Below, piece after piece: positions 1 to 52,848 of a DNA stretch of 52,848 bases. Origin of the DNA: a bacterium (GTDB taxonomy: Bacteria > Vulcanimicrobiota > Vulcanimicrobiia > Eremiobacterales > Eremiobacteraceae); the NCBI GenBank assembly GCA_902812405.1, contig CADDZI010000010.1:1-52848 (forward strand). The letters run 5' to 3'. A program made the translations under genes and the position numbers. Each line of letters begins with the position of its first letter. Positions within the stretch are counted from its first letter, which is position 1. A model generated the notes under the pieces. That model saw nothing but the letters and a program-made list of their open reading frames with translations. It did not search any database and was not told the DNA's origin.

Positions 1-241
1 GTTTTGGGGTCGGGGTGGGCTTCGGCGGCGGCTTGAACTTCATCACCGTCACCATGTGCGGCGGCGGCGTCGACTGTTCCTTAAACTTCGGGAAGAGCTT
101 GCTGCTGATACCCCCCGTGACCATATGAATGGCGAACGAAACGACGATGAACGCCAGAGAGAGCGCGACAACCGCGTAGCGGTCGCGCTTGGTGAACAGC
201 GCGGGCGTGGTCGGTTTCTTTGGTGCTTGGTTGTCGGCCAT
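1..241 (-). CDS. TonB-like energy transducer, N-terminal part (cut by window edge)
   Basis: Only the first 80 codons are inside the window. The protein starts with a short charged cytoplasmic segment, then one membrane span at about residues 22-41. A periplasmic stretch follows and becomes proline-rich (KPPPKPTPTP) where the window ends. A single N-terminal anchor plus a Pro/Lys linker is the TonB design, in which the C-terminal domain (not visible) contacts outer-membrane receptors. The gene lies 18 bases downstream of an exbD gene and ends the exbB-exbD-exbD series, so it is probably the transducer driven by that motor. The family call rests on architecture and context, since the diagnostic C-terminal domain is outside the window. 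Confidence 0.7.
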   Translation of the reverse strand, partial: MADNQAPKKPTTPALFTKRDRYAVVALSLAFIVVSFAIHMVTGGISSKLFPKFKEQSTPPPHMVTVMKFKPPPKPTPTPK

Positions 242-259
242 ACTCTCCTACTGTACGTC

Positions 260-697
260 TTAGGTCTGCGCGTTGTCCGGTGCGCCCTGTATCTTATTCG
301 CCAAGCCGAACTGCGAGAAGCCTGCTTCCTTGGCGGCGTCCATGACCGTCAGCACCGTGCCGTACTTGACCGTCGGCGCCGCCTTGATGATGATGTCGTC
401 GGCGTTGCCGAACTGCTCATGGTACCCTTTCATGAACTTGTACAGCTCAAGTTTTGGGATGATCTCGGCACCGACCTGAATCTCGTCCTGGTTGGTCTTC
501 GGATTGTGGCTGATGATCATGACCAGCGGCGAGTTGGTCACCTTGATCCGGTTCTTGGCTTCGGGCACAGGCGGGGGTTTGAGCAGCGAGGTCAAGATCA
601 TGAAGATGATGAGCAAGACCAACAACACGTCCGTGAAGGGCGTGATGTTGATCGTGGACATCACGTCTTCTTCGGGGTTGGATCCGACTAATGCCAT
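260..697 (-). CDS. exbD: ExbD/TolR family biopolymer transport protein (second copy)
   Basis: A 145-residue protein of normal ExbD length. It has a short N-terminus, one membrane helix (about residues 20-40) and a periplasmic domain. The helix begins with the family signature NITPFTDVLLVLLIIFMI, in which Asp23 matches the proton-carrying aspartate of ExbD. ExbD pairs with ExbB in the inner membrane to use the proton gradient to energise TonB. A GGTAGGA ribosome site precedes the ATG. The gene is 19 bases downstream of another exbD with the same helix but a different periplasmic domain, so the two are paralogues that could form a mixed motor. Confidence 0.92.
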   Translation of the reverse strand: MALVGSNPEEDVMSTINITPFTDVLLVLLIIFMILTSLLKPPPVPEAKNRIKVTNSPLVMIISHNPKTNQDEIQVGAEIIPKLELYKFMKGYHEQFGNADDIIIKAAPTVKYGTVLTVMDAAKEAGFSQFGLANKIQGAPDNAQT

Positions 698-716
698 GCG
701 TTCCTACCTCGCCGCT

Positions 717-1154
717 CTACTCGGTGACGAAGCCGACGTCGTCATCGCCGGCCTGCCGCGCGGCATCCAGGATCTTGATAATTGTGTTGTAGCTCGCATC
801 TTCGTCGGCCAACAGCGACACGTGCGTCGTATAGCCTTGGCGGGCGTGTTCGCGATGGAACGCGACCGCGTTGGCCATCGCGCTGTAGAGGTCGGCCATT
901 GAGACGCGCTTGCTGTCGATGTAGATGACGTTCTTGGCCGTCACTTCGACCTCGATGTCATGCTTCAACTGCGACTGGGTGATGTTCTGAGGCGTGTTGC
1001 TCTTCTTGGGCAGCTGCTTCTGGAAGCCCGGCGGCGCCGACAGAGCCGCCAGGATCATGAAGATGATGAGCAAGACCAACAGCACGTCCGTGAAGGGTGT
1101 GATGTTGATCTCGGCCATAACGTCCGTGTCTTGCCTGGATGACGTCAGTCCCAT
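717..1154 (-). CDS. exbD: ExbD/TolR family biopolymer transport protein (first copy)
   Basis: A 145-residue ExbD-like protein with one N-terminal membrane helix. The conserved NITPFTDVLLVLLIIFMI segment again has Asp23 as the presumed proton-binding residue. The helix is almost identical to that of the downstream paralogue, but the periplasmic parts differ (here QKQLPKKSNTPQNITQSQL follows the helix). It is probably co-transcribed with exbB upstream (about 87 bases gap) and the second exbD downstream. The start is preceded by AGAGGCGG. The role in a Ton/Tol proton-driven motor follows from family knowledge, and the exported substrate or receptor is unknown. Confidence 0.92.
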   Translation of the reverse strand: MGLTSSRQDTDVMAEINITPFTDVLLVLLIIFMILAALSAPPGFQKQLPKKSNTPQNITQSQLKHDIEVEVTAKNVIYIDSKRVSMADLYSAMANAVAFHREHARQGYTTHVSLLADEDASYNTIIKILDAARQAGDDDVGFVTE

Positions 1155-1241
1155 TGCGCCGCCTCTTGCCTGTCCGAGCCGCCTCTACAGAAGATTACGT
1201 GCCATCACCGCGGGAAGGATCACGTGCCGTCCTGCACGGGG

Positions 1242-1967
1242 CTAGTGGCCCGTGGGACCGCCGCTGGGGCGCGGCGCAGGGGCACTGCCCAAGCCGGGTT
1301 GCGGCTTGCGCGGGGTGTACAGCTCGGTCGGGATGGGAGCGCCGGCATTGTGGAAGGCCAGCATCTCGGCCAGCTTGTTAGCGGCCACGATCATCTCCTG
1401 ATTGTACGCCTTGATCCGCGACTTGAAGTAGTTGAAGAAGATCACGGCCACGACCGCGATGATGAGGCCGGCGGCGGTCGTGATAAGGGCCTCGGACACG
1501 CCGGCGGCCACGACGGCCGGCGTCGAGTTCCCCTTGAGTGCGATGTCGTTGAAGGCGCGGATGATACCAAGCACCGTGCCGAACAGACCGACAAACGGAG
1601 CGATGACCGCCACCGTGCCGATAATCGGCAGGTTTGCCTCCAGCTGGTTGAGCTGCTCGAGCAGCGCGATGGAGAGCGCGTCTGAGATATCGGCGCGGCT
1701 TTTCTCGTGACGGTACAGCCCGAACTGCAGGATCTTGGGCAGCATGCCCCGGTGCCGATCGCAGACCGCGATGGCGCCGTTCATGTCGTCCTTGGCAACC
1801 CGTTCTCCGATCTCTTTGAGCAGCTGGGTCGGATCGGAGTGCTGCCGCGAGAAGAAGTATAGCCGCTCCAGGACGATGCCCAGCGAGACGACCGACAGCA
1901 GCAACAGGGCGTACATGGCAAACCCGCCCCGATGCAAGAAGTCTAAAAACTCACCAAAAAATCCCAT
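1242..1967 (-). CDS. exbB: ExbB/TolQ/MotA family proton channel
   Basis: A 241-residue inner-membrane protein with three hydrophobic segments: about residues 15-37, 113-140 and 158-185. The second and third enclose the family core with GTVLGIIRAF and the small-residue-rich VAAGVSEALITTAAGL. ExbB pentamers surround an ExbD dimer and conduct protons to power TonB. A long cytoplasmic loop between helices 1 and 2 is typical. The C-terminus is Pro/Gly-rich and likely disordered. The ATG has an AAAAGGAAAT ribosome site. It follows a TonB-domain/TPR gene on the same strand (183-base gap), so the whole set looks like one energy-transduction operon. Confidence 0.93.
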   Translation of the reverse strand: MGFFGEFLDFLHRGGFAMYALLLLSVVSLGIVLERLYFFSRQHSDPTQLLKEIGERVAKDDMNGAIAVCDRHRGMLPKILQFGLYRHEKSRADISDALSIALLEQLNQLEANLPIIGTVAVIAPFVGLFGTVLGIIRAFNDIALKGNSTPAVVAAGVSEALITTAAGLIIAVVAVIFFNYFKSRIKAYNQEMIVAANKLAEMLAFHNAGAPIPTELYTPRKPQPGLGSAPAPRPSGGPTGH

Positions 1968-2150
1968 TGGTGCTATTTCCTTTTAAGAGAGAAAGGTTTG
2001 CGAACGACGCTATGAGATACGAACGCCTCATCCGTGGAAAAAGAAGGCGGGCGCGGGTTCGCCCGTCAAGCTTGTGCCCCGGGGTTACACGCCCCGGACG
2101 GCGATTCCTACTGCCCTGCGCCCTCTGCATGCCGGTTTAGGGCAAACCTC

Positions 2151-3803
2151 CTATCGCCCCGCCGGGGCACCCTGGCCCGGTTGGTTCGTTCGTTCGTTGA
2201 CGCCGCTTCCGTTGAGCAGGCTCTTGTCTTTGCCGTTCAGTTGCACCCAGGCTTTATCCACCAGTTGCATGTTGGCCATGTCGTTTTTGGCCTTGAAGAG
2301 GTCGAAGGCTTTGCGCAATGCGGAATTCGCCTGGTCTGTCTTTCTCTGGTCGGCATAGGCGATTCCTAGTGAGTACCATCCCATTGCATAGTTTGGGTCG
2401 GCCTGGGTGGCGGCCTGCGCATAGCGCTGCGCGTCGGCCGAGTAATCCTGCTTGTCCGTCGTTGCGCTCAGGAGCATCTGAGCGATCGTGGCATTGTAGG
2501 CGGCGGCATTGGCAGGCGCCAGGGCGATGGCCTTTTGGAGGGGGGCGTCGATGTTCTTCACGTCACCCTTGGCGGCCGGCAACTCGGCCAGTCCAAATTG
2601 GGCGTCCGGGTTGTTGGGCGCAATCGCCAGCGCTTTGCTGAAGGCTTCTTGGGCTGCCGCAAAGTTCTTCTGGCGCAGATAGATGCCGCCCATGTTGATC
2701 TGGGGCTGGGGGTCGTTGGGCGCCAGCTGGGCCAGTTGCATCAGCGGGTTGAGGGCGGCGTTGAGGTTCCCGTGGTTAATGTAATAGACGGCCTCGATCT
2801 GGTAGGCATACGGCGCCTTGGGATCGATGCGCTGGGCTTCCGCCAACGACTGCAAGCCGGCCGCCAGGTTGCCCTGGTTCAGCTCGATATTGCCGAGGCT
2901 GGCATAGAGGCGAGACGTGAGGTCGGGACGCTTCTTGTCGTCCAATTTTAGCGCCGCCTGGTAATCGGCCAGCGCATCCGACGACTGGGGGTCCAGACCC
3001 GCCTCGCAGTCACCCTTGAGGAAATGGTACTCAAACGCATTGGGAACCAGAGTGACGGCTTTACTGGCATACGGCAGGCACGCTTGGTACTGCTGATCTG
3101 CCATCAAGCCAAACGCGTACTGGGCGAACGAGGCGGCGGCGCTCGACTTCTGCACCTGGGCAGGGTTGATCTGCAGCGCACGGTCGTAGGACTCGGCCGC
3201 AATCTTCAGCTTTGCGTCGTCGTGGTTGGCAACGCCGTCGGCATAGTAGGCCTCGCCGCGTGCCGCCCACAGGCGGGCATCGCCCGGCACGCGGGAAACG
3301 CCCTCGTCGGCAACTTTCTCGGCCTGCGCGTAGTTGTTCTGATTGATCGCGGCTTCTATCACCGACGTCCGCAGGGGCACATTGGTGGGATTGGCCGCCA
3401 ATCGCTTCTCCAGGTCGCCCGCCACCGCCGGGCTGGCCAGACCGGAGAGCGTGAAGTTGTAGCTGAAGTCGTAAAACGCGACAACCGGCTTACCGTCGCG
3501 CGTCGCGGGCGCATAGGTCGAGAGCTTGGCAACCCGCAGCACCTCGTCGTCCAAGTCCTTGTGCCCCGAGGAGCGCACGATGGTGAACGACTTGGGTGTC
3601 CCGTCGGGCATGACGAGCACCTTGACGAGGACGGTCCCGGTCTCGTGCCGGGCTCGGGCCGAGGCCGGATAACTGGGCTTGACCTGCACCTTGAAGTGCG
3701 GCGGCTGGTAGTAGCTGGGCTGGTCGGCAAAAGCGGCGCTCCCGGCCGCCATCATGGCCGAGACGCCGATGGCAACCATAAGGCTGCGCGGAAATCTGAG
3801 CAT
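2151..3803 (-). CDS. Secreted TonB C-terminal domain protein with TPR repeats
   Basis: About 550 residues from the chosen ATG, which follows an AGGGGG ribosome site and begins a clear signal peptide (LMVAIGVSAMMAAGSAAFA, cleavage before DQ). A longer frame exists upstream but would bury the signal peptide. Residues about 25-125 resemble a TonB C-terminal domain (YPASARARHETGTVLVKVLV, then a DGTPKSFTIVRSSG segment). The rest is a long series of TPR-like helical repeats, for example PNNPDAQFGLAELPAAKGD. TonB normally has its receptor-binding domain at the C-terminus behind a membrane anchor. Here the domain is N-terminal and soluble, so it is not a classical transducer. It heads the exbB-exbD genes and may be a periplasmic partner of that motor. 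Confidence 0.75.
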   Translation of the reverse strand: MLRFPRSLMVAIGVSAMMAAGSAAFADQPSYYQPPHFKVQVKPSYPASARARHETGTVLVKVLVMPDGTPKSFTIVRSSGHKDLDDEVLRVAKLSTYAPATRDGKPVVAFYDFSYNFTLSGLASPAVAGDLEKRLAANPTNVPLRTSVIEAAINQNNYAQAEKVADEGVSRVPGDARLWAARGEAYYADGVANHDDAKLKIAAESYDRALQINPAQVQKSSAAASFAQYAFGLMADQQYQACLPYASKAVTLVPNAFEYHFLKGDCEAGLDPQSSDALADYQAALKLDDKKRPDLTSRLYASLGNIELNQGNLAAGLQSLAEAQRIDPKAPYAYQIEAVYYINHGNLNAALNPLMQLAQLAPNDPQPQINMGGIYLRQKNFAAAQEAFSKALAIAPNNPDAQFGLAELPAAKGDVKNIDAPLQKAIALAPANAAAYNATIAQMLLSATTDKQDYSADAQRYAQAATQADPNYAMGWYSLGIAYADQRKTDQANSALRKAFDLFKAKNDMANMQLVDKAWVQLNGKDKSLLNGSGVNERTNQPGQGAPAGR

Positions 3804-3837
3804 GTGTCCCCCTGGATGATGCGTGGCGGTGGGTATC

Positions 3838-4605
3838 TTACGATGTTCGCTGCGGCGCGACCGTTTTCTTTTCATGCAACGTTGCCTGGAGGGCAAGACG
3901 TTCCCGTGCCGTCAGCGCGCGGATGGCACCTTCGGGCAGCCCGCCCAGGCGCACCGGACCGAACGCGGTTCGCTTGAGCGCCAGCACGCGCAGGCCGGCA
4001 CCGGCACACAACCGGCGCACCTCGCGATTGCGGCCTTCGCGCAAGACCACAAAAAGCCGTGCGCCGCCGTGTGGCAGACGTCGCACCCACCGTGCACCCA
4101 CAAACCGTACTTGGTCCGCCCTCGGCTGCCCAGCCACGTCCACCTCGTAGTGGCGCGGCACGCCGTATCGGGGGTGTAGGAGCCGCGCCGCGAGCTCCCC
4201 GTCGTTCGTCACAAGCAAGAGGCCGGTCGTGTCGGCATCCAAACGGCCCACGGGAAAAAGACCGCACCCGCGCGGCACAAAGTCCGCCACGCATCTGCGG
4301 CCGCGCTCGTCGGCCATCGTCGTGACGACGCCGCGCGGCTTGTGGAAGACCAGGATGACGGGTGGCTCGGCAGGTGGGCGGACGACCCGCCCGTCCACGC
4401 TCACCTGGTCATGGATAGGATCGACAATCGTCCCCAAAGCGGCACGCCGGCCATTGACGGCCACCCTGCCGGCAACAATCAAAGCGTCGACCTCGCGCCG
4501 CGACGCGATCCCGCAGCGTGCCAAAAACCGGTTGATGCGCACCCCGGACAAAACGCGGGCATCGGACGCAAGACCGGCCGAGCCGGCCTCTGAGGCGGGC
4601 TGCAC
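3838..4605 (-). CDS. RsuA/RluB-family rRNA pseudouridine synthase
   Basis: A 255-residue protein. It has an N-terminal S4 RNA-binding domain (about residues 22-70, RINRFLARCGIASRREVD) followed by the RsuA/RluB/RluE catalytic domain. The catalytic motif GRLDADTTGLLL places the nucleophilic Asp at about residue 123. The HKPRGVVTT segment and the C-terminal GRNREVRRL motif are also typical. These enzymes isomerise specific uridines of 16S or 23S rRNA to pseudouridine. The subfamily (RluB or RsuA) cannot be fixed by eye. The gene lies 28 bases downstream of rho on the same strand and probably shares its transcript. Confidence 0.9.
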   Translation of the reverse strand: MQPASEAGSAGLASDARVLSGVRINRFLARCGIASRREVDALIVAGRVAVNGRRAALGTIVDPIHDQVSVDGRVVRPPAEPPVILVFHKPRGVVTTMADERGRRCVADFVPRGCGLFPVGRLDADTTGLLLVTNDGELAARLLHPRYGVPRHYEVDVAGQPRADQVRFVGARWVRRLPHGGARLFVVLREGRNREVRRLCAGAGLRVLALKRTAFGPVRLGGLPEGAIRALTARERLALQATLHEKKTVAPQRTS

Positions 4606-4633
4606 CGCTGGTGCGGCGCGGCCCGACTGGGAC

Positions 4634-6364
4634 TTAGCGGTCTTCGTCTGCTCGGGCCAGAGACATCGCTTCCTTGGTGACCGACTTGAGGAATTCTTCG
4701 TTGCTGTCGGTGCGGCGGAAGCGCTCGAGGATCAACTCGGTCATCTCCTGGGTGCCCAGGACGGCCGTGGCCCGGCGCAGCATGACGACCTTGCGCAGCT
4801 CGATCTCGCTCAGCAGCAACTCCTCGTGCCGCGTGCCCGAACGCTTGATGTCCACCGCCGGGAAGATTCGGCTGTCGGCCAGCTTGCGGACCAGGTTGAT
4901 CTCCATGTTCCCGGTGCCTTTGAACTCTTCGAAGATGACGTCATCCATCTTCGAGCCGGTCTCGATGAGCGCCGTCGCCACGATAGTCAGGCTGCCGCCG
5001 TTTTCGATGTTGCGGGCCGCACCGAAGAAGCGCTTGGGTTTGTGGAGGGCACTCGTGTCCAGACCGCCGGACAGCGTGCGCCCGGTGGAGGGCATGACCT
5101 GATTCCAGGCCCGCGCCAGACGGGTAATCGAATCCAGCAGGATCACGACGTCGTGCCCCAGCTCCACCAAACGCTTGCAGCGCTCGAGCGTCAACTCGGC
5201 GACTGCAGTGTGGTTCTCCGGGTGCTCGTCGAAGGTGGAGGAGATGACTTCACCTTCGATCGAGCGCCGCATGTCGGTGACCTCCTCGGGCCGCTCGTCC
5301 ACCAGGAGCGCAAAGAGGTCGCACTCCGGGTGGTTGGCGGCGATCGCGTTGGCAATCTTCTTGAGGAGGGTGGTCTTACCGGCCTTGGGCGGTGAGACGA
5401 TGAGCGCCCGCTGACCCTTGCCGATCGGACAGAAGAGATCGAAGACGCGCCCGCACATCTCCAGTGGGGAGGTCTCCATCTTCAGGCGCTGGTCGGGGTA
5501 GACCGGGATGAGCTTGTCGAAGTGCGGACGGCCGCGCAAAGACTCGGGGTCTTGGCCGTTGACCGCCTCGACCTTCAGAATGCCGTGGTACTTCTCGTTG
5601 TCTTTGGGGTCGCGGATTTGACCCGCAATCAAATCCCCGGTGCGCAGTTCAAAACGCCGGATTTGGGACTGCGAGACGTAGACGTCGTGCGGCCCGGGGC
5701 GCATGTTCTCGCGCCGCAAAAAGCCGTAGCCCTCGGGCAAAATCTCGAGAACGCCGACGGCGAAATTGAGGCCGGCGGCCTTGGCTTGCGCTTCCAGGAT
5801 GGGAAAGATGAGGTCGTGTTTCTTGATACGTTGGAGGTCTTTGATGCCCAGCGACTTTGCGATCTCGACGAGCTCGCCGCGGGTCTTGTCTTCGAGCTCC
5901 TTCACCGAGAGGAGGGGAACGGTTTCGCCGTCTTTGTTCTGATAGGTCCGCACGGGAGGCGTTTCGCGCTCGACGTACACCCGCGCGGGGTACACGCGCT
6001 GCACGCGGTCCGGCCGCCCGCCGCGGTCGAAGCGCCCGCCCCTCTCATAGCGCGGTTCACCGCGTTCGTAGCGCGGATGCTCGGGCCGCTCGGGGCGCTG
6101 TTCGCTGCGCTCGGCCGGCTCGGGAGGCGACGATTCAGCCCCTTCGGCTCGGGCCGGTTGAGAGTGGGGAACCCTGGCCGGTGCCAGTCCGGACCCGCTG
6201 GGGCCGTTACGTTCGCGGTGACGGGGCCGGGGGGAGGGTTCCTCCGCCGGTTGAGCAGAGGTAGGTTCTGCGCCACGCGAGGGAGATTCTGCAGACTGGG
6301 TCTCGGGGGAAAGAGATTCGTTTTCTTCTTGCACGCTTGATCTCAGCCTATGCTGGAGTGCCAC
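4634..6364 (-). CDS. rho: Transcription termination factor Rho with long RG-rich N-terminal extension
   Basis: A 576-residue Rho homologue. The conserved core begins near residue 150 with the N-terminal helical domain. An RNA-binding cold-shock-like domain follows (GVLEILPEGYGFLRRENMRPG, about 204-224), then the RecA-type ATPase with P-loop SPPKAGKTT (about 324-332), LLVDERPEEVTDM and the Q/R-loop region. Rho is a hexameric RNA translocase that ends transcription. The first ~150 residues are low-complexity: Pro/Glu/Ser-rich, then Arg/Gly-rich with PRYERGEPRYERGGRFDRGG. Such insertions occur in high-GC Rho proteins and bind RNA or drive condensation in some of them. A strong promoter lies about 115 bases upstream. 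Confidence 0.96.
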   Translation of the reverse strand: MALQHRLRSSVQEENESLSPETQSAESPSRGAEPTSAQPAEEPSPRPRHRERNGPSGSGLAPARVPHSQPARAEGAESSPPEPAERSEQRPERPEHPRYERGEPRYERGGRFDRGGRPDRVQRVYPARVYVERETPPVRTYQNKDGETVPLLSVKELEDKTRGELVEIAKSLGIKDLQRIKKHDLIFPILEAQAKAAGLNFAVGVLEILPEGYGFLRRENMRPGPHDVYVSQSQIRRFELRTGDLIAGQIRDPKDNEKYHGILKVEAVNGQDPESLRGRPHFDKLIPVYPDQRLKMETSPLEMCGRVFDLFCPIGKGQRALIVSPPKAGKTTLLKKIANAIAANHPECDLFALLVDERPEEVTDMRRSIEGEVISSTFDEHPENHTAVAELTLERCKRLVELGHDVVILLDSITRLARAWNQVMPSTGRTLSGGLDTSALHKPKRFFGAARNIENGGSLTIVATALIETGSKMDDVIFEEFKGTGNMEINLVRKLADSRIFPAVDIKRSGTRHEELLLSEIELRKVVMLRRATAVLGTQEMTELILERFRRTDSNEEFLKSVTKEAMSLARADEDR

Positions 6365-6479
6365 GCACGCATAACCGGGATAACGACGAGCCGTCGTCCA
6401 TGATGGTCATTGCTGCGCGAATTAGGGTGGCTTGGATAGAAGCGGACTCGCGTTGCTTCTCGGCGAGCGCGCTAGCGCT

Positions 6480-6509
6480 ACTATAGCACAGCGCGTCCGG
6501 GGCAGTCAA
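6480..6509 (-). promoter_or_regulatory. Sigma70-type promoter for rho
   Basis: On the minus strand, TTGACT (6504-6509) and TATAGT (6480-6485) are separated by 18 bases. This gives a good -35/-10 pair reading toward rho, with an untranslated leader of about 110 bases. The leader may allow autogenous Rho control as in other bacteria, but no specific structure was identified. Confidence 0.7.
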
Positions 6510-6532
6510 CGTATCCGTGTGTGCGCTACCCC

Positions 6533-7306
6533 TCACCGAGGGTTATCGGCCGCTCCCACGGACGCTTTTAGGGACCGTCCGTCAGGCGCACGCCGCCGGA
6601 AGGGTGAGACGCTCGGGCTCGCCGGGTCGAAGAAGCGCAAGGGCCAAGTGCGCGCGGTACTGAGGCCGATGCGGGGCGTCACGGCGAGAGCAGCCGGCGC
6701 CGGCTCGATACCCGGTTCAATGCGCAGATCGCCGGCTCGCAGGTCGGCGCCATCGCAGCCAAGATCGATGGCGAATGCGCGGCACAGATTGCCCGGCCCG
6801 CTGGCTACAGCGGCGGGAGGGACCTCGCAACCGCGCAGCCGGCGCATGATGTCGGCACCGGACTGGGGTTCGACCGCTCGAATGAGGACCGCCGCGCCAA
6901 TACCCGGCGGTTCGGTCGTGACGTTGAAACAGTAGTACATGCCGTAGATCAGGTACACGTACGCGTGGCCCGGGCGCCCGAAGAGCGTCACGCTGCGCGG
7001 TGTCGGTCCTCGGTAGCCGTGACAGGACGGATCGACGATCGGTAGATAGGCCTCGGTCTCCACGATACGACCGCGCAGCCAGGTGCCCGCTCCGGGCAAC
7101 CCTTGCGGGACGCGCCGGGAGAGGATCGCCCCAACGAGCCGGCGGGCAACCGCAACGGTCGGACCGTCGAAGAGGCTATCGACGGCGGTTGTCGTGTCCT
7201 GCCCGCGCGGGCTGCGCAGCAGGCTGCTGTTTCGGGTTGGCATGCCGAATGTCAGTTCGCTCTTGACGGCAAGCTCCTTTCGCGTGATGATTGTAAACAC
7301 TATCAT
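6533..7306 (-). CDS. Methylpurine-DNA glycosylase (AAG/MPG family)
   Basis: A 257-residue frame of the 3-methyladenine DNA glycosylase (AAG) family, which excises alkylated purines. The active-site segment GRIVETEAYLPIVDPSCHGY matches the eukaryotic and Bacillus enzymes: Glu85 corresponds to the water-activating Glu, and Tyr87 and His96 line the pocket. YVYLIYGMYYCFNV and the ASGPGNLCRAFAID motif are also conserved. The start is unsure. A GTG at 7300 has GGAG eight bases upstream, and an ATG at 7243 would still keep the whole domain. The gene is divergent from the pseudopilin gene. No LexA-type box was seen upstream. Confidence 0.9.
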   Translation of the reverse strand: MIVFTIITRKELAVKSELTFGMPTRNSSLLRSPRGQDTTTAVDSLFDGPTVAVARRLVGAILSRRVPQGLPGAGTWLRGRIVETEAYLPIVDPSCHGYRGPTPRSVTLFGRPGHAYVYLIYGMYYCFNVTTEPPGIGAAVLIRAVEPQSGADIMRRLRGCEVPPAAVASGPGNLCRAFAIDLGCDGADLRAGDLRIEPGIEPAPAALAVTPRIGLSTARTWPLRFFDPASPSVSPFRRRAPDGRSLKASVGAADNPR

Positions 7307-7376
7307 GTCTCCGCGCAGCGTGTTGGACGCATGCTCGCGCGGGCTGCGCCTTTGCGGTGGAAAGGAGCACGGTGCG

Positions 7377-8393
7377 ATGAAGACCGCACGCGCCTACACG
7401 CTGCTGGAGTTGTTGACGGGAGTTGGTATCGTTCTCCTGTTGCTCGTCGCCACAGGCAATGTCATCGTCGCCACCTTGCACCTACAGGCTCTCCACGCCG
7501 ACCGGGCGCTGGCCAACCGCTCGGCCGGCAGCCTGGGGCTGCGCCTCCAAGAGGAGGCCCGCAGTTCAACCGCCGTCTTCCTGCCCGCGGTAGACGTCAT
7601 GGGTGGGGCCAACGATGGACCACAGGGGGCACACGAGGTGGACTACATGCGCGTGCGTTCGGGCGGCGGCGACTCCTACGTCGCCTACGTTTTCGATTCG
7701 GGTGCCCAAACGGTCACGCGATACGACTATGCAGTGTCGGCGGCCGGAAAAACGATCCTCGATTCCGATCCTGTCGCTGCGGACATCGACACCTTTCAAG
7801 CGCGGCGTGAGGGAGTTGAGGCGACCGGGATGGTCGCAGGGCAACCTGACCCAGCCGACGTCACGATACTCTACGGCGACCCCGAGGTGAGAGGCGGCAA
7901 CGATGTGGTCGTCGTGAACATTGGCACGGTTTCCCACGAAGGCGAACCACCCGTTCTCTATTCTGTCCACCTTGCGTCCAGGGCCGCACCGACCTCTCTC
8001 GCGGTCCTGGCGCCGGCACCCGGCCCTTCGCAGCCGCCTGGGGGCAGCAGAACAATTCCATTTTTCATATTGCGGCCCGGTTTTCCAATGTCCGTTCCGC
8101 ACGGTCCTATGCATGGCGGCAGCCCGGGCGGGCCAGCGTCTCTGCTTCATTGGGTGGCCGCTGAGGGGAGCGTTCATGTTTTGGGTCCAGGCAGCCCGAC
8201 GTGGTTTCAACTGACATCATTATACCCAACACTCACTTCAGGAACTTACGTGATCAAAAACGCAGATGGTTCGACCATGACCTTGCTGATTGACTGCACC
8301 GGAGCCCCATGCCCAACATTTCGCCCCATTCCGCTCGCCCTACCCGGAGGATCGCAAGGGATATTATATTTCGAATTAGTAAGCTCCCGGTAA
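7377..8393 (+). CDS. Prepilin-type N-terminal domain protein (minor pilin/pseudopilin-like)
   Basis: A 338-residue protein starting at an ATG with GGAAAGGAG upstream. The N-terminus has the class III signal pattern: a short basic leader (MKTARA), then YTLLELLTGVGIVLLLLVAT. The glutamate at the +5-type position and a long hydrophobic helix match a type IV prepilin cleaved and methylated by PilD. The remainder has no family that I recognise. It is rich in Gly, Pro and Asp and probably extracellular. The length and the early RSAGSLGLRLQEEARSS region are reminiscent of PilW/PulJ-like minor pilins. A pilT gene is elsewhere in the window (31750), so type IV pili are likely. The last ~300 bases are less GC-rich than the surroundings. 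Confidence 0.7.
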   Translation: MKTARAYTLLELLTGVGIVLLLLVATGNVIVATLHLQALHADRALANRSAGSLGLRLQEEARSSTAVFLPAVDVMGGANDGPQGAHEVDYMRVRSGGGDSYVAYVFDSGAQTVTRYDYAVSAAGKTILDSDPVAADIDTFQARREGVEATGMVAGQPDPADVTILYGDPEVRGGNDVVVVNIGTVSHEGEPPVLYSVHLASRAAPTSLAVLAPAPGPSQPPGGSRTIPFFILRPGFPMSVPHGPMHGGSPGGPASLLHWVAAEGSVHVLGPGSPTWFQLTSLYPTLTSGTYVIKNADGSTMTLLIDCTGAPCPTFRPIPLALPGGSQGILYFELVSSR

Positions 8394-8544
8394 ATTGGAG
8401 GATGACGTGTTTCCAAGAGGCAAGTCATAGACTTGATCACAAGATCACAATGTTCTCAACCCTAGGTGCCTGGTGATGTTTCTCAGCCTCGATGTCACTG
8501 CGAAGTTCTAGCCTCGTCACAACGCCAGGAAGGAATACTCGTTC

Positions 8545-9405
8545 ATGCGACATTCTCTGCGCGCCGGGGTCATCGCCCTGACGTGCGCCGCGGCGGCCGC
8601 CGGCTGCGCCACGAACACCAGCCCCGGAAACATCATCGATCAAACCAAGGCCACCCTTACGGTGGCGGTGGGAACGCTCAACGACAGCTTCGGCACGATC
8701 TCGGCGCTGAACGGCGGACCCGGTTCGGGCACGTACTTGAACCTGGTAACCGCTTTTCGCAACCAGTTCGGCAATTCGGCCTTCATCAGCCCGGGGACCG
8801 CACAGCTCACGGGCAACGGCCTCGCGCTGACGCTGGGCAGCCTGTACTCGTACGGCCAGGCACCGGGCACAAACGGCCTGGCCGGACAACCTCCAGCCTA
8901 CACACCCGCCAACAACGCCGGCAGTGGCTATGCGACCGGTTTCATCTTCACGGGCGCACCGCCAGCGCCGGGAACCTACACGGTGACCGTGACCCTCAAG
9001 GCCAACGGGCAGACACGGCAGTATGCGGCAAGCGCAACACTGCCCGCAACGCCGGTGGTCTTGGGCGCTGACCAAGGCGGCAGCTACCTGCCTGATAACC
9101 CGGACGACGGAGGCGGGACGTTCACGTTTGCCACCCCGCCGACCGGCGTCACGGAATCGATCGCGTTCTTTTTGTCTGGAACCACCTCTGTGGCAACGGT
9201 CGCCGTGAAGACCGGCACAAATTCAGCGGTCCTCCCACCCGGCACGCTCGTGCCCGGTACGACGTACACCGTCATCGTCGTGGGGGCCGATTACCCGTTC
9301 GTTGAGGCCGGGCCGCCTCAAAGCACCCAGCCCGTTCCTCAGCTGGCCGGGTCGAGCGGCACGAGCGACCTCACCGCGTCGAACGCCATTTCCATCAGCG
9401 GGTAG
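8545..9405 (+). CDS. Putative lipoprotein of unknown function
   Basis: A 286-residue protein with a lipoprotein signal: MRHSLRAGVIALTCAAAAAG then Cys in the lipobox AAGC, so it should be lipid-anchored after export. A GGAAGGA ribosome site precedes the ATG. The mature part has no Cys and is rich in Gly, Thr, Pro, Ala and Val. It includes GTYTVTVTLKANGQTRQY and GTTYTVIVVGADYPF, a beta-rich pattern like Ig-type or fibronectin-like domains. I do not recognise the family. It follows the pseudopilin gene by 151 bases and is closed by a strong terminator, so the two could be one surface-related unit. Confidence 0.6.
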   Translation: MRHSLRAGVIALTCAAAAAGCATNTSPGNIIDQTKATLTVAVGTLNDSFGTISALNGGPGSGTYLNLVTAFRNQFGNSAFISPGTAQLTGNGLALTLGSLYSYGQAPGTNGLAGQPPAYTPANNAGSGYATGFIFTGAPPAPGTYTVTVTLKANGQTRQYAASATLPATPVVLGADQGGSYLPDNPDDGGGTFTFATPPTGVTESIAFFLSGTTSVATVAVKTGTNSAVLPPGTLVPGTTYTVIVVGADYPFVEAGPPQSTQPVPQLAGSSGTSDLTASNAISISG

Positions 9406-9449
9406 AGGCAAAGGTATGCCGGCAAGGCTTTGCCGGCGAGTACGGAACA

Positions 9450-9486
9450 GGGGTGGCGGGTATATAACCGCCACCCCACCTTTTTG
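9450..9486 (+). terminator. Rho-independent terminator
   Basis: A perfect 10-bp stem (GGGGTGGCGG / CCGCCACCCC) with an 8-base AT-rich loop is followed by a run of five T after three bases. It lies 45 bases after the lipoprotein stop and 35 bases before the permease start. A second small hairpin (GCCGGCAA/TTGCCGGC, 9418-9437) precedes it. This is the clearest intrinsic terminator in the window. Confidence 0.85.
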
Positions 9487-9520
9487 TGGGTCGCAGTTTT
9501 GCATCCATGGAGAACGTCGC

Positions 9521-10609
9521 ATGCCCGATCCGGACCGTCTAACCCGCACGCTCAAGACGCTGGCCACCGTCGCCCTGGCCCTGGCTTTGGCTGCTGTTGC
9601 ACTGGTCATCGCCCACAAGATCCTGGGCGTGCTCGTCGTGCTTGTCGGTGCGGTGCTCTTTGCCTACCTTGTGTACCCTCTCGTGCGGCGCCTGGAGCGG
9701 CGCATGCCGCGTTGGCTGGCGATTGTCTGCGTCTACGTGTTGTTTCTCGTCGCCGCCGGCGGCGTGGGGGCGTTCATCGGCCCGCGCATCGCGTTTGAAT
9801 CGCACGCGCTGGCGCGGGATTTTCCGCGCCTTCTCGCACAGGGCCAAAGCGGCATTCTCAACGCCCACCTGGCGATCGTCGGCGCGGTGCCCCTGGAGGC
9901 CCGCGAGAGCGTCGCCAAAGTGCTCGACAGCGCGGCGGCCTCGATACAGCACGGCGCCGTCAGCCTCGTCGGACAAGCCCTGGGAGTGCTGCTCAGCGTC
10001 GCCTCGGTCCTGACCGCGCTCGTGGTCATTCCGGTGCTGACCTTTTACCTTCTCATGGATCTCGAGCGCCTGCGCGCCGGATTTCTGCGCTTGGTCCCTC
10101 CCGGTCACCGGCACGCGGCGCTGCTGGTGCTGGGGGACGTCGACGGGGTCTTGGGCGGCTTCATACGCGGTCAGATCGTCGTGGGAGCTGTGATCGCCGT
10201 CTTGGTGACGGTCCTACTGCTCGTGTTGCGCATTAAGTATGCCTTCCTCATCGGGCTGTTTGCGGGGATCGTGGACGTCATCCCCTACTTGGGCGCGGTC
10301 GCCGGGGCCGTCCCGGCGGTTCTTATTGCCACGCTGACGCATGGACCCGGCTGGGCTCTCTTGGTCGCCGCCGGATTTGTTGCCATCTACCAGGTCGAGG
10401 GGCACGTCGTGGCGCCGACCGTCGTCGGACAGCGGGTCGGTCTGACGCCTCTGATGGTCATCGTCGCGATCTTGACGGGAGCCGAACTGGGCGGCATTCT
10501 GGGTATGTTCCTTGCGGTGCCGATAGCGGCGATTGCGAGGGCACTGGTCGCCCGCTTTGTGCCGGCCGACGCCCCCCCAACAACACGGGAGCCGGGAGCC
10601 GAGGTCTAG
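9521..10609 (+). CDS. AI-2E transporter (PerM) family permease
   Basis: A 362-residue polytopic membrane protein. The start used is the ATG with GGAGAACG upstream; the longer frame would run through the terminator hairpin. Hydrophobic segments near residues 14-50 and 65-85 are followed by a soluble region. Then come several helices, including the LIGLFAGIVDVIPYLGAVAG and VVAPTVVGQRVGLTPLMVI motifs that mark this family. Members include TqsA (AI-2 export) and PerM-type proteins and exporters of unrelated solutes, so the substrate is not predictable. It converges with the SOS-type gene, overlapping its 3' end by four bases. Confidence 0.88.
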   Translation: MPDPDRLTRTLKTLATVALALALAAVALVIAHKILGVLVVLVGAVLFAYLVYPLVRRLERRMPRWLAIVCVYVLFLVAAGGVGAFIGPRIAFESHALARDFPRLLAQGQSGILNAHLAIVGAVPLEARESVAKVLDSAAASIQHGAVSLVGQALGVLLSVASVLTALVVIPVLTFYLLMDLERLRAGFLRLVPPGHRHAALLVLGDVDGVLGGFIRGQIVVGAVIAVLVTVLLLVLRIKYAFLIGLFAGIVDVIPYLGAVAGAVPAVLIATLTHGPGWALLVAAGFVAIYQVEGHVVAPTVVGQRVGLTPLMVIVAILTGAELGGILGMFLAVPIAAIARALVARFVPADAPPTTREPGAEV

Positions 10610-11067
10610 CTTGCGGCAGGTAACAAACCCGGATACATCGTCGCCGCAAGAGCCGCCGCTTTAGACCGCAAGTCTTCAACCCGGCTCGCAGGGGCTACAG
10701 CCAGGCGCGCGTGGCGCATTTCGTTGAGCTTGCAGCCCGCAATAATGTACTCGAGCGTCAGCTCTTTGGGAGGATCAGCCCGGCGCTCGAGCTCGGCAAC
10801 CAGCTGATCGTCGTCGGTGAGAATGAGGATGCGGTCGGCCTTAAAGGCCCGCAGGCGATCCAGGGCGGTGACGAAACCCGCGTAGCTGTATGCCCTGCGC
10901 GGGGCGTCCGGGGGAACCGAGAAGGGCAGGAAGCACTCGCTGGTTCCGCGCTCTCCCGACACCCGCAGCCCCGACAGGCCGTGGCCGTGTGCGCAGGGTA
11001 CGACGGCAAGGAGGGCTTGGAGTTCCGTGCGGCGCGCCCGCGCCGGCTTCTCGGGTGACTGGATCAC
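10606..11067 (-). CDS. Unknown protein behind a LexA-type box, weak RNase H-fold resemblance
   Basis: A 153-residue protein starting at a GTG. No confident family. The middle part, YAGFVTALDRLRAFKADRI followed by LILTDDDQLVAELERR, then a basic helix and a C-terminal helix (DLRSKAAALAATMYPG), resembles the RNase HI-type order. In that order a helix is followed by a strand with an acidic TDS-like motif. The first catalytic Asp of that fold is not evident, so this is only a fold suggestion. What is firm is the promoter: a LexA-type palindrome lies between perfect -35 and near-perfect -10 boxes, and the GTG is six bases after the -10. It should be induced by DNA damage from a leaderless transcript. 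Confidence 0.6.
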   Translation of the reverse strand: MIQSPEKPARARRTELQALLAVVPCAHGHGLSGLRVSGERGTSECFLPFSVPPDAPRRAYSYAGFVTALDRLRAFKADRILILTDDDQLVAELERRADPPKELTLEYIIAGCKLNEMRHARLAVAPASRVEDLRSKAAALAATMYPGLLPAAS

Positions 11068-11073
11068 GCTTCC

Positions 11074-11103
11074 ATTTTAATCGAACATATGTTCGAATGT
11101 CAA
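11074..11103 (-). promoter_or_regulatory. Promoter with -35 TTGACA and -10 TAAAAT
   Basis: On the minus strand TTGACA (11098-11103) and TAAAAT (11074-11079) are separated by 18 bases. The GTG start at 11067 is six bases downstream of the -10. Transcription would therefore begin at or next to the start codon, giving a leaderless mRNA. The spacer is occupied by the LexA-type palindrome. Confidence 0.8.
11081..11096. promoter_or_regulatory. LexA-type SOS box (perfect palindrome)
   Basis: TCGAACATATGTTCGA is a perfect 16-bp palindrome. It contains CGAACATATGTTCG, the consensus LexA/DinR operator of Bacillus and many actinobacteria (CGAAC-N4-GTTCG). It fills the -35/-10 spacer of the gene ending at 10606, the ideal position for repression. 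LexA itself is not in the window. Confidence 0.85.
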
Positions 11104-11294
11104 CGGTCACGGTTCATCAAATCAGGACCGGCAGGATGGCGCGTACCTTAAAACGGGACGCCTTTATCTTATGCCCTACCCGCCAAGTTCGGCTCGCCGA
11201 TACCCCGCAGGTGTCTTCACGATAGTACTAATGAGACGCCGAGCGGTGTCTCACAGCACACCCTCTGAGTCAAAGCCATAACCCGGCGCAACGG

Positions 11295-11519
11295 ATGACG
11301 CAACAGCGGGTTCTCCACGTCGACTTAACGCCTGCCGACGAAGGCAGTGACGTCGTGAAGGTACGTGAGATCCCGAATTGCGTCACGCAGGGAGATACGG
11401 AGAAAGAGGCAGTCGAGAACGCGCTAGATGCTATTACTCTTTGCCTTCAGGAAATGGAACCAAGGAACGGGGATGCGTCAAACGCCCGAACGGTGCCTGG
11501 GCAGCATTCCGATTCATAA
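11295..11519 (+). CDS. HicB-like antitoxin, probably truncated
   Basis: A 74-residue protein whose first ~55 residues match the HicB RNase-H-like domain. The signature is VREIPNCVTQGDTEKEAVEN, then ALDAITLCLQEME (HicB pattern: EIPGCVTQGDTLEEALENAKEAI). HicB neutralises the HicA mRNA interferase. The C-terminal DNA-binding part is missing. After LQEME the frame runs on through sequence that, read one frame over, encodes the C-terminus of a HicA. This suggests a deletion joined hicB to the 3' part of hicA. The protein may still be made but is unlikely to be a functional antitoxin pair member. Confidence 0.65.
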   Translation: MTQQRVLHVDLTPADEGSDVVKVREIPNCVTQGDTEKEAVENALDAITLCLQEMEPRNGDASNARTVPGQHSDS

Positions 11520-11631
11520 CAAGCCTTTGAAGAAGGGGACGATTTCCCACATCCTGCGGTGTCTTCATCTCACGCCGAGCGACGCGGCTGAACCGCCACC
11601 CTTGACAAGGCGAGGAAGGCTTGCACGATAG
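11473..11631 (+). pseudogene. HicA toxin remnant (C-terminal half only)
   Basis: In the frame one base ahead of the HicB frame, the translation CLGSIPIHNKPLKKGTISHI, then LRCLHLTPSD, matches the HicA C-terminus (usual form: VPVHNKPLKKGTLRSILRQAGL). The N-terminal half, including the double-stranded RNA-binding Gly and the catalytic His region, is not present in any frame upstream. It overlaps the tail of the HicB frame. The toxin is therefore broken. Confidence 0.6.
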
Positions 11632-11698
11632 ATAGCCTCGTCCACATGGTGGAGGCAGACCTTCGCCTTCCGCCCGATGCACGTTCCCCGAACCGAGT

Positions 11699-12925
11699 TT
11701 AACGGAGTCTGTGCGAGTTTTCTTGTGCCTCCAGTGCGTCCATTCTTGTCTCCCGCAGAGCAGACTGATCGAAACCAGCGTTCTCCCGCACGGCCTCGTA
11801 AATCGCGAGGACACGGCCGGCTGTCGCCCGGATGTCGAACGCTGCGGCGGCGGTCTTTGCGTGCAGCAACGCCTGCGCCCGGCGCTGGGCATCGGTCAAC
11901 AACTCCCGAGCAGCGCGAGCCATTGCTTGGGCGCTGGGGGCAATCTCGCCGGCCAGGTGTTCTCCGAAGACATCACGCGTTTGCGGTGAATCCATGGCAA
12001 CCACCGGCAGACCTGCCGCAAATGCCTCGGCCAGGACCAAACCTTGCGTCTCGGTCACGCTCGGGAACACGAAAAGGTCGGCAGCCGCATAGTACGCCGG
12101 AATGTGCGCATGTTCCACCGCTCCCGCGAAGAACACCGCACTCTCCAGGCCCCGGTTGCGCACGCTCTCACGCAAGACCCCGCGCAGCGGTCCGTCACCG
12201 ACGACGAGCAGCCGTGCGCCGGGGAGATCGTGGCGCACGAGTTGCAACACGTCAAACGCCAGCGGAATGTTCTTCTCCTGTGCCAAGCGCGAGACGAGCA
12301 GCAGCAGCGGCGCGTCGGCCGGAATGCCGAGCTGCGTACGCAGGGATTCACGGGCGCCGCGGTCGATGTGCCGGAAGGCGTCGATGTCCACACCGGTCGG
12401 TACGACGCATAGCGGCGTGCGCACCCCCAGATCGCGCAGCGCGGCGGCCACGGCTTTGGTCGGCACGATGACCGCATCTGCCGCATTGGCGTAGTTGCGC
12501 GTCAGCTCGCGCGTCAGCTGCGTGGTGAAACGCCGCCCCAACGGCGAGTAGTGCGCGTACTCCTCCAAGAGCGTGTGGTACGTGAAGACCAGCGGCACGT
12601 GGAAGCGCCGGCGCGCGTAGTATGCCGCCATCCAGCCCGTAATGAAGAGGGAGTGACTGTGAATGATGTCGCAGCGGCTCAAGAAGCGGATCTTGTTGCG
12701 TCGTGCGACGAGCGGTAGCGTCAGCCGATACTGGGTGCGCGCCGGTAACGGCAATGACGGCATGCGGAAGACGCGGCCCGCGCTCTCCGAACCGCGCGGG
12801 ATGTGCGGCGCGAAGGTAAATGCCTCGTGCCCCAGCGCACGCAATTGTTCGGCCAGGCTTTCAACAGACGTCACGACGCCGTTGACGATCGGGCGATAGA
12901 CCTCGGTGAAAATCGCTACTCTCAT
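11699..12925 (-). CDS. Glycosyltransferase family 4 (GT-B fold)
   Basis: A 408-residue GT4 enzyme. The start chosen gives MRVAIFTEVYRPIVNGVV, the usual N-terminus of the group including alpha-mannosyl- and diacylglycerol glucosyltransferases. The acceptor-domain segment IIHSHSLFITG is followed by the donor-binding C-domain with LLVVGDGPLRGVLRE. The EX7E-type region is in FVFPSVTETQGLVLAEAFAA. Likely role: transfer of a hexose from a nucleotide sugar to a lipid or glycan at the membrane. The start overlaps the stop of a small upstream frame as ATGA, which suggests translational coupling. Exact donor and acceptor are unknown. Confidence 0.88.
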   Translation of the reverse strand: MRVAIFTEVYRPIVNGVVTSVESLAEQLRALGHEAFTFAPHIPRGSESAGRVFRMPSLPLPARTQYRLTLPLVARRNKIRFLSRCDIIHSHSLFITGWMAAYYARRRFHVPLVFTYHTLLEEYAHYSPLGRRFTTQLTRELTRNYANAADAVIVPTKAVAAALRDLGVRTPLCVVPTGVDIDAFRHIDRGARESLRTQLGIPADAPLLLLVSRLAQEKNIPLAFDVLQLVRHDLPGARLLVVGDGPLRGVLRESVRNRGLESAVFFAGAVEHAHIPAYYAAADLFVFPSVTETQGLVLAEAFAAGLPVVAMDSPQTRDVFGEHLAGEIAPSAQAMARAARELLTDAQRRAQALLHAKTAAAAFDIRATAGRVLAIYEAVRENAGFDQSALRETRMDALEAQENSHRLR

Positions 12926-13098
12926 CGCGCGCTGGCAAGCCGTGTCATGTGTGCGTCGTCGGGATCCGCGAGGGTATCGTCTTTCGGAACGTCCCGCAAC
13001 GCTGGAGACGAATGCGTTCGGTATAAAGAACTCCACGCCGCAGAGCGGTACAACAAGTCCCGCAAACGGGGAAATGCACGGTTGTGCGGTATCTTCAT
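12922..13098 (-). CDS. Possible small protein translationally coupled to the glycosyltransferase
   Basis: A 58-residue frame (MKIPHNRAFPRLRDLLYRSA at the start), basic at the N-terminus, with no recognised family and no membrane helix. Its stop overlaps the glycosyltransferase start as ATGA. GAGGG lies just before its ATG. The arrangement is the only support that it is real. It could instead be a leader whose translation controls the downstream gene. Confidence 0.35.
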   Translation of the reverse strand: MKIPHNRAFPRLRDLLYRSAAWSSLYRTHSSPALRDVPKDDTLADPDDAHMTRLASAR

Positions 13099-13128
13099 TT
13101 GACCCTCGTCGCGTGCGCGTGCTATAAT
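13099..13128 (+). promoter_or_regulatory. Sigma70-type promoter for the 3D-domain gene
   Basis: TTGACC (13099-13104) and a perfect TATAAT (13123-13128) are 18 bases apart. They read toward the 3D-domain gene and leave an untranslated leader of about 175 bases. No known riboswitch fold was recognised in the leader. It does contain two short frames just before the gene, one with a GGGAG site (ATG at 13296, stop overlapping the GTG start). Confidence 0.8.
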
Positions 13129-13309
13129 CGCGGCGTTGTAATTTTTTCGTTCACACACGTTCGTCTCTTTCGCTGCACTTCATCGCGCACGACGCTCGCG
13201 CGATCTCGCTCCTAAAAACACAAACACTCATCTTCATTCAGCCGCGACGCGTGTCCTGACCATCGGACTGTGCGCACATGACGGGAGTTGTTTGCATGAG
13301 AGGAGTTGC

Positions 13310-14203
13310 GTGAACCCAAGCCGTTCCACCTGGCCGCTACCCGTTTCCATCCGTCCGCCGTATCTGGCGTGTGCCTGCCTCCTTTTGGCTCTGGTCGCCT
13401 TCGGCGTCATCCGTCAACCTTCCGCAGCGCGTCCCCTTCTTACCCCCTCCCAGGACCTCATTGTCGGCCACCACGAAGGCCCGCTTCTTGAGGCTGCCGC
13501 GCCGCACGCGCCGGCATCGCGACGTCAGCAAGCTGGCTTTGCATCCGCCGGCGCGTGGTTTTCCGATCCGCAGTTGCTCGCAACGCTGCCCGAAACCGAC
13601 GAGGTACCGGCGGCCGCCCCTTTGGCTCGGCTGCGCATTCGCACGATATTCGTCACGCACCGGGTGCTGCATGCGGTGCGGCCTGTCGTGCACTTCCGAG
13701 AAGGGCTTGCTCCCAACGCCTCCCGCGTCGTCGTCCCCGGACGACCCGAGGTGACGCTCGTCACCGAACGGCTGACATTGTGGAATGAGCTGCCCGTCGG
13801 ACACAGCGTCGTGTCACGCGTCGTTGTGCAGCGCGGCCGGCCGGCAGTCGTCGTGCGCGGTGCGCCGCGCACGCTGCACGAAGCCATGACCCTGCTCGGA
13901 GCACGCGGCGTCGTCGCCGTGTACTCCATGATCGCCACCGCCTACACAGCCGACTCGGCGCAGGCCTACCCGACCGGGCGCACGGCAACCGGATTGCCCG
14001 CGCGCTTCGGCGTCGTCGCGGTTGACCCGCACGTCATTCCGCTAGGCGCCCATCTTTTCGTCGAAGGATACGGACCGGCGATCGCCGCGGATACCGGAGG
14101 CGCCATCCGCGGTTACCGCATCGATCTGTGCATGGATTCTTTCACCCGCGCCCTGCAGTGGGGGCGCCAGCCTGTGCGCGTCTACCTTCTGAGGATTCAC
14201 TGA
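13310..14203 (+). CDS. 3D-domain (RpfB/YabE/YuiC-like) cell-wall protein
   Basis: A 297-residue exported protein. I chose the GTG preceded by AGGAG over an upstream TTG that lacks a ribosome site. After a hydrophobic segment (YLACACLLLALVAFGVI) comes a linker and a domain with VTERLTLWNELPVGHSVVSR, possibly G5-like. A C-terminal 3D domain follows: MIATAYTADSAQ, TATGLPARFGVVAVDPHVIP, AADTGGAIRGYRIDLCMDS. The three conserved Asp (VAVDP, AADTGG, IDLCMD) are present; this fold acts as a lytic transglycosylase on peptidoglycan. It lies directly before ksgA, as YabE does near ksgA in Bacillus. Confidence 0.88.
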   Translation: MNPSRSTWPLPVSIRPPYLACACLLLALVAFGVIRQPSAARPLLTPSQDLIVGHHEGPLLEAAAPHAPASRRQQAGFASAGAWFSDPQLLATLPETDEVPAAAPLARLRIRTIFVTHRVLHAVRPVVHFREGLAPNASRVVVPGRPEVTLVTERLTLWNELPVGHSVVSRVVVQRGRPAVVVRGAPRTLHEAMTLLGARGVVAVYSMIATAYTADSAQAYPTGRTATGLPARFGVVAVDPHVIPLGAHLFVEGYGPAIAADTGGAIRGYRIDLCMDSFTRALQWGRQPVRVYLLRIH

Positions 14204-14225
14204 GCGCACGTCGAAGGCCGCACGC

Positions 14226-15110
14226 ATGGCGGCGGCCGCGCACGACTCCTTTTCGTCTCCCAAGCGGGTTCTGACCACCCGGCAGCTGGCGCCGCGCAAA
14301 CGCTTCGGGCAGCACTTCCTCACCGATGCGCGGCTGGCGCGCCGCATTGCGGCAGCGCTTCCCGCAGCGGCTCACGTCCTCGAGATCGGCGGAGGCACCG
14401 GAACTTTAACCGCTGCCTTGGCCGAGTGCGCGCGTCACGTCGTCGTGATCGAGATCGACCGCGACCTGCAGACCGTGTTGGCGGAGCGCTTTGCGGCGGA
14501 CGGCAGCCGGGTTGAGATCATCAACGCAGATGCGCTCACGGCAGACCTGGAGGCATTGCTGCTGGGCGGCCCGCCACCCCGTGCGGTGTGCGGCAATCTT
14601 CCCTACGCGATCACGACACCGTTGCTGGAGCGCATCCTGGCCTGCGCGGGCGTGTGGGAGTGCGCGGTGCTCATGGTCCAGGCCGAGTACGCGCGCCGCC
14701 TGGCGGCAAAGGCCGGGTCGCCTCATTACGGAAGCTTGACGCTGTTCGCCGAGCACTTCGCCGTCGTCGAGCGGCTCTTCGACGTCGGCGCAGCCGGCTT
14801 TTATCCTGCTCCCCGGGTGGCGTCGTCCGTCGTGCGTTTGCGCCCACGCCCCCTCCCCGAGCGGGAGCACCGCCACGAGGGGCTACTCTTGGACCTCGTG
14901 CGGGCCTCCTTTGCGCATCGGCGTAAGACGTTGGTCAACAGCATCCTGACGGCGCGCCGAGGGGGAAATCCGGAGATGCGGAAACTTTTGGAGACTGCCC
15001 TGGAGCGGCGCGGGCTGCCGCGTGACGTTCGCGGCGAGCGTCTTGCCTTGGCGGATTTTCGCAGCCTCGCCGAGGCTCTGGCTCATTCGGGCATGGAAAG
15101 GCTATCGTGA
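14226..15110 (+). CDS. rsmA: 16S rRNA (adenine1518/1519-N6)-dimethyltransferase
   Basis: A 294-residue KsgA/RsmA. It dimethylates two adjacent adenines in the 3' hairpin of 16S rRNA using S-adenosylmethionine. Visible motifs are KRFGQHFLTDARLARRIAAA at the N-terminus, the SAM-binding EIGGGTGTLTAALAE, the acidic VVIEIDRDL, and the catalytic GNLPYAITTPLLERIL. The C-terminal domain contains ASFAHRRKTLVNSI. Length is normal for the family. The 3D-domain gene ends 22 bases upstream and the CPBP protease gene overlaps its stop (GTGA), so it sits mid-operon. Confidence 0.96.
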   Translation: MAAAAHDSFSSPKRVLTTRQLAPRKRFGQHFLTDARLARRIAAALPAAAHVLEIGGGTGTLTAALAECARHVVVIEIDRDLQTVLAERFAADGSRVEIINADALTADLEALLLGGPPPRAVCGNLPYAITTPLLERILACAGVWECAVLMVQAEYARRLAAKAGSPHYGSLTLFAEHFAVVERLFDVGAAGFYPAPRVASSVVRLRPRPLPEREHRHEGLLLDLVRASFAHRRKTLVNSILTARRGGNPEMRKLLETALERRGLPRDVRGERLALADFRSLAEALAHSGMERLS

Positions 15111-15919
15111 GCACCGCGTCCACGCAAGAGACGGCCCCGCCAGGCACCGGCTTGGCCTTCGACGGTCCAGCCTGGAACGGATGGGCGCTGTTGGCCCTGG
15201 CTATCGTGAGCATCCTGGCCTTCGTGTCGGTTCAGGTGATCGTGCTGGCGATCATCTTCTTCAAGGCCTATCCGGACGCGCTGAGCGTCGCACAGACGCG
15301 CCCCTTGCTCGCGCAGCCGGCCACGTTAATGCACCTGCTGACGGCCCCCAACCTGTGGTTTTTGACCGTGAGCTCCGAGGGCGTCTTGGCCGTGATCACC
15401 CTCGCCGGCCTACGGGCTTTGCTGAACGCACCGCCATCCGCCATTGGCTTGGGCGCGCTGCCGCGTCCGGGGGCTCTTGCCTTCGGCGTCGGCTGGGGCA
15501 TCCTGCTCGTCCTCGCGAGCAACCTGGCGGAGGCGTTACAGAATGCGGTGTTTGGACCGCATCCGCCCCAGATGCAGGCACAGGTCCTCCTCACGCATCA
15601 CGGCGCGGAGGCCTTTGCGTTGGATTTCATGGCGGTCTCCCTCGCCGCTCCGTTCGCCGAGGAGACATTCTTTCGCGGACTGGTCTTCACAGGACTGGTG
15701 CAACGCATGCAGCCGGGGTACGCGGCGCTCCTCAGCGCGGCATTCTTCGCCCTCGCCCACTTCGAGAAGTGGTCGGCGCTGCCGATCTTCCTCATTGGCC
15801 TGGGCTTGGCGTACGTGTACTACACGAGCAAGTCGCTGTGGGTCAGCATGACGACGCACGCCACGGTCAATACGATCTCGCTCGTCATCGCATACCTGTT
15901 CCCGCAGCTCGTCAAGTAG
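15107..15919 (+). CDS. CPBP family intramembrane glutamic protease (CAAX/Abi type)
   Basis: A 270-residue protein with about seven hydrophobic segments. The hallmark motif AAPFAEETFFRGLVFTGL has the paired glutamates and Arg of the CPBP/Abi family. The second motif is FFALAHFEKW with His, and the third is MTTHATVNTISLV with His and Asn. Family members include Rce1-like CAAX proteases and bacteriocin-immunity proteins, and most bacterial ones have no known substrate. The GTG start overlaps the stop of rsmA by four bases, so it is translationally coupled. The gene is followed by a cluster of palindromic repeats. Confidence 0.88.
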   Translation: MSTASTQETAPPGTGLAFDGPAWNGWALLALAIVSILAFVSVQVIVLAIIFFKAYPDALSVAQTRPLLAQPATLMHLLTAPNLWFLTVSSEGVLAVITLAGLRALLNAPPSAIGLGALPRPGALAFGVGWGILLVLASNLAEALQNAVFGPHPPQMQAQVLLTHHGAEAFALDFMAVSLAAPFAEETFFRGLVFTGLVQRMQPGYAALLSAAFFALAHFEKWSALPIFLIGLGLAYVYYTSKSLWVSMTTHATVNTISLVIAYLFPQLVK

Positions 15920-16010
15920 CCGCAGCCGCCAGGTTCTCAACGTAGCCGCCGCGCTTGCCGCGGCCGACGCAAACGCCGCACCTCGGGCCAGGCGTACGGC
16001 GTCACGTTCC

Positions 16011-16090
16011 GTCGGTCGCGCAAGCGCGACGGTCGGCCAAGGCCGACCGCTACAGCCGGTCGCGCGAGGGCGACCGTTACCCACAAAACG
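16011..16090. repeat. Palindromic repeat cluster (three hairpins)
   Basis: Three consecutive palindromes lie between convergent genes: GTCGGTCGCGCAAGCGCGAC (16011-16030), GGTCGGCCAAGGCCGACC (16031-16048) and GGTCGCGCGAGGGCGACC (16058-16075). The first has the family flank ACGTTCC on its left. The last is followed by GTTACCCACAAAACG, which reappears in reverse at 41598-41612. This is a member of the repeat family found in several other intergenic regions here. Confidence 0.8.
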
Positions 16091-16101
16091 CCGCGTGGAC
16101 G

Positions 16102-17214
16102 CTACGAACCGGTTATCGCAGCAGCCTCGTGCAAAACGCGCAGTGTCTGCTCCGCACAGCGCTCCCAACTCATGGTGCGGGCGCGGGCCAAACCGGCGGC
16201 ACGCAACTGGGCGGCAAGGCCGATATCGGTGAGCACGCGGGCAATGGCCGCGGCATAGGCCTCCCAATCACCGGGAGCCACATACAGTGCAGCATCCCCT
16301 CCGGCCTCAGGAATGCTGGCAGCCTCGCTTGCAACGACCGGCGCGCCGTGCGCCATTGCCTCCAGGACGGGCAACCCAAACCCTTCGTAGCGCGAGGGGA
16401 ACGCAAAGACCGCCGCCCCGGCGTACAGACGCCGCAAGACGCAATCCGCGACCTCCCCCGTCACGGCACTCGGCACGCCATCCGCAACGTCGAAGTGCAC
16501 GATCCACCCCTTCTTGCCGTTGCGGCGCACGCTGCGCAGTCCCCCGCGCGGCGCAAGACCAAGTCCGGGTTTGCCGACGATGAGCAGGCCGGTCGTCATG
16601 CGCAACGCATCCGGCAGCGCCTGCATCGCACGGCGCAGCGTGGCCAGATCCTTGCGCGGCTCGCTCTCCCCGACGAAGAGGACGTACTGCGAAACGCCAT
16701 CCAACAAGAGCGGTTCATCCGGCACGACGTCGGGTGCGTCGACCCCCAAGGGCACGACGCGAATCCGCCGCTCCGGCACGCCCAGGTAGCGGACAATCTC
16801 GCCCTTGGAGAAGTCCGAATCCGTCACAATCAGGGCGGCGTGCTCCGCGGTCGTGCGAAACGGCGTCTGCTCGTTGCGGCGGATGCGCTCGCGCTCGGCT
16901 GGGGAGACAAATGGCCAGACATCGTGGACTGTGGCCACGCTGGGCACCGCTACCCGCCACGTCATCCCGTTCCATGGATACCAGACCACGTCGGGCGCCA
17001 ATGTCGCAACGCCACGCCGGCTCACGACGTCAACCCGGCGCAGACCCAGCTCTCCCGCCAACCGGCCGGCGACGAGAGCTGGCCAGCGGTGGGGTACGGC
17101 CAACGTCACGCGCACCCCGGCGTAGCGGCATAGGCGCGTCAGGACCGCCCGCGCGTAGCGCCCGATGCCGCGCCGGTCGTGGAGCAGGTTGACCGCATCG
17201 ACCGCGATGTGCAC
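16102..17214 (-). CDS. Glycosyltransferase family 4 (GT-B fold)
   Basis: About 370 residues from a GTG that gives VHIAVDAVNLLHDRRGIGRY, a natural N-terminus for this group. A longer frame from 17289 would overlap the divergent exchanger gene. The C-terminal domain has VLFVGESEPRKDLATLRRAM and the diagnostic RYEGFGLPVLEAMAHGAPVV segment with the EX7E pair that holds the nucleotide sugar. Such GT4 enzymes build O-antigen, capsule or lipid glycans. It is a singleton with the repeat cluster just after its stop. The N-terminus resembles WbpY-type mannosyltransferases only loosely. Confidence 0.87.
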   Translation of the reverse strand: MHIAVDAVNLLHDRRGIGRYARAVLTRLCRYAGVRVTLAVPHRWPALVAGRLAGELGLRRVDVVSRRGVATLAPDVVWYPWNGMTWRVAVPSVATVHDVWPFVSPAERERIRRNEQTPFRTTAEHAALIVTDSDFSKGEIVRYLGVPERRIRVVPLGVDAPDVVPDEPLLLDGVSQYVLFVGESEPRKDLATLRRAMQALPDALRMTTGLLIVGKPGLGLAPRGGLRSVRRNGKKGWIVHFDVADGVPSAVTGEVADCVLRRLYAGAAVFAFPSRYEGFGLPVLEAMAHGAPVVASEAASIPEAGGDAALYVAPGDWEAYAAAIARVLTDIGLAAQLRAAGLARARTMSWERCAEQTLRVLHEAAAITGS

Positions 17215-17259
17215 GGCGACTAGCTCGCCTGCAACCCGCAACGCGGGCTCGGCCCACCC

Positions 17260-18294
17260 GTGGTGGCCAGCCAGGGGTTGTTTTGCCACGGCGAAAAGAC
17301 CGGCCCTGTGATCGTCGCGCAGCTGGTCTTGGCGTGCGCCGCTCTCGTGCTGGCCGGTGAAGTGTTCACCAATGCCGTCGAATGGCTGGGCGTGCGGCTG
17401 GCTCTCACGCGCTCCGCAGCCGGCGCCATCGTTGCGGCTGCAGGTTCATCGCTGCCGGAAACGATCATCGCCGCCGTCGCGCTGCTCGTCTTGCACGACA
17501 CACGCAGCACCCAAATCGGCATCGGCGCCGTGCTCGGCGCACCCTTCATGCTGAGTACCTTGGTCTTCTTCCTCATCGGCGTCTTGGCGCTTGCACGCTC
17601 GCCCCGCCGAGCGCCACGCGGCATCGCCGCCCCCGCTGGTCCGGCGCTGGTCGGCCTCGCTCTCTTCTGCGCGACCTTTGCGCTGGCACTGGGAGCGTCC
17701 TTGGCCCGTGCGCGCGGCGTTCACGTGGCGGCGGCCGTTGCGGTGCTGGCCGCCTACCTCGGCTACCTCCTGTACCATGTTCGCGCCGACCCCGGGGGGA
17801 CGCAGTCTCACCCGCCGCCCCTGCACTTGAGCCGGCGCAGTGCGGTGCCGGCCACCTGGATCGTCCTCGTGCAATTCGGTTTGGCTTTGGCCCTCACGGT
17901 CGCCGCCTCGCGCTGGTTTGTGCTCGTGGTCGGCAATGCTGCTCTCGCACTCGGCGCCGCACCCTTCCTCGTCTCGGTCTTCATCAGCCCGATCGCAACC
18001 GAGTTGCCGGAGGCGACCAACGTCTGGCTGTGGATGCGCCGCGGCGAGGACGCGTTGGCGGTTTCCAACGTCCTCGGCGCGATGATGTTTCAGACCTCGC
18101 TTGCCTGCGCGCTGGCGATGCTCGCGACGCCGTGGCAGCTGGATTCCGCCGCCTACGACTCGGCCGCCGCAACGCTGCTCGGCGCCGGCTGGGTGCTCGC
18201 CTGGACTGCCATCCGCCGCCGCCTCGAGCCCTGGGCTCTCGTCTGCGCGATCCTGCCGTATCTGGCCTACGCCGCGTGGTCGGCGCACTCATAA
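17260..18294 (+). CDS. Sodium/calcium exchanger family (CaCA) membrane protein
   Basis: Up to 344 residues, with about ten hydrophobic segments in two halves. Each half carries an alpha-repeat: AAGSSLPETIIAAVALLV in the first and ISPIATELPEATNVWLWM in the second. The Gly-Ser-Ser-x-Pro-Glu and Thr-Glu-x-Pro-Glu acids bind cations in this superfamily. The usual role is Ca2+ extrusion driven by Na+ or H+. The start is unsure: a GTG at 17260 or a later GTG at 17308 just before the first helix (VIVAQLVLACAALVLAGE). It is divergent from the glycosyltransferase gene. Confidence 0.85.
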   Translation: MVASQGLFCHGEKTGPVIVAQLVLACAALVLAGEVFTNAVEWLGVRLALTRSAAGAIVAAAGSSLPETIIAAVALLVLHDTRSTQIGIGAVLGAPFMLSTLVFFLIGVLALARSPRRAPRGIAAPAGPALVGLALFCATFALALGASLARARGVHVAAAVAVLAAYLGYLLYHVRADPGGTQSHPPPLHLSRRSAVPATWIVLVQFGLALALTVAASRWFVLVVGNAALALGAAPFLVSVFISPIATELPEATNVWLWMRRGEDALAVSNVLGAMMFQTSLACALAMLATPWQLDSAAYDSAAATLLGAGWVLAWTAIRRRLEPWALVCAILPYLAYAAWSAHS

Positions 18295-18334
18295 GCACGC
18301 GGCGCACGCTGAACACGCGCCGCCCCAAGCGGCC

Positions 18335-18946
18335 TCACCACAAGTCCTGGCCCAACCGCAGGTGGCGGATGATGTCGTCGGCGCGAGCGGGCGTTATGAA
18401 GGCCGCCGCGAGTGCGCCGCTTATGAGGCCGCCGATGTGCCCGGCGTTAGAGATGCCGGAGTTGAGGAAACCATAGCCCAACGTCAAGAGGATGGGGATG
18501 AAAGCCGCCTGGGCCAGCTCGCGGCGCAGCGGCGGCAGGCGCAGCGCCAACACGGCCATCGCCCCGAACACCCCCATGATCGCACCCGACGCACCTGCGG
18601 TCACATCTGTGCTGCCCAAGGTCCACAGGTATGCCGCGATGCCGCCGCCGAGCAGCGCGATGAAGTAGATCGCGGCGTAGCGCACCGACCCATAGACGTA
18701 TTCGACGAGCACGCCGGCCTGAAACAGCGCATACGAGTTAAACAGGATGTGGACGACAGTGAAGTGCAAAAAGCCGTAGCTGACCAGACGCCACCATTCG
18801 CCGTGGAGAATACGGTCGGGCAGGATGGCGCCGGCCAGCATGAACGGGCCCAGGTCTGCGCCGCGCGCTGCCAGCCGGTCCACGATGAACACCAGCCACA
18901 GCAGGAAGATCATGCCGGTGGTGAAGGGCGCGCCGCGCGGGCTCAT
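18335..18946 (-). CDS. Rhomboid family intramembrane serine protease
   Basis: A 203-residue protein with about six membrane segments. The catalytic Ser is in TAGASGAIMGVFGAMA and the partner His in SNAGHIGGLISGALAA. The early EWWRLVSYGFLHFTVVHILF (Trp-Arg and His cluster) is also typical. Rhomboids cut membrane helices within the bilayer. No zinc finger or other extra domain is present. The start overlaps the stop of the deoxyhypusine-synthase-like gene as ATGA, so it is the last gene of the long operon that begins with moeA. The substrate is unknown. Confidence 0.93.
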   Translation of the reverse strand: MSPRGAPFTTGMIFLLWLVFIVDRLAARGADLGPFMLAGAILPDRILHGEWWRLVSYGFLHFTVVHILFNSYALFQAGVLVEYVYGSVRYAAIYFIALLGGGIAAYLWTLGSTDVTAGASGAIMGVFGAMAVLALRLPPLRRELAQAAFIPILLTLGYGFLNSGISNAGHIGGLISGALAAAFITPARADDIIRHLRLGQDLW

Positions 18947-19896
18947 TGTGCCAGCGCTTCGCGCACGGCGGCGGCAAACAGCGGGATGAGCAGCTCGTGG
19001 TGCCCGGTGAACATGTAGCCCTTGCCGCCGTCGAGGTGCGGCCGGGTCACGACGTTGGTGCGCGGCCGGTAGTGGCGGATGAAATCAAAATCCGCCGTCA
19101 CGAATCGCCCGGTGTAGCCCAAATTGCGCGCCACCGAGAGCGCCTTTAAGAATGTCTCGGGCATGACCACCGCCGATCCGAAGTTCAAGTACACGCCGCC
19201 GTCGGTCACGCCCGCAATGACCTCGCAGAAGCGCCGGAAGTCGTACATCGTGGCGGCGCCCAAGGCGGCACCGTCGGCGGCCGGATGCATGTGGACGATG
19301 TCGGTGCCCACCGCCACGTGCACGGTCACCGGGCTGCCGATCCTGGCGCCCTGAGCCAAAACCGAGATGCCGGCGTTGGCGTCCGGCCGCGCAAGAAGCG
19401 CCTCTCCCAGTGCGCGCCCCAACCCGATCCGCGGACCCTCGCGGTTGATGGCACCCAGAATGAAGTCCGCCGTCTCCTGCGACATGCCAAAGGATCCGTC
19501 GCGCAGCGCTTCATCCACGTCCTCCGACGTCTTACCGGCCAGCGCTAGTTCCACGTCGTGAATGCAAATCGAGCCATTGCCGGCGACCGCCGTGAGGATT
19601 CCGTCGCGCATGAGGTCCACGAGCACGGGCCCGAGTCCGGTCTTCATGACGTGGCCTCCGATGCCCGCCGCCACGACCTTGCCCCGGCGGTGGGCCTGCA
19701 CGACGTCGGCTACCAGCGCCCGCAGATCGCGCGCCGCCAAGATGTCGGGCAGCCCCGCCCAGAAATCGCGAAACGATCCGCCGGCAGTGTGGGGACGGGC
19801 CAGTGCATCCGCTTGAACCTTGGACGGACGCTGCGCCAGCGAGGTCAGGCGCAGCTTTCCGAAATCGAGGCGGGGAATGTTGTCTTTGCCGCTCAT
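18943..19896 (-). CDS. Deoxyhypusine synthase-like family protein
   Basis: A 317-residue protein that I place, with moderate confidence, in the deoxyhypusine synthase-like group. Support comes from a Rossmann-like segment GKVVAAGIGGHVMKTGLGPV, an acidic loop after LALAGKTSEDVDEALRDG, and a C-terminal GGKGYMFTGHHELLIPLFAA. True deoxyhypusine synthase uses NAD and spermidine to modify eIF5A. Bacteria lack eIF5A, and homologues there make homospermidine-type products or have no known role. The canonical WGKI-type lysine segment is not obvious. It is coupled by ATGA overlaps to a glycosyltransferase upstream and a rhomboid protease downstream, which gives no clear pathway. Confidence 0.5.
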   Translation of the reverse strand: MSGKDNIPRLDFGKLRLTSLAQRPSKVQADALARPHTAGGSFRDFWAGLPDILAARDLRALVADVVQAHRRGKVVAAGIGGHVMKTGLGPVLVDLMRDGILTAVAGNGSICIHDVELALAGKTSEDVDEALRDGSFGMSQETADFILGAINREGPRIGLGRALGEALLARPDANAGISVLAQGARIGSPVTVHVAVGTDIVHMHPAADGAALGAATMYDFRRFCEVIAGVTDGGVYLNFGSAVVMPETFLKALSVARNLGYTGRFVTADFDFIRHYRPRTNVVTRPHLDGGKGYMFTGHHELLIPLFAAAVREALAQ

Positions 19897-21035
19897 GCGT
19901 GGGCTGCTGTCTGCGGCGCGAATCCCGCGCCCCCTTCCACCGGCCGGGCGCGGTAGGTTTCGATCAGTGCGCTCAAGCGCGACCGGAAAACATCCGGCGC
20001 GAACATGCGAGCGTGGGCAACCAAACGCAGCGGATCAAACCTCGTGGAGGCCAGTTGTTCCAGCGCCGCCAGCAATGCATCCGGGCTGGGTTCTGTGAAG
20101 AACAACCCGGTCTCGCCTTCCACGATGGTTTCGAGCGCCCCTCCGGCGGCAAATGCCACCGCGGGGCGTCCGCGCGCCGCAGCTTCCAGCGGCACGAGCC
20201 CGAAATCTTCCACGCCGCAGACGATCACCGCCCGCGCACCGCGCAGCAGCTCGTCGCGCCGCTCGTCGCTGACCCAGCCGGCGAAGGTCACGCTGGGTCC
20301 TGCCAGGCGGCGTAGCCGCTCTTCATCCGGACCGCTGCCGGCGATGACGAGCGGCTGACGTGCCCGCGTACACGCTTCGACCGCCAGATGAATTCGTTTA
20401 TACGGTAACAGGCGGCTGAGCACCAGAAAGTACCCGCCATCCGGCTGATGCGCAGCCTGCGCTTCCGCGTCCGCAGGCACCTGCACCGGGCACGGAACGA
20501 TCTCACTGCGACGCCCGTAGATGCGCGCGATGCGCCGTGCGATGTGCCGGGAGTTGGTGACGATGAGCTGCGGCCGCTGGGCCGCCGCCAGATCCCAGCG
20601 CTTGAGCCAGGCGCGGAGGATGTGCCACGCCGGGCGGAGCGGCGCCGGCGTCAGGACGTCCGCATACTCGTCCGGATACCATAGAAAGCGCGTCGGGGTG
20701 TTCATGTAGCACAGGTGCAGGGTCTGCGGCGGTACCCGAACGCCCTTGGCGAACGCGGTGGTCGACGAAATGACGAGGTCATAGCCTCGAAGGTTGAGCG
20801 ACGAAAAGGCCAGCGGGTAGAAGGCCACCAGCGCCCGGAAATGGCGGGCGGCTCCCGGCACGTACTGCAAGAACGACGTTCGCACGTCGACGGCCTCAAA
20901 ACGGCCGGCGAGGGCTTCACGCCGAACGAGCGACGTGTACAGAGGCGCCTGCGGATACAGGCGGTGCATTTCGAGCAGTACCCGCTCTGCGCCGCCGAAT
21001 TGCGTCAGGTAGTCGTGGACGAACGCCACGCGCAC
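19893..21035 (-). CDS. Glycosyltransferase family 4 (GT-B fold)
   Basis: A 380-residue GT4 enzyme starting at GTG (MRVAFVHDYLTQFGGAERVL), the N-terminus common in mannosyl- and glucosyltransferases of cell-surface glycan assembly. NTPTRFLWYPDEYADVL is a frequent motif of this subgroup. The C-domain has GGYFLVLSRLLPYKRIHLAV and the donor-site region EDFGLVPLEAAARGRPAVAF with the EX7E pair. It is nine bases downstream of the second M16-like gene and overlaps the next gene by four bases. Substrate not predictable. Confidence 0.9.
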   Translation of the reverse strand: MRVAFVHDYLTQFGGAERVLLEMHRLYPQAPLYTSLVRREALAGRFEAVDVRTSFLQYVPGAARHFRALVAFYPLAFSSLNLRGYDLVISSTTAFAKGVRVPPQTLHLCYMNTPTRFLWYPDEYADVLTPAPLRPAWHILRAWLKRWDLAAAQRPQLIVTNSRHIARRIARIYGRRSEIVPCPVQVPADAEAQAAHQPDGGYFLVLSRLLPYKRIHLAVEACTRARQPLVIAGSGPDEERLRRLAGPSVTFAGWVSDERRDELLRGARAVIVCGVEDFGLVPLEAAARGRPAVAFAAGGALETIVEGETGLFFTEPSPDALLAALEQLASTRFDPLRLVAHARMFAPDVFRSRLSALIETYRARPVEGGAGFAPQTAAHA

Positions 21036-21044
21036 CGCAGCCGC

Positions 21045-22382
21045 TTACTGACTCTCCTGTCTGGGCAATACGATCGCGATTGTCTCGCGCGTCAGGTAGC
21101 GGCGCGCCACGCGCTGGATGTCCGCCGCGCTGACGGCGAGAATGCGCTGGGGAACAAGGTTCTCGAAGGTGATGCCCTGCGGGGACGCCGCCGAACGCCC
21201 CAGCAGCCAGGCTTGGTCGCGCAGGGTATCCGCGCTGAGGTAGTAGGCGCCGAGCGCCAATTTCTTGCCCTCTTCGATCAACTGCGGTGACAGATTCTCG
21301 CCCCGCAAGCGCGCAATGCCGGTTTCCAAATCCCGCACCGATTGATCAAGGTTGGCGCTCTCGCCGCCCATGAAGACGATCATGCTACCGGGTTGCGCTT
21401 CGTACTGATAGTACGCGCCGACGTAGTCGTCAGGTAACGGCGTGTCCGAGGTGAAGGTGAAGGCGTGGATGTCGCCGCCTGATCCCAAGAGCGCTTCGAT
21501 GACGAGCATGGCGGCAAAGTCGGTCGAGTACTGGTTGGGCGCCTGGTACGCGATGGCGACCCACGGCGCGGGCACCTGGCGGTGGGCGACAACTTGGTGC
21601 AAACGGGCAATGGCGGCCGGCGAGGGTGCGGGCGGCGCCGGTTCGGGCGTGAAGGTGCCGAACTCGCGGCGCACCGCGTCGAGAGCGGCGGGGGTGACGA
21701 GGCCGACGATCGCCACGATGGTTCCGTTGGCATGCTGGTAGCCGGCTGCAAACGCCGCGACGTCGGACGGCAGGATGCGGGCCACCGTCAGCGGGTCACC
21801 CTCGTCCGGGAAGGCAAAACCTGTGCCGCTGTAGTTGACCTGGCGTACCATCAAGTAGGTTGCCTCCAGCGGGTTCTGCGCCGCGTTGGTCGCTTGGGTC
21901 AGGGTAGTCTCGCGCACCGCCGCCACGCGCGACAGATCGGGATGGCCGAGCGCGAGGCGCAGATCGTGCACGAGGTGGGGGAAATCTCCCGCCCGGCATT
22001 CCAGATAAAAGCGCGTGTCAAGGGGGTCCAACGTGTAGGTTATCGATCCGCCTGCTTGCCGGACGCTATCTTGCAGCGTGGCAGCCCCTTCGACCGGCGT
22101 TTGCAGAACGACCTGGGCGGCAATCGCGGCAACGCCGGCTTTTCCGGCCGGTTGTTGCGCTAATCCGGCAGGCACGAAAATCTGCGCACCGACGAGCGGC
22201 AGGTCGCCCGAAGCCTGGCTTGCGATGATGACGCCGTTGGGCAAGCGCTCTTGCACCGCACCGGCAAACGGCGGCAGGGGAGCCGCTCCGGACGCGGCGC
22301 CGGGCAGCCACAGGAGGGCGCCGGCGAGCAGCGCGATCAGGGCCGGCCTGGCCCGCGGGCCAGCGTCACGGAAACAGTTCAT
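21045..22382 (-). CDS. M16 family peptidase homologue without zinc-binding motif (second)
   Basis: A 445-residue exported protein with a signal peptide (ALIALLAGALLWLPGAASGAA). The M16 (pitrilysin/MPP) fold is recognisable from LPNGVIIASQASGDLPLVGA, the FPDEGDPLTVARILPSDVAA region and a C-terminal PQRILAVSAADIQRVARRYL. The place where active M16 enzymes have HxxEH reads GVAAIAAQVVLQTP, so zinc binding is lost. In two-subunit M16 proteases one partner lacks the motif, but here the neighbouring partner lacks it too. The start overlaps that partner's stop (ATGA), so the pair is likely a heterodimer acting in the periplasm with a non-proteolytic role. Confidence 0.82.
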   Translation of the reverse strand: MNCFRDAGPRARPALIALLAGALLWLPGAASGAAPLPPFAGAVQERLPNGVIIASQASGDLPLVGAQIFVPAGLAQQPAGKAGVAAIAAQVVLQTPVEGAATLQDSVRQAGGSITYTLDPLDTRFYLECRAGDFPHLVHDLRLALGHPDLSRVAAVRETTLTQATNAAQNPLEATYLMVRQVNYSGTGFAFPDEGDPLTVARILPSDVAAFAAGYQHANGTIVAIVGLVTPAALDAVRREFGTFTPEPAPPAPSPAAIARLHQVVAHRQVPAPWVAIAYQAPNQYSTDFAAMLVIEALLGSGGDIHAFTFTSDTPLPDDYVGAYYQYEAQPGSMIVFMGGESANLDQSVRDLETGIARLRGENLSPQLIEEGKKLALGAYYLSADTLRDQAWLLGRSAASPQGITFENLVPQRILAVSAADIQRVARRYLTRETIAIVLPRQESQ

Positions 22383-23787
22383 TGGGAAACTCCACGTGAA
22401 GATTGGTCGCCGGCGGGCAAGATGACGACCGACGGGGCGGCCATGAGGTAGCGCTTGGCGACCGAAAGGACGTAATCCGGGGTGAGGCTTGCAACGCGGG
22501 CAAAGTAATCACCCGAGAGATCGGGGCCGGTCGCACTGGGGCTGTACGACAGCGCGCCCTGGGCAAAGTACCAACCGTAGTTGTCGGCCAGCGCTTCGTC
22601 TGTTTGCATCGTCCGCAGCAAGTGGGTCACAAACGCATCCCGCGCCTGCACGAACTGGGCATCCGACATGCGGTGACCGACGCTGTTGGCGACAGCCGCG
22701 CGCAGCACGCCCGCCATCGCTGTCGTGTCCAGACGCTGCCCCGAGACCGCGACAAAGAAAACGCCCGGGTTACGCAAGGTGATGAACTGCCCGCTGAAAG
22801 CCGCGCCATCGTCGGCCGTGCGGACCGCTCTCACCAAAACACCACTGTCGGGATCCGTCAGGTAGTCCGACCAGAAGTCCATCGCAGTCGCGGCGCGCTC
22901 ATCGCTGATGGGAGGGCCGGTCCATCCAAGTGCAATACCCGTCACGCCGGTCGCCAGGGGATGCAGCGCGCGGGGCGCAGCAGCTTGTTGGTTCTGAGGT
23001 GAGGCGGGCATGGCAGGCACGCGGCCACCGCTTGGCATGCCGAACTGGGCCACACGTTGGCTAACTGACGCCGGGTCGATCGCACCGGTGACGACGACGA
23101 TCTCATTGCCGGGGACGTACGCCGTTGTGGTAAAGCCGGCGACGGCGTTCAGCGTCATGGCGCGCAGGCTGATGGGGTTGCCGTAGGTTGAATCGTGCAG
23201 CGGCCCTGCGCTGAACAGCTGGGCGAAGAGGGCATCCCGCAGTACCTGATCGACCCCTTCTTCCGCCGCCACCTGCACCGCAGCCAGGCGCGTTCTGCCG
23301 GACTCGAAGCTGGCCTGGTCGATCGCCGGATGGAGGACGGCGCCCAGCAGCGCGGAGAGCAGATTCGACATGTCGTAGGCCGGGGCGACCACCGAGAACT
23401 GCGTCGCTTCGGGGTACACGGAAATGCCCAGCCTGCCGCCGGCGGCGCGCACTGCGTCGCGCAGCGACGGCCCCACGGGCGGCTTGTGATCGGCCAGGGC
23501 GAACGCCGCCAAACGTGCGATACCGGGTTGCATCCCGTCGTAGCCGTTGGCCGGACAGCGGACCCAAAACTCCAGCGCGGCCAGAGGTGCCGCACCGCTC
23601 TTGCGCGCGACGACGGTTAGGCCACTCGCCAATTGCGTGCCGACAGTCTGCGGCCCCACGTCGCCTATCACCGCCGCACCGGCCCAAGCGGCCCGGGGCG
23701 CTATCCCGAGTGCCGCACACAGCACTGCCCAGCAGAAAAAAAGTGCGGCGAGTCCGCCGCCCACAGATCGTCTCATCGTCCGCGTCC

Positions 23788-23791
<4 letters not shown>
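22379..23791 (-). CDS. M16 family peptidase homologue without zinc-binding motif (first)
   Basis: About 470 residues from an ATG overlapping the ftsH stop (ATGA). An upstream in-frame extension is only antisense or overlap with ftsH. The signal peptide is [20 protein letters not shown]. The M16 fold shows in [20 protein letters not shown], the [20 protein letters not shown] segment and the C-terminal [20 protein letters not shown]. The HxxEH position reads [13 protein letters not shown], so the catalytic zinc site is absent. It is coupled to ftsH upstream and to the second M16-like gene downstream. This could mean a shared role in envelope protein quality control; that is inference from position. 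Confidence 0.82.
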
Positions 23792-25726
<1,935 letters not shown>

Positions 25727-25737
<11 letters not shown>

Positions 25738-26359
25738 ATGAACTCCTTCGAGACGCGCCTGCGCGCGGGAGGCGCGCGACCTTGCCGTCTCCTCCACCCG
25801 TTTGCGGGAACCCGGCGTGCAGCTTTCTGATGTGAGGCAGGTTGCGAAAGCGTTCTTGAAAATCCAACCCGTACCCTACCAGGAAGGCGTCTTCCGGTGC
25901 GACGAGCCCGACGTAATCCGGGTGCACATCGACCGCCCGGTGGAACGGTTTGTCGATGAGGGCACAGGATTGCACGCTGGCCGCTCCCCGGCTGCGAATG
26001 TTGCCCAGCAGGTAGGACAGGGTGTAGCCTTCGTCAATGATATCCTCGACGAGCAGGATGTGCTTGCCATCCGGGCTCTGGTCGAGATCCTTGAGCAAGC
26101 GCACGTCGGGCGTCGTGGTGCGGCCCGTGCCGTAGGAGCTGACCACCATGAAATCCAGCGTCAACGGGTAGTCCCCCAAGGCTCGCATGAGGTCGGCCAG
26201 AAACGGCAGAGCTCCCTTGAGGATGCCAACCGCGAGCAGCGGGCGACCCTGGTTGTGCTCCCGCACTTCACGCGCCAGCCGCACCACCGCCGCTGCGATC
26301 TCATCCGCACTGAAGACTACCTCTCCCAGACCGGCCTCGGCCGGCGCCTGCTCGTTCAT
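25727..26359 (-). CDS. hpt: Hypoxanthine phosphoribosyltransferase
   Basis: A 210-residue purine salvage enzyme that makes IMP or GMP from the base and PRPP. The PRPP-binding motif is [15 protein letters not shown] (acidic pair plus loop). Also visible are the flexible-loop [15 protein letters not shown] and the base-binding [17 protein letters not shown] with the Asp before the aromatic. The start is the ATG at 26359; the longer frame overlaps tilS. It has a 30-residue C-terminal tail after KLHAG that is low-complexity and overlaps the start of ftsH. The order tilS-hpt-ftsH is common to many bacteria and supports the call. Confidence 0.95.
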
Positions 26360-26372
26360 CTGTGCCCGTGTC

Positions 26373-27758
26373 TTACGTATCGGCCTGCCGCCACCCCGCC
26401 TCCAGCACCCTCCTTCGCGGATGGGCCGCAAAGGGTTCCATGGCCCGCAAGCCGAGCACAGCCGCAATGCGACCTCCAGCACACAGGACGGCTGCTCGCT
26501 CGCGCTCGTGACGTGCCAGACCACTCTTGGCAAGGAATCGCGCCAACGAAACCGGGCGCCGGCGACCGGACGGAATGCAGCGATCGCCTGGTTGCGGCGG
26601 ACGAATGGTGAGGTGACCTGCGCTCGCGAGAGCCTCACGATCCAAGAAAAGCGTGCGGCCCAACCCGACAGGCCCAGGGTGGCGATCGTGGCGCGCCACA
26701 GCGCGCACCGCACGCAACGACAGCGTCCCCAAAGGCGTCACGATACGCACGGGCAGCTTCGCCGCATCGACCTCCACCGCTGCCGGCGCCGACGGCAAGG
26801 TGCGCAGTGAACGCACGATGAGCCGGCCCCCCGACAGACTGAGGACGCGATCGCCGGCTTGAAAGGTGCCACCGCGCCGCTCGCGCAGGGCACGTTCGAT
26901 AGCCGTACATTGGGCGAACGAAAAGCCTCTGCTTCCGCCAGCAAGCATGACAGCCCGGCGCAGCGCACGACGCAAGAGCGCCGAAGGCAATCCGCGCAGC
27001 CGGGCCACGATGTAGCCTCTGCCCTGCGGGTCAGCCGCACGGTCGAGCGCACGAGCGGCAAGCGCATCCAGAAACTCCTTTTCCGCAGCCAAGAGAGCCG
27101 CCGACCGGGGAATGCCGGATGCGGCTTGCGGCAAGCGCTCATAGAGCTCGCTTACAAGCCTGCGCACCGCATTACGCGGGACGCGCAAATCGGCATTGGT
27201 CTCATCCTCCGACCACGGCACGCGCAGCGCCGAGAGCAGCGCGCGGCACTGCACTTTTGCCGCCCACAACAGGGGACGCACGATCTGCACGTCGTCCTCC
27301 AGAGAGCGCCGCCCGCCAAGACCCACAATGCCGTCCAGGCCGCTGCCCCGCACGAGCGACAGCACGACCGTTTCCGCCAAATCGTCGCGTTGATGACCGG
27401 TGACGATCGTGGCGGCACCGGCTCGCCGAGCCGCCTGAGCCAGCACCCGATAGCGTGCCGTGCGCGCGCGCTCTTCCGGGGAGTCGCCCACCGCTCGGCG
27501 GACGTCGGCCCGCAGGATGCGCACGGCGGCGTGCGCAGCCGCCGCCTGGGCTCTTACGGCGGCGATGTCTCGCTGGATCGAGGTTCGCGGGCGCAGGCCG
27601 TGGTTGACGTAGCACGCGATCAAGCGCGCGCCGGGAGCGACTCGTCTCGTCAAGAGCAGCGCAGCGCCGCTGTCGGCACCCCCGGAACAGGCGACGACAA
27701 TGCAGCCGTCGCGAGGTAATCCCAGCGCCAGCCAGGCGCGCTCGTAGGCTGCAGCCAT
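26373..27758 (-). CDS. tilS: tRNA(Ile)-lysidine synthase
   Basis: A 461-residue TilS, which adds lysine to C34 of the AUA-reading tRNA-Ile. The N-terminal PP-loop motif CIVVACSGGADSGAALLLTR is at residues ~20-40. It is followed by ACYVNHGLRP, TGHQRDDLAETVVLSLVRGS and IVRPLL. The C-terminal substrate-binding domain is present (TIRPPQPGDRCIPSGRR, FLAKSGL). The start chosen is an ATG 22 residues before the PP-loop; the longer frame reaches into smpB. The central linker is Ala/Arg-rich. It is essential in most bacteria. Confidence 0.94.
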   Translation of the reverse strand: MAAAYERAWLALGLPRDGCIVVACSGGADSGAALLLTRRVAPGARLIACYVNHGLRPRTSIQRDIAAVRAQAAAAHAAVRILRADVRRAVGDSPEERARTARYRVLAQAARRAGAATIVTGHQRDDLAETVVLSLVRGSGLDGIVGLGGRRSLEDDVQIVRPLLWAAKVQCRALLSALRVPWSEDETNADLRVPRNAVRRLVSELYERLPQAASGIPRSAALLAAEKEFLDALAARALDRAADPQGRGYIVARLRGLPSALLRRALRRAVMLAGGSRGFSFAQCTAIERALRERRGGTFQAGDRVLSLSGGRLIVRSLRTLPSAPAAVEVDAAKLPVRIVTPLGTLSLRAVRAVARHDRHPGPVGLGRTLFLDREALASAGHLTIRPPQPGDRCIPSGRRRPVSLARFLAKSGLARHERERAAVLCAGGRIAAVLGLRAMEPFAAHPRRRVLEAGWRQADT

Positions 27759-27876
27759 GCGGTCCGGCAGGTCGCCCGGTTCGCCGTTGCGGCCCCTCCC
27801 GGCCGGACGCCGTAGCCCGTCATGTGCCGCCCCTCGCGGCTGCGGTACTGCAGGTGGCCGCCCCGCTGCACCGCGG

Positions 27877-28353
27877 TTAGCGGCGGCGCGCCCGCTCGAG
27901 CTCGCGGCGGATTTCCCGCTCTTTGATCGCCTCTCGCTTGTCATACAATTTTTTACCGCGGGCCAGCCCGAGTTCCACCTTGACGTGGTTGCGCCGAAAG
28001 TACAGGCGCAGCGGCAAAAGCGTCAGGCCCTTTTCCTGCAGCTTGCCCGCCAAGCGGTCGATTTCGCGGCGGTGGAGCAAAAGCTTGCGGTCGCGCCGCG
28101 GCTCATGTTGCGAGAAATACGTGCCCCGCCCGTAGGGCGGAATGTGCATGTTGACAAGCCACGCCTCGCGGCCTCGCAGGCGTGCGAAGGCGTCTCCCAG
28201 CGAGCACCCGTTTTCGCGCAGGCTCTTGACCTCGGTGCCGGTCAGCGCCAGACCGGCCTCGAACGTATCCTGAATCGCGTAGTCGTGGAACGCCCGCCGG
28301 TTGGACGCGATCAGTTTGGTACCCGCCCGGCCGTCAGCGTCGTGGGTCGTCAT
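27877..28353 (-). CDS. smpB: SsrA-binding protein SmpB
   Basis: A 158-residue SmpB that brings tmRNA to stalled ribosomes. Motifs: NRRAFHDYAIQDTFEAGLAL, TGTEVKSLRENGCSL, HIPPYGRGTYFSQHEPRRDR and the C-terminal basic GKKLYDKREAIKEREIRREL, which forms a helix in the mRNA channel. The start is the internal ATG inside the thioesterase tail (20-base overlap), since the longer frame adds only a few residues unlike other SmpB. tmRNA (ssrA) is not in the window. A gap of 118 bases without an obvious feature separates it from tilS. Confidence 0.96.
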   Translation of the reverse strand: MTTHDADGRAGTKLIASNRRAFHDYAIQDTFEAGLALTGTEVKSLRENGCSLGDAFARLRGREAWLVNMHIPPYGRGTYFSQHEPRRDRKLLLHRREIDRLAGKLQEKGLTLLPLRLYFRRNHVKVELGLARGKKLYDKREAIKEREIRRELERARRR

Positions 28354-28813
28354 CGGCGATGAACTTTCCGTGGGCCAGGGCATACAGGGTGCCTCGTTCG
28401 TCCTCGAGACTGGCGCGCAGCTGCAGTAGCCGGCCGCGGCGATGTTCGACGCTGCCGCGAACGACCAGGGGAATGTCCACCGGCACCGCCCGGCGGAAGC
28501 GCACGTCCAGGCGTCCCGTCACCGCCCGCACGCCGGCCGCGATGGCGGCGTGCGCCATTGCTTCGTCCAACACGGTGACGACGATGCCACCGTGCAGCAT
28601 CCCGCTCCAGCCCGCAAAGCGGCTGGCCGGCATAAAGCGAGCCTGCGCGGATTGCTCGCCATAGGCAAACTGCAGCCGCAGCCCTTGCGGATTGTCGGGA
28701 CCGCAGGCAAAGCAGCGCCGATCATCCTGCAAAGCCGCGCCGGGCGGCGACGGCGCTGACGCGGAGGACAGGGACGATGCGGGCGGCCGCAACGCAGACG
28801 TGTCGTCGTCCAT
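28334..28813 (-). CDS. Hotdog-fold thioesterase (PaaI-like)
   Basis: A 159-residue protein with a single hotdog domain. CFACGPDNPQGLRLQF at the start of the domain and SGMLHGGIVVTVLDEAMAHA (the His-Gly-Gly-x5-Leu-Asp-Glu helix that binds CoA ester) are characteristic of PaaI-type thioesterases. The N-terminal 35 residues are Ser/Ala/Pro-rich and disordered-looking. It hydrolyses acyl-CoA or aryl-CoA; the substrate is not predictable. The start is the ATG one base past the stop of the metallophosphoesterase gene. It overlaps smpB. Confidence 0.85.
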   Translation of the reverse strand: MDDDTSALRPPASSLSSASAPSPPGAALQDDRRCFACGPDNPQGLRLQFAYGEQSAQARFMPASRFAGWSGMLHGGIVVTVLDEAMAHAAIAAGVRAVTGRLDVRFRRAVPVDIPLVVRGSVEHRRGRLLQLRASLEDERGTLYALAHGKFIADDDPRR

Positions 28814-28814
28814 G

Positions 28815-29585
28815 TTAGTACCCCAGGCTGAGGCGTTGCCCAAGTTGCGGCGGCAGGTGGACGTCGGCTATTCGCGCCCGCACGCCGTCAACGTCGTAGG
28901 TCACACGGACAAGCTCGATCACGCCGGTCTCGTCGTCAAAGTAGGCAAAGGCCGCCGCGGGATTGCCGTCGCGGGGCTGGCCGACGCTGCCCGGGTTGAC
29001 GAGGTAGCGAAAGCGCGGGCTGACCTGAATGCGTCCGCCGCGCACCAAGCGCTGGTGGAACGTGGGTTGCGGACCGGCGGGTGAGGCGCGGCGTTCTCCA
29101 TGCGCCTGCGCGGTTTCTTGGAAGAACACCTCGGCCACGTGCGTGTGGCCGAAGAAGGTCACCGGCTTATGAACCCTCTCGAAGGCGGCTTGGGCATCGC
29201 GCACGCCCAAGATGTAGTCGAAGTGCGACTCCGGCGCCCCGTGCACGACGGCGAAGGACTCGAACGATAACTCGCGCGGCAACCCATCGAGGTAGGCTCG
29301 GTTCTCCACCGTCAGGGCGGTCCGGGTCCACAAGATCGCCTGCGCGGCCAGCGCATTGAACCCGTCCGCGGCTCCTTCGGCCACCGCCGCCTCGTCGTGA
29401 TTGCCGGCGATGGCCAAGCAGCTGCGGCCGCGCAAGAGGTCGCAACACTCGTTGGGACTGGGACCGTAGCCGACGATGTCACCCAGGCAAATCACTTGGT
29501 CCGCTCCTCGCGCGTCAACGTCGGCCAAGACGGCCGTCAAGGCTTCGAGGTTGCCGTGGATATCGGAGAGGATTGCGTACCGCAC
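28815..29585 (-). CDS. Calcineurin-like metallophosphoesterase (YfcE/diadenosine-type)
   Basis: A 256-residue phosphoesterase starting at a GTG two bases after the BON gene stop. The metal-site motifs are in order: ILSDIHGN, VICLGDIVGYGPSPNEC, AIAGNHDEAAV, VVHGAPES and FFGHTHVAEV. This is the family of phosphodiesterases and symmetrical dinucleotide hydrolases that use two divalent metals. The C-terminal NPGSVGQPRDGNPAAAFAYF segment is the part that closes the active site in this subgroup. The physiological substrate is unknown. Confidence 0.9.
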   Translation of the reverse strand: MRYAILSDIHGNLEALTAVLADVDARGADQVICLGDIVGYGPSPNECCDLLRGRSCLAIAGNHDEAAVAEGAADGFNALAAQAILWTRTALTVENRAYLDGLPRELSFESFAVVHGAPESHFDYILGVRDAQAAFERVHKPVTFFGHTHVAEVFFQETAQAHGERRASPAGPQPTFHQRLVRGGRIQVSPRFRYLVNPGSVGQPRDGNPAAAFAYFDDETGVIELVRVTYDVDGVRARIADVHLPPQLGQRLSLGY

Positions 29586-29586
29586 G

Positions 29587-30198
29587 TCAACCCTGAATGC
29601 GCAGGCGATCGACAACGCGCGCCACCCCGTGCACGCCGCGTGCGGTCTGTACGACGAGGGCGTGGACCGTCGCGTTGGGCACACTGCCGGTCAAGGTCGC
29701 GACGCGCCGGTGAACACTGACCCCGACGCGCAGGGCGTTGACGCCGGTCTGCGCCGCCAGCGCGGCTTGAATGCGCGCCTGGAGGGCCAGGTCGTCCGCA
29801 ATCTCCCGCGCGGTCGGCGCTTTGGGGTTGATGCGCAGGCGATCGCGAACGCCGCGCACGCCCGCGATGCCGCGCACCGCACGTTCGATGCGCGTGCGCT
29901 CTGCCGGCGAGGGAACCTCGCCCGAGAGGCTCACGATGCCGTCGCGCACCGTCAAGCTCACCAGCGTGACCGTTGCCGGATCGACGACGGTGATGGCGGC
30001 GCGTGCCTGAGCGGCGATCAGGGCGTCGTCGGCCGTGCGTTTGGCGCCTTGCTGCTGCGCCGGGCTGCAGGCCACGCAGACGGCCGTCAGGCACATGAGG
30101 ATGCCCGCCGCGCGCGCGGCACGCGCCAATCGGCACGTGGCGGAGGCGGCACGCAGCGGCAAGCTGAAGGCGGTCATCGACGGCAACCCGCGCTTCAT
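29587..30198 (-). CDS. BON-domain lipoprotein
   Basis: A 203-residue protein with a lipoprotein signal (GILMCLTAVCVAC, acylated Cys near residue 44). Two BON-type repeats follow: one with TVRDGIVSLSGEVPSPAERT and IAGVRGVRDRLRI, one with VHRRVATLTGSVPNATVHAL and VHGVARVVDRLRI. BON domains bind lipid or envelope components and are found in osmotic-stress proteins such as OsmY. It starts within the stop of moeA (ATGA) and ends just before the metallophosphoesterase. The link to molybdenum cofactor is positional only. Confidence 0.82.
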   Translation of the reverse strand: MKRGLPSMTAFSLPLRAASATCRLARAARAAGILMCLTAVCVACSPAQQQGAKRTADDALIAAQARAAITVVDPATVTLVSLTVRDGIVSLSGEVPSPAERTRIERAVRGIAGVRGVRDRLRINPKAPTAREIADDLALQARIQAALAAQTGVNALRVGVSVHRRVATLTGSVPNATVHALVVQTARGVHGVARVVDRLRIQG

Positions 30199-31391
30199 CG
30201 CAGCGTCCTCGTCTTGGTCATGGGAAGCACCTCGATCCAGCTGCCTGCGGCCACGGGCGGGCTGCCCTCGGGTACAACGAAGATGCCGTCAGCGTAGGCC
30301 AAGATGTGCATCTGCGAGGAGCTGCCCAGCATAGGCCGAGCCCACAGACCGTCCGCCGTGTGCCGCATGTGCACCGGAATGCGGTGCTCGAGGTCTCCCG
30401 AAAGCGCAATCATGGTTTCCAGACGCGCGCGCCAGGGCAGCTCGGCGGGCTCTTTGCCCACCATGCGCAGCAAGACGGGCTTTGCCAAAGCCTCAAACAT
30501 CACGAGCGCCGAGACGGGATTCCCCGGCAATCCGATGACCGGCTGATCTCCGACGAGACCCAGCATGACCGGCCGTCCGGGTTTCACGCGCACGCCGTGC
30601 ACGATGACGCCCGGATCGCCCGCCGCCGCCACCAACGCCGGCGTGTAGTCTTTGGTCCCGACGCTGGAACCTCCCGAAACGATCACCGCGTCCGCGGTTG
30701 CCAGAGCCGCCGACAGTGCGTGCATGAGAACCTCCCTCGCATCCGGGAGAAGTTCGGGGGCAAGAGCGTCAAATCCCAAGGCGTGCACGGCAGTGGCGAT
30801 CGTCACGCCGTTGGATTCTCGAATCTGTCCGGGTCTGAGGGGGCGCCCGGCGGGCACGAGCTCGTCTCCCGTAACCAAAATGGCAACGCGCGGGGGCCGG
30901 TAGGTCGCGACCTCGGAAACTCCGGCGGCTGCCAGCAGTCCGATGGCTGCCGGGTCAAGGACGCGACCCGGTTCGAAGAGCACCTGACCCGCACTCACGT
31001 CGGCCGCTCGCGGCGTCACGCGGTCTTCGCAGCCGCGCCCCTCGAAGACGACGATCGTGTCGTCACGTCTTTCGGTATCCTCCACCTTGACGATGCCGGT
31101 CGTGCCTGGGGGCAGCTCCCCGCCCGTGGGGACGGCCACCGCTTGGCCCACGCTCACGGCACACTGCGCCGGCTGGCCCATCACGACTTCGCCCACGAGG
31201 CGCAAAAGCACCGGCTCCTCACGGCGGGCGTGACGGACGTCCTCAGCTCGGACGGCGTACCCGTCCACCATGGAGCGATCGAAAGCCGGAACGTCTTCCG
31301 GCGTGGTTATCCGCTCGGCAAGGATACGGCCTTCAGCCTCCGCCAGGCGGATGCGCTCGATGCGTGCTGGACGAATCGGAAAGGCACGCAT
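30195..31391 (-). CDS. moeA: Molybdopterin molybdenumtransferase MoeA
   Basis: A 398-residue MoeA, which inserts molybdate into adenylylated molybdopterin. Domains: the N-terminal part with RILAERITTPEDVPAFDRS and MVDGYAVRAEDV, then the MoCF domain with GDELVPAG, VIVSGGSSVGTKDY and PVIGLPGNPVSALVMFEAL, then the C-terminal beta-barrel. From the ATG used here the usual first ~18 residues are missing, but they are encoded just upstream (TTIREALEA). No ATG, GTG or TTG is in frame before a stop codon there. An ATC at 31448 lies eight bases after GGGAGGA and may be the true start (417 residues). It opens the long operon to the rhomboid gene. Confidence 0.93.
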   Translation of the reverse strand: MRAFPIRPARIERIRLAEAEGRILAERITTPEDVPAFDRSMVDGYAVRAEDVRHARREEPVLLRLVGEVVMGQPAQCAVSVGQAVAVPTGGELPPGTTGIVKVEDTERRDDTIVVFEGRGCEDRVTPRAADVSAGQVLFEPGRVLDPAAIGLLAAAGVSEVATYRPPRVAILVTGDELVPAGRPLRPGQIRESNGVTIATAVHALGFDALAPELLPDAREVLMHALSAALATADAVIVSGGSSVGTKDYTPALVAAAGDPGVIVHGVRVKPGRPVMLGLVGDQPVIGLPGNPVSALVMFEALAKPVLLRMVGKEPAELPWRARLETMIALSGDLEHRIPVHMRHTADGLWARPMLGSSSQMHILAYADGIFVVPEGSPPVAAGSWIEVLPMTKTRTLR

Positions 31392-31669
31392 GGCCTCCAG
31401 GGCCTCTCGTATCGTCGTCTTGCGCAGCGGAGCACGCGTCGTTGCGATGGCTGTGTTCCTCCCGTGGCTGGTCGTGGTCGTCCGGCAGCTGGAACGCTAT
31501 CCCTTGTGCGTCCCGTTTCCCGGCGCCGCTGCGGGGCGCGCGCCGGCCGGTTCGGAACCGGTGGATGCTGCGTTGTCGCGCCATCCCCCCCGTCCTCCCA
31601 GGCATCGCAGACGGCGCGGACCGCGACCAGGGCGGTTCCCTGTGGATGACGGGCCGGCAAGCGCCGATA

Positions 31670-31685
31670 CTCTTCTTAAGAAGAG
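31670..31685. promoter_or_regulatory. Perfect 16-bp palindrome upstream of pilT
   Basis: CTCTTCTTAAGAAGAG is a perfect inverted repeat, 64 bases upstream of the pilT start and within the ~300-base region between divergent moeA and pilT. It is much less GC-rich than its surroundings. No T-run follows, so it is unlikely to be a terminator. It could be a regulator binding site. The rest of 31464-31739 shows nothing else I can support. Confidence 0.45.
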
Positions 31686-31749
31686 AACACAACGCCTCGA
31701 AGCGCCGGGCACACCCCCAAGCCCGCCCTTGAGGCCCCTGGGAGGCAGC

Positions 31750-32844
31750 ATGTACCCGCACCGGCTTGACGACCTCTTAATCAGCGTCGTTGAGAAGAAC
31801 GCGTCCGATTTGCACCTCGTGGTCGGCAGTCCGCCCATGATGCGCTTGCACGGCACCTTGCGCCCCCTCGTCGAGGAGAAAGTCTCCCCCGAGGACGTCC
31901 AGGCGCTCATGACCTCGGTCATGACCAAAGAGCAGGTGGACGCGCTCAACAAGAACCGCGAATTAGACTTCGCCTACGCCATGGTCGGCGTGGCGCGTTT
32001 CCGCGTCAATGCCAGCTTCGAACGCGGCAGCGTCTGCGCCACGTTCCGCAACATTCCGGATACGCCGCCCTGGCTCGAGGAGATGGGATTTCCGGAAGTC
32101 GTTGCGCAGATGACGCTCAAGCCGCGCGGTCTCGTGCTCGTGACGGGCCCCACCGGCTCCGGTAAGTCCACGACGCTGGCCGCCATGATCAACTACATGA
32201 ACCGCCACCGCAACGCGCGCGTCATCACGATCGAGGACCCCATCGAGTTTCTGCATTCCAACATCGGCTGCCTCATCACGCAGCGCGAATTAAATCGCGA
32301 CACGTTGTCGTTCGCCAACGCTCTGCGCTCAGCGCTGCGTCAGGACCCGGACGTCATCCTCATCGGCGAAATGCGCGACCTCGAGACGATCGCGCTGGCG
32401 CTGACCGCCGCCGAGACAGGCCACCTTGTCTTCGCCACGCTGCACGTTACTTCGGCTGCCGAGTCGCTCAACCGCATCATTGATGTCTTCCCCCCGGAGC
32501 AGCAGGAGCAGATCCGATTGCAGCTGGCGGGCGTCCTGGAGGCGGTCTTCACCCAGACCCTCGTGCGCAAAGCGGATGGCACGGGCCGGGTGTGCGCGAT
32601 GGAGATCCTGGTCGGCACGCCCGCCGTCCGCAACCTGATCCGCGAAAATAAACCTGCGCAGATCGCAAGCGCCATGCAGACCGGGCAGAACGTCGGCATG
32701 CAAACCCTGGACCGCCAGCTCGCCAAGTACGTCAACGACGGCATGGTGACTCTGGAGGCGGCGCTCGAGAAAGCGCTCATTCCGGACGAAGTGCGCCGCT
32801 ACGTCACGGGCGCAGCCGACGGGAAACCGCGCGCCGCATTCTAA
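31750..32844 (+). CDS. pilT: Type IV pilus retraction ATPase PilT
   Basis: A 364-residue hexameric ATPase that disassembles pili and powers twitching. The start ATG is preceded by GGGAGG. Motifs: N-terminal LISVVEKNASDLHLVVGSPP (typical PilT), Walker A TGPTGSGKSTTLAAMI, Asp box VITIEDPIEFLH, Walker B-type DPDVILIGEMRDLETI and His box HLVFATLHVTSAAE. GEMRD rather than GEIRD favours PilT over PilB. Together with the pseudopilin-like gene at 7377 it implies type IV pili. It stands alone here, before serS. Confidence 0.95.
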   Translation: MYPHRLDDLLISVVEKNASDLHLVVGSPPMMRLHGTLRPLVEEKVSPEDVQALMTSVMTKEQVDALNKNRELDFAYAMVGVARFRVNASFERGSVCATFRNIPDTPPWLEEMGFPEVVAQMTLKPRGLVLVTGPTGSGKSTTLAAMINYMNRHRNARVITIEDPIEFLHSNIGCLITQRELNRDTLSFANALRSALRQDPDVILIGEMRDLETIALALTAAETGHLVFATLHVTSAAESLNRIIDVFPPEQQEQIRLQLAGVLEAVFTQTLVRKADGTGRVCAMEILVGTPAVRNLIRENKPAQIASAMQTGQNVGMQTLDRQLAKYVNDGMVTLEAALEKALIPDEVRRYVTGAADGKPRAAF

Positions 32845-32967
32845 GCCCGCTCGGTCGCCCCGGCAGGTCGAGCCTGGCACGTGCGGCATGCAAGGCCCGG
32901 TGTGCGCCACCACGACGCGGCTCGAGGCAAAGGTTCACAGCGCAGGCGGCTCTAAACGGCCCTTCAC

Positions 32968-34251
32968 ATGATCGACCGGAATTTGCTGCGCGAGAACCCG
33001 GAACGTGTTCGCCGCTCTCTCCTGCGTCGCGGTTTGGATGCGACGCCCGTGGACGAAGCCTGCGCGCTTGACGAGCGCTGGCGAGCGGCCGTCACGCGCG
33101 CCGACCGGCTGAAGGCCGAACGCAACGCGCTCTCCGCCGCCTTCGCGCAGGCCAAAGCCTCGGGCACGCCGGCCGACCTCGAGCGTCTGCGCCGGCGTTC
33201 GAACGAGCTCGCCGCCGAGGTTGCCGCCGCCGAGCACGAGGCGCGGGAGGCCGAGCGCGCTCTCGAGCAGGTCCTCGAACAGATTCCCAACCTGGTCGCC
33301 GACGAGGTGCCCGATGGATCGGGTGAAGAGGCCAACGTCCAAGTGCGCTCGAGCGGCCCGCCCCCGGCCCCGGCCGGCACGCCCAAGCCTCACTGGGATA
33401 TTGGCGAGGAATTGGGGATCCTCGACTTCGAGCGTGGCGCACGTCTGGCGCGCAGCCGCTTCGCCGTGCTCGTGGGCGCTGGCGCTCGGCTGAGCCGGGC
33501 GCTGGTTGACTTCTTTCTGGCGCGTAACCTGGCTGCCGGCTTCACCGAGATCAATCCGCCGATTCTCGTCAACCGGGAATCCGTGGCCGCAACCGGCCAC
33601 TTGAGCAAATTCAGCGACCAGATGTTTTCGGTGGACGGAGCATCGCTCTACCTGTCGCCGACCGCGGAAGTGCAGCTTGTCAACCTGCACCGGGACGAGA
33701 TTCTGGCTGCATCGGACTTGCCCAAGTTGTACACCGCCTACACGCCGTGCTTTCGCCAAGAAGCGGGGGCGGCAGGCAAGGACACCCGAGGCTTGATCCG
33801 CCAGCATCAGTTCGAGAAAGTCGAACTCGTGGCGGTCTGCGAGCCGAATCAAGCTGCCACACTCCACGAACGGATCACGGCGCAAGCGGAGAGCTTGCTA
33901 CAAGCGTTGGGGCTGCCGTACCGCATCATGGCGCTCTGCGCGGGCGACCTCGGCTTCGCGTCGCGCAAGACCTACGACCTCGAGGTCTGGCTGCCCGGTC
34001 AGAAGGCCTATCGCGAGATTTCGTCGTGCAGCGACTGCGGAGACTTCCAAGCACGGCGCGCCAATCTACGCTTTCGCAGCGCCCCCACGGCGCGCCCGCG
34101 CTTCGCGCACACGTTGAACGGTTCGGCTTTGGCCGTTGGGCGCACGCTGGTCGCCATTCTCGAAAATTACCGGCAGCCCGACGGGTCGGTCGTCATTCCC
34201 GAGGTCCTGCGCCCGTACATGCAGGGCCTGGACGCCATCCGCCCCGCCTGA
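32968..34251 (+). CDS. serS: Serine-tRNA ligase
   Basis: A 427-residue class II synthetase. The N-terminal long coiled-coil arm (about residues 30-105, rich in Arg, Glu and Ala) grips the tRNA variable arm. The catalytic core has motif 1-type NLAAGFTEINPPILVN, motif 2 TAYTPCFRQEAGAAGKDTRG (contains FRxE) and the motif 3 region SALAVGRTLVAILENYRQPD. No ribosome site is obvious and the upstream 120 bases show no T-box leader. It is convergent with the CYTH-CHAD gene, with palindromic repeats between. Confidence 0.97.
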   Translation: MIDRNLLRENPERVRRSLLRRGLDATPVDEACALDERWRAAVTRADRLKAERNALSAAFAQAKASGTPADLERLRRRSNELAAEVAAAEHEAREAERALEQVLEQIPNLVADEVPDGSGEEANVQVRSSGPPPAPAGTPKPHWDIGEELGILDFERGARLARSRFAVLVGAGARLSRALVDFFLARNLAAGFTEINPPILVNRESVAATGHLSKFSDQMFSVDGASLYLSPTAEVQLVNLHRDEILAASDLPKLYTAYTPCFRQEAGAAGKDTRGLIRQHQFEKVELVAVCEPNQAATLHERITAQAESLLQALGLPYRIMALCAGDLGFASRKTYDLEVWLPGQKAYREISSCSDCGDFQARRANLRFRSAPTARPRFAHTLNGSALAVGRTLVAILENYRQPDGSVVIPEVLRPYMQGLDAIRPA

Positions 34252-34280
34252 GTCGCACGGACGGGGACGGAACGTCCCTT

Positions 34281-34380
34281 CGGTCGCGCAAGCGCGACCG
34301 CTTCACGACGCAGCCGTAGCGGCCGCCTTCAGGCGACTGCTACACGACGCAGCCGTAGCGGCCGCGTTCAGGCGGCCGAT
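34281..34380. repeat. Palindromic repeat cluster (three hairpins)
   Basis: CGGTCGCGCAAGCGCGACCG (34281-34300) is a perfect palindrome with ACGTCCC on its left. Two more copies of the family follow in opposite orientation (GTAGCGGCCGCCTTCAGGCG at 34316 and GTAGCGGCCGCGTTCAGGCG at 34355). They are embedded in a 39-base tandem that shares ACGACGCAGCCGTAGCGGCC. The right end carries the GATGGAACGT flank. It lies between convergent serS and the CYTH-CHAD gene. Confidence 0.8.
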
Positions 34381-34425
34381 GGAACGTTACGCCTTGGGGT
34401 ATTCCTCTGCATTGCAGATTGACCG

Positions 34426-35910
34426 TCAGGGGGCGCGCTTGACGACCTTCTTCCACGCCTTGCGCCACCCCGCCCGTGCTTCCTTTGCCGCCAACATCTC
34501 CAACGTTGCCAACTCCCCCGCCACGAAGACCGTTTCTCGCGCGCCCCGCAGCCGCTGCAACGTCTCCTGCACGACGACCGCGTCGTGTACCTCGCCCAGA
34601 ATGCGCTGCAGCTTGGCCAGCCGGCGCGCAAAGCGCAGCATCGGCTTGCCCACGACCGCCGTAACGGCTTCCGCCGCGTAGCGGCAGCGCTTGGCTTTGA
34701 TGCGAATGCGGTGCAGGTGCTCGTCATCGGGATCGTCGCCCGCGTCCTCCACGGCCGTGCGCAACTTTTTCCATGGCTCGTCCACGAGCGGGGGCACGAT
34801 CGCTGCGGCCGGTTCCGAGCCATGCGCGATGATCCGAGGCTGCGTGGCCGCCTGCACCAGCTCGTCGAGCAGTGCGATGTAGCGTGGATCGTGCAACGTT
34901 GCCGACAGCCGGCGGCGCGCCTCCGCCGCGGCGCGCGCAAAGTGACGGATAACGGCGGATACGGGCCGGGCATTGACTTCGTCCAGGTGAACGGCGGCAC
35001 GCCGGACGCGCGCAACGAGGATATCGGCATCCCGCACGGCGCCCAGCTCGTCCGCCAGCCAGGCGATCGTGTTGCGCAAACTGGCGGCCCACGTTTCGTC
35101 CAGAAGGGGTAGAAAGGTTCGCAGGGCCGAGCGCAGGCGTCGCGTCGCGACGCGGGCCTGATGCACGCTTTCGGGGTCCATGGCCGCGCGCAGCGGAGCG
35201 TCGCAGTGCAGCAGCTTGGCAACCGGATCGGCCAAAGCGTAGCGGACGACCTCTTCGGTCGTGCTCTCCGGGCCGACGGCGGGCGGGGCAATCTCGGGAG
35301 GCTCGAGAGCCGGACTCCCCAACGCCCGCACGCTCTTGGCGGCAATGGGGACGGCTCCCGCACCGGCTTCCCGCAAGCGGTTGACGACGGGCTCGACGAT
35401 GTGTGAAGACACGCCGCGCGCCACTTCGATCTCGAGCTCGCGAAAACGCTCGGCGACGCGTCCGTCGTGCAGCACCCGCACGTCGTCGTGCGCCACTTCG
35501 GCAACCTCGCGTCCTGTGGCATCCGCCAACCTGACGCTTGTGCGCACCGTCCGCAGGATGGCAACCGGGACCGGGGCGCGGCCGCGCAGGTACGCACTGA
35601 CAAGGTCGAGCGCTTCGGCCGGTGGCTTGAGTGCCGGTCCGGCGAAGCTAAACTCCGGCCTCGACCATAAATCGTTGCGGCCGCTGCCGGCAAGTTTGAC
35701 CGTCCATCCTTCGCCCCGCCGGTAGCGCAGGCTGCAACCCCACCGCGTCAGCGTCAAGTCCGGGGTGTCGTAGTAGACGGTCGTCAAACGCCGGGTGCGC
35801 ACCTGACTCACGCGCAGGCCGTCGAGCGTGCTGCCCGCCGCCGGCAGCCGGAAACGGGGTGGCACGCTGAGTTTAAACTCCCGTTCGACGTGCGCCTCGC
35901 GGCGGCTCAT
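34426..35910 (-). CDS. CYTH and CHAD domain protein
   Basis: A 494-residue protein. The N-terminal CYTH (triphosphate tunnel) domain starts with the ExExK-like HVEREFKL and has RRLTTVYYDTPDLTLTRWG, then GWTVKL and FRELEIEVA. The C-terminal CHAD domain has VHQARVATRRLRSALRTFLP and HRIRIKAKRCRYAAEAV, with conserved His and many Arg/Lys that bind polyphosphate. CYTH enzymes hydrolyse triphosphates, and CHAD targets polyphosphate granules. The start overlaps the glgC stop (ATGA), which is unusual and hints at a link between glycogen and polyphosphate storage. Activity of the CYTH site cannot be judged here. Confidence 0.92.
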   Translation of the reverse strand: MSRREAHVEREFKLSVPPRFRLPAAGSTLDGLRVSQVRTRRLTTVYYDTPDLTLTRWGCSLRYRRGEGWTVKLAGSGRNDLWSRPEFSFAGPALKPPAEALDLVSAYLRGRAPVPVAILRTVRTSVRLADATGREVAEVAHDDVRVLHDGRVAERFRELEIEVARGVSSHIVEPVVNRLREAGAGAVPIAAKSVRALGSPALEPPEIAPPAVGPESTTEEVVRYALADPVAKLLHCDAPLRAAMDPESVHQARVATRRLRSALRTFLPLLDETWAASLRNTIAWLADELGAVRDADILVARVRRAAVHLDEVNARPVSAVIRHFARAAAEARRRLSATLHDPRYIALLDELVQAATQPRIIAHGSEPAAAIVPPLVDEPWKKLRTAVEDAGDDPDDEHLHRIRIKAKRCRYAAEAVTAVVGKPMLRFARRLAKLQRILGEVHDAVVVQETLQRLRGARETVFVAGELATLEMLAAKEARAGWRKAWKKVVKRAP

Positions 35911-37181
35911 TCTTCCTCCTGCTGCCCCTGCCCAAGCATGGCGGCCGAAATGAGCGTGATGCCGCCCTCGGTGCGATGGAAGCGCCGCGCATCATCCGCC
36001 GGGTCAAAGCCGACCACGGTTCCAGCCGGCAGACGGCAGCCTTTGTCGATGACAGCCCGCCGGATGCGGCAGTGACGCCCAATGTCCACCTCGGGCAGCA
36101 CGACCGATTCTTCGACGTGACTGTACGAATTCACCCGAACGTTATTGAAGAGCAGCGACGAGCGCACGCTGGCCCCCGAGATGATGGAACCGCCGGCAAC
36201 GAGCGAATTGACCGCAGTGCCTCGGCGGTCGTCCTGATCGAAGACAAATTTGCACGGCGGCACCTGTTCCTGATATGTCCAAATCGGCCACGCGCCATCG
36301 TAGAGGTTGAGTTCCGGCACGACGTGGGTCAACCCGATGTTCGCCTCCCAGTACGCATCGACCGTGCCGACGTCGCGCCAGTACACGCTGGTGCCGCTGC
36401 CGCCCAGGCTCGCAGCCCCGAAGCGGTGGACAGCCACGCGATGGTTTGCCACCGCATACGGGATGACGTCCCTTCCGAAGTCGTGCGTGGAGGCCGCGTC
36501 GCGCGCATCGCGGTGCAGTTGTTCGTACAGGAAGGCCGCGTTGAAGCAGTAGATGCCCATGCTGGCCAGGGCGCGCTCCGGGTTGTCGGGAAGGGCCAAC
36601 GGATGTGGACTCTTCTCCGCGAAGGCGACGACCCGGCCGTCCTCGGCCACGCGCATCGTGCCAAGCGCCGTCGCCTCGGCCAGCGAGACCTCGAATCCGC
36701 CGACCGTCACGTCTGCGCCGCTGCGCACGTGGTCGGCCAACATGCGCCCGTAATCCATCTTGTAGACGTGGTCGCCGGCCAGGATCAGAATGTAGTGCGG
36801 ATTGTGGGCGCGGATGATGTCGAGGTTTTGGAGGATGGCGTTGGCGGTTCCCGTGTACCAGGTTTCGGCTGTGCGCTGCGAGGCCGGCATTAACTCGATG
36901 AACTCGTCGAATTCGCCGCGCAAGAATCCCCAACCTCGTTGGATGTGGCGCATGAGGCTGTGCGCCTTGTACTGGGTGACGACACCGATGCGCCGGATGC
37001 CGGAATTGATGCAGTTCGACAGGGGAAAGTCGATGAGGCGGAACTTCCCGCCAAACGGCACCGCCGGCTTGGCCCGCCACTGCGTCAGGTCCCGCAGCCG
37101 CGAGCCGCGACCGCCGGCCAAGACCAGCGCCAGGGTGCTTTTCGTCAAGACGCTAACGTAGCGCGGGGTCTGGGCGTTCAT
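35907..37181 (-). CDS. glgC: Glucose-1-phosphate adenylyltransferase
   Basis: A 424-residue GlgC that makes ADP-glucose, the committed step of bacterial glycogen synthesis. The N-terminal nucleotide motif LALVLAGGRGSRLRDLTQWR, then AKPAVPFGGKFRLIDFPLSN, is intact. Also seen are ILILAGDHVYKMDYGRM, the FAEKS segment after RVVAF, and a C-terminal left-handed beta-helix (SIISGASVRSSLLFNNVRVN). Regulation by fructose 1,6-bisphosphate or pyruvate is common in the family but not readable here. glgB is divergent and glgA is not in the window. Confidence 0.96.
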   Translation of the reverse strand: MNAQTPRYVSVLTKSTLALVLAGGRGSRLRDLTQWRAKPAVPFGGKFRLIDFPLSNCINSGIRRIGVVTQYKAHSLMRHIQRGWGFLRGEFDEFIELMPASQRTAETWYTGTANAILQNLDIIRAHNPHYILILAGDHVYKMDYGRMLADHVRSGADVTVGGFEVSLAEATALGTMRVAEDGRVVAFAEKSPHPLALPDNPERALASMGIYCFNAAFLYEQLHRDARDAASTHDFGRDVIPYAVANHRVAVHRFGAASLGGSGTSVYWRDVGTVDAYWEANIGLTHVVPELNLYDGAWPIWTYQEQVPPCKFVFDQDDRRGTAVNSLVAGGSIISGASVRSSLLFNNVRVNSYSHVEESVVLPEVDIGRHCRIRRAVIDKGCRLPAGTVVGFDPADDARRFHRTEGGITLISAAMLGQGQQEEE

Positions 37182-37276
37182 GCCTGCCTTTCGTAGTCGC
37201 CCCGGTGGGGCGCTCCGTACGATGATGCGAGGAAGAAGGGAGCGCTAGATTCTCGCACGCCGCGCTCTTCACCGCT

Positions 37277-39202
37277 ATGGTTGATCCAGCCGACTTGCGA
37301 CGGTTCCATTCGGGCATCCTGGACGACGCGTACCGGGTGCTGGGCGCCCACTGCCTGCAGCGAGAAGGACGCCACGGGGTGCGCTTTGTCACCTGGGCAC
37401 CTCATGCGGCGCGGGTTTCCGTCGTCGGGGACTTCAACCAGTGGGATGGCCGGCGCCACCCCATGGAGCGCCTTGACCGCCGGGGTATGTGGGGTCTTTT
37501 CGTACCAGGCCTCGGCCCCGGCACCCAGTACAAGTTCGAAATTGAAAACGCCGAGAACGGGCGCTTGGTGATCAAGACCGACCCCTATGCCCGCGCCTTT
37601 GCCGCGCCGTCGAACACCAATGCGCTGGTCGCCGGCCCCAGCCGGTATCGCTGGCGCGACGCGGCGTGGCTTGCGCGGCGGGCAGCTTGGGACTGGCAGC
37701 GATCACCGCTTCTCATCTACGAGGTGCACCTCGGATCCTGGTGCCGGCCTGCGGACGGCTCTCGCCTTCCCTATGCGGTTCTAGCGGCCGGGCTTACGGA
37801 CTACGCCCGCCGACTGCACGACACGCATCTGGAACTGCTGCCTGTGTTCGAGCATCCGCTCGAGGAGTCGTTGGGCTACCAGGTAACGGGGTACTTTGCG
37901 CCGACTAGCCGCTTCGGCACGCCGGATGATTTCCGCGCCTTCGTCGACCACTGCCACGCCGAGGGAGTCGGCGTCATCGTCGATTGGGTGCCCCTGCATT
38001 TCCCCAAGGACGAATGGGCCTTGGCTGAATTCGACGGCGCCGCTCTCTACGAGCGCGACGATCCGTCGATGGCCGAGCATCCCCAGTGGCAGACGCTGAT
38101 TTTCAACTATGGCCGGCCCGAAGTCCGCACGTTCCTACTCAGCAACGCCCTGTACTGGCTGCGCGAATTCCACGTCGACGGTTTGCGGGTGGATGCGGTC
38201 TCGTCGATGCTGTACCTCGACGATGGACGGGTCGGACGAGCCTTTCGCCCCAACCCTTTGGGCGGGCGCGAAAATCTGCCCGCCGTCCGCTTTCTGCGCG
38301 AGATGACGGCGCTATGCGCACGCTCGGTCCCGGGCACGCTGACCATCGCCGAGGAATCGACGTCGTGGCCGGCGGTCTCGCGCCCGCCCGAGCGGGGAGG
38401 GCTCGGTTTCTCGCTGCGCTGGAACATGGGGTGGGTCCACGACACGCTCTCCTACCTGGGGTTGCCATGGTCCGAGCGCCCGCGCAACCACCACAAGTTG
38501 ACCTTCGAGCGGATGTACGGGGCGGGCGAACGCTTCGTGCTGGCGTTGTCGCACGACGAGGTGGCGGCCGGGCGCGGCGCACTCGTCGAGCAGATGTACG
38601 GCACGTGGGAGGAGCGTTTGGCGCAGGTGCGGCTTCTCATGCTGTACCTGGCGGCGTACCCCGGCAAGAAGCTGCACTTCATGGGTGTTGAGTGTGGCCA
38701 GCCGCAGGCATGGGATCCGACGTCGGAGGTCGACTGGAATGCCGCCGCAAGCCCGCAGCACGAAGGCATCCGGCGATTGGTCTGCGACCTCAACGCCCTC
38801 GTCGCGTCGAATCCAGCGCTGCACGCGGGCGATTTCGAGGGCGATGGCTTCGGATGGCTTGAGCCCAACGATGCCGGGCATTGCGTGCTGGCGTTTGCCC
38901 GCCGCGGAGGCGGCGTGACGGCCCTAGCAGTTCTCAATTTCTCTCCGCGCCGTGTTGCCCAGTACCGGCTGGGTGCACCGCAGGCGGACGGCTGGGAGCT
39001 TGCCGTCTCCAGCGATGCGGCGGCATATGGGGGTGATGCGGCGACGGCGCTTCTGACGCCGGACGCCGAGGACATCGCATGGCAAGGGTATCCCCATTCG
39101 GTCCGTTTGCAGCTCGGTTCTCTTGCGGGTGCCATCGTCACAGTTGGCTCAAGGGGATCTCCAAAGGCGTATGGGTCCCATGCGAGGCCTGGACCTATTT
39201 GA
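37277..39202 (+). CDS. glgB: 1,4-alpha-glucan branching enzyme
   Basis: A 641-residue GH13 branching enzyme that forms alpha-1,6 branches in glycogen. An N-terminal CBM48 domain (GVRFVTWAPHAARVSVVGDF) is followed by the catalytic barrel with YEVHLGSW and GVGVIVDWVP. The nucleophile Asp306 is in HVDGLRVDAVSSM, the acid/base Glu in LTIAEESTSWP and the transition-state Asp in LALSHDEV. The C-terminal beta domain is complete. The last ~20 residues (after GAIVTVGS) look foreign and end close to the remains of a toxin-antitoxin pair. That tail may be read-through created when the pair inserted or decayed. Confidence 0.94.
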   Translation: MVDPADLRRFHSGILDDAYRVLGAHCLQREGRHGVRFVTWAPHAARVSVVGDFNQWDGRRHPMERLDRRGMWGLFVPGLGPGTQYKFEIENAENGRLVIKTDPYARAFAAPSNTNALVAGPSRYRWRDAAWLARRAAWDWQRSPLLIYEVHLGSWCRPADGSRLPYAVLAAGLTDYARRLHDTHLELLPVFEHPLEESLGYQVTGYFAPTSRFGTPDDFRAFVDHCHAEGVGVIVDWVPLHFPKDEWALAEFDGAALYERDDPSMAEHPQWQTLIFNYGRPEVRTFLLSNALYWLREFHVDGLRVDAVSSMLYLDDGRVGRAFRPNPLGGRENLPAVRFLREMTALCARSVPGTLTIAEESTSWPAVSRPPERGGLGFSLRWNMGWVHDTLSYLGLPWSERPRNHHKLTFERMYGAGERFVLALSHDEVAAGRGALVEQMYGTWEERLAQVRLLMLYLAAYPGKKLHFMGVECGQPQAWDPTSEVDWNAAASPQHEGIRRLVCDLNALVASNPALHAGDFEGDGFGWLEPNDAGHCVLAFARRGGGVTALAVLNFSPRRVAQYRLGAPQADGWELAVSSDAAAYGGDAATALLTPDAEDIAWQGYPHSVRLQLGSLAGAIVTVGSRGSPKAYGSHARPGPI

Positions 39203-39204
39203 CT

Positions 39205-39342
39205 AGACTAACCGGTCGACTTGTACCAGTGGCAATGCCCAAGCCCAGCCAGGCATTTGGTCGAGACCGCGGCAAGGTGAAGATGGCTCCAGACGTCGAG
39301 GCGACGCCCTCCGATTTTGGCACTACGGACAAGGTCGGGTGA
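39205..39342 (+). pseudogene. Phd/YefM-type antitoxin remnant (C-terminal part)
   Basis: The translation RLVPVAMPKPSQAFGRDRGK, then VKMAPDVEATPSDFG, resembles the C-terminal toxin-binding tail of Phd/YefM antitoxins (pattern RLVP...FG..RGKI.IAPDFD...). The N-terminal DNA-binding half is missing and no start is present. It is followed immediately by a VapC-like fragment, which is the standard antitoxin-toxin order. Confidence 0.5.
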
Positions 39343-39455
39343 TCCGGCTTCTCATCGCGCAAGCCATGGTCGAGCAGCCGACGATCCTGACCACCGATCG
39401 CAGCTTCGTTCCGTACCGTGTGTCCATGCTGCGTCTCGGCGCCCGGCGGCGTTAA
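39321..39455 (+). pseudogene. VapC-like PIN toxin remnant (C-terminal part)
   Basis: IRLLIAQAMVEQPTILTTDR, then SFVPYRVSMLRL and a stop, matches the C-terminal third of VapC PIN-domain ribonucleases (usual form DPFDRLLIAQALVE..TLVTRD..F..Y). The catalytic Asp of the last motif is in TTDRSF. The residues just upstream (HYGQGRV) depart from the expected DPFD pattern, and the N-terminal two thirds are absent. This is a decayed toxin gene overlapping the antitoxin remnant. Confidence 0.6.
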
Positions 39456-39573
39456 CCGGTTCCGGCATCCCTCGCCCGCCGGCGCCAACCGGTCCGGGTA
39501 GCCGCGCGCGGGCCGCCATATGTCACGCGGGCGCGGCCGAGCGGACGAAGCGGCGATCGACCTGCGGATGCGG

Positions 39574-41312
<1,739 letters not shown>

Positions 41313-41397
41313 GCATTCTTTCGAGGCGCCGCGGCCCCGCCCTGCGACGCCGGCACGCCTGCCTCCCGTCAGAGGATCCTTCCGGGGGTGCGTTCTC

Positions 41398-41612
41398 GTA
41401 GCGGCCGCGCTTGCGCGGCCGCATAGGCGGCTGATAGAACGTACCACCTGGCACGACGGCGCAACAGCTGCACATGCCCGTCCCCGCCGCGTGCAGTCGT
41501 AGCGGCCGCGCTTGCGCGGCCGATGGAACCTGACGCGTTGGATGCGATGGCCCCACAAGACGGGATGTTCTCCTGTCGCGCAAGCGCTAACGCTACGGTT
41601 TTGTGGGTAACG
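41398..41612. repeat. Palindromic repeats upstream of thiC riboswitch
   Basis: Two near-identical palindromes, GTAGCGGCCGCGCTTGCGCG (41398, continuing GCCGC) and again at 41499 (continuing GCCGATGGAACC), belong to the window-wide family. They carry its left GTAGC and right GATGGAAC flanks. A third, imperfect copy (GTCGCGCAAGCGCTAACGC, 41574-41592) is followed by GTTTTGTGGGTAACG, the same 15 bases found reversed at 16075-16089. The region separates cytochrome b/c from the thiC leader; no gene is seen in it. Confidence 0.8.
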
Positions 41613-41657
41613 TGTCTGGGACACCGGCGCAAGCGTGACTACCGTTGTCGAGGCAGC

Positions 41658-43154
41658 CTACTTGGCGAGCGCTTGCACTTGCGCCGCCGTCACCGCGGGT
41701 GCCTTATTGCCCCACGCACTGCGAATGTAGGTGATGACGGCGGCGATCTGCGCCGGCGTCAACTTATCTTTCCATGCCGGCATGACGCCGTTGTATGTCA
41801 CGCCCTTGACCTGCACGGCCCCGTGCAGACCGTTGAGCACGGTGAGGATGACCCGCTGCGGATCGCCAGTCACGTATGAGTTGCCGGCCAGAGGCGGAAA
41901 GGCGCCCGGTTGGCCCTGCCCGTTGGCGCCGTGGCAGCTGGCGCAATTCTGCGCGAAAATCTGATCGCCGGCCGGCGCGGCCGCGGACGCCATGCTGCCG
42001 GGCGCTGGCGCCGGGCTGCCGATCGAGACGATCGGCGCGAAATCCGCCAGGCTGGGGTTACGCGGCGCCCCGTAGCCGACGACGGGCTGTTGGCCGGACG
42101 GGCTGGCCGCTTGCTCTGCGGCGATGATCTTTGCCGAGTAAATCGTGATGCCGACGATCGCCCCCACGCTGAGAATCGTCAACGTGACGAGGTACGGCCG
42201 GCGTGCGAGAACCCGGCTCGGGTTGCGATCCAACCACGGCAAGAGCAGGAGCACCAGCGAGAAGATGCCGGGGAGGATCACGGTCGGCACGAGCGACAGA
42301 TTCTGCGGGAACATCCGCAAGAGCCCGTAGAGGGCGTAGAAGTACCAGGCCGGTGCCGGCACAAACTGCGAGTTGTTGGGATCGGCTTTGGCTAGCAAAG
42401 GCGCCGGCATGAAGACCGCAAGCAGCACGATGACGGCAACCACCGCCAGTGCGGTCAGCGTCTCAATGTACACCTGATCGGGATAGAAACGCCCGAACCG
42501 CGTGGGAGGCTCATCCTGCGGCGGCCCGGCCGCCCCATTGTGTTTGAAGATGAAGAGGTGCAAGCCGACCAGCCCGACGAGCAGCGCCGGCGTCGCCCAG
42601 ACGTGGAGTCCGAAGAAGCGCCCGATGGTCAAGGTGCCCAGCGTCGAACCGTCGCTCAGGAAGTGGTAGATGAACGGCCCGACGATCGGCACGCTGGCCG
42701 CGATGTTGATGGCCACCTGCGTGGCAAAGTACGCGTTGAGATCCCACGGCAGCAAGTACCCCGTGAGGCCCATCGAGAGGACGAAGAAAAAGAGCAGGAC
42801 GCCCACCACCCACTGCAGCTCGCGCGGTTTCTTGTAGGCTCCGAACATCAGCACTTGCAAGAGGTGCATGGACATGAGGACGATCATGGCCGAGGCACCC
42901 CAATAGTGGAGGCTGATGAGGAACGAGCCGAGGTAGACGTGCTTGTAAATGAAGAGGGTCGATTCCCACGCGGTCAGGCTCGATGGCTGGTAGTAGAAGG
43001 TCAGGATGATGCCGGTGATGATCTGAATGGCGAAGACGATGAGCGTTGCGCTGCCGAAGACGTACCAGTAGCTGACCCCTCCCGGGACGTCCTCCGTGAG
43101 GAAGTTGCGGATCCAGGTTGGGATGCCGGTGCGGCTCTCAAGCCATTCGATCAT
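41658..43154 (-). CDS. Cytochrome b fused to a C-terminal cytochrome c domain
   Basis: A 498-residue protein. The N-terminal ~330 residues form a full-length cytochrome b with about eight membrane helices. Heme ligands are in the ISLHYWGASAMIVLMSMHLL and FFGLHVWATPALLVGLVGLH segments, and the Qo-site signature is in PAPAWYFYALYGLLRM. A Pro/Ala/Gly linker leads to a c-type heme domain with CASCH at residues 404-408 and the axial Met in NGVMPAW. This would carry electrons from the quinol-oxidising bc complex onward without a separate c1. The Rieske gene is just upstream. Confidence 0.92.
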   Translation of the reverse strand: MIEWLESRTGIPTWIRNFLTEDVPGGVSYWYVFGSATLIVFAIQIITGIILTFYYQPSSLTAWESTLFIYKHVYLGSFLISLHYWGASAMIVLMSMHLLQVLMFGAYKKPRELQWVVGVLLFFFVLSMGLTGYLLPWDLNAYFATQVAINIAASVPIVGPFIYHFLSDGSTLGTLTIGRFFGLHVWATPALLVGLVGLHLFIFKHNGAAGPPQDEPPTRFGRFYPDQVYIETLTALAVVAVIVLLAVFMPAPLLAKADPNNSQFVPAPAWYFYALYGLLRMFPQNLSLVPTVILPGIFSLVLLLLPWLDRNPSRVLARRPYLVTLTILSVGAIVGITIYSAKIIAAEQAASPSGQQPVVGYGAPRNPSLADFAPIVSIGSPAPAPGSMASAAAPAGDQIFAQNCASCHGANGQGQPGAFPPLAGNSYVTGDPQRVILTVLNGLHGAVQVKGVTYNGVMPAWKDKLTPAQIAAVITYIRSAWGNKAPAVTAAQVQALAK

Positions 43155-43172
43155 GAATCCTCTCCCCGCCGG

Positions 43173-43844
43173 TTACCAGTACGAGACGCGCAGAATGCTC
43201 GGCGTGTTGGCCGCGTACTTGACCCACTCGACCTCCGCCATGCCGCTTTGCTCGCGGAAGGGCAGCGGATCCAAGCCGCGCGGCGCGGGTCCGATGTATT
43301 GCCCCTGCGCGTTCTTCTTGTGCACGCCGAACTTGGTGAACTCTGAACCGTGGCAGGGGCACAGAAATGCGCCCAGGCCCTCATCCCAGTCGTACTTGCA
43401 GTTTAGGTGCGGGCAGAGTGGGCTCCACATGACAAAACCGAGCTGCCCGACCTCGAACCCTAAGGCTTGCGTCGCTTGCGGCGTGAAGAGGTCGGGCCGT
43501 TCGGCCTGCAATGTCTGCAGCTCGCCCGGCGCCAGCTTGACGCCCCACACGTAGTACTCGGTGTCCATCTTGAAGTAGCCGTCGGTAACAAGCTTGCGGA
43601 AGAAAATCTTGATCGGTTTGTCGGTCGTGTGCTCGAGTTCGGCAAACTCGTCCTTGTTGAGCGGCGAGTAGCCTTTGTTGGCGTCGACGAGTTCCCGGCT
43701 GGGCACGAGCGTCGTGACGAGCGGAATGGCAAGCCCCAACCCGACCAGCGTACCGGTTGCGATCGTCGCTCGCGCTAAAAACGCGCGCCGGCTGATCTCC
43801 TCCGGCGTGCCCGGATCCTGGTATGCCTTTGCCTCATGAGCCAC
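43173..43844 (-). CDS. Rieske iron-sulfur subunit of a bc-type complex
   Basis: A 223-residue protein starting at a GTG after AGGTGAGGCGG. SRRAFLARATIATGTLVGLG near the N-terminus is a Tat-type signal and anchor. The 2Fe-2S site is CPHLNCKYDWDEGLGAFLCP, with Cys144/His146 and Cys162/His165 as ligands and Cys149/Cys164 for the disulfide. It accepts an electron from quinol and passes it to the heme of the fused cytochrome. It is 18 bases ahead of the cytochrome b/c gene, so the two form a minimal operon. A separate c1 gene is not seen. Confidence 0.93.
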   Translation of the reverse strand: MAHEAKAYQDPGTPEEISRRAFLARATIATGTLVGLGLAIPLVTTLVPSRELVDANKGYSPLNKDEFAELEHTTDKPIKIFFRKLVTDGYFKMDTEYYVWGVKLAPGELQTLQAERPDLFTPQATQALGFEVGQLGFVMWSPLCPHLNCKYDWDEGLGAFLCPCHGSEFTKFGVHKKNAQGQYIGPAPRGLDPLPFREQSGMAEVEWVKYAANTPSILRVSYW

Positions 43845-44154
43845 GTCCGCCTCACCTCCGCCTCTCGTCCCCGTCGCGCTCGTCTACGCCACCTGCGGAC
43901 CGGCATGCGCTCATCTGGTCGCTCGAGCGCAACCCCTTACCAAGCACTGGAGCCGCTCCGGCACCGGTGGAACCGCAGCAATATCCCCGGGGTTTGTGCC
44001 ATTCGGTCCTCGGGCCTTGTCCGCAACGGGAAAATGTAGCAGCCACACGTGCCACCGGCTGCTGCTTCGGCCACAAGCCGGACTCCGGCCGCGTCTCCGC
44101 CTGCCCCTGGAGCAAAAGACCCCGCGCTCAGGTGTCGGCGCAAGGGTAAGGAAA
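43845..44154. other. Intergenic region without supported gene
   Basis: About 310 bases lie between the 3' end of the OsmC gene and the start of the Rieske gene. Small frames exist on both strands, but none shows a domain or a ribosome site. A short inverted pattern (GTCGCTCGAGCGCAAC, 43918) resembles a decayed copy of the palindromic repeat family. No clear promoter box was found. Confidence 0.4.
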
Positions 44155-44661
44155 CTACATGAACAGCGTCTGCACGCAGACGCCGCGAGACAGGGTTTGG
44201 TAGACGACACAGTAGCGCTCGGTCAGCTTCTGCAGGGTTGCCAATTCCCCGCTCGAGGCGGCGGTGTCCAGCTCAAAGCGCAGGCGGATGGCAGTGAAAC
44301 CCACCGGCACGTCGCGCTCGACGCCGAGCGTGCCTCGCACGTCGAGATCTCCCTCGGCCGTGATCCGGCCGCCCCGCACGGCAATGCCGGTGCTTGCCGC
44401 CACCGCGCGCAGCGTCACGCCGGCGCAGGCGACGAGAGCCTGCAAGAGCATGTCGCCCGAGCACACCTGCGTGCCGTCCCCGCCCGTCGCGGGATGCAGA
44501 CCCGCTTCCACCAACGCCTTCGCCGTCTGGACGCTGCACGTGATCCCTTCCGCATCTCCCAACGAGCCGGCGGCACGTAACGTAATGAGGGCGCTGTGTG
44601 GATGCTCCCGGTAGCGGACCTTTAAAGGCGCCTGACGGCTTTTGAGATCGGCCGAGTTCAC
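44155..44661 (-). CDS. OsmC/Ohr family peroxiredoxin-like protein
   Basis: A 168-residue protein from a GTG that overlaps the stop of the small zinc-ribbon gene (GTGA). The OsmC fold is recognisable from GGDGTQVCSGDMLLQALVAC, AGVTLRAVAASTGI, and the C-terminal LQKLTERYCVVYQTLS. The two Cys (in LVACAG and RYCVVYQ) match the thiol pair of the family, which reduces organic hydroperoxides. It belongs to the broader OsmC group rather than to classical Ohr. The tight coupling to the upstream small protein suggests a shared redox role. Confidence 0.82.
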   Translation of the reverse strand: MNSADLKSRQAPLKVRYREHPHSALITLRAAGSLGDAEGITCSVQTAKALVEAGLHPATGGDGTQVCSGDMLLQALVACAGVTLRAVAASTGIAVRGGRITAEGDLDVRGTLGVERDVPVGFTAIRLRFELDTAASSGELATLQKLTERYCVVYQTLSRGVCVQTLFM

Positions 44662-44879
44662 GATTCCGAGGCGTACGCGACGCTTGCGGGTATCTCGCGG
44701 TTCCACCACGAGCAGATGATCGGCTCCCCGGGCACGCAGGTTTCTTCGCGTGCGCCGGCCGACGCCATGTCGGGCAGCTCTTCCAAACGGCCTTGCATGA
44801 GGCAGGTTTCGCAGACGGCGTGTCCGTCAACGTTATACACGTCGCCGCTCTTGATGCCACAGATGCTGCATTTTGTCAT
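44658..44879 (-). CDS. Small zinc-ribbon protein
   Basis: A 73-residue protein from an internal ATG (a longer frame has no support). MTKCSICGIKSGDVYNVDGH, then AVCETC, gives two CxxC pairs spaced as in zinc ribbons. A short C-terminal tail includes two further Cys (EETCVPGEPIICSWWNRE). I do not recognise a named family. It is directly coupled to the OsmC gene by a GTGA overlap. It could deliver metal or act as a redox sensor; both are guesses. Confidence 0.6.
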   Translation of the reverse strand: MTKCSICGIKSGDVYNVDGHAVCETCLMQGRLEELPDMASAGAREETCVPGEPIICSWWNREIPASVAYASES

Positions 44880-45090
44880 TGCGCCCGCCTTCATGCCGGC
44901 TGCGGTACTGGCTCCTTGCTCTCGGGCGTGCAAGATCCTGGCGACCAGACGTTTGGTACAGGGGCCCAAAAGCTAGCTTGGGCTTGCGCCTGCGTGCGGC
45001 TGGGCGCCGAACAATCTCTTCGAGACGATGTCTGCACACCCCATACAGCGCGCCTGCGCGCCGGTGCGCGCGCTCAAAAATCTCGCAACC

Positions 45091-45117
45091 TTGGTCGCCG
45101 CAAAGGGCGACCGCTAT
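45091..45117. repeat. Diverged copy of the palindromic repeat
   Basis: GGTCGCCGCAAAGGGCGACC followed by GCTAT is an imperfect member of the repeat family (stem GGTCGC/GCGACC). It is in the divergent region between the zinc-ribbon gene and the GntR gene. Apart from this and the operator-like palindrome, nothing else is seen in 44880-45173. Confidence 0.5.
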
Positions 45118-45155
45118 CGCATGGACGCTCGCTACGGAGCAGGGTTTTTGCTAAT

Positions 45156-45176
45156 CATTGCCGACAATCGACAATG
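45156..45176. promoter_or_regulatory. Possible GntR operator overlapping the start codon
   Basis: CATTGCCGACAATCGACAAT plus G is a 21-base near-palindrome (CATTGnCGAnnnTCGnCAATG, 16 of 20 arm bases matching). It spans the sequence just before and including the ATG of the GntR gene. Operators of FadR-subfamily regulators are often imperfect palindromes of this size near their own start. This suggests autoregulation. Confidence 0.45.
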
Positions 45177-45854
45177 ATAAGCATGTTGCAACCGGAAAAA
45201 CCGGTGCGCGGCCCCATCGAGCGATCTTCAACCTCGGCCAAAGTCGCCGAGTACCTTCGTCAACGGATCACCGACGGCACGCTCAAACCCGGCCAGCGCA
45301 TCAACGAATTGACGCTCGCCGCCGAGCTCGGCGTCAGCCGCAGTCCGGTGCGCGAAGCTCTCGCGATGCTCGCCGGCGAAGGCCTCGTGCGCGTCACGCC
45401 GTACAAGGGGACGTTCGTCACGCCGCTCAGCCGGGAGCGTTTTCGCGACCTCCTCGACTTCCGCGTGGCACTCGAACAATTCGCCGTCCGTCGCGCCATC
45501 GAGCGTGCCACGCCCAAGGAGCTGCAGCGCCTGGCAGCGGTGATCGACGAGATGCGCGAGCACGCGCGCAGCGGCAACTTCCTGGGCGCGGTCGAGTCCG
45601 ATCTCAGGGCCCACGAGGTGTTGGTCTCCATGGCCGCCAGCCCTTTGCTGGAGCAAACCTTCCAGCAATTGCTGGGCGAATTCCGGCTGTACATTGCGGC
45701 GACCATACGTCATTACGAAGGCATCGATGAACTGGCCACCGAGCATGCTGCGCTTTTGGCTGCGATTCGGGCCCGGCGGCGCAGCCGCGCGGTGTCCATC
45801 ATCGAACGCCACATCGTCCACGGCTTTGCCGGAGCTTTGGAGGAGCTTGCATGA
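45174..45854 (+). CDS. GntR family regulator (FadR subfamily, FCD domain)
   Basis: A 226-residue regulator. The N-terminal winged helix has YLRQRITDGTLKPGQRINEL and the recognition helix LGVSRSPVREALAMLAGEGL, then VTPYKGTFV. The C-terminal all-helical FCD domain has RDLLDFRVALEQFAVRRAIE, conserved DLRAHEVLV (metal or ligand site) and HAALLAAIRARRR with RHIVHG. Such proteins repress catabolic operons and respond to an organic acid. The stop overlaps the aminotransferase start (ATGA), so it controls its own operon. The start may also be the ATG three codons later. Confidence 0.9.
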   Translation: MISMLQPEKPVRGPIERSSTSAKVAEYLRQRITDGTLKPGQRINELTLAAELGVSRSPVREALAMLAGEGLVRVTPYKGTFVTPLSRERFRDLLDFRVALEQFAVRRAIERATPKELQRLAAVIDEMREHARSGNFLGAVESDLRAHEVLVSMAASPLLEQTFQQLLGEFRLYIAATIRHYEGIDELATEHAALLAAIRARRRSRAVSIIERHIVHGFAGALEELA

Positions 45855-47184
45855 ACCTGACGACCACCGACAGCGTGAGGGCCCTCCACGCACGCCACGT
45901 CCTGACGCCGTGGTCGGCACAGCGCAGCCTGGACATGCCGGTCATCGAACGCGGCGACGGCTGCTGGCTGTACGACGACGCCGGCAAGCGGTACCTCGAC
46001 CTGTCGGCGGGTCTGGTCGCCGTCAACCTGGGTCATGCTCATCCGGGTCTGGCACGGGCCATCGCCGACCAAGCGGCAACCTTGGCTTACGTCGCACCCT
46101 CGTTTCCCACCACCGTTCGCGCCGAGGTGGCCCGGGAGTTGGCGGCATTGGCTCCCTGGCCCGAGGGCGCACGCACCTTCTTCACGACCGGCGGCGGCGA
46201 AGCCAATGAAGATGCCGTCAAAATGGCGCGCCTCGTGACGGGCCGTCATAAGATCTTGACCGCCTACCGCTCCTTTCACGGTTCCGCACCCGGCGCCGGA
46301 ACGCTGAGCGGCGAGAACCGCCGCTGGCCCAATGAGCCTGGACTGCCGGGGGTCGTACACTTCGTGACGCCCTTCCCGTATCGCAGCCCGTTCCACACGA
46401 CCAATCCGGCCGAGGAGACACGGCGCGCCCTCGATCACCTGGATTTTGTCCTGACCTACGAAGACCCGCAGCGGGTGGCGGCGATCCTCCTCGAACCGGT
46501 CGTTGGTTCCAACGGCGTCGTGGTCTATCCGCCGGGCTACCTGGCGGGCGTGCGCGAGCGTTGCACGCGCCACGGCATCCTGCTCGTCTTCGACGAGGTC
46601 ATGACCGGCTTCGGCAGGACCGGTGCGGCCTTTGCGTGGCGGCGCTTGGGCGTTGTGCCCGACGTCATCACGTTTGCCAAGGGCGTCACGTCGGCGTACG
46701 TACCGCTGGGCGGCGTGCTCCTGCGCGAGTCGCTGGCCGCCTACTTCGACGACCACGTGCTGGGCTGCGGCCATACCTACTCCGGTCATCCGGTTGCCAT
46801 GGCAGCGGCGCGCGCCGCGCTGCACGCCTATCGCGAGGAAGGCCTCTACGAGCGCGGCCGGGAGATCGAAGGCTGGATGCACGAGCTTGCGGAGGAGCTG
46901 CGGCGGGAGTCTCCGCTTGTCGGAGACGTGCGCGGCATCGGCGCGTTCTTCGCGATCGAGCTCGTCCGTAACCGTTCCACCCGGGAGCCGCTCGTGCCGT
47001 GGCAAGGCCCGACCGCAGGCGTGATGCCCACACTCTTGCGCGCGCTGCGCGACCGCGGCGTCTACGTCTTCGCCCGCTACAACGTCTTGCTCGTCACGCC
47101 GCCGCTCGTTATCAGCCGGGACGATCTGGCTTTCGGCATGCATGAGATCGGCCAGGCGCTGCGCGACCTGCCCGGAGCCGGCAC

Positions 47185-47188
<4 letters not shown>
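45851..47188 (+). CDS. Class III PLP-dependent aminotransferase (omega-amino acid type)
   Basis: A 445-residue fold-type I transaminase. Motifs: the cofactor-binding FFTTGGGEANEDAVKMARLV, ILLEPVVGSNGVVVYPPGYL, ILLVFDEVMTGFGRTG (Asp to the pyridine N) and FAKGVTSAYVPLGG with the PLP lysine. This subgroup includes beta-alanine and taurine aminotransferases. It is coupled on both sides, to the GntR regulator and to the mmsA-like dehydrogenase. This supports removal of the amino group from beta-alanine or beta-aminoisobutyrate to give a semialdehyde. Confidence 0.9.
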
Positions 47189-48711
<1,523 letters not shown>

Positions 48712-48735
48712 AATCTCGCTGTCGTCGACGTCGAC

Positions 48736-48883
48736 GTTCCATCGGCTGCGCAAGCGCAGCCGCTCCAAAACTGTGTGTGGGTAGCGGTCGCGCTTGCCCC
48801 AGGACGCACCCGCGGCCATCCGTAGCGGTCGCGCTTGCGCGACCGAGAGAACCTTCCATCGGCTGCGCAAGCGCAGCCGCTCC
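48736..48883. repeat. Palindromic repeat cluster (four copies)
   Basis: GTTCCATCGGCTGCGCAAGC (48736, continuing GCAGCCGCTCC) and an almost identical copy at 48854 are in one orientation. Between them are a truncated copy (GTAGCGGTCGCGCTTGC, 48781-48797) and a full copy in the opposite orientation (GTAGCGGTCGCGCTTGCGCG, 48822, continuing ACCGA). The stems GGCTGC/GCAGCC and GGTCGC/GCGACC differ by paired changes. The region lies between convergent mmsA and the PaaK-like gene. Confidence 0.85.
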
Positions 48884-48910
48884 AGGACGTCCTCCGTAAG
48901 AGCTGGCGCT

Positions 48911-50410
48911 CTAGCGGCCCCGCAGGTCGCGGATACGCGATTCTTTGAGCTGGGTATCCAAACCCAGACTGGCTTCCAGCTGCGCCAGAGGCACAACATC
49001 AATGCGGTTGGGACGTATCTCCATGGCGGCCTGAACCTGCGCGGCGATCATGTCCGTAACAGCATCGGCCGACGACCCAGCGCGCAGCGCGACCGCCAAG
49101 ATGAGCTCGTCCAAATCGTCCGGGTCGTTGTTGCGCTTCTGCACCGTCAACTGCCACTCGACCACCTCGCGGATGCGGGCCATCACCGGCAAGAATTCGT
49201 TGAGGTCCACAAACGTGCCGCGGATCTTGGTGAGGTGAAACTCACCGATGTCCGAACGCCGCGAGATCGCGCCGCAGATACGCGGAACGATGCGCCCGCA
49301 GCCTGGGCACGGATCGTAGACGAGGCCGCCTTCCACAATATCGCCCGTGCGGTAGCGCAAAACGCACGAGCCGCGTCCGTGCAGGCTCGTGTACACGATC
49401 TCGCCGCGCTCCCCTGGACCCAACACCTCACCCGATGCCGGATCGACGACTTCGAAGACGTCGAAATCCGGGTAGGTATGGTAACCATAGGACGTTTCGG
49501 GATCGGGCGGCCGGCACTCCCCCCACGCGTGGCGGGCCTCGGTGAACCCATACACCCCGTGGACGAGGACGCCCGGTGCACCCATCTGGGCGCACAGGTC
49601 GACGAGCCGCACCTTCAAGGCCGGCGGAACGCGCTCCGCACCCAGCGCGATGAAGCGCATGCCTCGCAGACGGACCCCTTTCTCGCTCGCCTGGCGCAAC
49701 ATGTGGTAGACATATCCCGGCACTCCAATGAGCATCGTCGGCTGCAACCGCTCGAGCGCCGCAATATTCCCTGCCGTCCCCATCACCTTGCCGCCCCCGG
49801 TGTGCACGATGAGCACCGTCGTCGCCTGGCCCACGGCATAGACCTGCCAGAACGCCAGGTGGGGCGCAAAGGGGAAGACGTTGAGCGCGCGATCGCCCGG
49901 CTGCAAGCCGCACAGATCAAGCAGGCGCTTGCCGACAACATGCAAGCGTTCCATGTCGAGCGATGTATAAAAGAACTGCGTCGGCTGCGCGGATCGGCCG
50001 GTCGTGAAGGTGACGTGCACCGGCTGATACTCAAGGGTCAGACGCCGCCGCAGACCCTCCGTTCCCTGGCGCATTTTCTCCAACCCCAGACGCAGGGCCA
50101 TGCTGCGCGGGGCATCGCGGCGGATCGCTTCCTCCGTCGGCCGCAGCACGAGTTCCAACGGGCGCGCCGGGTCCTCGGCGGTCGGCGCGATGTCGTCTTT
50201 GGTCGTGAAGGGTAGTCGGCGTAAGTCCCGGACGCTGCGAATGGAACGTGGGTCGATGCGATGCTCTTTGAAGAGCCGGTTGTAGAAGGGACTGAACGGA
50301 TAGAGCTGCTCATTCAGGAAGCGATGCAGCCTTAGGTCTCGCTCCCGCTCCCACTCATGCCAGACGCGCCGCGGCGCCCAGGGCGGGCTCGCGCGAAGGG
50401 ATTCGAGCAC
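48911..50410 (-). CDS. PaaK-like phenylacetate-CoA ligase family (adenylate-forming) protein
   Basis: A 499-residue protein from a GTG start. It has the PaaK-type layout: N-terminal LYPFSPFYNRLFKEHRIDPR and LRRLPFTTKDDI, then the nucleotide loop VTFTTGRSAQPTQFFY in place of the usual SSGTTG. GVYGFTEARHAWGEC follows (the TE motif), then VLRYRTGDIVEGGLVYDPCP with CGR, a Cys pair common in PaaK. The C-terminal small domain is present. These enzymes activate aryl or other acids with ATP and CoA. The altered loop and lack of a paa cluster leave the substrate open. Confidence 0.82.
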   Translation of the reverse strand: MLESLRASPPWAPRRVWHEWERERDLRLHRFLNEQLYPFSPFYNRLFKEHRIDPRSIRSVRDLRRLPFTTKDDIAPTAEDPARPLELVLRPTEEAIRRDAPRSMALRLGLEKMRQGTEGLRRRLTLEYQPVHVTFTTGRSAQPTQFFYTSLDMERLHVVGKRLLDLCGLQPGDRALNVFPFAPHLAFWQVYAVGQATTVLIVHTGGGKVMGTAGNIAALERLQPTMLIGVPGYVYHMLRQASEKGVRLRGMRFIALGAERVPPALKVRLVDLCAQMGAPGVLVHGVYGFTEARHAWGECRPPDPETSYGYHTYPDFDVFEVVDPASGEVLGPGERGEIVYTSLHGRGSCVLRYRTGDIVEGGLVYDPCPGCGRIVPRICGAISRRSDIGEFHLTKIRGTFVDLNEFLPVMARIREVVEWQLTVQKRNNDPDDLDELILAVALRAGSSADAVTDMIAAQVQAAMEIRPNRIDVVPLAQLEASLGLDTQLKESRIRDLRGR

Positions 50411-50582
50411 GCCCCGGTATTTGTCCGCGAGGCGTGCCGCGACCTTGGAACGCGCGCTGCCGCGACCGTCGGCCGCACGGGCGGGAGCCGGCGCACTCCG
50501 ACCGCGGGGTCAACCTCCGGCTGAGGCGCGAACACGTGCATCTCCCGAGCCTGCCGGATGTCTGGTTCGAGCGCCCTATGCC

Positions 50583-51446
50583 CTAGGTGCGCGTCGCTGC
50601 GGCGTCGCGCTCGATGGGGACGTCGATCAGATTGCCATACTCGGTCCACGACCCGTCGTAATTGCGCACCTTGTCAAAACCCAGCAAATACTTCAGCGCA
50701 AACCAAGTATGCGAGGACCGTTCGCCGATGCGGCAGTAGGTGATGACCTCCTTGTTGGCATCGATGCCCTTGCTGCCGTAGAGTTCTCGAAGCTCCTCCG
50801 GAGGCTTAAATGTGCCGTCCTCGCGGACCGCTTGACTCCACGGAACGTTGACGGCACCTGGGATATGGCCTCCACGCTGTGCCGTCTCAGGCATACCCGG
50901 CGGTGCGATGATCTCACCGGTAAACTCCGGCACCGAACGCACGTCAACCAGGTGGCGCGATCGCTCTGCGACCGTCGCCAGAACCAAGTCCCGGCGGGCG
51001 CGCAGCTCGGGATTGGTCCGCGTGATGCGATACTGCGTGCGCGGGTAGGACGGCACCTCGGTCGTCAGGGGACGATTTTCCGCCACCCACTTCTTGCGGC
51101 CACCGTCGATGAGCAAGGCCCGTTCGTGACCGTAGTAGGCGAGCAACCAGAAGGCAAAACAGGCGAACCAGTTGTTGTTGTCGCCGTACAACACGACGGT
51201 GGTATCATTGGCAATGCCCGCCGAGGAGAGCAAATTCTCCATCTCGGACGGCGTCGGGATATCGCGTCGCACCGGGTCGTTAAGCTGGGTTTGCCAATTG
51301 AAGCCGACGGCCCCGGGAAGATGCCCTTGTTCGTAGGCCGACGTATCCACGTCCACTTCCACGAACCGTAGATTGGGATCGTTCAAGTGAGCCTGAGCCC
51401 ACTCGGTGGTCACCAGCACCTCCGGGTGCGCGTACTGACCTGCCAT
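50583..51446 (-). CDS. Two-domain sulfurtransferase (rhodanese)
   Basis: A 287-residue thiosulfate or 3-mercaptopyruvate sulfurtransferase. The start ATG follows AAGGAGGG. The N-terminal inactive rhodanese domain has RFVEVDVDTSAYEQGHLPGA and VVLYGDNNNWFACFAFWLLA. The C-terminal active domain has HLVDVRSVPEFTGEIIAPPG and HIPGAVNVPWSQAV, then the persulfide-carrying Cys in ITYCRIGERSSHTWF (CRxGxR loop, thiosulfate type). It transfers sulfane sulfur to cyanide or thiols. Upstream is a divergent acyl-CoA dehydrogenase. Between it and the PaaK-like gene are about 170 bases with no feature. Confidence 0.93.
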   Translation of the reverse strand: MAGQYAHPEVLVTTEWAQAHLNDPNLRFVEVDVDTSAYEQGHLPGAVGFNWQTQLNDPVRRDIPTPSEMENLLSSAGIANDTTVVLYGDNNNWFACFAFWLLAYYGHERALLIDGGRKKWVAENRPLTTEVPSYPRTQYRITRTNPELRARRDLVLATVAERSRHLVDVRSVPEFTGEIIAPPGMPETAQRGGHIPGAVNVPWSQAVREDGTFKPPEELRELYGSKGIDANKEVITYCRIGERSSHTWFALKYLLGFDKVRNYDGSWTEYGNLIDVPIERDAAATRT

Positions 51447-51620
51447 GTTGTAACACCCTCCTTGCCCTGTGTCTTGTTCACGCCGCATTCTGCCAAGCGC
51501 GCGGGACCTCGAAGAAGCCTACTCTTTTCTTCGCGAGGGCCGCGGTAGGTCCTACACCACACGCCGCAAAGCCGGCACCAGGCCGGAGGACGCCCCCCGA
51601 GGACGGCGGAAGGCTCCGGC

Positions 51621-52796
51621 ATGAGCAGCGTCATGCACTCCCCGAGCGGCCTCAACTTCGAACTCCCCGAAGAGCTCGTCTTGCTGAAACGAACCATTCG
51701 CGAGTTCGTCGAGAAAGAATTGTGGCCGATCGCAAGTCAGGTTGAAGAGACCGACGAGATTCCACAGGCCACGATCGATGCCATGCGCTCTCTGGGACTT
51801 TTCGGATTGCCTTTCGCCGAGCAGTACGGCGGTGCGGGCGTCGGGGAGTTGGGGTACTGCGTCGCGCTCGAGGAGCTGGGTCGTGCCAGCGCTGCGTTCT
51901 CCAACCTCCTGGGGGCGCACTGCAGCATCGGTGCGATGGCCCTGCACCTGGACGGCGGTCCGGAGTTGAAGGCGCGGTTCATGCCGGCTCTGTGCGCCGG
52001 CGAGAAGTTGGCCTGCTTTGCGCTGTCCGAGCCCGGAGCAGGGTCCGATGCGGCCAACATCGCCACCCGGGCGGTCCTCGACGGAGACGGGTACGTCCTC
52101 AACGGCGTCAAGCACTTCATTACGAGTGGCGACATCGCCGACTACGCAACGGTCTTCGCGGTCACCGACCCGGCGCGCGGCGCCCGCGGCGGGATCACGG
52201 CTTTCTGGGTTGATCTTAATGGCCCGGGGGTGACGCGCGGGCCCAAAGACCGCAAGATGGGCTTATTTGGCAGTCACACCTGCGAGTTGATCTTCCGCGA
52301 TGCGCGAGTGCCGGCCGACCATGTCATCGGAAGCGTCGGTGCGGGCTTCAAGACCGCCATGAAGACACTCGACATGGGGCGTCTCTCGCTGGCCGCAGGC
52401 TGTGTCGGCAGTGCGCAGTTCATGCTCGAGAAGTCCGTTGCCTACGCCAAGGAACGCGTGCAGTTTGGCCAGCCCATCGCGCGGCAGCAGGCGGTTCAGT
52501 TCATGCTGGCCGACATGGCAACCGAGATTTTCGCGGCTCGCAACATGGTCTACCACACAGCGTGGAAGGCCGACCGCGGCGAGCGCTTCAGCATGGAAGC
52601 TGCCATGGTGAAGCGCTACTGTTCCGACATGGCGATCCACGTCGTGGACCGCGCTTTGCAGATCCACGGTGGCAGCGGCTTCATGAAGGAGACCGGCATC
52701 GAACGTGCCTACCGGGACGCCCGCATTTTGGCTATCTACGAAGGCACGAACGAGATTCAGCGGCTCATTATCGCCGAAGAATTATTACGCGGCTGA
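51621..52796 (+). CDS. Acyl-CoA dehydrogenase
   Basis: A 391-residue flavoenzyme that introduces the alpha-beta double bond in acyl-CoA. The start ATG follows GGAAGG. FAD-binding signatures: ACFALSEPGAGSDAANIATR, FITSGDIADYATVFAVT, and the C-terminal QIHGGSGFMKETGIERAYRD. The catalytic base Glu is in AIYEGTNEIQRLIIAEELL. It resembles short-chain or branched-chain members (about 380 residues). The nearby aminotransferase and mmsA suggest that acyl-CoAs from amino acid breakdown are its substrates. It is the last gene before the window end. Confidence 0.94.
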   Translation: MSSVMHSPSGLNFELPEELVLLKRTIREFVEKELWPIASQVEETDEIPQATIDAMRSLGLFGLPFAEQYGGAGVGELGYCVALEELGRASAAFSNLLGAHCSIGAMALHLDGGPELKARFMPALCAGEKLACFALSEPGAGSDAANIATRAVLDGDGYVLNGVKHFITSGDIADYATVFAVTDPARGARGGITAFWVDLNGPGVTRGPKDRKMGLFGSHTCELIFRDARVPADHVIGSVGAGFKTAMKTLDMGRLSLAAGCVGSAQFMLEKSVAYAKERVQFGQPIARQQAVQFMLADMATEIFAARNMVYHTAWKADRGERFSMEAAMVKRYCSDMAIHVVDRALQIHGGSGFMKETGIERAYRDARILAIYEGTNEIQRLIIAEELLRG

Positions 52797-52836
52797 TCCG
52801 GGAAGGGCCGTGGTTCGCAGGCTGGGCGCTCGTTGC

Positions 52837-52848
52837 GTAGCGGCCGGA
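52837..52848. repeat. Start of a palindromic repeat cut by the window end
   Basis: GTAGCGGCCGGA matches the left side of the palindromic repeat family (GTAGCGGCCG). It lies about 40 bases after the acyl-CoA dehydrogenase stop. The rest is outside the window. Confidence 0.4.

Follow-up and report, generated by a model that had tools for sequence, protein, structure and literature searches.

The window is the whole stretch of DNA analysed here, 52,848 nucleotides of contig CADDZI010000010.1 from an Eremiobacteraceae genome (assembly GCA_902812405.1; 2.32 Mb in 110 contigs). Its minus strand carries a 153-codon gene, referred to below as the SOS gene, together with the following features.

4634..6364, minus strand: transcription terminator Rho, next in the conserved gene order
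6533..7306, minus strand: methylpurine-DNA glycosylase (PF02245), downstream of the SOS gene and not adjacent to it in the window
10606..11067, minus strand: SOS gene with a GTG start, for a 153-residue protein of predicted RNase H fold without the DEDD active site
11074..11079, minus strand: -10 hexamer TAAAAT, separated from the -35 by an 18-bp spacer
11081..11096, no strand: predicted LexA operator TCGAACATATGTTCGA, inside the promoter spacer
11082-11095: 14-mer core CGAACATATGTTCG of the operator, within the 18-bp spacer
11098..11103, minus strand: -35 hexamer TTGACA, found by direct reading and by a mechanical promoter scan
11699..13036, minus strand: GT4-type glycosyltransferase, the conserved upstream neighbour of the SOS gene

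The promoter at 11103-11074 is the only sigma-70-like site that the mechanical scan detected within 10000-12000, and it matches 11 of the 12 consensus positions. A preliminary description of this DNA, which covered 11068-11103 (from the base preceding the GTG up to the -35), had reported TTGACA, an 18-base spacer and TAAAAT, a palindrome inside the spacer and a GTG six bases past the -10. All of these elements were found again: the palindrome is TCGAACATATGTTCGA, and the GTG at 11067 follows the -10 by 6 nt. The exact 14-mer CGAACATATGTTCG occurs once in the window, where the runner-up sites have three mismatches. The same description called the palindrome a LexA-type consensus, and the operator indeed equals the published consensus of the Firmicutes and Actinobacteria type (PMC2248561). 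The operator thus matches the Gram-positive LexA operators (the Cheo box CGAACRNRYGTTYC and the TCGAAC-based operator of Actinobacteria), but it occurs in Eremiobacteria.

The GTG at 11067 opens the 153-codon frame and is its only plausible start, because a stop codon interrupts the same frame 12 nt before the GTG, and the first 90 nt contain no alternative start codon in frame. Each of the 11 members in the window's family has a start codon, ATG or GTG, 6 or 9 nt past the -10, too close for a ribosome-binding site to fit in if transcription begins about 7 nt past the -10. This spacing makes a leaderless mRNA of the SOS gene likely in the window's family. In the larger family of the class, the first start lies 6 nt past the -10 in 16 cases and 11-29 nt away in many others, and 34 members have a Shine-Dalgarno-like tetramer. 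Given that many relatives outside the window's family have space for a leader of 11-29 nt, the earlier suggestion of a leaderless transcript appears to hold for the window's family but not for the class in general. A leaderless mRNA of an SOS gene has been shown experimentally for lexA of Mycobacterium tuberculosis (PMC2897130); that is a different gene, and leaderlessness is read here from the spacing only.

The window's genome has one full-length lexA (TIGR00498, 232 bits, above the cut-off), and LexA exceeds the same cut-off in 122 of the 147 genomes of the phylum. The protein retains the Ala-Gly site, the GDSM serine and the later lysine, as in self-cleaving LexA, and its helix-turn-helix looks similar to that of Bacillus. 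The lexA gene itself is preceded by the near match CGAACATATGTTTG, with two mismatches to the 16-mer. The exact 16-mer TCGAACATATGTTCGA occurs twice in the assembly, ahead of the SOS gene and ahead of an imuA-imuB-dnaE2 cassette, in which a RecA/ImuA-like gene is followed by a Y-family-polymerase-like ImuB and then by DnaE2. In other phyla, this cassette is known to be under SOS control (PMC8565304). The SOS gene shares its 16-bp operator with the cassette but lies at a separate locus, and its product is unrelated to ImuA, ImuB and DnaE2.

Sixteen sites in the genome lie within three mismatches of the 16-mer, as compared to none for a reversed control pattern, while CGAAC-N4-GTTCG occurs at 11 sites against two for its control. 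The remaining CGAAC-N4-GTTCG sites are mostly outside promoters. Since no plausible gene start follows most of them, we rejected these as operators and treated them as chance occurrences. On contig G000:C2, a near-consensus box appears to lie ahead of a gene that by its sequence resembles class II ribonucleotide reductases, and two adjacent near-consensus LexA boxes precede a gene whose product combines a DEDDh exonuclease and a GIY-YIG domain. No recognisable LexA box was found in the approximately 500 bp scanned upstream of recA (G000:C8:13849), which points to an unusual SOS network or to control of recA elsewhere.

When 149 genomes from the phylum were searched with the protein, 93 proved to have homologues. 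This search provided all of the 94 loci considered here, two of which are cut by contig ends, leaving 92 with enough upstream DNA. With a 50-member profile, homologues were found in 104 of 147 genomes, a few of these matches being fragments or weak; all 104 are among the 115 genomes of the class Eremiobacteria, and none of the 32 genomes from the other classes of the phylum has one. Conservation gives the strongest evidence for the box: a perfect CGAAC-N4-GTTCG lies just upstream of the gene at 91 of the 92 loci, and the box at the one other locus has a single mismatch. The 14-mer is placed wholly within a 16-18 bp spacer between the -35 and the -10 at 90 of the 92 loci, and the TTGAC of the -35 is retained in 89. 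No further perfect box occurs anywhere in the 303,075 bases of the homologous loci.

When the box was searched for together with the -35 (TTGAC-N0-3-box), the window's genome gave a single match, the SOS gene, and so did most genomes in its family. Genomes of the large family of the class usually gave one to three matches, another of them being a RecA/ImuA-like gene. The control pattern gave about zero matches, and the 32 genomes of other classes together gave one. A TTGAC-CGAACGTACGTTCG promoter is also present ahead of an apparent ftsY, for the SRP receptor (G041:C1:2555720), and the identical site is found again in further genomes of genus g14.

These observations leave little room for the view that the palindrome is a chance sequence or an unrelated operator and that the gene lies outside the SOS regulon. 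Similar palindromes do exist elsewhere in the genome, outside promoters, but all 92 homologues keep the box ahead of the gene, no further one occurs in the 303 kb of these loci, the control patterns are near zero, and an identical operator precedes imuA-imuB-dnaE2; we regard this explanation as extremely improbable. The preliminary description had proposed an SOS gene, and both the presence of lexA and the box ahead of the homologues support that proposal. From the conserved box, the promoter, lexA and the operator common to imuA-imuB-dnaE2, we infer that LexA would bind this site in vivo, and LexA control of the SOS gene is, on this comparative evidence, very highly probable.

A narrower scan of GTDB species genomes with a peptide pattern detected seven loci, all with the box; since one degenerate pattern was used, the scan is a poor guide to whether other phyla have distant relatives. 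The titles of these loci are Candidatus Eremiobacterota/Eremiobacter, "bacterium" and, once, Proteobacteria. The last, JAJPHJ010000065.1, has both the SOS gene and the box, and it is probably a mislabelled metagenome-assembled genome of Eremiobacterota. A phage or defence origin of the SOS gene is unsupported, because no relatives of its product were found in IMG/VR or in the phage and plasmid collections.

The surroundings of the gene are also conserved. The GT4 glycosyltransferase lies upstream at 88 of the 94 loci, and 67 loci have rho downstream, on the same strand. Among the 83 loci outside the window's family, 63 have the methylpurine-DNA glycosylase directly after the SOS gene, on the same strand and often with a 4-base overlap. 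The window keeps the order glycosyltransferase, SOS gene, glycosylase and rho on the minus strand, with plus-strand genes, including one for an AI-2E family transporter, intervening between the SOS gene and the glycosylase. As the two genes are not adjacent in the window's own family, the operon partnership with the glycosylase is not universal. In the window the glycosyltransferase and the SOS gene lie 630 bp apart, against mostly 20-110 bp in other genomes; this interval of the window contains a 74-residue open reading frame (11295-11519, plus strand) with weak likeness to the HicB antitoxin (E 1.5e-4 to PF15919, short of the Pfam cut-off).

The product of the SOS gene is assigned to no family in Pfam, NCBIfam, PHROGs or PADLOC, in agreement with the earlier statement that it has no clear family. 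An AlphaFold model built from eight sequences (pLDDT 87, pTM 0.81) has the element order b-b-b-a-b-a-a-b-a. When this model was compared with known structures using Foldseek, as the preliminary description had proposed for RNase H folds, the best PDB matches were RNase HI enzymes: 3aly (E 3e-8), 4e19 and 3hst, with a TM of about 0.66. One homologue exceeds the cut-off of Pfam RVT_3 (PF13456). The family profile aligns with the RNase HI of the phylum in hhalign (E 2e-5, 66 columns), and a search with this profile independently lists the window genome's own RNase HI (E 7.6e-4). The RNase H-like layout guessed earlier was therefore right, as the model, the PDB matches, RVT_3 and hhalign all indicate, although the active site is missing. 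That the predicted structure reflects a true RNase H fold is, in our judgement, practically certain.

With RNase HI of the RVT_3 type (Sulfolobus tokodaii, 3aly; the N-terminal domain of M. tuberculosis Rv2228c, 3hst), the SOS protein shares the fold, the element order and a detectable sequence kinship. It differs in lacking the conserved catalytic acids and in its predicted LexA control, and a normal RNase HI is encoded by a separate gene. An RVT_3 RNase HI is also present in all 41 genomes examined, and the copy in the window's genome keeps the expected motifs.

We compared the homologues with the catalytic residues D10, E48, D70 and D134 of Escherichia coli RNase HI; E48 and D70 fall in the stretch aligned by hhalign, and the register at D10 and D134 is less certain. 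At the position equivalent to E48, the homologues have Gly, Ala, Ser or another residue, with glutamate not among the common ones. Asp is present at the D70 position in 32 of 92 homologues; the others mostly have Pro, Ala or Gly there, and Pro or Ala accounts for nearly half of all homologues. At the D10 position, Cys or varied residues are found, and no DG motif is present in the first strand. The E48 and D10 positions are non-acidic in the window's family. Most of the window's family has lost the Asp of the D134 region (D132), a position that is acidic in most relatives. On the other hand, Y107 and C112 are invariant, D86 is 97% conserved and position 92 is almost always acidic. We conclude that, judged by its defining residues, the SOS protein would belong to the RNase H fold without being an RNase HI enzyme, and the loss of these residues makes it highly likely that it has no RNase H activity. 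YpdQ/YpeP of Bacillus subtilis resembles it in being RNase HI-like and reported to lack RNase H activity; YpdQ/YpeP differs in that it is not known to be under LexA control.

Taken together, we favor, with a probability of roughly 0.7, the reading that this gene belongs to the core SOS genes of the whole class and encodes a non-catalytic protein of RNase H fold, with a leaderless mRNA in the window's family. In the proposed mechanism, LexA would bind CGAACATATGTTCG between the -35 and the -10 and thereby exclude RNA polymerase. Upon DNA damage, RecA-stimulated self-cleavage of LexA would open the promoter. Transcription in the window's family would then begin at or beside the start codon to give a leaderless mRNA, while in most relatives the product is probably made together with the methylpurine-DNA glycosylase. 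The product would be a compact RNase H-fold protein, akin to RNase HI, whose catalytic acids have been lost. Given that loss, it is probably a non-enzymatic part of the DNA-damage response, and it most likely acts by binding rather than cutting, perhaps as an accessory for the repair or replication of damaged DNA. We hold this role, as against other roles in the SOS response, only tentatively and at slightly less than even odds, yet it ranks as the most likely one, followed by inhibition of cell division and then by an altered nuclease.

SOS division inhibitors differ from lineage to lineage, with SulA, YneA and SidA serving in other lineages, and the SOS protein could be that of this class, with its RNase H scaffold put to new use in binding proteins and stalling the divisome. 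It is small and lineage-restricted, it lacks an intact active site, and its gene has the strongest-looking SOS promoter in the genome. Division inhibitors are moreover common in SOS regulons (PMC8565304). However, the protein has a clear kinship to a nucleic-acid enzyme, and its neighbours are a DNA glycosylase and rho, not division genes, so that we consider a role in division unlikely. Still less probable is a nuclease that remains active through a rearranged site, for example D86, the acidic residue 92 and D132, and whose task in the SOS response would be the trimming of RNA:DNA hybrids or damaged ends. The fold itself, the strong conservation of D86 and position 92 and the acidic D132 of most relatives would suit such an enzyme, and the position of D86 beside the expected catalytic residue implies that some metal-dependent chemistry is possible. 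Nevertheless, the cluster of three to four acids typical of RNase H is gone (the E48, D10 and D70 positions, and D132 in the window's family), and a regular RNase HI is already encoded in every one of the 41 genomes.

Returning to the repair or replication accessory, a more specific and doubtful version is that the class as a whole has converted a relative of RNase HI into an SOS effector that does not cut but recognises RNA:DNA hybrids or damaged forks and that, together with the glycosylase and Rho encoded in its own gene cluster, links transcription clearance to repair.

Our literature searches found no work joining LexA and Eremiobacter and no LexA-controlled pseudo-RNase H; for Eremiobacterota and the SOS response, they found only work on airborne viruses. 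The Eremiobacteria, which are known mostly from metagenome-assembled genomes, gain a defined SOS operator, along with a signature SOS gene that is named in none of the family libraries. The conserved operator makes mapping of the SOS regulon across the class straightforward. A degenerate RNase H under what is apparently the tightest damage control in the genome would be a candidate for a new mode of damage handling, with RNA:DNA hybrids, forks or the divisome as its candidate sites of action.
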